Below, one piece after another: positions 1 through 33,404 of a stretch of 33,404 nt of DNA. Location: NCBI GenBank assembly GCA_017460885.1, contig JAFUAB010000048.1:1-33404 (forward strand), written 5' to 3'. Every line of letters starts with the position of its first letter. The stretch's first letter is position 1. The notes under the pieces are model-generated. The model did no database searches, had not been told where the DNA came from, and saw only the letters and a list, made by a program, of their open reading frames with translations. This stretch comes from Lachnospiraceae bacterium. Lineage in GTDB: Bacteria > Bacillota > Clostridia > Lachnospirales > Lachnospiraceae. Made by a program: the position numbers and the translations under genes.

Positions 1-33
1 AAACGACAAAAGTATTTATACTTTTAGTCGTTT
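1..33. repeat. Imperfect hairpin at the window start
   Basis: The arms AAACGACAAAAGTA and TACTTTTAGTCGTTT pair around a short TTTA loop with one bulged base. A second inverted repeat follows directly at about 37-84, where GGATTTGC pairs with GCAAATCC. Together with the palindrome at 101-141 this makes a run of three hairpins just upstream of a truncated gene, so the block probably belongs to one inserted element whose left limit lies outside the window. Confidence 0.6.
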
Positions 34-100
34 ACTGCGCCGGATTTGCTATGCGAAGCATTAATTTCCTCTGCAAATCCGTGCGCATCCCGCCGGAGGC

Positions 101-141
101 TTTATAGTGAACGTCAAAATATTTTTGACGTTCACTATAAA
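101..141. repeat. Palindromic element copy 1 (19-base arms)
   Basis: Bases 101-119 (TTTATAGTGAACGTCAAAA) are perfectly inverted at 123-141 around a three-base loop TAT. A second, slightly diverged copy with the same arm lies at 22288-22326. The right edge of this copy coincides with the point where recognisable Rpn coding sequence begins, so it marks the breakpoint of the broken gene. Its identity (MITE-like, REP-like or an insertion-sequence end) cannot be settled from two copies. Confidence 0.75.
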
Positions 142-471
142 TATCTGCAGAGCGTATACGAAGCGAACTTGGAAGAAATAGATAAGTATACTCCGGCAAG
201 TTCTAATCCGGAGATTGTTAAGGAGGTGGAATCCATGCCCAGTATGAGCCAGGTAATCTATAATAGAGGACTAACAGAAGGAATATCGCAGGGAATATCT
301 CAGGGAATATCGCAAGGAATATCTCAGGGAATATCGCAAGGCAGAGAAGAGGGGCAAAACCAGCTAGTTGAGGCGTTTAATCGTTTACAAAAAGGAGAAA
401 GCCGCGAAGACATCATCAAATCGGGGATTGATGAGCATACGGTTGATCTGGCTATGACCCTTCGCAAATGA
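142..471 (+). pseudogene. Rpn-family (PD-(D/E)XK) nuclease, C-terminal fragment
   Basis: The reading frame encodes the typical tail of Rpn-type recombination-promoting nuclease/putative transposase proteins of Clostridia: a short helical stretch (YLQSVYEANLEEIDKY), a linker, then RGLTEGISQGISQ, REEGQ, a helix and a C-terminal segment ending DLAMTLRK. Five exact GISQ tetrapeptides are encoded by 12-base repeats at 280-339. The N-terminal nuclease domain is missing; upstream codons are read through a palindrome and look like noise although the frame is open from 46. This is therefore a 5'-truncated remnant, not a functional nuclease. Family assignment rests on the tail only. Confidence 0.6.
280..339 (+). 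repeat. 12-base tandem repeat encoding GISQ x5
   Basis: Five tandem copies of GGAATATC(G/T)CAG-like units encode Gly-Ile-Ser-Gln repeats. Such repeats are common in the linker of Rpn-like proteins and vary in number by slippage. Confidence 0.8.
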
Positions 472-477
472 ATAATG

Positions 478-1060
478 GCTTTTGAACAAAGGATCCCTTT
501 CTGGTAGTCATCGATCCGTAGTCTGCCGCCATCATTGATACCGGCTCTGACCGTAAGTCCAACGCCGATACCGGTCTCGCCGTAGACGGCCGAATATCCT
601 TCTTCTGAGATAACTGATCCTCCTGATTCGTACCGCCTTTTGGCAGCATATACGGGAGCCGAGTATTTCTCATAGATCAGGTTCTGACTGTTGATCGTTT
701 CCCCGTTTATCTGGGCATACATGGATTTATATGCCGTAGATGTTTCCGGAATATAAAAGGTATTATTGCTCTGAATCGCCGATGCAACATCTCGATAGGG
801 CACTATCCCTATGATAGCTACTTCTGCATCGGATCCGGCACCTTCCCCTATGCGATAACAATGATAGGTTGGATATGCTCTTGCACCGGTTCTTGCAGGG
901 ACCGAGCCGTTTAACAGGGCGCCGGCCGAAGCCTTGTGCAGCAGGTAGAAGCATCCAGCAAAAGGCAGATCCGTCAGCGTTGTCAGCGTTTTGTAATATG
1001 CCCCGCGGATAAATCCCTTGACCGAATCTCCGGTTCCGGGAACCGAATTGGGGATCCCGG
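478..1060 (-). pseudogene. Phage-like protein remnant, unrecognised
   Basis: On the minus strand one frame stays open from about 1060 to 324. The part from about 1045 to 478 reads as plausible protein (for example GFIRGAYYKTLTTLTDLPF, then VPYRDVASAIQSNNTFYIPE and INDGGRLRIDDYQKG). From about 475 leftward it runs antisense through the Rpn tail and is noise. No convincing start codon with a ribosome site exists; the only possible starts are internal, such as GTG at 803. I read it as the C-terminal part of a prophage gene joined to unrelated DNA at about 475. It may be the frameshifted continuation of the gene at 983-1450, since the two frames overlap at 983-1060. I do not recognise the family. 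Confidence 0.35.
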
Positions 1061-1450
1061 GTCGGGATGGGGAGGGCGTCCCATCGCTACCTTGTCGTCG
1101 GAGATCTTATCGGCGCCTCCGTGAAACCCTCTTATGAAAGAGTTTTCAAAAATGTACTCGTTGCTTACCCTGTGCCCGTAGTCTTCCATTAGTTCGGAAT
1201 CGAATATGACATTTATGCTGTATCCCTGTCTTTCAACCCTGAAGGCATGGTAAAGGCTACGCTTTCGCCTGTATACGTGAGGGTCGGGGTACTCCGCGTA
1301 CCACCGGCCCACCACTTCCAGGCCAACTTCATTCAGCCGTTCCTCCAGGCCGGAAGCGTATTTCTCGATGGCCCTGTTGAACTTGGCCACTTCCTTCTGA
1401 TACACGGAAGCCACGGTTCGCAGCTCTCGCTGTCGTCCCTGCCCGGCCAT
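983..1450 (-). CDS. Phage-like minor structural protein (hypothetical)
   Basis: A 155-codon frame starting ATG at 1450, two bases after the stop of the gene upstream, so the pair is probably cotranscribed. The N-terminal ~110 residues are charged and helical (RTVASVYQKEVAKFNRAIEK, then GRWYAEYPDPHVYRRKRSLY), in the style of small head-tail connector or HK97-gp10-like proteins of prophages. The last ~45 residues are Pro/Arg-rich and look out of frame, suggesting a frameshift near 1060-1100. The phage role is inferred from neighbours and composition, not from a diagnostic motif. Confidence 0.45.
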   Translation of the reverse strand: MAGQGRQRELRTVASVYQKEVAKFNRAIEKYASGLEERLNEVGLEVVGRWYAEYPDPHVYRRKRSLYHAFRVERQGYSINVIFDSELMEDYGHRVSNEYIFENSFIRGFHGGADKISDDKVAMGRPPHPDPGSPIRFPEPEIRSRDLSAGHITKR

Positions 1451-1452
1451 GG

Positions 1453-2001
1453 TTATTCTTCTTTCCCCATTACCTTGATCACGGACTCGAGTCCCTCCTG
1501 CATCGTCTTCAGCATCATCTGCATGGAATCCATGCGGGTGTCCATGTAAGAGGCGAAGTCGCGCTCATTGAGCAGGATGTCGTCGTTCATCATTTTCATC
1601 ATTTCACGCCACTTGCTCATTTCCGCAGAAGGGATGGCCGCAAGCAGTCCGTCAACCGCGCCAACCCGTTCGAGATCATTCAGGGCCGCCAGCCCTTTTT
1701 CCGAATCAACATCCATCTGCAGATCGGAGTAGTGCAGGATCAGTCTCAGCCTCAGCAGGAACTCCATAGTGGGAGAGTTCCTCTTAAACGCCGCGCGCTC
1801 CTCACCGGTGACCGGATCCGTAACGGCAACGTAATTGCCCACGTCCGTGATACGCCTGACATCCGCGATCTTGGTCTCATAATCCACGAAGGTTTTGACA
1901 ACGTGATTCTTATAGAATCTTTTCAGCGCCGCTTCGTTGTTAGGAAGCTTCCTAACGTCTGCCAGAAATTCTTCAACAGTGATTTTGCCAGTGTTTTCCA
2001 T
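1453..2001 (-). CDS. Phage-like hypothetical protein, 182 aa
   Basis: The start is ATG at 2001, preceded by a good GGAGGG ribosome site five bases upstream. The protein is soluble, acidic and helical. Its N-terminal part (ITVEEFLADVRKLPNNEAAL) is followed by a middle segment with VTGEERAAFKRNSPTMEFLL, and a Met-rich C-terminal helix (DTRMDSMQMMLKTMQEGLES). No enzyme motif is visible. It belongs to the prophage remnant by strand and position and is separated from upstream phage genes by the plus-strand toxin-like locus. Function unknown. Confidence 0.5.
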   Translation of the reverse strand: MENTGKITVEEFLADVRKLPNNEAALKRFYKNHVVKTFVDYETKIADVRRITDVGNYVAVTDPVTGEERAAFKRNSPTMEFLLRLRLILHYSDLQMDVDSEKGLAALNDLERVGAVDGLLAAIPSAEMSKWREMMKMMNDDILLNERDFASYMDTRMDSMQMMLKTMQEGLESVIKVMGKEE

Positions 2002-2027
2002 GAGTTCCCTCCATTTTCAAGACAACT

Positions 2028-2053
2028 AAAAAAGACAGGATGTTACTCCTGTC
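2028..2053 (-). terminator. Rho-independent terminator, minus strand
   Basis: Read on the minus strand, GACAGGA and TCCTGTC form a seven-pair stem with a six-base loop, followed by six T. It would end a minus-strand transcript entering from the toxin-like locus, either phage read-through or an antisense RNA. Confidence 0.65.
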
Positions 2054-2078
2054 CACTATCTTTTCAATTATAAATAGA

Positions 2079-2106
2079 TTGACTTTTAAGGGTGCTTTGT
2101 TACAAT
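2079..2106 (+). promoter_or_regulatory. Sigma-A type promoter of the small toxin-like gene
   Basis: TTGACT at 2079-2084 and TACAAT at 2101-2106 are separated by 16 bases. It points at the 35-codon gene at 2253 and implies a leader of about 140 bases. Confidence 0.65.
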
Positions 2107-2191
2107 GAACCTGAGAACAACAGATGTCTAAGTACCATAAGCGGTACGGCGGTTAAGCTGTTTTCCTTTTCTCATTGTGTTTATGCTTACA

Positions 2192-2228
2192 CACATACAT
2201 GGTAGTGTGCTTTTACAGGCATTATCAA
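2192..2228 (-). promoter_or_regulatory. Possible antisense promoter within the toxin leader
   Basis: On the minus strand TTGATA (2228-2223) and TACCAT (2204-2199) are 18 bases apart. Transcription would run from about 2192 to the terminator at 2028-2053, giving an antisense RNA of about 165 bases covering part of the toxin leader. The -10 match is only moderate. Confidence 0.25.
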
Positions 2229-2252
2229 ATCTAAAAGAGAGGAGGACAAACA

Positions 2253-2360
2253 GTGAATAGCTTGTTTTTGGAACTACTTACTTTTTTAAGAGGATTGGCT
2301 GTAGCTACTATACCAATGTGTATCTCTTATTACATAAAAAACATCCAAAACAAGAAATAA
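2253..2360 (+). CDS. Small hydrophobic protein, candidate type I toxin
   Basis: A GTG-started frame of 35 codons encodes MNSLFLELLTFLRGLAVATI followed by a second hydrophobic stretch and a basic tail ending KNIQNKK. A strong GAGGAGG ribosome site lies seven bases upstream. The peptide is one membrane helix with a positive C-terminus, the usual build of type I toxins in Firmicutes (Fst/TxpA/holin-like). It has a dedicated promoter, a long structured leader that contains a GTACC/GGTAC hairpin at 2132-2147, and a perfect hairpin overlapping the stop codon. The strand is opposite to the surrounding phage genes. Toxin activity is inferred from architecture; the family was not verified. Confidence 0.55.
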   Translation: MNSLFLELLTFLRGLAVATIPMCISYYIKNIQNKK

Positions 2361-2395
2361 ACCGCCCCCACGCCAAGGTCGCGGTTTATTTCTTG
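2351..2395. terminator. Perfect 15-pair hairpin, likely bidirectional terminator
   Basis: CAAGAAATAAACCGC at 2351-2365 is exactly inverted at 2381-2395. The stop codon of the small gene lies inside the left arm. The stem has a GC core and A/T-rich outer part, so it can serve as a terminator from either side, as in many type I toxin-antitoxin loci. Confidence 0.7.
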
Positions 2396-2538
2396 CAATA
2401 TAATTGTCTGAAATAAACAGACACCAACGGCTTGACCGCTGCATCTGTTGTTCTTTTATTATGGGCTTTTACATATCGGTTTGTCAACAGCTATTTTCAA
2501 CATCGGCATCCATATCCAATCGTGAAGAAAACCGCCTC

Positions 2539-3072
2539 TCAATCATCCACCACGTTCAGCAGTTTCATGACCGGGACGACCTGATCGACGATGAAGGAGT
2601 TGCCACTGTGCGCCGTGTATGAATTCAGGGTGTTAAAGAAAACCTCGGACTCATAGCGGCCCCAGCTGCCGGACTCATTGTTCAGGCCGTATTTCATATA
2701 CATCTCAAGCAGCCGGTCCTGAGCCCGGCTCATTCCTTCCTGTTCTTCCTTTTGGCTGAGGTTCTGCAGGGCATCGGCGATCCCGTCGATCTTGTCGTGC
2801 AGCATGTTCATGTCATCCTTCAGTTCGCGTATCTCCCGGGCCAGCTTCTGATCCTCCGCAGCGGACTGGGCAACTATTTCCAGCTGTCGGGTCCTGAGTT
2901 CATTGATGGATCGGATGTCATCCCTGACCTTGATCGCGCGGTAGAAGATCGGCATCAGTGATTTTTTCACGAAAGCATACACGATCCCCAAGATGGCCAA
3001 GATCAAAAACACCACGTAAACCCACGTGGGAACGCCGCCCAGTTTATCTAACAGGTCTAAAATCGTCTTCAT
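2539..3072 (-). CDS. Membrane-anchored coiled-coil protein of the prophage remnant
   Basis: The 177-residue product starts at ATG 3072 with AGAGG five bases upstream. Residues ~15-38 form one transmembrane helix (TWVYVVFLILAILGIVYAFV), followed by a long charged helical region (~residues 50-110: IKVRDDIRSINELRTRQLEI and LAREIRELKDDMNMLHDKID) that should form a coiled coil. The C-terminal part (RAQDRLLEMYMKYGLNNESG) is a compact domain of the kind seen in small phage proteins of gut Clostridia. It overlaps the preceding gene by 29 bases, indicating translational coupling. It might be a holin-linked or spanin-like factor, but no motif proves this. Confidence 0.55.
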   Translation of the reverse strand: MKTILDLLDKLGGVPTWVYVVFLILAILGIVYAFVKKSLMPIFYRAIKVRDDIRSINELRTRQLEIVAQSAAEDQKLAREIRELKDDMNMLHDKIDGIADALQNLSQKEEQEGMSRAQDRLLEMYMKYGLNNESGSWGRYESEVFFNTLNSYTAHSGNSFIVDQVVPVMKLLNVVDD

Positions 3073-3571
3073 AAGTACCTCTTTCGTTCATGTCAGTTGT
3101 TCTTCGCGTCCGTCTCGAAGCCCTTCGCTCGGGAGGCGGCGTCTGTGGTGACGATGCCTGTGGAGGTGGTGCCTGTGGGATCGGAGTCTGTGGAGCCGGT
3201 TCATTCGATGCGGCAGACGCATCACTTTGATCCGGCACGGACACCGGATCGGCGGCTGAACCGGGATCATCAGGAGGATTTGCTTTCCTCCGGCCCATCG
3301 CCGTCTCATCCACGACGGGAGAGAGTACTTCCTTTATGAATCCGCTCACTTTGTTCCAGCGCGACATGTCCAGAGCCTTCATCTTTTGCCTCGCCGCGGA
3401 CATATCGATCTCGCCTGCCTTTAGCGAATTGTACGTCTGGTAAATATCCCTGCAGTTTTCGGAGCAGAAGATATTTCTCCAGGTTTCCCGCGTATTATAC
3501 TGCTCCGGACAGCTCATGCAGTACTTGTAAGCCTGTCCGCATATAACACAATTTCTTATATGATCTGCCAT
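3044..3571 (-). CDS. Zinc-finger protein with Pro-rich tail, phage-associated
   Basis: This 175-residue protein begins with a cysteine array: C8-x2-C11, C18-x2-C21 and C36-x3-C40 (HIRNCVICGQAYKYCMSCPE, then WRNIFCSENCRDIYQTYN). Such treble-clef-like N-termini are frequent in small phage and mobile-element proteins of gut bacteria. The middle is helical; residues ~110-155 are low-complexity Pro/Ala/Ser/Gln, and the end is basic. The 3' end overlaps the start of the coiled-coil gene. Nucleic-acid or protein binding is possible; the exact role is unknown. Confidence 0.55.
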   Translation of the reverse strand: MADHIRNCVICGQAYKYCMSCPEQYNTRETWRNIFCSENCRDIYQTYNSLKAGEIDMSAARQKMKALDMSRWNKVSGFIKEVLSPVVDETAMGRRKANPPDDPGSAADPVSVPDQSDASAASNEPAPQTPIPQAPPPQASSPQTPPPERRASRRTRRTTDMNERGTYEDDFRPVR

Positions 3572-3775
3572 CTTTTGCTCCCATATATTTTCTTAATCTC
3601 GATCAGCACCGAACATGCCGACGATCATCCCACATCAGTCAGCTTCACTGACAGTTTCCTCGGGTAAGGAACTGTGGCGAATTAACATAGTCATTTCGCT
3701 TGTCTGCTTTCCCGATATCTGTATCAGAGAGCCTCGCCGTAGTAAAGCCCCAGCCCATGTCATGGCTCAGCTCGA

Positions 3776-4253
3776 TCAGGGTTCATCCCCGCCCGTCGTA
3801 TCATCCACGTCGCCCGTTACGACCAGTTCCTCGTCGGGATAGTAGATCGTGTACAGGGACTTACGGGTGGAGCAGTAGTCAATGTTGAGTGCTCCGGCCA
3901 GCTCGATCTCCTGTGTTTCGGCATCGAAAGTGATGCTTACGGAAGGGTCGGGCACGAAACGGGGCAGTCTGACGAAGCAGGGCCTTGTCTCGCCGCAGGG
4001 GTCGGTATAAGCGCAGGCCATCGTAAGGATCTGCGCCTTCGGGAAGGTGTTGGCACTGTTTGTCAGCGCGATACCCGAGGTGATGTCCCTGTCATAGACC
4101 ACGGTGTATTCGGTCGGCTTGTTCTCCCCGGCAGCCGGCGTCGTGAGCACCGTTCCGGATATGAGCGCAAGCACCTCGGCATCCGTGAGCGACCTGTCGT
4201 TTGCGCCGTTGCCGAAGAGGCCGATAATCTTGATGGTACCGGTCTTAGCCTTT
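3776..4253 (-). pseudogene. Phage structural protein, 5'-truncated
   Basis: From about 4253 to the stop at 3776 the minus strand encodes a beta-rich protein of about 155 residues (TGTIKIIGLFGNGANDRSLT, NTFPKAQILTMACAYTDP, then SITFDAETQEIELAGA). The composition fits a head or tail structural protein, and the acidic C-terminus looks natural. No start codon with a ribosome site is available: upstream the frame runs directly into the terminase fragment, offset by one base at 4248-4257. I read it as the 3' part of a structural gene fused by a deletion to the 5' part of the large terminase gene. An internal GTG at 4174 could serve as a start but has no support. Confidence 0.45.
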
Positions 4254-4520
4254 GCCCAGCGACCTGGCCACTATGAAGTAAAAGTGGTCGCTGACGTTCA
4301 TCGCTCAGATCAGTATCTGCTGGAACGGCCTGAGCTCCACCTTGGTGAAATCCTTCACGAACCGCTGCGGATTCGCCCTGTAATAGGCCGCCCGCCAGGC
4401 GATGGTCTCCATGAGCCGTTCCGACTTGGCTTCCCGGATCTCTTCATCTGTCAGCTTGGCGGCAGTGTCCATGTTTACGTTCGCCTCCGGCTTAATCAGT
4501 GATTGTTCAGTTGCTGTCAT
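4245..4520 (-). pseudogene. Phage terminase large subunit, N-terminal fragment with in-frame TGA
   Basis: Starting at ATG 4520, the frame gives residues typical of the beginning of a large terminase: AWRAAYYRANPQRFVKDFTK and then LRPFQQILI. A TGA codon at 4307-4305 sits where the family usually has a Trp or similar residue; past it the same frame continues AMNVSDHFYFIVARSLGK, which matches the strand leading into the ATP-binding loop of terminases. The frame then hits TAA at 4247-4245. Everything after the Walker A region is missing, so packaging activity is lost. The gene order small terminase then large terminase supports the call. Confidence 0.55.
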
Positions 4521-4648
4521 ACAGAGCGAGCATCAGTCATCAAGTTCCTGTCATAGTCACTCATTTCTCTAACGAGGGACGGTCACTACACTCGTGTGAT
4601 GCATCGTGCCGGCTGGATACCGCATATGATGTGCACAAATTCATCCAC

Positions 4649-5710
4649 CTATCTGCTTTTCTCAACGCTGCCAAACATCCTTTCATAAATCTCCATGGTC
4701 TCTGAATCTTCGGATTCGTCCGGCCTTTCCACTGTATACTTCTTTATTTCCTCGTCATATTCCTCCGAATATGCGTTCCTGATCCCCAATGCCTTGCAAA
4801 GATGCCCGAAGAACCAGACTCTGACATACTTACCGATGTTGTCCACGTCCCGAAATTCCGGATCCGGCTCTGGAATGGGCTTCTCATTTTCCCATTTCTC
4901 TATGAGCTGGCCAAAGGTCAGCGTATCCGCCACGGCGTTTCCGGCGTTCTGCTTGGGCTTCAGGTGGCCGCTGTCCAGGAGGCTGTTGAAGCTGTCGATC
5001 AGGTTCCTGGTATCGCGACCCGCTTTCTGAGCCTTCCATAGATTCAGTTGATTGAAGCACAGCTGGATGATGATGGTCTCCTGAGCCTTGCTGTCCACGG
5101 GCGTCCGCTGCATCCAGTCGTCATACTCATCCTGCAGGAAAAGATAATCCGCCTCGGTCATGCCATCCCCAAAGATTCTCTTTACGTCAGGCCTGGCCAC
5201 GCGTTTCTCATCATCAACATATATGTCAGTGTCGGACATGGTACTGTTGATGAATGCCTTCCCTTTATACTGCGGCAGGCTCTTGACTGCCACCAGCGTA
5301 TAATGAAACGCCGTGCCCTTCGGGCTTCCCGAAGCGGAGTTCTCCCCGTCCCGGACTTCCTGCAGTCCCTTTTCATAGATGCCATCCACGAACGGCAGGT
5401 CCAGCTTCCTGAAGACTTCGATGGTTTTATCCCGGTTGTCCTTGTACGTATCCGTTTTCCGGTCATAGTCCAGGGCCTGCATCTTCAGACAGTTCTTGCA
5501 GGTCGGAAAGTACCCGCTCGGATGCCTGGCATCGGCATAGAACTCATAAGTCCCCTTGAAATCATCACAGTCCGGACAGTACAGCACCTCCCGGTTCATG
5601 ACCTTCCCATACTGCTCCGCCAGCGCCACGTACTTCTTCCGCAGCTCCGCCACCGGCGTCTTCCTGACCTCCTCCGGCGAGAGGGTAGTAATGTGCCTGC
5701 TCTTACCCAT
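4649..5710 (-). CDS. Terminase small subunit-like phage protein with zinc ribbon
   Basis: A 353-residue protein starting at ATG 5710 behind a GAGGTGAGGG ribosome site. Four cysteines, C45-x2-C48 and C71-x2-C74 (VLYCPDCDDF, PTCKNCLKM), form a zinc ribbon near the N-terminus. The C-terminal half (QLNLWKAQKAGRDTRNLIDS, LKPKQNAGNAVADTLTFGQL, IEKWENEKPIPEPDPEF) resembles the packaging-initiation proteins that precede the large terminase in Lachnospiraceae prophages. The next gene downstream is a large-terminase fragment, which agrees. The frame is intact, so this is the best preserved gene of the remnant. DNA recognition at the packaging site is inferred from family and position. Confidence 0.6.
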   Translation of the reverse strand: MGKSRHITTLSPEEVRKTPVAELRKKYVALAEQYGKVMNREVLYCPDCDDFKGTYEFYADARHPSGYFPTCKNCLKMQALDYDRKTDTYKDNRDKTIEVFRKLDLPFVDGIYEKGLQEVRDGENSASGSPKGTAFHYTLVAVKSLPQYKGKAFINSTMSDTDIYVDDEKRVARPDVKRIFGDGMTEADYLFLQDEYDDWMQRTPVDSKAQETIIIQLCFNQLNLWKAQKAGRDTRNLIDSFNSLLDSGHLKPKQNAGNAVADTLTFGQLIEKWENEKPIPEPDPEFRDVDNIGKYVRVWFFGHLCKALGIRNAYSEEYDEEIKKYTVERPDESEDSETMEIYERMFGSVEKSR

Positions 5711-5958
5711 TCCCTCACCTCTCGTCCCGTCATCTCCCGATCCCCGATCACGGTTCCTTTCGTGGTGCGTAATAAGTCACATAAGAAGATCGGTGGATTA
5801 TATTGGTTTTTCCTCTTTTTCATATGCTGATGATGTAACAAAACCATAAAAATCCTCATTGACCCCCCCAGTCAACGATGTATCATTAAGATAATATGCT
5901 GTAAATCATGCATATAACATTTCAAGGATTGTATTAAAACGAGTAGGAGAGATGATCA
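5711..5958. promoter_or_regulatory. Divergent intergenic region with promoter for the BspA-like gene
   Basis: Between the terminase gene (minus) and the surface-protein gene (plus). TTGACC at 5859-5864 and TATCAT at 5881-5886 with a 16-base spacer form a plausible plus-strand promoter. The -35 overlaps an inverted repeat TTGAC-CCCCCCA-GTCAA (5859-5875), a possible operator. An AGGAGA ribosome site lies at 5945-5950. Confidence 0.45.
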
Positions 5959-8900
5959 ATGAACAAGAAAAGATGTTTAACGGCAATGACATTGGCCATA
6001 ATAATGGCCGTATCTTCGGTCTGGCCGGTAAGGGCAGAGGCTGAAACATTTTCATCAGAAGATTTGGATGATTCATATAATGATGATTCTATTGATGAAA
6101 ATCCGGAAGATTTCCGCATTGAATCCTCAGAAGAGATTGATAATCTATCTTCTGAAAGCGGATCAGATGAAAACTATTCTTGGGAATATGACAGTGAAAC
6201 AAAATCACTCACGATAATTGGCAGTGGGGAGATTGAGAATAAACCGTGGATTTCTGATTGGGGCAAGGAAGTAGAGCATATAACAATTAAATCTACGGGG
6301 GCAACAGATGCCGGACAATTATTTTATGGCATGGAAAAAGTAAAAGATATTGACCTGTCAGAATTTGACACAAGCAATGTTACGAATATGGAGGGCATGT
6401 TTCATAGATGTACCTCGCTGACAAGTCTTGACCTGTCAGGTTTTGACACAAGCAAGGTTACGAATATGAAGTGGATGTTTTATAAATGTCTCTCTCTGAC
6501 AAGTCTTGACCTGTCAAGTTTTGACACAAGCAAGGTTACGAATATGGAGGGCATGTTTGGAGAAAACTTTCTGACAAGTCTTGACCTGTCAAGTTTTGAC
6601 ACAAGCAAGGTTACGAATATGAAGTGGATGTTTTATGAATGTCACTCTCTGACAAGTCTTGACCTGTCAAGTTTTGACACAAGCAAGGTTACGAATATGG
6701 AGGGCATGTTTTATCAATGTTACTCTCTGACAAGTCTTGACCTGTCAAGCTTTAACACAAGCAATGTTAAATATATGAACGGTATGTTTGGTGGTGGTAA
6801 CTCTCTGACAAGTCTTGACCTGTCAAGTTTTGACACAAGCAATGTTACAAGTATGAGCGTGATGTTTGGAAGTGACTCTCTGACAAGTCTTGACCTGTCA
6901 AGTTTTGACACAAGCAAGGTTACGAATATGAACAGTATGTTTGGTGGATGTAACTCTCTGACAAGTCTTGACCTGTCAAGTTTTAACACAAGCAATGTTG
7001 CAAATATGAGCTTGATGTTTTCTCAATGTTACTCTCTGACAAGTCTTGACCTGTCAAGTTTTGACACAAGCAAGGTTACGCATATGGGCTGGATGTTTGA
7101 TGAATGTACCTCTCTGACAAGTCTTGACCTGTCAGGTTTTGACACAAGCAAGGTTACGAATATAAACAATATGTTTGATGGATGTAGCTCGCTGACAAGT
7201 GTTGACCTGTCAAGTTTTGACACAAGCAATGTTACAGGTATGAGCGGGATGTTTGGTGGATGTAACTCTCTGACAAGTCTTGACCTGTCAAATTTTGACA
7301 CAGGCAATGTTATAGGTATGGTCAGGATGTTTGATGAATGTACCTCCCTGACAAGTCTTGACTTGTCAGGATTTGACACAAGCAAGGTTACGGAGATGGA
7401 TCGCATGTTTAGGGACTGTTCCTCACTAAAAGCAATTAAAACCCCATATATCACCGTTACTGAAACAGACTTGCCATTTACAATGTATGACTCTGAAACT
7501 GGTACGGCTTACGATTCAATTCCCATATTGACGGGAAAAAGCCTTACCCTAGTCCGTGACATGTCAATCGATCCCACGCTGTTATTTGTTGAGAGAATCA
7601 TCACCTTGAACAAATCAACTCTGGAACTTGAAAAGGGCAAAACAGAGATACTGACAGCACGGATTACTCCGTCAGACGTAACGGAGAATACCATCATGTG
7701 GGACAGCAGTGATCGTCTTGTGGCTACTGTTGATTCAAATGGTACGGTTACTGCCGTGGCTGCTGGAAATGCTGTAATAACGGCAAGCACCATAAGTGGA
7801 ACCATCTCAGCAGAGTGCCATGTAAAGGTAACAGATCCGAATGCGGCAGATGACCCTGGAGATAATCCGAGTGAAGGAGAAAATGACCATGGCGACGTCC
7901 TCCCCGGAGACGTTCCGTCTGACGGCATCATCCCCGAAGGCATCTGGGTAGCGGGCATTGAAGATGTGTCTTATGCCGGAATCCCGCTTGAGCAGAATTT
8001 CTGCGTATATGACGGAACGACGATGCTCGTGGAAAAAACGGATTATTCCGTCTCATACAAAAACAACAAAAACGTTTATCAGATGGCTGACAGGAATAAT
8101 CCCTCTGCCGCGGACAAGACCAAGGCTCCGCAGGTAACGATCAAGATGAAGGGGAATTATTCGGGCTCCCAGACACTGTATTTCAGCATCCTGCCGCAGA
8201 GCGCGAGCGAGGCTTCTGAATCATCACTTGCCAAGGTTGACATGAGCAAGGTTAAAGTAGCCAAGATACCCGGCCAGACATACACGGGCAGCGGAATTAC
8301 GGTGACTGACCTAAAGGATGCTTCCGGAGCCGCATATGCCCTTGGCATCACCTATCAGAACAAGCCGCTGACACTGGATGAGGACTACTGCGTGGCAAGC
8401 ATCGCCCATTCCACGGGCGTCGGAACCGCGACGGTGATCCTTAAGGGAATGCAGGCATCCGCAAGCGATACGGGATGCTCCTTCACCGGTGAAAGGAAAG
8501 TCACGTTCAGGATCACGGCCAAGCCGATTACGGCAGAGTCGATAACCATTAACGACGGCAAGGACGTTTCCGCCGCATACGCAAAGGGCGGTGCCACTCC
8601 ATCCATCGTCGTAAGGGACGGCAGTCAAAAACTCAAGGCCGGTAAGGACTATACGCTCAAATTCTCCAACAATGACAAGGTTGCTTCTGCTAAGGACTCC
8701 AAGGCTCCGACCGTGACGATCATCGGCAAGGGCAATTATGCCGGGAAGAGGCCGGTTGCTTATGACATAACCGGGAGAGTCTTTGGAGAGGAAATGACCA
8801 TACTGGCATCTGACGTGACGGAATCGTCGAAAGCCGGCAGGTTCTCCGCCAAAATACAGGCATTTGACGGCAACGGCATGCTCCTGAAGGCGGGAACGGA

Positions 8901-9354
8901 TTATGAGAAGACCGTTCGGTATTACTATGATGCGGCTGGGACAAAGGAAGTGTTAAAAACTGATACTCCCACCGCCGGTACAGTCCTGTACGCGGCTGTA
9001 ACAGGAAAAGGCGCATACAGTAGTGATACAGTATATGCTCCGTATACAATACTTTCGAAGGACCATGACATAAGCAAGGCAAAGTTCTCAATCAAGCCCC
9101 AGACATATACCGGCAGTCAGGTGCTCATTACCAGTCAGGATCAGTTTGACAAGGCCATTCTGGGAACTGACACATTGTCACTTAACGCTGAGAACGGATT
9201 TGAGGTGGTTCCCGGAACATATCAAAACAATGTTAAGAAAGGAACGGCCAAGGTTACCCTGCATGGTACCGGAACTTACGGGGGATACAAGACCGTGACG
9301 TTCAAGATCGGCACCAGATCGATACTTGACTGGTGGAAGGGTCTTTTCAGCTGA
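5959..9354 (+). CDS. Secreted BspA-like repeat protein with Ig-like domains
   Basis: The 1131-residue product begins with a signal peptide (MNKKRCLTAMTLAIIMAVSS, cleavage near PVRAEA). After an acidic Ser/Asp-rich stretch come 14 tandem DUF285/BspA repeats of mostly 26 residues (pattern LDLSSFDTSKVTNM..MF...SLTS) at about residues 131-492. A bacterial Ig-like Big_2 domain follows at ~548-628 (LNKSTLELEKGKTEI, ATVDSNGTVTAVAAGNAVI), then a Pro/Gly/Asp linker and at least three beta-rich repeats with a shared KAPxVTIxGKGNY motif up to the end. There is no LPXTG motif or choline/SLH anchor; the protein ends ILDWWKGLFS. Adhesion or host/fibre binding is the usual inference for such proteins. Start chosen from the AGGAGA site nine bases upstream. 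Confidence 0.85.
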   Translation: MNKKRCLTAMTLAIIMAVSSVWPVRAEAETFSSEDLDDSYNDDSIDENPEDFRIESSEEIDNLSSESGSDENYSWEYDSETKSLTIIGSGEIENKPWISDWGKEVEHITIKSTGATDAGQLFYGMEKVKDIDLSEFDTSNVTNMEGMFHRCTSLTSLDLSGFDTSKVTNMKWMFYKCLSLTSLDLSSFDTSKVTNMEGMFGENFLTSLDLSSFDTSKVTNMKWMFYECHSLTSLDLSSFDTSKVTNMEGMFYQCYSLTSLDLSSFNTSNVKYMNGMFGGGNSLTSLDLSSFDTSNVTSMSVMFGSDSLTSLDLSSFDTSKVTNMNSMFGGCNSLTSLDLSSFNTSNVANMSLMFSQCYSLTSLDLSSFDTSKVTHMGWMFDECTSLTSLDLSGFDTSKVTNINNMFDGCSSLTSVDLSSFDTSNVTGMSGMFGGCNSLTSLDLSNFDTGNVIGMVRMFDECTSLTSLDLSGFDTSKVTEMDRMFRDCSSLKAIKTPYITVTETDLPFTMYDSETGTAYDSIPILTGKSLTLVRDMSIDPTLLFVERIITLNKSTLELEKGKTEILTARITPSDVTENTIMWDSSDRLVATVDSNGTVTAVAAGNAVITASTISGTISAECHVKVTDPNAADDPGDNPSEGENDHGDVLPGDVPSDGIIPEGIWVAGIEDVSYAGIPLEQNFCVYDGTTMLVEKTDYSVSYKNNKNVYQMADRNNPSAADKTKAPQVTIKMKGNYSGSQTLYFSILPQSASEASESSLAKVDMSKVKVAKIPGQTYTGSGITVTDLKDASGAAYALGITYQNKPLTLDEDYCVASIAHSTGVGTATVILKGMQASASDTGCSFTGERKVTFRITAKPITAESITINDGKDVSAAYAKGGATPSIVVRDGSQKLKAGKDYTLKFSNNDKVASAKDSKAPTVTIIGKGNYAGKRPVAYDITGRVFGEEMTILASDVTESSKAGRFSAKIQAFDGNGMLLKAGTDYEKTVRYYYDAAGTKEVLKTDTPTAGTVLYAAVTGKGAYSSDTVYAPYTILSKDHDISKAKFSIKPQTYTGSQVLITSQDQFDKAILGTDTLSLNAENGFEVVPGTYQNNVKKGTAKVTLHGTGTYGGYKTVTFKIGTRSILDWWKGLFS
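6349..7434 (+). repeat. 14 tandem ~78-base repeats encoding DUF285 units
   Basis: Each unit contains a nearly identical core (CTGACAAGTCTTGACCTGTC, then AGTTTTGACACAAGCAA) followed by a variable stretch around the Met-Phe positions. Units 3 and 7 are one codon shorter. High DNA identity among units suggests recent amplification and easy copy-number change. Confidence 0.9.
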
Positions 9355-9362
9355 CTTAACAA

Positions 9363-9426
9363 GTGCCCGTCATCATTCAGGAACTGTTCAAGTTATTTAT
9401 GAACAGTTCCTAACGGTGGCGGGCAC
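9363..9426. terminator. Nested hairpin after the BspA-like gene
   Basis: A perfect 12-base inner stem AGGAACTGTTCA / TGAACAGTTCCT (9379-9390 with 9400-9411) sits inside an outer stem GTGCCCG / CGGGCAC (9363-9369 with 9420-9426). It lies between two convergent genes and can act as a terminator for both, although there is no long T tract. The two-level build resembles the REP-like units elsewhere in the window. Confidence 0.55.
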
Positions 9427-9428
9427 CA

Positions 9429-9683
9429 TCATTTTGCCTTGAAACACTCCAAAAACGCCTCCGGATTCACGGCATACAGCACTTTCAGCAAAACCGGGCG
9501 GTTTCTGTTGAGCTTGGTGGCCGTCTTCGGATGGCATCCGGCGCGGCCGGCCATGAAGCCGCGGCAGATCAGCCAGTACATGAGTCCGGCGTAGTTGTGG
9601 GAGAGTCCGACGCTGCGGATCTCTTCGATCAGCTCGTCGAAATCCTCCCTGCAGAGCAAAGCCTGTTCGGCATAATCATCCAT
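9429..9683 (-). CDS. Small hypothetical protein, 84 aa
   Basis: A minus-strand frame starting ATG at 9683, overlapping the end of the upstream frame by eight bases (ATGGATGA), so it is either coupled to it or its frameshifted continuation. The product is helical and slightly acidic at the start (REDFDELIEEIRSVGLSHNY), with a Cys/Gly-containing centre (LICRGFMAGRAGCHPKTATK) and a basic C-terminal helix. No known domain recognised. It belongs to the degenerate locus at 9676-10410. Confidence 0.35.
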   Translation of the reverse strand: MDDYAEQALLCREDFDELIEEIRSVGLSHNYAGLMYWLICRGFMAGRAGCHPKTATKLNRNRPVLLKVLYAVNPEAFLECFKAK

Positions 9684-10410
9684 GTCCTTGGCAGTACTCG
9701 TAGGGCACTCCGAAAGCCTCCCATTTCATGGCCTTGATCGTGGTGATCAGACGGATGTCCCCGGCATAATGCTCATGACCATAGGCATCCACCAGAACCG
9801 CGTCCTCATAATCTTCCTCGAAAATATCCCTGAAAAACAGCTGTATGTCCGTATGGAACGCCGCCATACAACGAATCATTGATTATGCTGTTGCAGACCC
9901 ACCTGACATAATACGGGAATCCGTACAGCTCCGGATAATCGATCAGCGAGACGTCGAATCCCTCCTCGTAAAACCCCGGCTTCGTCATCCCAAGGAATCC
10001 CGGCAGGGCATCTGTTCTCAGGACGATCTCCCCATCGGAAGAATTCAGGCACTCATACACCAGTATGTTCGAAATGGCTCGTATGTATGTACCCCCTCTG
10101 CGGAACAGGTCATGGTAGTCACGACCGGTTTCCCGGTCATCTTGTATCCCGGCTTTCCCGACTCCGGCTTTTGAAGAACCTGCAGCAGGAATCCTGCAGT
10201 CGTATATTTCCCGTACCAGATACCTGCCTCTGCCGACCTTTTCCAGATCCATGTACCTTGCAAATGCATTCGTGTTCTGGGAAGTGTTGGCATAATACCT
10301 GACCCCTGTCAGCTCACAGAGTTCCTTAGGACTGTACGTTTTCCCCTGTTCGATCTTATCAAGATTTATCTCTCGGATCCTGTTCGTTTGTGGCTTCCCC
10401 TGGCTTTCAC
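9676..10410 (-). pseudogene. Frameshifted hypothetical gene with possible winged-helix N-terminus
   Basis: Three reading frames must be joined to obtain one protein. A possible GTG start at 10410 gives VKARGSHKRTG; a shift near 10370-10385 moves into TNRIREINLDKIEQGKTYSP, KELCELTGVRYYANTSQNTN and DLEKVGRGRYLVREIY (a layout like a winged helix); the frame continues to about 9850, where a second shift moves into FRDIFEEDYEDAVLVDAYGH and TIKAMKWEAF, ending at 9676. Each segment looks like real protein up to the shift. No ribosome site is visible at 10410. The locus is therefore probably inactive. I do not recognise the family. Confidence 0.4.
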
Positions 10411-10429
10411 ATATTTGAAATCTATAATT

Positions 10430-10530
10430 TCGTTATATATAGTATATATATAATAATATATAAATATAATAATAACAGTTATAATTCTATTTCACATATA
10501 ATATTGTTTCTACGTAGTAGAAACTATATT
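10430..10530. other. Very A/T-rich stretch with inverted repeat
   Basis: Bases 10430-10502 are almost only A and T. They are followed by a GTTTCTAC / GTAGAAAC inverted repeat around GTA at about 10506-10524. The stretch separates a minus-strand broken gene from the plus-strand pair and could hold operator or promoter elements. Confidence 0.4.
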
Positions 10531-10573
10531 CTATCTGAAATTCGCCCGTCCACCCTCATATCGCCTCAAAATG

Positions 10574-10607
10574 TGGTATGATATGGCTAAGGAGATTTGT
10601 AAATCTC
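10574..10607 (+). promoter_or_regulatory. Extended -10 promoter and leader hairpin
   Basis: TGG-TATGAT (10574-10582) is an extended -10 with no good -35. It is followed at 10592-10607 by a perfect seven-pair hairpin GAGATTT-GT-AAATCTC in the expected leader of the next gene. Confidence 0.4.
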
Positions 10608-10639
10608 AGCGATCAGCTGTACTAAGGAGGTGATGGAAG

Positions 10640-10942
10640 ATGATTACCTATCAGGATAAAGTTTTTAATTCATGGCAGGATATAGTTAATCAGCATCCGG
10701 CAATGTGGGTAATATTTGACAAGGCTGAAATCAAAAAAGGTCAGGTTCAGTCGGGCAATGTCATGGCCATTCTTCCTGACGAAGAAGTCGTGGAATTCCG
10801 TCACAGAAACCATGGGAAGATCAAAATATCTCTTAGGACTACCGAAACCGTAAGGATAGCTGATGAAAACGGAAACGCCATAGGTTATGGCAGCTCCGGT
10901 AGTATGGGAGGATATATCCATGGCCAACTTGTTGACGCTTGA
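10640..10942 (+). CDS. Hypothetical protein paired with the retropepsin-like gene
   Basis: A 100-residue soluble protein with start ATG 10640 after AAGGAGGTGATGGAAG, a very strong ribosome site. Visible features are an N-terminal WQDIVNQHPAMWVIF segment, a central VVEFRHRNHGKIKISLR segment and a Gly/Ser-rich end (GYGSSGSMGGYIHG). Its 3' end overlaps the next gene by 23 bases, so the two are translationally coupled and likely act together. No catalytic motif is evident. I recognise the pairing style (small protein plus aspartic-protease-like protein) only loosely; function unknown. Confidence 0.6.
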   Translation: MITYQDKVFNSWQDIVNQHPAMWVIFDKAEIKKGQVQSGNVMAILPDEEVVEFRHRNHGKIKISLRTTETVRIADENGNAIGYGSSGSMGGYIHGQLVDA

Positions 10943-11426
10943 AATATTGTCCGGGTATCCCAGACCGGTCATCAATATAGGTGAAGACATCACATGTCTT
11001 ATAGATTCCGGATCCGATACTCCTGTATGGACACAGGGTGCAGACAGGCTTTTGGATTCTTTTGCCGTAGAAAAGGTTGAAGGAAAAAAGTTTTTTCTTT
11101 CAGGCTTTGGAACCGGTCATGAGATTGTTGACGTATATACAATACACGACATCATCCTTGAAAGTCCGTCAGAAGAAGGAATTCAGGGTGACAGGATAGT
11201 TTTTAAGAACATGACGGTTGCGTGCACGCTAAGACCTTCCATGGTTGCGGATCTGATCCTGCCGGCTACGGCTTTCTCCCACATGAATTATACGATCCGA
11301 AACCTGGACGTTGAATCTCCACGCGTCGAAATTGAACACAAGAAAGAAGAATACTATGTCAATCCAATCTACAATAATACGGATTCAAGGTTCGTTGAAC
11401 GTGTGTATTCCTTTGTGAGTGAGTAA
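10920..11426 (+). CDS. Retropepsin-like aspartic protease domain protein
   Basis: The start ATG 10920 has GGGAGG eight bases upstream and gives 168 residues. Near residue 27 the sequence CLIDSGSDTPVW carries the Asp-Ser-Gly catalytic motif of retropepsin-type aspartic proteases, preceded by a beta strand and followed by a hydrophobic turn as expected. The later FFLSGFGTGHEIVDVYTI stretch fits the flap and following strands of a single-lobed protease that would dimerise. The C-terminus is charged and ends RVYSFVSE. The gene overlaps a 100-codon partner, which could be substrate or inhibitor. Proteolytic activity is inferred from the motif. Confidence 0.6.
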   Translation: MANLLTLEILSGYPRPVINIGEDITCLIDSGSDTPVWTQGADRLLDSFAVEKVEGKKFFLSGFGTGHEIVDVYTIHDIILESPSEEGIQGDRIVFKNMTVACTLRPSMVADLILPATAFSHMNYTIRNLDVESPRVEIEHKKEEYYVNPIYNNTDSRFVERVYSFVSE

Positions 11427-11435
11427 CCAAGGCCG

Positions 11436-11618
11436 GTGGAGGTAACTTCATGGGAAGTGTACTATGGAAGCAGAAACACTAAATCCCAGTTGGAGGTATT
11501 CTCCAATGTCGTATCCGCATGCCTCGCCCTGATCCACAAGCTATGCAGTGACGAGCAACTGGAAATAAGACTTGGAAATGAATTCCTTGATCGCATATTG
11601 ATCAAACAAACTGCCTAA
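11436..11618 (+). CDS. Small hypothetical protein downstream of the protease-like gene
   Basis: A 60-codon frame with helical content (LEVFSNVVSACLALIHKLCS, then LRIL-like hydrophobics) ending IKQTA. Its start is uncertain: GTG 11436 lacks a clear ribosome site, whereas GTG 11457 has GGAGG 14 bases upstream. A well-placed ATG at 11450 in another frame gives only a ten-codon peptide. It may be a third operon member or a frameshifted remnant. Confidence 0.3.
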   Translation: MEVTSWEVYYGSRNTKSQLEVFSNVVSACLALIHKLCSDEQLEIRLGNEFLDRILIKQTA

Positions 11619-11702
11619 AACCCACTCTTGGATGTATAAAACATATTCCCATCGACACCATCCTCACAAGATCATCCCCGATTCACCCAGTATTTATGCG
11701 GC

Positions 11703-11733
11703 TTCCCGATACTTCTTATCGGGGAGTTTTTCT
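11703..11733 (+). terminator. Rho-independent terminator of the protease-like operon
   Basis: TTCCCGATA and TATCGGGGA pair around a five-base loop, followed by GTTTTTCTTT. The stretch 11619-11702 before it shows no gene. Confidence 0.7.
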
Positions 11734-11860
11734 TTGATTCTTTTAATATTCCATAACGGGCTGATTACAAGAGTCGTATGACAATAGGGTTACAATAAAA
11801 TACGGGAGAAAAATTCTGCATTGGCAGAGAGAATAACAAGGGATATACTCAAGATGTTCG

Positions 11861-11911
11861 GCGAAAATGTAATAAAATTTTCGCTGACAATATCTAAATC
11901 AATGTTAATAT
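11861..11911 (+). promoter_or_regulatory. Promoter with adjacent operator-like palindrome
   Basis: CTGACA (11884-11889) and TAATAT (11906-11911) are 16 bases apart and point to the MrpR-like gene. The inverted repeat GCGAAAAT / ATTTTCGC (11861-11884) touches the -35 element and is a natural candidate operator for autoregulation. Confidence 0.4.
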
Positions 11912-12019
11912 ATGCACTTGTACAGATATCCCAATTATGGAATATCTGATTTTTTGACCCGGACAGCAGTAAAGAGGATTGAATTCGGAACTGATCGTTT
12001 TATTTCGGGTAGGAGAGCA

Positions 12020-13057
12020 ATGTCCAAATCGATAGAGTATGAGTATTACAATGCTGAGCAGAAGCAGCGATATATAGACACGAGCGTGACGGACAAGGGT
12101 GTTGAAAAAGGCCCCCTTCAGAGGCTGTTTACACGCACACGTCCTTATGAGGAGCAAAACAACAAGGACTGCAGTATGTTTACAGTTGATGAGATCCGCG
12201 GTATGTACTCCGGCTTTGCTTTTTCCAGCAGGGAGGCATTGCTTAATGATAATTCGCGCCTCAATATTTACACGGACTGGTGCATGGAGCAGGCATCTGA
12301 TGAGGGAAGAGTTAATCCATATGCCGGTATGCGGGGCAATATTGAAGAATTTGTCGATAAGGCGGCACTTAGTCGGAAGCTCATCACCAGGGTGGATCTT
12401 CTTCAGGCCATGACGATTCTTGAGAATGACTGTGACCGGTTCATGCTGCTTGCAATGTTTGAGGGCATCCTGGGACCGGACAAGCAGGAGCTTCTTAACC
12501 TCCGCCTTAGTGATTTCCATTATAAGGCAGGAACCTGGTACGCAGATCTGTTCTATGAGACCAGGAATGAAGAGGCCGGAGAGCCTGAGGAAGTCAGGAG
12601 AACAGTTGTGGTTTCGGAGAAGCTCAAGGAACTGGCGGATCTTGCTGCACATCAGGAAGTATACAAAACTCCGGGAAGTGATAGGACCACCGTGTTTTCC
12701 GACAAGCAATTCTCGGATTCGGTGATCAAGCTTGTATTGATCTATACTACCATTACTGCCAAGAATGCACGCTCCAGGAGCAAAGTCATTCACAAGAGAT
12801 TTTTTAATCTGATGAGTGTTCTAAAGGTAAGTATAGATGATGAACGTGCGGCCAGGCTCTGCGAGCTGACACCGGTGTCTTTAACGCATTCGGGCATACT
12901 TCACATGATGAGTGTTTTGGCGGACAGGGAGAATATTTCCATGAGGGACGTACTATACACTCCTGAACTGGTAGATCAGATTGATAGACAATATGATTGC
13001 AACCTAAAGGCAACCAAGGCAGTTTTCTGCAGAAAGTATGCAATGTTTATAAATTGA
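12020..13057 (+). CDS. Tyrosine-recombinase-like protein, MrpR-type phage repressor homolog
   Basis: The frame is open from 11912, but ATG 12020 is preferred because GTAGGAGAG lies just upstream and the promoter at 11884-11911 would place the RNA start inside the longer form. The 345-residue product shows the two-part layout of integrase-fold proteins: an N-terminal helical SAM-like domain (LFTRTRPYEEQNNKDC, SRLNIYTDWCMEQASDEGRV) and a C-terminal domain beginning TILENDCDRFMLLAMFEGIL followed by KQELLNLRLSDF. The order and wording match MrpR-type repressors (SPbeta lytic-cycle repressor), integrase relatives that have lost catalysis. I cannot find the full Arg-His-Arg-Tyr set. Likely a DNA-binding regulator left by a mobile element. 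Confidence 0.55.
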   Translation: MSKSIEYEYYNAEQKQRYIDTSVTDKGVEKGPLQRLFTRTRPYEEQNNKDCSMFTVDEIRGMYSGFAFSSREALLNDNSRLNIYTDWCMEQASDEGRVNPYAGMRGNIEEFVDKAALSRKLITRVDLLQAMTILENDCDRFMLLAMFEGILGPDKQELLNLRLSDFHYKAGTWYADLFYETRNEEAGEPEEVRRTVVVSEKLKELADLAAHQEVYKTPGSDRTTVFSDKQFSDSVIKLVLIYTTITAKNARSRSKVIHKRFFNLMSVLKVSIDDERAARLCELTPVSLTHSGILHMMSVLADRENISMRDVLYTPELVDQIDRQYDCNLKATKAVFCRKYAMFIN

Positions 13058-13088
13058 CACTACCACGATTTCAGAGGGGGTAATAATA

Positions 13089-13145
13089 TGTTACACATTC
13101 TTGAAAGTTTTATGGAGCTGATCGAAACAGGGGAAAAGATCTGAA
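13089..13145 (+). other. Very short open frame (18 codons) with strong ribosome site
   Basis: GAGGGGG followed by ATG at 13089 encodes MLHILESFMELIETGEKI and stops. Downstream, up to 13214, a short piece ([15 protein letters not shown]) reads like the end of another protein. These may be scraps of degraded genes or a tiny peptide gene; nothing firm can be said. Confidence 0.2.
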
Positions 13146-13229
13146 TCATTCATCGTGACGGTACGAGTACCTGAGCGTCGAAGAACCAATGGTGGATCTT
13201 GTTAAGGCTTTATGAAGCGAGGTAACATT

Positions 13230-13605
13230 ATGGACTCAAATATTCGCAGACTGCCGATCGGGGTGCAGGATTTTGAGAAACTGAGGCGGGAGAACTGTAT
13301 ATATGTGGATAAGACGGCATATATTTACGAACTGTTGAAAAGTCCGGCGCCTTATTTCCTGAGCCGCCCGCGCAGGTTTGGGAAGAGTCTGTTTTTTATT
13401 TTGATTTCAACAAGGGCAATTATTCTAAGCTCGAGACTGTTTTCACCCGTGAGGGGGATAATATAAGTCAGCAGCGGAAGCACTTCAGCAGATCGAAGAT
13501 AAAGGCTATGCTCTTCCGTATGCTGCAGACAGCCGTACGATCCTGAAGGTCGGCGTGAACTTTGATTCCACCGGACGCAATATCAACGAGTGGGAAGTTC
13601 TATAG
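13230..13605 (+). pseudogene. AAA-ATPase_like/PD-(D/E)XK protein with internal deletion
   Basis: The 5' part (start ATG 13230, GAGG upstream) encodes the hallmark N-terminus of the AAA-ATPase_like (pfam09820-type) family: [28 protein letters not shown], then the P-loop region [11 protein letters not shown]. The 3' part from about 13470 to TAG 13605, in another frame, encodes the family's C-terminus: AAEALQQIEDKGYALPYAAD and ILKVGVNFDSTGRNI. The central ~400 residues are gone and the two ends are out of frame. It is a decayed copy of a family that is common and multicopy in Lachnospiraceae. Confidence 0.75.
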
Positions 13606-13661
13606 TTACGGTGCGATTTATCCTTCCATTTAAGCAGATCATCCATTAATAGTCTTTGCAT
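13606..13661 (-). pseudogene. N-terminal scrap of an ATP-binding (DUF4143-type) protein
   Basis: From ATG 13661 on the minus strand the first codons read MQRLLMDDLLKWKDKSHR, the usual opening of DUF4143-type AAA proteins, with GGGGGAG seven bases upstream. After about 18 codons the frame crosses into antisense of the neighbouring pseudogene and loses similarity. Two broken genes therefore meet tail-to-middle at about 13605. The rest of 13662-13800 shows only a CTTTTTC / GAAAAAG hairpin near 13732. Confidence 0.4.
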
Positions 13662-13804
13662 ACAAACACTCCCCCGCTCCTTGTCTGTGGGTTAATAATA
13701 ATCGAAAAACAGTATCCGCTCAACACTTTTTCGTCGGAAAAAGCGTATCACCTATACTTCTTTTCGGCGCAAACGGCTCATATATTTGGGATCCTTTAAT
13801 TATT

Positions 13805-13833
13805 TTGCAAAGAAATACTATAGGTGGTAGAAT
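13805..13833 (+). promoter_or_regulatory. Promoter of the GH13 gene
   Basis: TTGCAA (13805-13810) and TAGAAT (13828-13833) are separated by exactly 17 bases; the GH13 start codon follows 51 bases later. Confidence 0.6.
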
Positions 13834-13884
13834 ATAGTCGACACAATATGTTGTAGTTAATCTTTATGATAGGACAGATATGGT

Positions 13885-16047
13885 ATGGACTATAATTTCC
13901 TGAACAAGGCAGCGATCAACCAGGCTTACATTAACGGAATGCGTCCTGTATTGAAAAGGGGAGCACTCTATTCGGACACCACCGAGGATTATGTTTCACC
14001 AATGGAGCCCAGTCCCTACGGTCAGGTGACGATACGTTTCCGCACGGCGCATAACAATGTGGATAACGTTTTTCTGATAGTAGACGGTGAGCGTTATCTG
14101 ATGTATCGTGAGTCCACAACGGATGATTTCGACTATTACGTTGAGGAGATCCAGCTGGAAAATCACAAGATCTCTTATTATTTTGAGATCCATAGCGGCA
14201 AGATAATCTGTTATTTCGATATCAGGGGTCTGACCCGTGATGTGAATCCGTATTATAACTTTAAGATCATTCCCGGATTCAGGACGCCTGACTGGGCCAA
14301 GGGCGCGGTAATGTACCAGATCTATACGGACCGGTTCTGTAACGGGGATCCATCCAACGACGTTCTGAACGATGAGTATATCTATATCGGCGACCACGTG
14401 GAGAAGGTGGATGACTGGAGCAAATATCCGGCCGCCATGGGCGTCAGGGAGTTCTACGGAGGGGATCTTGAGGGAGTCCTGCAGAAGATGGATTACCTGG
14501 AGGAGCTCGGGATAGAGGTCATCTATTTCAATCCCCTTTTTGTGTCACCCTCCAATCATAAATACGACATACAGGATTACGATTACATAGATCCGCATTT
14601 CGGCAGGATCGTCCACGACGAGGGCGAGCTTTTGCACGGGAAAGGCGGTGAGAACAAGGATGCGACACGCTATATCGACAGAGTGGCCAACCGCATGAAT
14701 CTGGAGGCATCCAACGAGCTTTTTATCAGGGTGGTCGAGGAAGCCCATAAGCGCGGGATCAAGGTGATCCTGGACGGAGTCTTTAACCATTGCGGATCCT
14801 TTAACAAATGGATGGACAGAGAACGGATCTATGAGAACGCCGAGGGCTATGCGAAGGGCGCTTATGTGGATGAGCATAGTCCATATCACGATTATTTCAA
14901 GTTTCTTCCCGGCGGGCAATGGCCCTACAACGGCCACTATGACGGATGGTGGGGACATGATACACTGCCCAAGCTGAATTACGAGGGCTCCGGGGAGCTG
15001 TATGAATATGTGCTGCGCATAGCCGCAAAATGGGTTTCGCCCCCTTACAACGCGGACGGATGGAGACTGGATGTGGCAGCGGACCTCGGGCATTCTCCCG
15101 AGTTTAACCACGGCTTCTGGAGGGATTTCAGGCGCGCGGTCAAAAGAGCAAATCCCGGAGCGCTGATCCTGGCGGAGCATTACGGTTCTCCCGAGGCCTG
15201 GCTACAGGGACGCGAATGGGATTCGGTCATGAACTATGATGCGTTTATGGAGCCGCTGACCTGGTTTTTGACGGGAATGCAGAAGCACAGCGATGATTTC
15301 AGACCGGATACCATCGGAAATGCCGATGCTTTCTGGGGATCCATGTATCACAATATGGCATGCTTTTCGGAGTCTTCACTGTTGACGGCAATGAATGAGC
15401 TGTCCAATCATGACCACTCCAGATTTTTGACGAGGACCAACCACAAGGTCGGGCGTACGGCGACGCTTGGCCCGGAAGCAGCCAACGAAGGCATAGACAA
15501 GGCGGTCATGAGGGAGGCTGTCATGGTTCAGATGACCTGGCCCGGTGCTCCCTGCGTATACTACGGTGATGAGGCCGGTGTGTGCGGCTTCACTGACCCC
15601 GATAACAGACGTACATATCCCTGGGGCCATGAAGACCGTGATCTGATCGAATACCACAAGCTTCTGATCGCCATTCACAAGCAGTATTCGGAGTTTAAGA
15701 CCGGTTCCCACAAATTCGTGGATAAGGACTATCAGCTGCTTGCATACGGGCGGTTCAAGGAAAATGGCGGACACAGTCTGGTCGTGATAAATAATGCCGA
15801 CTATGAGATAGAGAGGACCTTTAAGGTCTGGTATCTTGGCGTTCCCAAGGAATGCAGGATGGACGTTCTGATCAGAACTTCAACGGAGGGCTTTTCCACC
15901 GATCGTGAAAAGGTTTCCGTTTCCACAGGTAAGGTTACTCTGAAGCTCGGTCCCAAATCCGGCATCATATTAAGATACGAGGATGCCACTCCGGAGGAGG
16001 CCGTAAAGCACGAAAACACCGAGGCTGCGGCAATGTTTAACTTCTGA
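13885..16047 (+). CDS. GH13 alpha-glycosidase (neopullulanase/cyclomaltodextrinase-like)
   Basis: The 720-residue cytoplasmic enzyme (no signal peptide) has an N-terminal beta domain (residues ~1-130) followed by a GH13 barrel. Conserved regions are visible: YQIYTDRFCNGDPSND, DGVFNH near 297, GWRLDVAADL with nucleophile Asp396, LAEHYG with acid/base Glu431 and SNHDHSR with Asp510. A C-terminal beta domain follows. The layout is that of GH13_20-like enzymes that hydrolyse alpha-1,4 links in maltooligosaccharides, pullulan or cyclodextrins inside the cell. It is monocistronic with its own promoter. GlgB lies 10 kb downstream, so starch/glycogen turnover is a shared theme. Exact specificity cannot be read from sequence alone. 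Confidence 0.88.
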   Translation: MDYNFLNKAAINQAYINGMRPVLKRGALYSDTTEDYVSPMEPSPYGQVTIRFRTAHNNVDNVFLIVDGERYLMYRESTTDDFDYYVEEIQLENHKISYYFEIHSGKIICYFDIRGLTRDVNPYYNFKIIPGFRTPDWAKGAVMYQIYTDRFCNGDPSNDVLNDEYIYIGDHVEKVDDWSKYPAAMGVREFYGGDLEGVLQKMDYLEELGIEVIYFNPLFVSPSNHKYDIQDYDYIDPHFGRIVHDEGELLHGKGGENKDATRYIDRVANRMNLEASNELFIRVVEEAHKRGIKVILDGVFNHCGSFNKWMDRERIYENAEGYAKGAYVDEHSPYHDYFKFLPGGQWPYNGHYDGWWGHDTLPKLNYEGSGELYEYVLRIAAKWVSPPYNADGWRLDVAADLGHSPEFNHGFWRDFRRAVKRANPGALILAEHYGSPEAWLQGREWDSVMNYDAFMEPLTWFLTGMQKHSDDFRPDTIGNADAFWGSMYHNMACFSESSLLTAMNELSNHDHSRFLTRTNHKVGRTATLGPEAANEGIDKAVMREAVMVQMTWPGAPCVYYGDEAGVCGFTDPDNRRTYPWGHEDRDLIEYHKLLIAIHKQYSEFKTGSHKFVDKDYQLLAYGRFKENGGHSLVVINNADYEIERTFKVWYLGVPKECRMDVLIRTSTEGFSTDREKVSVSTGKVTLKLGPKSGIILRYEDATPEEAVKHENTEAAAMFNF

Positions 16048-16070
16048 CGGATGTACGTGCGTGACGGTCG

Positions 16071-16781
16071 TTATACGATCACTGCCGTATCTCCGATTAT
16101 GCGAAAATGAATATCTGCTCCGGCGTATTTCATACCGTAGATGCGTTTTGGATCGTTGTGATAAGAAGGCCGCGGGTCCTGTTCTATCAGGGCTTTGGCG
16201 GCCAAAGCTTTGTCCGGAGGGAGTGCCTTCTCGAGCAGGCCGTCGGGGTCCTCCACGGTCAGCCGGTGCATGGGATTTGAGTCAACGAAGCCGCCTGTTG
16301 CATCGGGATGTGAGTCGGTAAAGGGTATATAGGGTTTGATATCCAGTATGGCGGTGCCGTCACGCATATCGGCACCCGCGACGCGGATCACGGTGCCGTC
16401 TCCGGTCTCGACGATCTCCTTTATCTCTACGCAGGAGAGTCCGATCGGGTTGGGCCTGTTGGGGGATCTGGTCGCAAAAACGCCCATTCTCGTGTTTCCG
16501 CCGAGCCTTGGAGGCCTGACCGTCGGAGACCATTTGAGGCAGGTATCGGAGTCTTCTTCGGAATCGTCTGAGTTTGACTCCGCCGTCAGCGGCACTCCGA
16601 AACCCTCGAATTCCCAGATTATCCACAGATGGCTGAACTCATCCAGCCCTCTCAGAGCATCGGGATTGCGGTATTCGGGTTCAAATATGATGGTGGAGAT
16701 TATTTCGGTGACCATGCCGCTCTGGCGCGGGATCCCGAATTTTTCCGACATATCATTCTCAATGTGTGCTATTCTTTTCAT
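16071..16781 (-). CDS. trmO: tRNA (N6-threonylcarbamoyl-A37) methyltransferase TrmO
   Basis: TrmO (TsaA/YaeB, UPF0066) methylates t6A37 in certain threonine tRNAs using SAM. The signature FATRSPNRPNPIGLS is present, with GGNTRMGV before it and DIKPYIPFTDSH after it; FSHLWIIWEFE is the usual N-terminal core. At 236 residues the length is normal. A promoter TTGAAT (16813-16808) and TATATT (16791-16786), 16 bases apart, lies so close to ATG 16781 that the mRNA would be leaderless or nearly so, and no ribosome site is visible. The neighbour on the other strand starts one base away. Confidence 0.88.
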   Translation of the reverse strand: MKRIAHIENDMSEKFGIPRQSGMVTEIISTIIFEPEYRNPDALRGLDEFSHLWIIWEFEGFGVPLTAESNSDDSEEDSDTCLKWSPTVRPPRLGGNTRMGVFATRSPNRPNPIGLSCVEIKEIVETGDGTVIRVAGADMRDGTAILDIKPYIPFTDSHPDATGGFVDSNPMHRLTVEDPDGLLEKALPPDKALAAKALIEQDPRPSYHNDPKRIYGMKYAGADIHFRIIGDTAVIV

Positions 16782-16782
16782 A

Positions 16783-18543
16783 ATGAATATATCTTACCAT
16801 ATTAAAAATTCAAAAACAGGAATTTACGAAAAAGTGCTTGCCGTTTCCGCCGCTGTTTGTCTGATCGTGATCCTGACCGCGGTTTCTTTTTATTTTACCA
16901 ACGGGTATATCAATATAGGCGAGGACAAATCACGTATTTTCTACAGGGTGGCGGGGGCACTGGTGCCGGTATGGACGTTTGTATGCGGCTTTTATCTCCT
17001 GCAAAAGGGCCGGCCGGTGCGGCCAAACGGAGCAGACTGGTTCGTTGTGCTCTATGTGGCAGCCGCGATCCTCTCCACGCTGACCAGCTCATTCAGGAAG
17101 GATGCGGTCTGGGGGCAGGCGGGCTGGAATATGGGACTCCTGGTCCAATTGCTGATGGTCGGGATGTACTTTATGGCTCGCTTTCTGTGCACCTGCGGTT
17201 CCAAACGTCTTATAAGCTTTGCATTTAATACATGTCTTGCGATCACGGGGATCGTGCTGTTATTGGGTATCCTCAATCGCTTCTCGATCTATCCGATACA
17301 TATGATGGGCGAGGCCGAGGATTTTATATCCACTATAGGTAATATCAACTGGTTCTGCGGATACTGGTGCATCTGGTTCGGTCTGGGCTGCGGAGCTTTT
17401 TTGACTGCGGAAACGGCCGGAGCAAGGGTTTTGTACGGAATATATGTCTGGGTATGTGCGATGGCCGGGATCTCATGCGGTTCGAGTTCGGCCTATCTGG
17501 CGTGGCTCGGATTAAGCTTTGCCGCGCTGATGTGGGCTCTGTCCGGATACGACAGGATGGCCGTACTGTGTTCGGCGGAGATCATAATGCTGTCTGCACT
17601 GCCTGCGATCAGATTTATAGGCTGGCTGCGGCCGTACAGGATGTGGTATGATTCGTCGCTTTTGTATGGATTTACCTACGAAGATGCCTGGATAGCGCCA
17701 TTTGTCGGCGGTGTGACGGTGTTCGGACTGCTTCGGGAGATCTTTTTGCATTTATCGGATAAGGAAAAGAGGGCCACGGAGTGCGGGCAGCACGGTGAGA
17801 GCACCGGGGATGGCAGAGGAGGACCGGCGGGAGCAGAAAGAGCCGGGGTTAATGTCGGAGCGGTTATACTTCCGCGTATCAGAGGTATCGTGATCGGACT
17901 GACGGTCGGAGCGACATTGGCCGTTGCGGTGATCATTATTCTCAATTCCGTGACAGAGGGCGGGATATGGCCTGTGCGCGGAATGGGGATATTTACCTGG
18001 AGTGCAGCCTGGGGCAACAGCAGGGGCGGTATCTGGATCGCTACGTTCAGGATACTGGGGACCATGATTCCCGAAAGGATTTTTTTCGGTGTAGGGCCGG
18101 ACTGCTTCTGCTCGTACGCGTATTCCCGCCTTGATTTTATGACAATGCTGGGCAGGTTTATCGGGAATCAGTACCTGACCTGCGCCCACAATGAGCTGCT
18201 GACGATGCTTGTTAATGAGGGTATTGTGGGCCTGATCGCATATGTGGGCCTGATCGTAACACATCTGGCCGCCGGCATTCGAAGGGATCGGAATGTGGAG
18301 GCTGACCGGCCGGAAGTGAAGCAGGACGGATCCGGAGGGGCCGCGGGAATGCGGGATCAGGGTACGTTTCCGGGACTATACCTGGCGATCGCAGCTTACA
18401 TAGCCGTCGGAACCGTCGGGTTTATGCAGATCCTGTCGACGCCGTTTTTCTTTGTGGTGCTTGGAGCTGTTTTGGGTCATGGGGACGGTTCTGTTTGTGT
18501 CAACAGAACCGTCTCGCTGACACAAAAAGAACCATCCCCATGA
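16783..18543 (+). CDS. O-antigen ligase/Wzy-like polytopic membrane protein
   Basis: Starting at ATG 16783 the product has 586 residues with about a dozen hydrophobic segments (KVLAVSAAVCLIVILTAVSF, then IYVWVCAMAGISCGSSSAYL, IVIGLTVGATLAVAVIIILN). A large extracytoplasmic loop lies after ~residue 400, with GPDCFCSYAYSRLDF and AHNELLTMLVNEGIVGLIAY, the His-containing Wzy_C signature of O-antigen ligases and polymerases. A role in surface glycan assembly is likely. No clear ribosome site precedes ATG 16783; GTG 16834 is an alternative. The last ~22 residues (from GHGDGSVC) are encoded by a REP-like hairpin, so the natural C-terminus was replaced. Confidence 0.7.
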   Translation: MNISYHIKNSKTGIYEKVLAVSAAVCLIVILTAVSFYFTNGYINIGEDKSRIFYRVAGALVPVWTFVCGFYLLQKGRPVRPNGADWFVVLYVAAAILSTLTSSFRKDAVWGQAGWNMGLLVQLLMVGMYFMARFLCTCGSKRLISFAFNTCLAITGIVLLLGILNRFSIYPIHMMGEAEDFISTIGNINWFCGYWCIWFGLGCGAFLTAETAGARVLYGIYVWVCAMAGISCGSSSAYLAWLGLSFAALMWALSGYDRMAVLCSAEIIMLSALPAIRFIGWLRPYRMWYDSSLLYGFTYEDAWIAPFVGGVTVFGLLREIFLHLSDKEKRATECGQHGESTGDGRGGPAGAERAGVNVGAVILPRIRGIVIGLTVGATLAVAVIIILNSVTEGGIWPVRGMGIFTWSAAWGNSRGGIWIATFRILGTMIPERIFFGVGPDCFCSYAYSRLDFMTMLGRFIGNQYLTCAHNELLTMLVNEGIVGLIAYVGLIVTHLAAGIRRDRNVEADRPEVKQDGSGGAAGMRDQGTFPGLYLAIAAYIAVGTVGFMQILSTPFFFVVLGAVLGHGDGSVCVNRTVSLTQKEPSP

Positions 18544-18544
18544 C
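18476..18544. repeat. REP-like palindrome, full two-level copy
   Basis: The outer arms GTCATGGGGACGGTTCT..TTGTGTCA (18476-18502) and TGACACAA..AGAACCATCCCCATGAC (18518-18544) are nearly perfectly inverted. An inner alternative stem ACGGTTCTGTT / AACAGAACCGT is also perfect. Partial copies with the same GGGACGGTTCT core occur at 22117-22150 and 31114-31143. This copy forms the end of the O-antigen-ligase-like gene and can serve as its terminator. Confidence 0.8.
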
Positions 18545-18656
18545 TCGGAATGTGTGGTACAATTATTTAAATGTACAAATTGATCATCAGATAACTGCGG
18601 CAAAAGCCAAACTGGAAGCTTTGGGGATCGTGACCGAGGATCTGAAAACAGAATAA
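18540..18656 (+). other. Short open frame before proS (38 codons)
   Basis: An ATG inside the REP edge opens a frame ending AAKAKLEALGIVTEDLKTE, 22 bases before proS. No ribosome site is present. The last 20 residues look like a genuine protein tail, so this may be the end of a gene lost on insertion of the repeat. It also holds the only space for a proS promoter (TACAAT at 18558-18563 is a possible -10). No T-box consensus is seen. Confidence 0.25.
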
Positions 18657-18678
18657 ACCATAATGGAGAGTAATAGAA

Positions 18679-20130
18679 ATGGCAGAAAAAGACAAAAAAC
18701 TTGTAGAAGCGATAACCTCCATGGAGGAGGATTTCGCGCAGTGGTATACCGATATCGTTAAGAAGGCCGAGCTGATCGACTACACTTCCGTAAAGGGGTG
18801 CATGGTGATCAGACCCGCAGGATACGCTATCTGGGAGCTTATCCAGAATGATCTGGACAGAAGGTTCAAGGAGACCGGTGTCAAAAACGTATATCTTCCG
18901 ATGTTCATCCCGGAGAGCCTTTTGAATAAAGAAAAGGATCATGTGGAGGGCTTTGCCCCCGAGGTGGCCTGGGTTACGCACGGGGGTCTCGAGCCCCTGC
19001 AGGAGAGGCTTTGCGTACGACCGACCTCGGAGACGCTTTTTTGTGATTATTACAAAAACGTGGTGCATTCCTACCGTGACCTGCCGCAGGTCTGCAACCA
19101 GTGGTGTTCCGTAGTACGGTGGGAAAAGGAAACGAGACCCTTCCTCAGGAGCCGTGAGTTCCTCTGGCAGGAGGGCCATACCGCGCATGCCACGGCCGAG
19201 GAAGCAGAGGAGCGCACACAGCAGATGCTGAACGTTTATGCCGATTTCCTTGAGCAGACACTTGCGATACCGGCGATCAAAGGCCGTAAGACCGATAAGG
19301 AAAAGTTCGCCGGAGCAGTTGCAACCTATACGGTTGAGGCACTGATGCACGACGGCAAGGCTCTGCAGTCCGGTACGAGCCACAATTTCGGCGACGGATT
19401 CGCGCAGGCTTTCGGCGTTCAGTTTACCGACAGGGACAATACCCTCAAATACGTACATCAGACATCCTGGGGCATGACTACCAGACTTATCGGAGCGGTC
19501 ATTATGGTTCACGGAGACGATTCGGGACTGAAGCTTCCGCCCGCGGTTGCCCCCACCCAGGTCATGATCATACCGATCCAGCAGAAAAAGGAGGGAGTGC
19601 TCGACAAGGCTTATGAGATGAGAGACCGTCTGGCCAGGGCTGCCGGTGGAACCATACGTGTAAGTGTGGATGACACAGACAAATCCCCCGGCTGGAAGTT
19701 CTCGGAGCAGGAAATGCGCGGTATACCGATGCGTATCGAGATCGGCCCCAAGGATATGGAGGCCGGTAAGTGCGTGATCGCCCGCAGAGATACCGGCGAA
19801 AAGATCGAGGTCAGAGATCCGGAACTGGAGGCAACTGTTGAAAAGCTGCTGTCAGCCATTCAGAACGATATGCTCGAAGCAGCCAGAAAGCACAGGGATG
19901 CGCACACCTATACGGCTCATGACTACGATGAGTTCAGACAGATATTTAATGAAAAGGCCGGATTTGTAAAGGCAATGTGGTGCGGAGATGTGGAGTGCGA
20001 GAACCGTATCAAGGAAGACCTGTCGGTAACGAGCCGTTGTATGCCTTTTGAACAGGAACAGATCGGCGACAAATGCGTTTGCTGCGGAAAACCGGCTAAA
20101 CACATGGTTTATTGGGGAAGGGCTTATTGA
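18679..20130 (+). CDS. proS: Prolyl-tRNA synthetase, short archaeal/eukaryote-like type
   Basis: ProS charges tRNA-Pro with proline. This 483-residue form lacks the bacterial editing insertion. Class II motifs are clear: [13 protein letters not shown] (motif 1 region), [12 protein letters not shown], and motif 2 [20 protein letters not shown], with [10 protein letters not shown] following. The anticodon-binding domain starts near residue 285 ([14 protein letters not shown]). A C-terminal zinc-binding domain has [12 protein letters not shown] and [19 protein letters not shown], ending in the Tyr typical of this type. A GGAGAG site lies upstream of ATG 18679. The gene is intact and monocistronic. 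Confidence 0.95.
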
Positions 20131-20166
20131 TAAGCCCTGACCCTTTTGGGGATTCGGGGAAGGGCT
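20116..20166 (+). terminator. Hairpins at the proS 3' end
   Basis: AGGGCTTAT-TG-ATAAGCCCT forms a perfect nine-pair stem across the proS stop codon, followed by CCCTTTT. The right arm can alternatively pair with AGGGCT at about 20160-20166, so two mutually exclusive hairpins exist. Most simply this is a terminator. Confidence 0.5.
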
Positions 20167-20199
20167 AAGGAAAGACCGGATAAATCAGCGTCTCCCCAT

Positions 20200-20242
20200 A
20201 AAAAAAGCCCCAACCCCGCCGACATATCGACAGAACTGAGAC
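20200..20242 (-). terminator. Terminator of the tRNA-Lys transcript
   Basis: On the minus strand a 14-pair stem rich in G-U pairs (left arm CTCAGTTCTGTCGA, right arm TCGGCGGGGTTGGG, loop TATG) is followed directly by GGC and seven T. It lies a few bases beyond the tRNA 3' end. Confidence 0.65.
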
Positions 20243-20246
20243 TTCA

Positions 20247-20319
20247 TGCGCCACCAGGGGCTCGAACCCTGGACACCCTGATTAAGAGTCAGGTGCTCTA
20301 CCAACTGAGCTAGTGGCGC
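20247..20319 (-). tRNA. tRNA-Lys (anticodon CTT)
   Basis: The minus strand folds into a standard 73-base cloverleaf. The acceptor stem is GCGCCAC / GTGGCGC with discriminator A; the D arm is GCTC..GAGC; the anticodon arm is CCTGA-CTCTTAA-TCAGG with anticodon CTT; the T arm is CAGGG-TTCGAGC-CCCTG. The 3' CCA is not encoded. A promoter (TTGCGT at 20360-20355, TAAATT at 20338-20333, spacer 16) lies just upstream and a terminator just downstream. Confidence 0.95.
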
Positions 20320-20332
20320 TCATTGCGATCAC

Positions 20333-20360
20333 AATTTACATAATGTTTTCCGTGACGCAA
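20333..20360 (-). promoter_or_regulatory. Promoter of tRNA-Lys
   Basis: On the minus strand TTGCGT and TAAATT are separated by 16 bases, placing the RNA start about seven bases before the mature tRNA 5' end. Confidence 0.5.
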
Positions 20361-20432
20361 GTGCTATTATATTACAGTGTTTTTGGTTTTGCAACAGAAA
20401 TTTTATTTTTTTTCGGGAATTTTAATCAGACT

Positions 20433-21203
20433 ATGATTTTTGATACGCATGCTCATTATGATGATGCTGCTTTTGACGACGACCGTGACGAGTTGTTGTC
20501 CGGGATGCCGGCAAAAGGGATCGGCAGGATAGTAAATGTCACTGCGAATTATGATTCCATAGAAAAAAGCCTTGTGCTTGCCGGGAAATACGACCATGTA
20601 TACACTTCCGCAGGACTTCATCCCACCGAGATATACGATCTGGACATGGACGAGGTGCTTCGGGTCGTCGAGGATAAATGCAGGCTGCCTAAGGTGGTGG
20701 CGATCGGTGAGATCGGGCTCGATTATCACTACGACGACACGGATGAGGCCAAACAGCGGGCGTATTTTGAGGCGCAGCTTGAGATCGCCCTGAGGGCCGG
20801 GCTCCCGGTGATCATACATTCGAGAGATGCCGGCGCGGAGACCTTCGATCATATGAAAGCGTTCGCGGCAAAGGGCGGAATGGGTGTCATACACTGCTAT
20901 TCGTACTCGTATGAGATGGCAGCCGAATATGTTAAGCTTGGGTATTATATCGGCATCGGCGGAGTGGTCACCTTCAAAAACTCCCGTAAACTCAAGGAAT
21001 GTGCACAAAAGCTGCCGCTGTCATCTATTTTGCTTGAGACGGACTGCCCGTATCTTTCGCCGGATCCCAAAAGAGGGCAGCGCAATTCCTCGCTCAACCT
21101 GCCCTATGTTGCAGCGGAGATCGCGAGGCTGCGGGGGATCACGATAGAAGAGGTCACCGGGGCGACCTGGGATAATGCGATGAAAATGTACGGAATGAGT
21201 TAG
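20433..21203 (+). CDS. tatD: TatD-family metal-dependent DNase
   Basis: TatD proteins are amidohydrolase-fold nucleases with 3'-5' exonuclease activity, linked to DNA repair. The start ATG 20433 (MIFDTHAHYDD) is chosen because the metal-binding His-x-His must be near the N-terminus; upstream codons of the open frame are hydrophobic noise crossing the tRNA promoter. Other ligands are in place: AIGEIGLDYHY (Glu), PVIIHSRDA (His), GVIHCYSYS (His) and LLETDCPYLSP (Asp). The 256-residue length is normal. It lies directly upstream of rsmA, the order common in Firmicutes (tatD, rnmV, rsmA), here without rnmV. Confidence 0.92.
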   Translation: MIFDTHAHYDDAAFDDDRDELLSGMPAKGIGRIVNVTANYDSIEKSLVLAGKYDHVYTSAGLHPTEIYDLDMDEVLRVVEDKCRLPKVVAIGEIGLDYHYDDTDEAKQRAYFEAQLEIALRAGLPVIIHSRDAGAETFDHMKAFAAKGGMGVIHCYSYSYEMAAEYVKLGYYIGIGGVVTFKNSRKLKECAQKLPLSSILLETDCPYLSPDPKRGQRNSSLNLPYVAAEIARLRGITIEEVTGATWDNAMKMYGMS

Positions 21204-21254
21204 GGAAACTGACTTCTCATGACCGGATGCCACGGCGCAGCGGACATAAAAAAC

Positions 21255-22115
21255 ATGGATCTTACTAACAGAAATGATATAAGGGCGCTGATGACCTTTT
21301 ACGGAGTCGCTCCCAGAAAAAAATACGGACAGAACTTTCTGACGGACACATCCGTGCTGGACGGGATCGTGGATTCCGCCGGACTGACCGGGGAGGATAC
21401 GGTTCTGGAGATAGGCCCGGGACTCGGCGCTCTGACCCGGAGACTGGCGGCGGCAGCAGGCAGGGTGCTGGCTGTCGAGATCGATGAGGGACTGATCCCG
21501 CTGCTGAAAGGCACTCTCTCGGATCACGATAACGTCACATTGATCAACGGCGATATCCTGAAGCTTGACATAGAAGATCTCTGCAGGGAATACGCTCCCG
21601 GCGGCAGGCTGCATGTAGTGGCCAACCTTCCGTATTATATAACGACGCCAATCGTTCTGCGGCTGCTGGAGCACAGAGAGAGCATCTCGGATATTACCGT
21701 GATGATCCAAAAGGAGGTGGCCGGGCGTATGCAGGCCGTACCCGGAGGAAAAGAGTATGGGGCGCTTTCTCTTGCCGTGCAGTATTATTCGGATCCGGAG
21801 ATAGTGATGAACGTCAGTCCGGACTGCTTTTTCCCTGCTCCCGAGGTGGATTCGGTGGTCATCAGGCTGAAGAGCCGCGAGACGCCCGGGGTTATCGTCA
21901 GGGATGAAAAGCTGATGTTCGATCTGATACGTGCGACCTTTAATATGCGCAGAAAGACCATGCCGAATGCGCTGATGAGCGCCGGCCGGGGATTTACCCG
22001 CGATCAGATCGAATCTGCTCTCGCACAGATGGGCAAGACACCCACGGTACGCGGTGAAACTTTTACACTGGAGGAATTCGGGGAGCTTGCGGATATTCTC
22101 GCTACAGTTCCTTAG
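21255..22115 (+). CDS. rsmA: 16S rRNA dimethyladenosine transferase RsmA (KsgA)
   Basis: RsmA dimethylates the two adjacent adenines near the 3' end of 16S rRNA, a late step of small-subunit assembly. SAM-binding motif I is GEDTVLEIGPGLGALTRRLA; the NLPYY motif for adenine N6-methylation is in VANLPYYITTPIV; KKYGQNFLTD near the start is the family signature. The C-terminal helical domain (FNMRRKTMPNALM) is complete. Starts at 21219 and 21255 are both possible; 21255 gives the usual 286-residue length, but neither has a strong ribosome site. tatD ends 51 bases upstream. Confidence 0.93.
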   Translation: MDLTNRNDIRALMTFYGVAPRKKYGQNFLTDTSVLDGIVDSAGLTGEDTVLEIGPGLGALTRRLAAAAGRVLAVEIDEGLIPLLKGTLSDHDNVTLINGDILKLDIEDLCREYAPGGRLHVVANLPYYITTPIVLRLLEHRESISDITVMIQKEVAGRMQAVPGGKEYGALSLAVQYYSDPEIVMNVSPDCFFPAPEVDSVVIRLKSRETPGVIVRDEKLMFDLIRATFNMRRKTMPNALMSAGRGFTRDQIESALAQMGKTPTVRGETFTLEEFGELADILATVP

Positions 22116-22116
22116 C

Positions 22117-22150
22117 GTGTCAGCGGGACGGTTCTGTCGACACACTGACA
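22117..22150. repeat. REP-like unit after rsmA
   Basis: The unit contains GCGGGACGGTTCTGTCGACA flanked by TGTCAG (22118-22123) and CTGACA (22145-22150) as a short inverted repeat. It begins one base after the rsmA stop codon and shares its core with the units at 18476 and 31114. Confidence 0.65.
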
Positions 22151-22219
22151 TTCTGCACCATATCTAGTATTTCGATTTCTTTTTTTTACAACAAATTGTG
22201 GAATTGATCCCTTCTGCTA

Positions 22220-22248
22220 TTTACATAGAAGAAACGCTATGATAGACT
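22220..22248 (+). promoter_or_regulatory. Promoter of the TPR-glgB unit
   Basis: TTTACA (22220-22225) and TAGACT (22243-22248) are 17 bases apart. The expected leader to ATG 22427 is about 170 bases and contains the palindrome at 22288-22326 and a GGCGA/TTCGCC hairpin near 22402. Confidence 0.45.
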
Positions 22249-22287
22249 ATAAAATGATTATCCGTTGATAAAAGTCTGCGGGTTAGC

Positions 22288-22326
22288 TTTATAGTGAACG
22301 TCAAAAGTGTTTTGACGTTTACTATA
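22288..22326. repeat. Palindromic element copy 2
   Basis: The left arm TTTATAGTGAACGTCAAAA is identical to the arm at 101-119; the right arm TTTTGACGTTTACTATA has one change, and the loop is GTG. It lies in the leader between promoter and start codon of the TPR gene, so it would form a hairpin in that mRNA. Confidence 0.75.
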
Positions 22327-22426
22327 TTATGTCCGGGAACAGATATGATTTCGATATTTTGCCGGATCTGGTGACTGATCCGTATTGTATGTAGTGTGGG
22401 AGGGCGAGTTTTCGCCGGACGGGGAT

Positions 22427-25400
22427 ATGGATAGATACGAATATAAGGTCAGAGAAGAAGAGATACGCAATCTGATCAGCGAAAAGGCGTATGCCGAAGC
22501 TGTCGAAGTGGCGGATACCATAGACTGGAGCAGAGTCAAGAGCGTAAGGATGCTCTGCAAGATATCCGATCTTTACAAGATCAACAGACGCTTTCAGGAG
22601 AGCAAGGAGATCCTCCTGATGGCTTATGATAAATACCCGGAGAACAGAAGAATCGTCTTTGCTCTTTGCGAGCTTTCGATCATCCTGGAGGAGTACGTTC
22701 AGGCGATCGAGTATTATAAGGAATTCGTCCAACTCGCCCCCAAGGATACCGACAGATATATACTTCAGTACAAGATCTACGAAGCCCAGGATGTAAGCCT
22801 GGAGGAGAGAGCGGCCGTACTGGAGGAGTATAAGAGAAAGGATTATAAGCCCAGATGGGGTTATGAGCTCGCCGAGCTTTATCACAAAATGGGCCTTGGT
22901 TCCAAATGCGCCGATGAGTGCGATGAGCTGATGGCCACATTCGGCGAGGGCAAATACGTGATCAGGGCCATGGAGCTCAAGGAGCTTCACGAGCCTTTGA
23001 CTACCGCAGAGCAGGCCAAATACAATAATTATATCGAAGAAAGAAACCGTAAGATCCAGGAGGGCGCCGAAGAGGAGCTTCCGGCACTTGACGAGGAGCC
23101 TGCCGGCATGGCGAGCAGTTCTCTGGATGAAGAGGATCTGAAGGGCGCACCCACGGCGGAGCTTCCGAATGTTTCGGATACCGACGAGATCCAGGCCAAG
23201 ATCGTGGACGTCGGGCAGTACAATACCGTGAACCTGCAGGCGGCACTTGCCGAAAGTATGAAGGATATCTGGGAAGGCGGGGAGACCGAGGAGATCGCCC
23301 CCTCGGTTCCCGAAGAAAATATAGAGGATAACACGCTGTTTGTGGAGGCACCGCTGGCGGGGGCGGATTTTGCGCATCCTTCCTATAGGGAGCCCCAGGC
23401 ATATGTGCAGCCGGAGTATTCGCAACCGGTATACGCCCAGCCCGTATACACCACTCCGGGTTATTCCGATCCGGTCGGCCCTATAGCCAGGACCGTGATG
23501 CCTCCGGTTCGTACCGAGGCCGATCCGGCGCCGCAGTATGCCGCACATTCCGAGACCGAATTCTTTTCGGATACGCAGCAGATGCCTGAACCCGACCCGG
23601 TGGTTCACGGACCCAAGATCGATTACAGACCGGGACCGGAGAAGGCTCCGGAACCCGAGAAACCCGATCTTCTGGTTGAACAGACCAAGAGGATCCCTAC
23701 CGATACCATAGTGGACTATCTGGAGACTCAGAGGATAGTTCAGGAAATACAGAGCTCCACTGCCTCCATGCAGGCTCAGGACGACCAGGCGAAGCAGATC
23801 CCCGGAGCGATCACCGGACAGCTGGACAACGCCGGCTCGGTATCCACGGCCTACGACCAGATGCTCGTAGAGGAATACAGCGGCCAGATCAGACTGGCTA
23901 TTTCCGAGGTCGAAAAGATCGAGAAGCAGATCACCGGTCAGATGAGTATAGACGACGTACTGGCCGAGTGGGAGGAGACCAAAAAGGAGAACGAGAGAAA
24001 GAGAGAGGACGAAGTCAGACAGCGTATTGTACAGCATACGGGTTCGCTTTTTGACGAGTTTGATGAAGATACCAAGGCAACGCTTATCGAGCAGCTCGAA
24101 AAGGCGTTTCGCGATGCTATTCTCAAGGAATCCGACGGCAAGATCGACGATGAAGCCCTGGGCAAAAAGATCCGTAAGGAAGCGCTCAGGACCATGGAAT
24201 ACATGGCAGCTGACGGTATGATAGGCGCGGGTGCGGCAAAGGTTATGGCAGAAGTTGAGGATGAGACTCCCTCGAAGCCCGTTTCCAAAAAGAAGAAAAA
24301 ACCGGTTGAGCCCGTAGAGGAACCCGAGGAGATCGAGGAGAACGCAGAGGAAGAGACTGCGGAAGCCGAGGAGGAAACCGCCGAATCCGTGACCGCGGAG
24401 ACCGAGACGGAAACCGCAGAGTCCGATGCCGACGAAACAGGGGAAGAAACAGAAGAAGAGACCGCTGAAGCAGAGGAGGAAGCCGAAGAAGCATCTGCTG
24501 CGGAAGAGACCTCCGAAGAAGCCGGGACTGAGGAAGAATCCGAAATCGAGGCCGAAGCAGAAACAGATGAGACACCGAAGGACTCCGAAGCCGAAGCAGC
24601 GGAAAAGCCAAAGCCTTCCGGCAAAAAGAAGCACAGAGCCGACACCGAATCAATCGCCGTATCGGCAGTGGAAGAGGCACTTGAAGAGGATGCCCGGACG
24701 GCCCGTAAGAAGAAAAAAACCGATCCTCCCGCAAAACAGGGACATACCGATGAGGAAGGCAAACGTGTCCTCAGTGAGGAAGAGGAGGAGCTGTTCGGCG
24801 GTTTCTTAAACAGAAAAGGAGCGCGCAGGCAGATCGCCAATGCGCTTGATCGTATGAGCATGGCCGCTTACACCGGCAATTGTATAGTTACGGGCGAAGA
24901 AGGTGTTGGCACGATCGAACTTGCCAAGAGACTGATCCGCCACATGCAGATCACGGATTCCAATTTTGTGGCCGATAAGGTAGCGAGAGTTTCCGGCAAG
25001 AACTTAAACGACAAAAATCTCAGCGACCTGCTGGGACAGCTGGATGGTGGCGCCATTATCATCCAGAGTGCCCGCGGCATGAAAAAGAGTACGGTTCAGA
25101 AGCTGATCACCGCAATGGAAAATGAAAATCTCGGAGTCCTGGCTATCCTGGAGGATACCTCCGCAGGTATGGACAAGATCGTGGGAACACTGCCTAAACT
25201 GGGGGAGATATTCAATGTCCGTATAGACCTGCAGGCGCTGGACGACAAGGCTCTGGTCAATTACGCCTGTGAATATGCCCACAGCCAGGAGCACAGCATC
25301 GACGAATTCGCGCTTCTGGCGCTGCATACCAGGATCGGAGAGCTGCAGACCAATGCACATCAGGTGACGGTGGCCGAGGTCAGGGATCTGGTGGATGATG

Positions 25401-25516
25401 CAATTTTTTACGCAGATAAGAAGAATCCTGCGCATTTATTTGATATAATACTACATAAGCGTTACGACGATGAGGATATGGTGGTCCTCAGAGAGAAGGA
25501 CTTTATGCACTACTAG
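22427..25516 (+). CDS. TPR protein with acidic linker and degenerate AAA+ domain
   Basis: ATG 22427 (MDRYEYKVREEEIRNLI) is preferred over 22385 because GGACGGGG precedes it and the extra 14 codons look non-coding. The 1029-residue protein has TPR-like helical repeats at residues ~15-165 (SDLYKINRRFQESKEILLMA, ELSIILEEYVQAIEYYKEFV), a Pro/Tyr-rich disordered region (~300-410), a helical part (~480-600), a strongly acidic Glu/Ala/Thr linker (~610-725) with Lys blocks, and a C-terminal AAA+-like domain (~780-1029). The P-loop reads TGEEGVGT without the usual Lys, and the Walker B position (GGAIIIQSAR) lacks acidic residues, so ATP hydrolysis is doubtful. It ends 23 bases before glgB. Function unknown; a scaffold role in glycogen metabolism is a guess from context. 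Confidence 0.75.
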   Translation: MDRYEYKVREEEIRNLISEKAYAEAVEVADTIDWSRVKSVRMLCKISDLYKINRRFQESKEILLMAYDKYPENRRIVFALCELSIILEEYVQAIEYYKEFVQLAPKDTDRYILQYKIYEAQDVSLEERAAVLEEYKRKDYKPRWGYELAELYHKMGLGSKCADECDELMATFGEGKYVIRAMELKELHEPLTTAEQAKYNNYIEERNRKIQEGAEEELPALDEEPAGMASSSLDEEDLKGAPTAELPNVSDTDEIQAKIVDVGQYNTVNLQAALAESMKDIWEGGETEEIAPSVPEENIEDNTLFVEAPLAGADFAHPSYREPQAYVQPEYSQPVYAQPVYTTPGYSDPVGPIARTVMPPVRTEADPAPQYAAHSETEFFSDTQQMPEPDPVVHGPKIDYRPGPEKAPEPEKPDLLVEQTKRIPTDTIVDYLETQRIVQEIQSSTASMQAQDDQAKQIPGAITGQLDNAGSVSTAYDQMLVEEYSGQIRLAISEVEKIEKQITGQMSIDDVLAEWEETKKENERKREDEVRQRIVQHTGSLFDEFDEDTKATLIEQLEKAFRDAILKESDGKIDDEALGKKIRKEALRTMEYMAADGMIGAGAAKVMAEVEDETPSKPVSKKKKKPVEPVEEPEEIEENAEEETAEAEEETAESVTAETETETAESDADETGEETEEETAEAEEEAEEASAAEETSEEAGTEEESEIEAEAETDETPKDSEAEAAEKPKPSGKKKHRADTESIAVSAVEEALEEDARTARKKKKTDPPAKQGHTDEEGKRVLSEEEEELFGGFLNRKGARRQIANALDRMSMAAYTGNCIVTGEEGVGTIELAKRLIRHMQITDSNFVADKVARVSGKNLNDKNLSDLLGQLDGGAIIIQSARGMKKSTVQKLITAMENENLGVLAILEDTSAGMDKIVGTLPKLGEIFNVRIDLQALDDKALVNYACEYAHSQEHSIDEFALLALHTRIGELQTNAHQVTVAEVRDLVDDAIFYADKKNPAHLFDIILHKRYDDEDMVVLREKDFMHY

Positions 25517-25539
25517 GAGTGATACAGAGGGGGTAAATT

Positions 25540-27450
25540 ATGGCCAGAGCCAAGTACGATACCGTATTCATTTCAGAAGCGGATCAGTTCCTGTTCGCAC
25601 AGGGCACGCACTATGATATCTACAAAAAGCTGGGCGCTCATCCTTCAACCGAGGAGGGCGAGAACGGTTTCTTCTTTGCCACGTGGGCACCGAATGCACA
25701 GGCAGTTAACGTAGTCGGAGATTTCAACGGATGGAACGAGATGTCCGATCCCTGTGAGAAGATCGGTCCCGGTGGGATATGGACCCGGTTTATACCGGGC
25801 GTGACCGAGAACCAGTATTACAAGTTCCTGATAACCACAGCAACCGGAGAAAAGATATATAAGGCAGATCCCTTTGCCAACTATGCGGAGCTCAGACCGG
25901 GCAATGCATCGCGCACATATGATATCTCCGGATATAAGTGGAATGATTCGGCCTGGTACAGGAGCCGTGACAACAAGGATTACAATCACGAGCCCATGGC
26001 GATCTACGAGTGCCATATCGGTTCATGGATGAAGCATCCCGACGGAACCGAGGACGGCTTCTACAATTACAGGGAATTCGCAGACCGCGTGGTCGAATAT
26101 CTCAAGGATATGCACTATACCCATATCGAGCTTATGGGCATTGCGGAACATCCCTTTGACGGATCCTGGGGATATCAGGTGACCGGGTATTATGCTCCAA
26201 CCTCAAGATACGGCGCTCCCAAGGATTTTATGTATCTCGTGGATCTGCTCCATAAGAACGGGATAGGCGTTATCCTTGACTGGGTACCGGCACATTTTGC
26301 AAGAGATGCCTTCGGACTCGCCGATTTCGATGGAGGTCCGGTATACGAACATCCCGATCCGCGCAGGGGAGAGCATCCCGACTGGGGTACCAAGATATTT
26401 AATTACGGCAAGACCGAGGTCAAGAACTTCCTTATCGCCAATGTACTCTATTGGGCAAGGGAGTTCCATGTGGACGGTATCCGTGTGGATGCGGTAGCCT
26501 CGATGCTGTATCTTGACTATGGCAAAAAGGATGGCCAGTGGCTGCCGAACGTCGACGGAGGCAACAAGAACTACGAGGCTATTGAATTCTTTAAGCATCT
26601 CAATTCCGTGGTAAGGGGATCATACCCTTCCTTCCTCACGATCGCAGAGGAGTCGACCGCATGGCCCGATGTAACCTGCGAAGTGGGCGGCGAGGGACTT
26701 GGATTTGCATTTAAGTGGAATATGGGATGGATGCACGATTTCTGCGAATATATGAAGCAGGATGCCTATTTCCGCAAAGGCGCCCACAATCTGCTGACCT
26801 TTGCGATGTCATATAACGGCGCCGAGAACTATATTCTGCCCCTTTCACATGACGAGGTTGTCCACCTCAAGTGTTCGATGGTCAACAAGATGCCCGGATA
26901 TGAGATCGACAAGTACGCAAACCTGCGTCTGGGCTACACCTTTATGATAGGACATGAGGGCAAGAAGCTGCTCTTCATGGGTCAGGAATTCGGCCAGGAG
27001 AGAGAGTGGAGCGAAAAGAGAGAGCTCGACTGGTTCCTGCTTGACAGAGAATTCAACCGCGGAATGCAGACCTTTGTCAAGGATCTGCTTGAGCTTTACA
27101 ATAAGTATCCCTGTCTGTACCGCATAGATAATGATTGGGCCGGCTTTGAGTGGATGAATGCGGATGACGCTGACAGGAGCGTGTACAGCTTCGTCAGACG
27201 TGATGAGACCGGCAAGAACAATCTGCTTTTTGTGCTGAACATGACACCCATGAAATGGGAGAATTACTGGGTTCCGGTACCGGCAAAGAAGAAATTCAGG
27301 CTTATGCTCAACTCTGACGAAAAGAGATACGGCGGAAATGGCAACGAGATACCCGCAGAGGTGTCGGCCCAGGTAGGGGAGTGCGTATTCCAGAAGTATC
27401 ATCTGGTGCTTGATCTGCCGCCTTACACTGCGTTAATCTTTCGATTCTAA
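25540..27450 (+). CDS. glgB: 1,4-alpha-glucan branching enzyme GlgB
   Basis: GlgB forms alpha-1,6 branches in glycogen. The 636-residue protein has an N-terminal CBM48 domain (FFFATWAPNAQAVNVVGDFN) and a GH13 barrel with branching-enzyme motifs: ELMGIAEHPFDGSWGYQVTG, DWVPAHF, DGIRVDAVASMLYLDY with nucleophile Asp317, IAEESTAWP with Glu370 and LSHDEVVH with Asp438. The C-terminal beta domain ends PPYTALIFRF. AGAGGGGG lies upstream of ATG 25540. It is probably cotranscribed with the TPR gene; no other glg gene is next to it, so the glycogen genes are dispersed in this organism. Confidence 0.95.
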   Translation: MARAKYDTVFISEADQFLFAQGTHYDIYKKLGAHPSTEEGENGFFFATWAPNAQAVNVVGDFNGWNEMSDPCEKIGPGGIWTRFIPGVTENQYYKFLITTATGEKIYKADPFANYAELRPGNASRTYDISGYKWNDSAWYRSRDNKDYNHEPMAIYECHIGSWMKHPDGTEDGFYNYREFADRVVEYLKDMHYTHIELMGIAEHPFDGSWGYQVTGYYAPTSRYGAPKDFMYLVDLLHKNGIGVILDWVPAHFARDAFGLADFDGGPVYEHPDPRRGEHPDWGTKIFNYGKTEVKNFLIANVLYWAREFHVDGIRVDAVASMLYLDYGKKDGQWLPNVDGGNKNYEAIEFFKHLNSVVRGSYPSFLTIAEESTAWPDVTCEVGGEGLGFAFKWNMGWMHDFCEYMKQDAYFRKGAHNLLTFAMSYNGAENYILPLSHDEVVHLKCSMVNKMPGYEIDKYANLRLGYTFMIGHEGKKLLFMGQEFGQEREWSEKRELDWFLLDREFNRGMQTFVKDLLELYNKYPCLYRIDNDWAGFEWMNADDADRSVYSFVRRDETGKNNLLFVLNMTPMKWENYWVPVPAKKKFRLMLNSDEKRYGGNGNEIPAEVSAQVGECVFQKYHLVLDLPPYTALIFRF

Positions 27451-27469
27451 AGAATCGAAAAATTAACGC
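27430..27469 (+). terminator. Terminator hairpin at the glgB stop codon
   Basis: GCGTTAAT-c-TTTCGATTC and GAATCGAAA-a-ATTAACGC pair with a single mismatch around TAAA, followed after GCCCGGAGC by TTTTGTTTC. The glgB stop codon lies at the stem top. Confidence 0.65.
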
Positions 27470-27499
27470 CCGGAGCTTTTGTTTCAGAAAGGAATATAT

Positions 27500-27769
27500 A
27501 TGGAAAATTTAGGCGATACTCAATTTATTGAAGTTCCGAAGGAGCAGGAAACCGGTGTAAAGATCGTTCTTTCCACGGTTTACGAGGCTCTCACCGAAAA
27601 GGGTTACAATCCCGTCAATCAGATCGTTGGATATATCATGTCGGGAGATCCCACGTACATAACCAGTCACAAGGCAGCCCGCAGCCTGATCATGAAGGTT
27701 GAAAGGGACGAGCTCGTCGAGGAGCTGCTCAGTGAGTATATCAGGACCAAGGGCTGGGACGCCAAATAA
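27500..27769 (+). CDS. ireB: IreB family regulatory phosphoprotein
   Basis: IreB (UPF0297/DUF965, YrzL in Bacillus) is a small phosphoprotein controlled by the IreK/PrkC-type Ser/Thr kinase and IreP phosphatase in envelope-stress and cephalosporin tolerance signalling of enterococci. The 89-residue product has the family pattern GDTQFIEVP near the start, [34 protein letters not shown] and a C-terminal acidic helix. ATG 27500 is chosen with AAGGAA upstream; the seven extra codons from 27479 are non-conserved. It heads the ireB-ruvX-DUF1292 order typical of Firmicutes and is four bases from ruvX. Confidence 0.92.
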
Positions 27770-27772
27770 AAT

Positions 27773-28192
27773 ATGCGCATAATGGGATTGGACTATGGCT
27801 CCAAGACAATGGGGGTGGCTTTAAGCGATCCCCTTCTGATTACTGCGCAGGCGCATGAGATAATCCGCAGACCCAAGGATAACCATATGCGCAAAACGCT
27901 TGCGCGCATCGAGGAGCTTATCCGGGAGTATGAGGTTGGAGAGATCGTGCTCGGGTACCCTCTGAATATGGACGATTCCGTCGGACCGAGGGCGGTACTC
28001 AGCGAACAGCTGGCGGATACTCTGCGCAGAAGGACCGGGCTGAGGGTTGTGCTCTGGGATGAGCGGCTGACTACCGTTGAGGCTCATGATATCATGGACG
28101 AGGCAGGACTGCGTGCTTCCGAGCATGATGAATATGTTGACAAGATAGCAGCGGCACTTATACTTCAGAGTTATCTGGACAACAGGAAATGA
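27773..28192 (+). CDS. ruvX: RuvX/YqgF Holliday-junction resolvase-like nuclease
   Basis: RuvX/YqgF is an RNase H-fold nuclease thought to act on pre-16S rRNA 5' maturation and/or Holliday junctions. The motifs [18 protein letters not shown] (first Asp), [15 protein letters not shown] (second region), [11 protein letters not shown] (Glu) and [14 protein letters not shown] (last Asp) are complete in 139 residues. Start ATG 27773 follows ireB by three bases and has no strong ribosome site of its own, so translation is likely coupled to ireB. Confidence 0.93.
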
Positions 28193-28251
28193 TCCCGGAT
28201 TTATCGGAACAATTAACTCCTTTTCCGGACGGAAACGGAAGGAGGTGTTGT

Positions 28252-28506
28252 ATGGACACTATTAAATTTACCCCTGAAGGGGGAGAACCTATAGATTTCT
28301 ACGTACTCGAGACAACAAGACTCGGAGGCATCGATTATATCCTGGTCACGGACGAGCCGGAGGGCGATGGTCAGGCTTATATAATGAAGGATCTGTCGGA
28401 TCCCGATGAAGAAGAAGCGTTGTATGAGATCGTGGAGGATGATGAAGAATTGGATGCTGTGAGCAAGGTGTTCGGCAGCATCCTGGAGGATGTGGATCTT
28501 GTATGA
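28252..28506 (+). CDS. DUF1292 acidic protein (YrzB family)
   Basis: The 84-residue acidic protein has the DUF1292 layout: a start with IKFTPEGGEPIDFYVLETTR, IDYILVTDE, then AYIMKDLSDPDEEEALYEIV and a final DDEELDAVSKVF. The start ATG 28252 has a GGAAGGAGG site upstream; the longer open frame from 28189 overlaps the ruvX end and is not conserved. The position between ruvX and downstream RNA-metabolism genes is classic. Molecular role is unknown. Its TGA overlaps the ATG of the RNase J gene by four bases. Confidence 0.88.
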   Translation: MDTIKFTPEGGEPIDFYVLETTRLGGIDYILVTDEPEGDGQAYIMKDLSDPDEEEALYEIVEDDEELDAVSKVFGSILEDVDLV

Positions 28507-30185
28507 CTAATAAAAACAGACAAGCGCGTGACGCAGGCTCCAGGCTTAAGATAATTCCGCTGGGAGGATTGGAGCAGATCGGTCTGAATATTACTGCCTT
28601 CGAATACGAAGACAGTATTATTGTCGTGGATTGCGGATTATCATTTCCGACCGACGATATGCTGGGCGTGGATCTTGTTATTCCCGATGTCACGTATCTT
28701 TTGGACAATCAGGCGAAAGTAAAGGGATTTGTGATCACTCACGGTCACGAGGATCATATCGGCGCACTTCCGTATATTCTCAAGGTGCTGAATGTGCCGG
28801 TCTATGCCACCAGGCTGACCTTGGGACTTATAGAGAACAAGCTGGTGGAGCACGAACTGCTGGATGTAGCGGAGCTTCATGAGGTAGGATTCGGAGATAC
28901 CATAGAGCTGGGCAAGTTTAACGTTGAATTTATCAAAACGAATCACAGTATCGTGGATGCCGCGGCACTGGCTATATATTCGCCGGTGGGAACCGTGATA
29001 CATACGGGCGATTTCAAGGTGGATTACACTCCGATCTACGGAGACGCCATAGATCTGCAGAGATTTGCGGAGCTTGGACGGGAAGGCGTACTGGCGCTGC
29101 TGTGTGATTCGACAAATGCGGAAAGACCGGGCTTTACTCCGTCGGAGAGTTCGCTTGGAGCCGCTTTTGACGCCCTTTTTGCAGAGCACAAGGGAAGACG
29201 GATATTTGTAGCTACCTTTGCTTCCAATGTGGACAGAGTGCAGCAGATCATAGATACCGCCTACAGATTTGACCGCAAGGTTGTGGTGGAAGGCCGAAGC
29301 ATGGTAAACATCATCGAGACGGCTTCCAAACTCGGATATCTGAATATTCCCGACAATACGCTGATAGACATAGAACAGATCAGGAATTATCCTGACGACA
29401 AAATGGTCGTAATAACCACCGGATCCCAGGGGGAGAGCATGGCGGCACTAAGTCGTATGGCTGACGGCAACCACCGCAAGATAAGCATTACAGCCAACGA
29501 TACGATCATTTTCAGCTCCCATCCGATCCCCGGCAACGAGAAGGCTGTTACTAACGTGATCAATGAGCTTTTACAGAGAGGGGCGGAGGTTATATTCCAG
29601 GACGTACACGTTTCCGGACACGCCTGCCAGGAGGAGATCAAGCTGATCTATACCCTGGTGCAGCCCAGATTTGCGATCCCCGTCCATGGAGAATACAAGC
29701 ATCTCAAGGCTCAGGCGAGCATAGCGGCGCAGCTGGGGATACCCAAGGAAAACATTTTTATCATTTCGTCCGGAGATGTACTGTCTTTGAGTCAGGATGA
29801 TGCCGAGGTTCGAGGAAAAGTGCCAACCGGAGCTATCATGGTGGACGGACTCGGAGTCGGCGATGTAGGCAACGTGGTCCTGCGTGACAGACAGAGATTA
29901 TCCAGGGACGGAATAATAATTGTCGTATTTGCACTGGATATGTATAATAAAGAGATACTGGCAGGTCCGGATATCGTTTCCCGTGGATTCGTCTATGTCA
30001 GGGAATCCGATGAGCTGATGAACGGAGCCATCGAAGTGGTCAGTGCCACTATCGACGGAGCGCTTGGCAGGGGGCAGACGGATTGGGGCAGATTAAAGAC
30101 CATAATCCGTGATGAACTTGGCGATTATATCTGGAAACAGACCAAGCGTAAGCCCATGATACTACCTATCATACAGGAAGTGTAA
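28503..30185 (+). CDS. rnj: Ribonuclease J
   Basis: RNase J is a beta-CASP metallo-beta-lactamase with 5'-3' exo- and endonuclease activity, central to mRNA turnover and rRNA maturation. Residues: IIPLGGLEQIGLNITAFEYE, VVDCGLSFP, the zinc site ITHGHEDHIGALPY (HxHxDH), HTGDFKVDYTP, and the beta-CASP motifs DSTNAERPG, TTGSQGE and FQDVHVSGHACQEE, then PVHGEYKHL. Length of 560 residues is typical, and the C-terminal domain is complete (ELGDYIWKQTKRKPMILPII). Only one rnj is visible here, so J1 versus J2 cannot be assigned. ATGA overlap with the DUF1292 gene indicates coupling. Confidence 0.95.
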   Translation: MTNKNRQARDAGSRLKIIPLGGLEQIGLNITAFEYEDSIIVVDCGLSFPTDDMLGVDLVIPDVTYLLDNQAKVKGFVITHGHEDHIGALPYILKVLNVPVYATRLTLGLIENKLVEHELLDVAELHEVGFGDTIELGKFNVEFIKTNHSIVDAAALAIYSPVGTVIHTGDFKVDYTPIYGDAIDLQRFAELGREGVLALLCDSTNAERPGFTPSESSLGAAFDALFAEHKGRRIFVATFASNVDRVQQIIDTAYRFDRKVVVEGRSMVNIIETASKLGYLNIPDNTLIDIEQIRNYPDDKMVVITTGSQGESMAALSRMADGNHRKISITANDTIIFSSHPIPGNEKAVTNVINELLQRGAEVIFQDVHVSGHACQEEIKLIYTLVQPRFAIPVHGEYKHLKAQASIAAQLGIPKENIFIISSGDVLSLSQDDAEVRGKVPTGAIMVDGLGVGDVGNVVLRDRQRLSRDGIIIVVFALDMYNKEILAGPDIVSRGFVYVRESDELMNGAIEVVSATIDGALGRGQTDWGRLKTIIRDELGDYIWKQTKRKPMILPIIQEV

Positions 30186-30207
30186 AGAAAACCGGCGGAG
30201 GCATGAC

Positions 30208-30540
30208 GTGAATAACGAACAGATCAGAACTGCGGCCAAGGAATATGCCGAAAAGATCAGACAGACGGATGTATATCGTACCTATTGCAGAGAGAAGGAC
30301 CGGCTCAAGGCAGATCCCGAGCTTTTTGCAAAGGTAAACGAATACCGCCGCAACACCTATGATCTGCAGAACAACACCGATTCGGACCAGCTTTTCGACA
30401 GGATGGATGCTTACGAAAAGGAATACGAATCCTTCCGCGAAAACCCGCTTGTTGAGAACTTTCTCCAGGCGGAGCTCGCCTTCTGCAGAATGATCCAGGA
30501 GCTGAACGTACTTGTCCTGGACCATCTGGACTTTGAATGA
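30208..30540 (+). CDS. YlbF/YmcA family protein (Com_YlbF)
   Basis: A 110-residue all-helical protein starting at GTG 30208, with GGAGG seven bases upstream (a tiny ATG-ACG-TGA frame lies in between). The helices IRTAAKEYAEKIRQTDVYRT, AKVNEYRRNTYDLQNN and PLVENFLQAELAFCRMIQEL match the YlbF/YmcA fold. In Bacillus these proteins form the Y-complex that works with RNase Y in mRNA maturation. Placement directly after RNase J suggests an RNA-turnover role here too, as an inference. The stop is followed by a GC-rich 54-base gap. Confidence 0.8.
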   Translation: MNNEQIRTAAKEYAEKIRQTDVYRTYCREKDRLKADPELFAKVNEYRRNTYDLQNNTDSDQLFDRMDAYEKEYESFRENPLVENFLQAELAFCRMIQELNVLVLDHLDFE

Positions 30541-30594
30541 TGCCCCGGGGACGGATCCCGCACCGCGGTAAGGTCGTGGTTCACATGTATAAAA

Positions 30595-31113
30595 ATGAGT
30601 TCAAGCAGTAGAAATGCAAAAAAGAATACACTCCTCAAGATCGCTGAAGTCGTTGGCTCGATCCTTGATACGGTTCTTAAGATCGCGATAATCGTCTTTC
30701 TTGCGATGGTCATTTACCGCGGAGCACTGGTTGCCTATGACTATGGCTACAGGGTATTTACCGAGGCACCGGTGTCGGTAGGGGAGGGACGCATTATTTC
30801 CGTTGAGATCAAGGCCGATATGTCCGGCCGCGATATAGGCGAAATGCTGCAGCGCAAGGGTCTGATCAGAGACTCGAGGATCTTTTATATCCAGGAGTTG
30901 CTAAGTGAACACCGTGGTAAAGAGGTTCCCGGCATTTATGACCTGAGCACGGCAATGACCGCTGAGGAAATGCTGGCTGTTATCAGTCCCACCGGCGAGG
31001 AAACCGAGGAAGAGGAAGAAGCACCTGCCATTCCGGAGCCCGTTGAGGAATTATATATCCCGGAGGATGATATGGAGGGCGCGGCCGACGCCGAACCTGC
31101 AACTGTCGAATAG
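30595..31113 (+). CDS. MltG/YceG-like membrane protein without the catalytic domain
   Basis: MltG is a membrane-bound endolytic transglycosylase that terminates glycan strands. This product has only 172 residues: a basic N-terminus, one transmembrane helix (~residues 28-48, KIAIIVFLAMVIYRGALVAY), then a LysM-like subdomain (VEIKADMSGRDIGEMLQRKG, IFYIQELLSEHRGKEVPGIY, MTAEEMLAVI) and a Glu/Pro-rich tail. The YceG catalytic part, about 200 residues with the active-site Glu, is absent, and no frame downstream restores it. The position between ruvX/DUF1292 and trmR is exactly that of mltG in Bacillus (yrrL). It may be a natural reduced form common in Lachnospiraceae. Confidence 0.7.
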   Translation: MSSSSRNAKKNTLLKIAEVVGSILDTVLKIAIIVFLAMVIYRGALVAYDYGYRVFTEAPVSVGEGRIISVEIKADMSGRDIGEMLQRKGLIRDSRIFYIQELLSEHRGKEVPGIYDLSTAMTAEEMLAVISPTGEETEEEEEAPAIPEPVEELYIPEDDMEGAADAEPATVE

Positions 31114-31143
31114 TGTGACACCGGGACGGTTCTGCCGACACAT
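31114..31143. repeat. REP-like unit after the MltG-like gene
   Basis: TGTGACACCGGGACGGTTCT followed by GCCGACACA begins directly after the stop codon and shares the GGGACGGTTCT core with the units at 18476 and 22117. A further GGAAGGTTCTTTTGATCC near 31155 may be the eroded second half. Confidence 0.6.
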
Positions 31144-31187
31144 TTTGAATCATGGGAAGGTTCTTTTGATCCGGATCAATACATCCA

Positions 31188-31841
31188 ATGAACACAGATC
31201 GTACAGAAAGCTATATAGAATCTCTTGAATCGCCGCTTCCCGCATATCTTGATGAACTGGCGGCAGCGGCCAGGGCGGCAGAGGTTCCGATCATCAGGCC
31301 GGCTATGATGTCCTTTATGCGGACTCTGCTGGCCATACATAAGCCAATGGCAATCCTCGAGATAGGTACTGCCATTGGTTTTTCCGCGTTATATATGAGA
31401 GAGTATTCCCCGGCTAAAGCCTCGATCACTACGATCGAAAATTACCCTCCGCGCATTGCCGAAGCACGCAAAAATCTGGAAAAACACGATACTGATCACC
31501 GGATCACGCTGATCGAGGGCGATGCGACAGAAGTTGTAAAGGCGATGGCAGGAGAAAACAGAAGCTTCGATCTCATCTTTATGGACGGACCCAAGGGCCA
31601 GTATATCCATATGTATGATGATATCAAGAAGCTCCTGAAAACCGGAGGAATCCTTCTGTCAGACAATGTGCTTCAGGAAGGAGACATCCTGGAAAGCCGC
31701 TTCGCAGTGACGCGCAGGGATCGCACGATCCACGCGCGGATGCGGGAGTATCTGTTCCGCCTCACACATGATGAGGATTATGTCACATCGGTGTTGTCTG
31801 TTGCGGACGGAGTTGCACTGAGCGTTAGGGAATCAATATGA
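31188..31841 (+). CDS. trmR: tRNA 5-hydroxyuridine methyltransferase TrmR (O-methyltransferase)
   Basis: TrmR (YrrM) methylates 5-hydroxyuridine at wobble position 34 of several tRNAs to 5-methoxyuridine. The 217-residue protein is a class I SAM-dependent O-methyltransferase: motif I AILEIGTAIGFSALYMRE, acidic ITTIENYPPRIAEARKNL, then FDLIFMDGPKGQYIHMYDDI and GGILLSDNVLQEGDILES with metal-ligand Asp and Asn. The next gene, overlapping by four bases, is a U32 protein of the TrhP type that makes the hydroxyl group, so the two steps are cotranscribed. The same order (yrrM-yrrN-yrrO) exists in Bacillus, with a single U32 gene here. Confidence 0.85.
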   Translation: MNTDRTESYIESLESPLPAYLDELAAAARAAEVPIIRPAMMSFMRTLLAIHKPMAILEIGTAIGFSALYMREYSPAKASITTIENYPPRIAEARKNLEKHDTDHRITLIEGDATEVVKAMAGENRSFDLIFMDGPKGQYIHMYDDIKKLLKTGGILLSDNVLQEGDILESRFAVTRRDRTIHARMREYLFRLTHDEDYVTSVLSVADGVALSVRESI

Positions 31842-33067
31842 AAAAACCGGAATTACTGGTACCGGCCGGAAGCCTTGAAGTGCTGAAGGTGGCCGTTAAC
31901 TACGGCGCAGATGCCGTATATATAGGAGGAGAGGAATTCGGCCTCCGTGCCAAAGCACATAACTTTTCCACAGAGGAAATGTCCGAGGGGATCCGTTATG
32001 CACACGATCATGATGTAAAAGTACACGTGACCGTGAATATCTTTGCCCATAATTACGATCTTGACGGTGTGAGAGCATATCTGTCTGAATTGAAAAAGAT
32101 CGGGCCGGATGCCCTGATAATAGCGGATCCCGGCATATTCACGCTGGCGAGGGAGATCTGTCCCGAGATCGATATTCATATTTCCACTCAGGCCAATAAC
32201 ACAAATTATGAGACGTATCTTTTCTGGCACCGCCTTGGAGCCAAAAGGGTCGTGTCCGCACGGGAGCTCTCTTTGGCAGAGATACGCGGCATCCGCGAAC
32301 ACATTCCGGATGAGATGGAGATAGAGAGCTTTATCCATGGGGCGATGTGCATTTCCTATTCCGGCAGATGCCTGTTAAGCAACTATTTCACGGGAAGAGA
32401 CGCCAATCACGGAGCCTGTACTCATCCCTGCAGATGGAAATATGCAGTGGTCGAGGAGACCCGCCCCGGTCAGTATCTGCCGATTGAGGAAAACGAGCGG
32501 GGCACATATATTTTTAACTCAAAGGATCTGTGCATGATCGAGTATATTCCCGAGATGATAGAGGCCGGCATTGACAGCTTCAAGATCGAGGGCAGAATGA
32601 AGACCGCTCTTTACGTGGCTGCTGTTGCCCGGACGTATCGATGCGCGATCGACGACTGGCTGGAGGATCCCGGGAAATACCGTGCAAATCTGGATAAATA
32701 CCGGTCCGAGATATCAAAATGCACCTACAGACAGTTTACGACGGGCTTTTATTTCGGTAAGCCCGACGAAGAAAGCCAGATATATGATTCAAATACCTAT
32801 ATCAATGAATACATATTTCTTGGTATAATATCTGAGGTGGGCTCAGACGGGTGTGCGTTGTTTGAGCAGAAAAACAAGTTCTGCGTCGGAGACGGGATCG
32901 AACTGATGAAGCCCGATGGACGAAATATCCCTGTGAAAGTGCTTGAGATGACGGACGAGGAACGCAATCCGGTCGAGAGCTGCCCTCATTCGAGACAGAT
33001 GATATATGTAAAGTTGAGTGAGGTGCCGGAGGGCGGGGATATAATGAGGATGAAAAATGAAGGGTGA
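31838..33067 (+). CDS. U32 peptidase-family protein, TrhP-like tRNA hydroxylation factor
   Basis: U32 proteins of the TrhP/YrrO group introduce the 5-hydroxyl at tRNA U34, probably using prephenate-derived chemistry and an Fe-S cluster. The N-terminal barrel has ELLVPAGSLEVLKVAVNYGA and DAVYIGGEEFGLRA; the signature region SFIHGAMCISYSGRCLLSNY followed by GACTHPCRWKY carries four Cys for the cluster; DSFKIEGRMKTALYVA is the later family motif. At 409 residues it lacks an extra C-terminal extension but is otherwise complete. The ATGA overlap with trmR and shared pathway support a tRNA role rather than proteolysis. Formerly annotated as collagenase-like peptidase. Confidence 0.85.
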   Translation: MKKPELLVPAGSLEVLKVAVNYGADAVYIGGEEFGLRAKAHNFSTEEMSEGIRYAHDHDVKVHVTVNIFAHNYDLDGVRAYLSELKKIGPDALIIADPGIFTLAREICPEIDIHISTQANNTNYETYLFWHRLGAKRVVSARELSLAEIRGIREHIPDEMEIESFIHGAMCISYSGRCLLSNYFTGRDANHGACTHPCRWKYAVVEETRPGQYLPIEENERGTYIFNSKDLCMIEYIPEMIEAGIDSFKIEGRMKTALYVAAVARTYRCAIDDWLEDPGKYRANLDKYRSEISKCTYRQFTTGFYFGKPDEESQIYDSNTYINEYIFLGIISEVGSDGCALFEQKNKFCVGDGIELMKPDGRNIPVKVLEMTDEERNPVESCPHSRQMIYVKLSEVPEGGDIMRMKNEG

Positions 33068-33197
33068 GGTATAGGAAAAGGAAGAGGAAGAGGAAGAGGA
33101 AGAGGAGAGAGGGGGTTGGTTGGGAGATTCGATATTTATGATCGATAACACGCTACCGATTTTCTAAATCAGTAAACTCATCCTCTTGATATGCATC
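33068..33197. other. Non-coding gap with GGAAGA repeat tract
   Basis: No gene is visible. Bases 33074-33111 are a pure purine tract with about four tandem GGAAGA units. No T-tailed terminator is seen for the upstream operon. The insertion boundary of the element at 33198 onward probably lies in 33150-33200; a TTGAT pentanucleotide is at 33185-33189. Confidence 0.5.
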
Positions 33198-33404
33198 GTG
33201 AAACCGCAAACGCGCTTCGCTTGAACGTAGCGGTTTCACAGCGCATATCTGCGACGATTCGTTTCTGATTGAAGCGATAGCAAACCCCCATCTGAGATGG
33301 GGGAACCGGCAAAGCCGTGGCGTTGCGTAGAGTATAAAAGAAAAACCTCCAGTGATAGAATAATGTGGGTTTCGCGATCCACAACTATCAAAGGAGGTAT
33401 CCAC
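33198..33404 (+). ncRNA. Structured leader, candidate HEARO/omega RNA or IS200/IS605 5' UTR
   Basis: About 207 bases form successive hairpins: GTGAAACCGC / GCGGTTTCAC (33198-33207 with 33230-33239), CGCA / TGCG (33242-33253), TCGTTTC / GAAGCGA (33259-33277), CCCCCATC / GATGGGGG (33285-33303), CGGC-AAA-GCCG (33307-33317) and a three-step stem CCTCC, TGATAG, TGTGG with CCACA, CTATCA, GGAGG (33346-33397). The last arm is an AAAGGAGG ribosome site seven bases before the window end, so a start codon should follow at once. Structured RNA directly before an IscB gene (HEARO/omega RNA) or the hairpin leader of an IS200-type transposase both fit. The gene itself is outside the window. Confidence 0.5.
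33346..33397 (+). promoter_or_regulatory. Hairpin sequestering a ribosome binding site
   Basis: CCTCC at 33346-33350 is fully complementary to GGAGG at 33393-33397, with two further matched blocks inside. In the RNA the ribosome site would be closed, predicting low translation of the downstream gene unless the stem is opened. This is a known way to limit transposase synthesis in IS200. Confidence 0.6.

Follow-up and report, generated by a model that had tools for sequence, protein, structure and literature searches.

An IS200-type left end at an assembly break, set in one arm of a palindromic repeat of its host

Introduction

What is the run of hairpins on which a bacterial contig breaks off? 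The DNA analysed here, which we call the window, is a stretch of 33,404 nucleotides from a source genome (G000) of 3.6 Mb in 55 contigs. The window ends where contig C48 ends; the two are of equal length, and they agree in every one of their first 400 and last 405 bases. A preliminary description, made from the letters alone, noted six consecutive hairpins at 33198-33404, took them for a single leader RNA cut by the window end, and proposed the omega RNA (HEARO) of an iscB gene lying further on, with the leader of an IS200/IS605 gene as the other precedent. As set out below, the hairpins come down to the left end of an ordinary IS200 element where the assembly breaks, preceded by a host repeat. 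The repeat is more unusual than the insertion sequence (IS) and deserves a study of its own.

Results

Hairpins at the contig end

The structure that had been noticed is real. The 207 bases fold at -80.2 kcal/mol, against -53.6 +/- 4.5 kcal/mol for shuffled sequences (n = 200), which corresponds to a z of -5.87, and none of the 200 shuffles folds as low; 33265-33404 folded alone gives a z of -5.34. The unity of the leader is another matter. When the genome is searched with its own 207 bases, the last ~140 and the first 76 recur at different places, and because the two parts recur separately we reject the idea that the whole is one RNA. The hairpins are present, divided between two parts: a host repeat, and the left end and leader of an IS element (Table 1). 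The first 76 bases are found again in contigs C3, C44 (twice) and C51 (three times), and C18 has a 28-base piece.

The first hairpin of the preliminary description is the apical hairpin of the host repeat, present in six of the seven intact repeat copies and shorter in L133. In the second hairpin (TCGTTTC/GAAGCGA around TGATT), repeat bases pair with IS bases across the junction; since the other four left ends in the genome differ there, this pairing is an accident of the present insertion. Only the hairpins from 33285 onward belong to the IS element.

Table 1. Features at the end of the window (positions in the window)
Feature	Position	Strand	Basis
Left part of the ~200-nt imperfect-palindrome host repeat, interrupted by the IS	33128..33270	- (better-folding strand)	covariance-model match
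Apical hairpin of the host repeat	33198..33239		fold
Target TGATT, immediately before the IS left end	33266..33270	+	five of five copies
Left end and tnpA leader of the IS200-type element, cut by the contig end	33271..33404	+	five copies
Subterminal left-end hairpin CCCCCATCTGAGATGGGGG	33285..33303	+	recurrence in the genome
Stem-loop pairing the Shine-Dalgarno sequence, ACCTCC (33345-33350) with GGAGGT (33393-33398)	33345..33398	+	fold
Shine-Dalgarno GGAGG of tnpA; start codon past the window end	33393..33397	+	C39 copy

The insertion sequence and its gene

Five left ends of the element occur in the genome, in C10, C26, C39, C48 (the window) and C55. They are 99-100% identical, so the copies are probably recent. 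Four of the five stop at the last base of the window or one before it, at contig ends. Five right ends lie in C6, C17, C30, C46 and C49, and no left or right end is further than about 200 bases from the end of its contig, which is what a collapsed repeat would give. The window stops at 33404, seven bases after GGAGG, because the contig breaks inside this five-copy element, and the contig end is itself a clue to the IS200 reading.

The sequence past the break, which the preliminary description had wished to see translated, can be followed in the C39 copy, which extends 197 bases beyond the window end. The frame found there is not iscB. It opens with a GTG start 8 bases after GGAGG and runs for 65 residues (VDDKSIQHTRWNCTYHIVFIPKYRKKILYG...VCVDHVHMYV), and it is that of a Y1 transposase, tnpA (PF01797, 58.1 bits); the HVH motif is visible, and the assembled part excludes the catalytic tyrosine. 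The other side of the gene is seen in the right-end contigs, which open with the last three to five tnpA codons (9-18 bases; DKLEG-stop in two of the five, KLEG or LEG in three), in agreement with relatives ending NDKLEG. These codons are followed by about 95 bases, the hairpin CCCCCATTTGAAATGGGGG and then GTTGCTAACTT (in four of the five; AACAT in C30). Both sides of tnpA are assembled, and its middle is absent from all copies in this genome; an intact transposase, judged from the two ends of the gene, is putative. As far as the element is assembled, tnpA is the only gene seen in it, and from its relatives we estimate a length of about 0.7 kb.

The subterminal hairpin type occurs at eleven places in the genome: the five left ends (CCCCCATCTGAGATGGGGG), the five right ends (CCCCCATTTGAAATGGGGG) and one diverged remnant. 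By eye, an inverted TAGCAA(A)CCCCC is common to both ends around the hairpin feet, and the outermost bases do not match. The right end in C30 (L137) reads GCTAACATGACGG, compared with GCTAACTT in the other four, which suggests that the element's final two bases may differ from target to target. Because C30 has AACAT in place of AACTT, and because the insertions into the repeat differ by one T, the element boundary is uncertain by 1-2 bases. At C10:26258-26276 (L139), a diverged right-end-like hairpin is followed by TTTGCTGACTT; this is probably an older IS200 remnant.

Relatives of the element were collected from GTDB genomes, with 79 related loci, 36 of which, mainly the best full-length matches, were examined. 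An open tnpA of 137-142 amino acids is present in 24 of the 36, preceded by a left hairpin of like kind and variable sequence. Against PF01797, the scores of two complete relatives are 128.9 and 136.3 bits, and a PDB search with one relative retrieves the ISHp608 transposase (E 1.1e-18). Many of the best tnpA relatives are labelled as Lachnospiraceae or Clostridia.

IscB and TnpB

With a HEARO RNA in front of iscB this locus shares a general resemblance only, that of many hairpins before the gene of an IS200/IS605-related element. A covariance-model search gives no HEARO match at the gathering score, nor is HEARO one of the two Rfam matches at E up to 10 over 33100-33404. The gene behind the identical leader in C39 is tnpA, which refutes the IscB reading for that copy, and the right ends come after the 3' end of tnpA. 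We reject the IscB/HEARO reading on these grounds and give it practically no chance of being correct. The domain PF14239, presumably the N-terminal domain of IscB, is without a match in the genome; the control is equally without one, which makes this a weak test. The natural guide that had been placed to the left of 33198 falls as well, since what lies to the left of the element is one half of a host repeat split by the insertion. What stands is the IS200/IS605 precedent: such an element starts here, its leader is structured, and tnpA follows in C39.

A further reading is that the element at this site carries a tnpB gene, or is a decayed or non-autonomous derivative consisting of ends and leader. 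The interior of this copy is unassembled, and in 12 of the 36 relatives tnpA is short, frameshifted or extended, or runs into the end of a contig, both of which would suit this reading. Against it, PF07282, which we take to be the TnpB domain, has no match in the genome assembly (from which the middle of the element is missing), with a working control that is matched in 6 of 14 genomes; on all five right-end contigs the right end is preceded by the final tnpA codons; and the leader copies are nearly identical. Given that tnpA is continuous with the leader in C39 and, on the right-end contigs, with the right end, only the unassembled middle of tnpA would leave room for a second gene. For this assembly, a tnpB gene was rejected on the PF07282 result and on the tnpA codons that precede the right ends, and we hold the alternative as a whole, decayed forms included, to be very unlikely. 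The IS200-type element with tnpA remains our reading in what follows.

Insertion into the host repeat

TGATT precedes the left end in all five copies, and the uninterrupted repeats have it at the corresponding position. The right junction is ambiguous by 1-2 bases and is not identical in all copies. Contig C46 starts with an IS right end, followed by the other half of the interrupted repeat at C46:141-182; of the 22 bases of the outer arm at 33128-33149, 21 can pair with C46:161-182. From the complementarity of the C48 and C46 arms, it follows that the IS sits in this copy of the repeat, after TGATT. The comparison with sites lacking the insertion, proposed at the outset, can thus be made within the genome, where the uninterrupted repeat copies show the empty site. 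Directly behind the U32-type gene, both the repeat and the IS are absent in all six sister genomes, and the next frame begins 18-102 bases on.

A second IS copy (left end in C39, right end in C17) interrupts an incomplete repeat copy, on the opposite strand; that C39 and C17 are joined across one insertion we infer from the repeat. Both repeat insertions come after CTGATT, one on each strand (C48/C46 and C39/C17; loci L003, L134 and L136). Two of the five IS200 copies thus lie in a repeat of nine copies, more than expected, with P about 6e-5 for the density of TGATT and about 0.001 for that of CTGATT; these values are rough, the densities being taken from this window alone.

Taken together, these findings make us confident that an IS200-type element, with tnpA as its single gene, has inserted into one arm of a long palindromic host repeat, 3' of TGATT. 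By analogy with the family, TnpA, an HUH enzyme with one tyrosine, would cut and rejoin single-stranded DNA at the hairpin-marked ends, and the element would insert 3' of TGATT. By eye, the elements with a TGATT target (the present one, L021 and L022) have GCAA beside the hairpin foot, and most other printed elements have TTAA at the foot and TAAAT/TTAAT-like targets, with L042 as an exception. A rule of guide-target pairing at the left end was tried and rejected: L042 breaks it, and for this reason we make no guide-target claim.

The tnpA leader

Inside the ACCTCC/GGAGGT stem, TGATAG pairs with CTATCA, and a top hairpin spans 33364-33383. In the C39 leader, each base of GGAGG is paired with a probability of 0.997 or more. 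For comparison we used 28 distinct leaders, the own copy and 27 of the 36 relatives; seven relatives were dropped because their leader is identical to one kept (L019, L029, L030, L038, L039, L041 and L044), and two because they have too little upstream sequence (L026 and L033). All five GGAGG bases are paired in 21 of the 28. At least four are paired in 27 (the own leader and 26 of the 27 relatives), compared with 43% of 1400 shuffles in which GGAGG was kept in place. The leader stems vary on both sides, as in the examples TATG/CATA and TGTG/CACA, and TGAT/ATCA and TGCT/AGCA. A second small hairpin surrounds the start codon in 24 of the 28 leaders (a count without a shuffled comparison), its stem being ATCC/GGAT in some leaders and GTCC/GGAC in others.

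Similar arrangements are described for the IS200 of Salmonella. According to one report, one of two stem-loops sequesters the transposase start codon, with the antisense RNA STnc490 lying over it (PMC2515195); in another, a leader stem-loop sequesters the ribosome-binding site of tnpA (PMC12594629). The STnc490 model (Rfam RF01405) matches 33283-33399 over its whole length at 20.7 bits (E 0.044), below its gathering score of 56. We reject membership of that family on this score and take the sub-threshold match as a hint of a similar kind of leader. Ten relatives searched on both strands match no Rfam family at threshold. If the family is a guide, the leader would keep the translation of tnpA low, with the ribosome-binding site, and mostly the start codon too, buried in stem-loops.

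The host repeat

The repeat in front of the element is a multi-copy intergenic imperfect palindrome, with seven intact copies (one each in C3 and C18, two in C44, three in C51; L126-L131 and L133) and the two interrupted ones. A covariance model, R1, was built from the seven copies of this genome, and it matches C48 33140-33300 at 107.8 bits (E 4.3e-23). The alignment of the intact copies has 195 columns with a mean column identity of 91%, and they fold as one long hairpin of 72 pairs. The repeat core lies between mechanically called open reading frames (ORFs) in all seven, and in some the outer arms touch the end of an ORF. At the gathering score, Rfam has no match in the four of the seven intact copies tested; L127 has four Rfam matches at E<=10, all below gathering, the best being JUMPstart (E 0.55). 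A literature search by words for the apical motif or by description gave no such repeat among the titles listed, and general analogues only.

Outside this genome, R1 has matches in three of the six other genomes of the genus and, with stricter filters, in four of 298 other genomes drawn from the family (repeat loci in other genomes: L159-L176 and L141-L145). Matches in two of these four, G016 and G292, are weak, with best E values of 1.7e-4 and 4.5e-4, and possibly reflect only similar hairpins. The repeat between gyrB and gyrA is absent in the four readable of six sister genomes, in which the spacing is 18-28 bases, compared with 385 here.

The arms of the repeat vary more than its core. In G216, which has six copies, the core is common and the outer arms are without visible similarity, and yet six of six left arms find their best partner in the right arm of their own copy (mean -37.8 kcal/mol, compared with -13.9 when arms are swapped). 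In G187 the arms are related, and own pairing is again best in six of six (-39.4 versus -24.0; seven copies, with L164 left out). In the source genome, including the copy in the window, self-pairing is best in six of eight (-29.9 versus -15.9).

How, then, do the arms stay complementary? They may be kept paired by selection on an RNA hairpin behind genes, or by template switching. That the repeat is a structured and selected RNA (a 3'-UTR hairpin or a small RNA) rather than a neutral palindrome is a separate question, which leaves the IS reading untouched. Within the seven-copy alignment, 96.4% of cells pair, compared with 93.3 in shuffles, and when the partner is slid by 1-3 columns only 30-46% do. 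Changes on both sides that keep the pairing are found at 11 pairs and in 21 cells (5.8 and 7.3 in shuffles), and the middle helix is nearly fixed, with 23 of 26 pairs never varying, both of which favour a selected RNA. Further pair types, numbering 17 compared with 19.9 in shuffles, are not in excess, which argues against a strong claim.

The surroundings of the repeat also bear on this reading. In 27 of 29 copies the better fold is that of the modelled strand, a count to be read with the strand having been chosen for better folding in this genome. In 26 of the 29, the 3' end of a neighbouring, mechanically called ORF faces the repeat within 200 bases, which again favours an RNA; against it, the repeat occurs in both orientations relative to neighbouring genes. 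Against it stands also template switching in DNA replication, which has been proposed as a process that creates such hairpins and maintains them (PMC8794818). On balance, we find selection on an RNA conceivable and lean somewhat towards doubt.

With the same reserve, we offer as a tentative proposal, one that could easily prove wrong, that the repeat represents a family of hairpins, ~200 nt long and as yet undescribed, in Lachnospiraceae-like genomes. Its members would lie mostly behind genes, form RNA hairpins at 3' ends and serve as landing pads for an IS200 element; core and apical motif would be conserved, and the outer arms, though unlike from copy to copy, would remain self-complementary, kept so by compensatory change or template switching.

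Other observations in the window and assembly

Contig C36 (32701 bases) appears to be a duplicate, in the other orientation, of positions 401-33101 of the window. The ends of C36, which were the parts compared, match the window at 401 and about 33100, and the U32 genes of C36 and the window do not differ in their last 208 residues. C36 stops within a GAGGAA tract, just before the host repeat; this GAGGAA-type microsatellite occupies about 33075-33110, between the stop of the U32 gene and the repeat. Such a duplication is compatible with an assembly in which contigs are duplicated or stem from mixed strains (listed contamination 6.64). At the opposite contig end, window positions 1-33 hold an inverted repeat, AAACGAC...GTCGTTT, seen by eye.

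At 30595-33067, Pfam finds a YceG-like gene (28.3 bits, under the cut-off), an O-methyltransferase gene and a U32 peptidase gene in a row, an order expected of the tRNA-hydroxylation operon that the preliminary description had named. We take the last two to be TrmR and TrhP. The frame at 5959-9354 codes for a protein of 1131 amino acids with DUF285, leucine-rich repeats and a Big_2 domain, probably a surface protein.

Discussion

A tempting guide-RNA reading is corrected here: a structured leader at the end of a contig can be the tnpA leader of an IS200 element. The IS200 way of hiding the ribosome-binding site is seen in clostridial relatives, in stems that vary on both sides. Because copies of the repeat within one genome share a core and differ in their arms, they may be a good natural test of selection against template switching and, if our reading of the repeat is true, the family would let compensatory change and template switching be told apart.

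With the IS200 group the element shares a gene for a Y1 transposase, tnpA, beside which no other gene is seen, subterminal hairpins at the left and right ends, and a leader that pairs the ribosome-binding site; insertion on the 3' side of a short target is probably shared too. It differs in its host, probably a member of the Clostridia to judge from the tnpA relatives; in its target, TGATT as compared with mostly TAAAT/TTAAT-like targets in the relatives (by eye); and in that Rfam STnc490 is matched only below threshold. What it has in common with the HEARO/IscB omega RNA is that an IS200/IS605-related element has structured RNA at its edge; it differs in that neither a covariance-model match nor iscB was found, the gene being tnpA.

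For the repeat and its occupant, the nearest comparisons are ISPpu9 and other IS elements resident in REP palindromes, the transposase of which presumably belongs to a family other than that found here, and ERIC, which is an imperfect palindrome. The targeting of REP palindromes by other IS elements has been described (PMC1525189, PMC8450116), and small IS elements within intergenic palindromic repeats are what those systems and ours share; for ISPpu9, a structure in the 5'-UTR of the transposase mRNA is reported to take part in regulation (PMC8450116, PMC1525189). REPs are 21-65 nt long (PMC6006769), whereas the repeat here is about 200 nt. Closer to it in size are the RU and ERIC repeats of enterobacteria, which are likewise multi-copy and intergenic, at 100-200 bp (PMC2759123, PMC2229807). 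Set beside ERIC, to which we liken it by description and not by sequence, the present repeat has arms that differ between copies and mostly pair best within their own copy.
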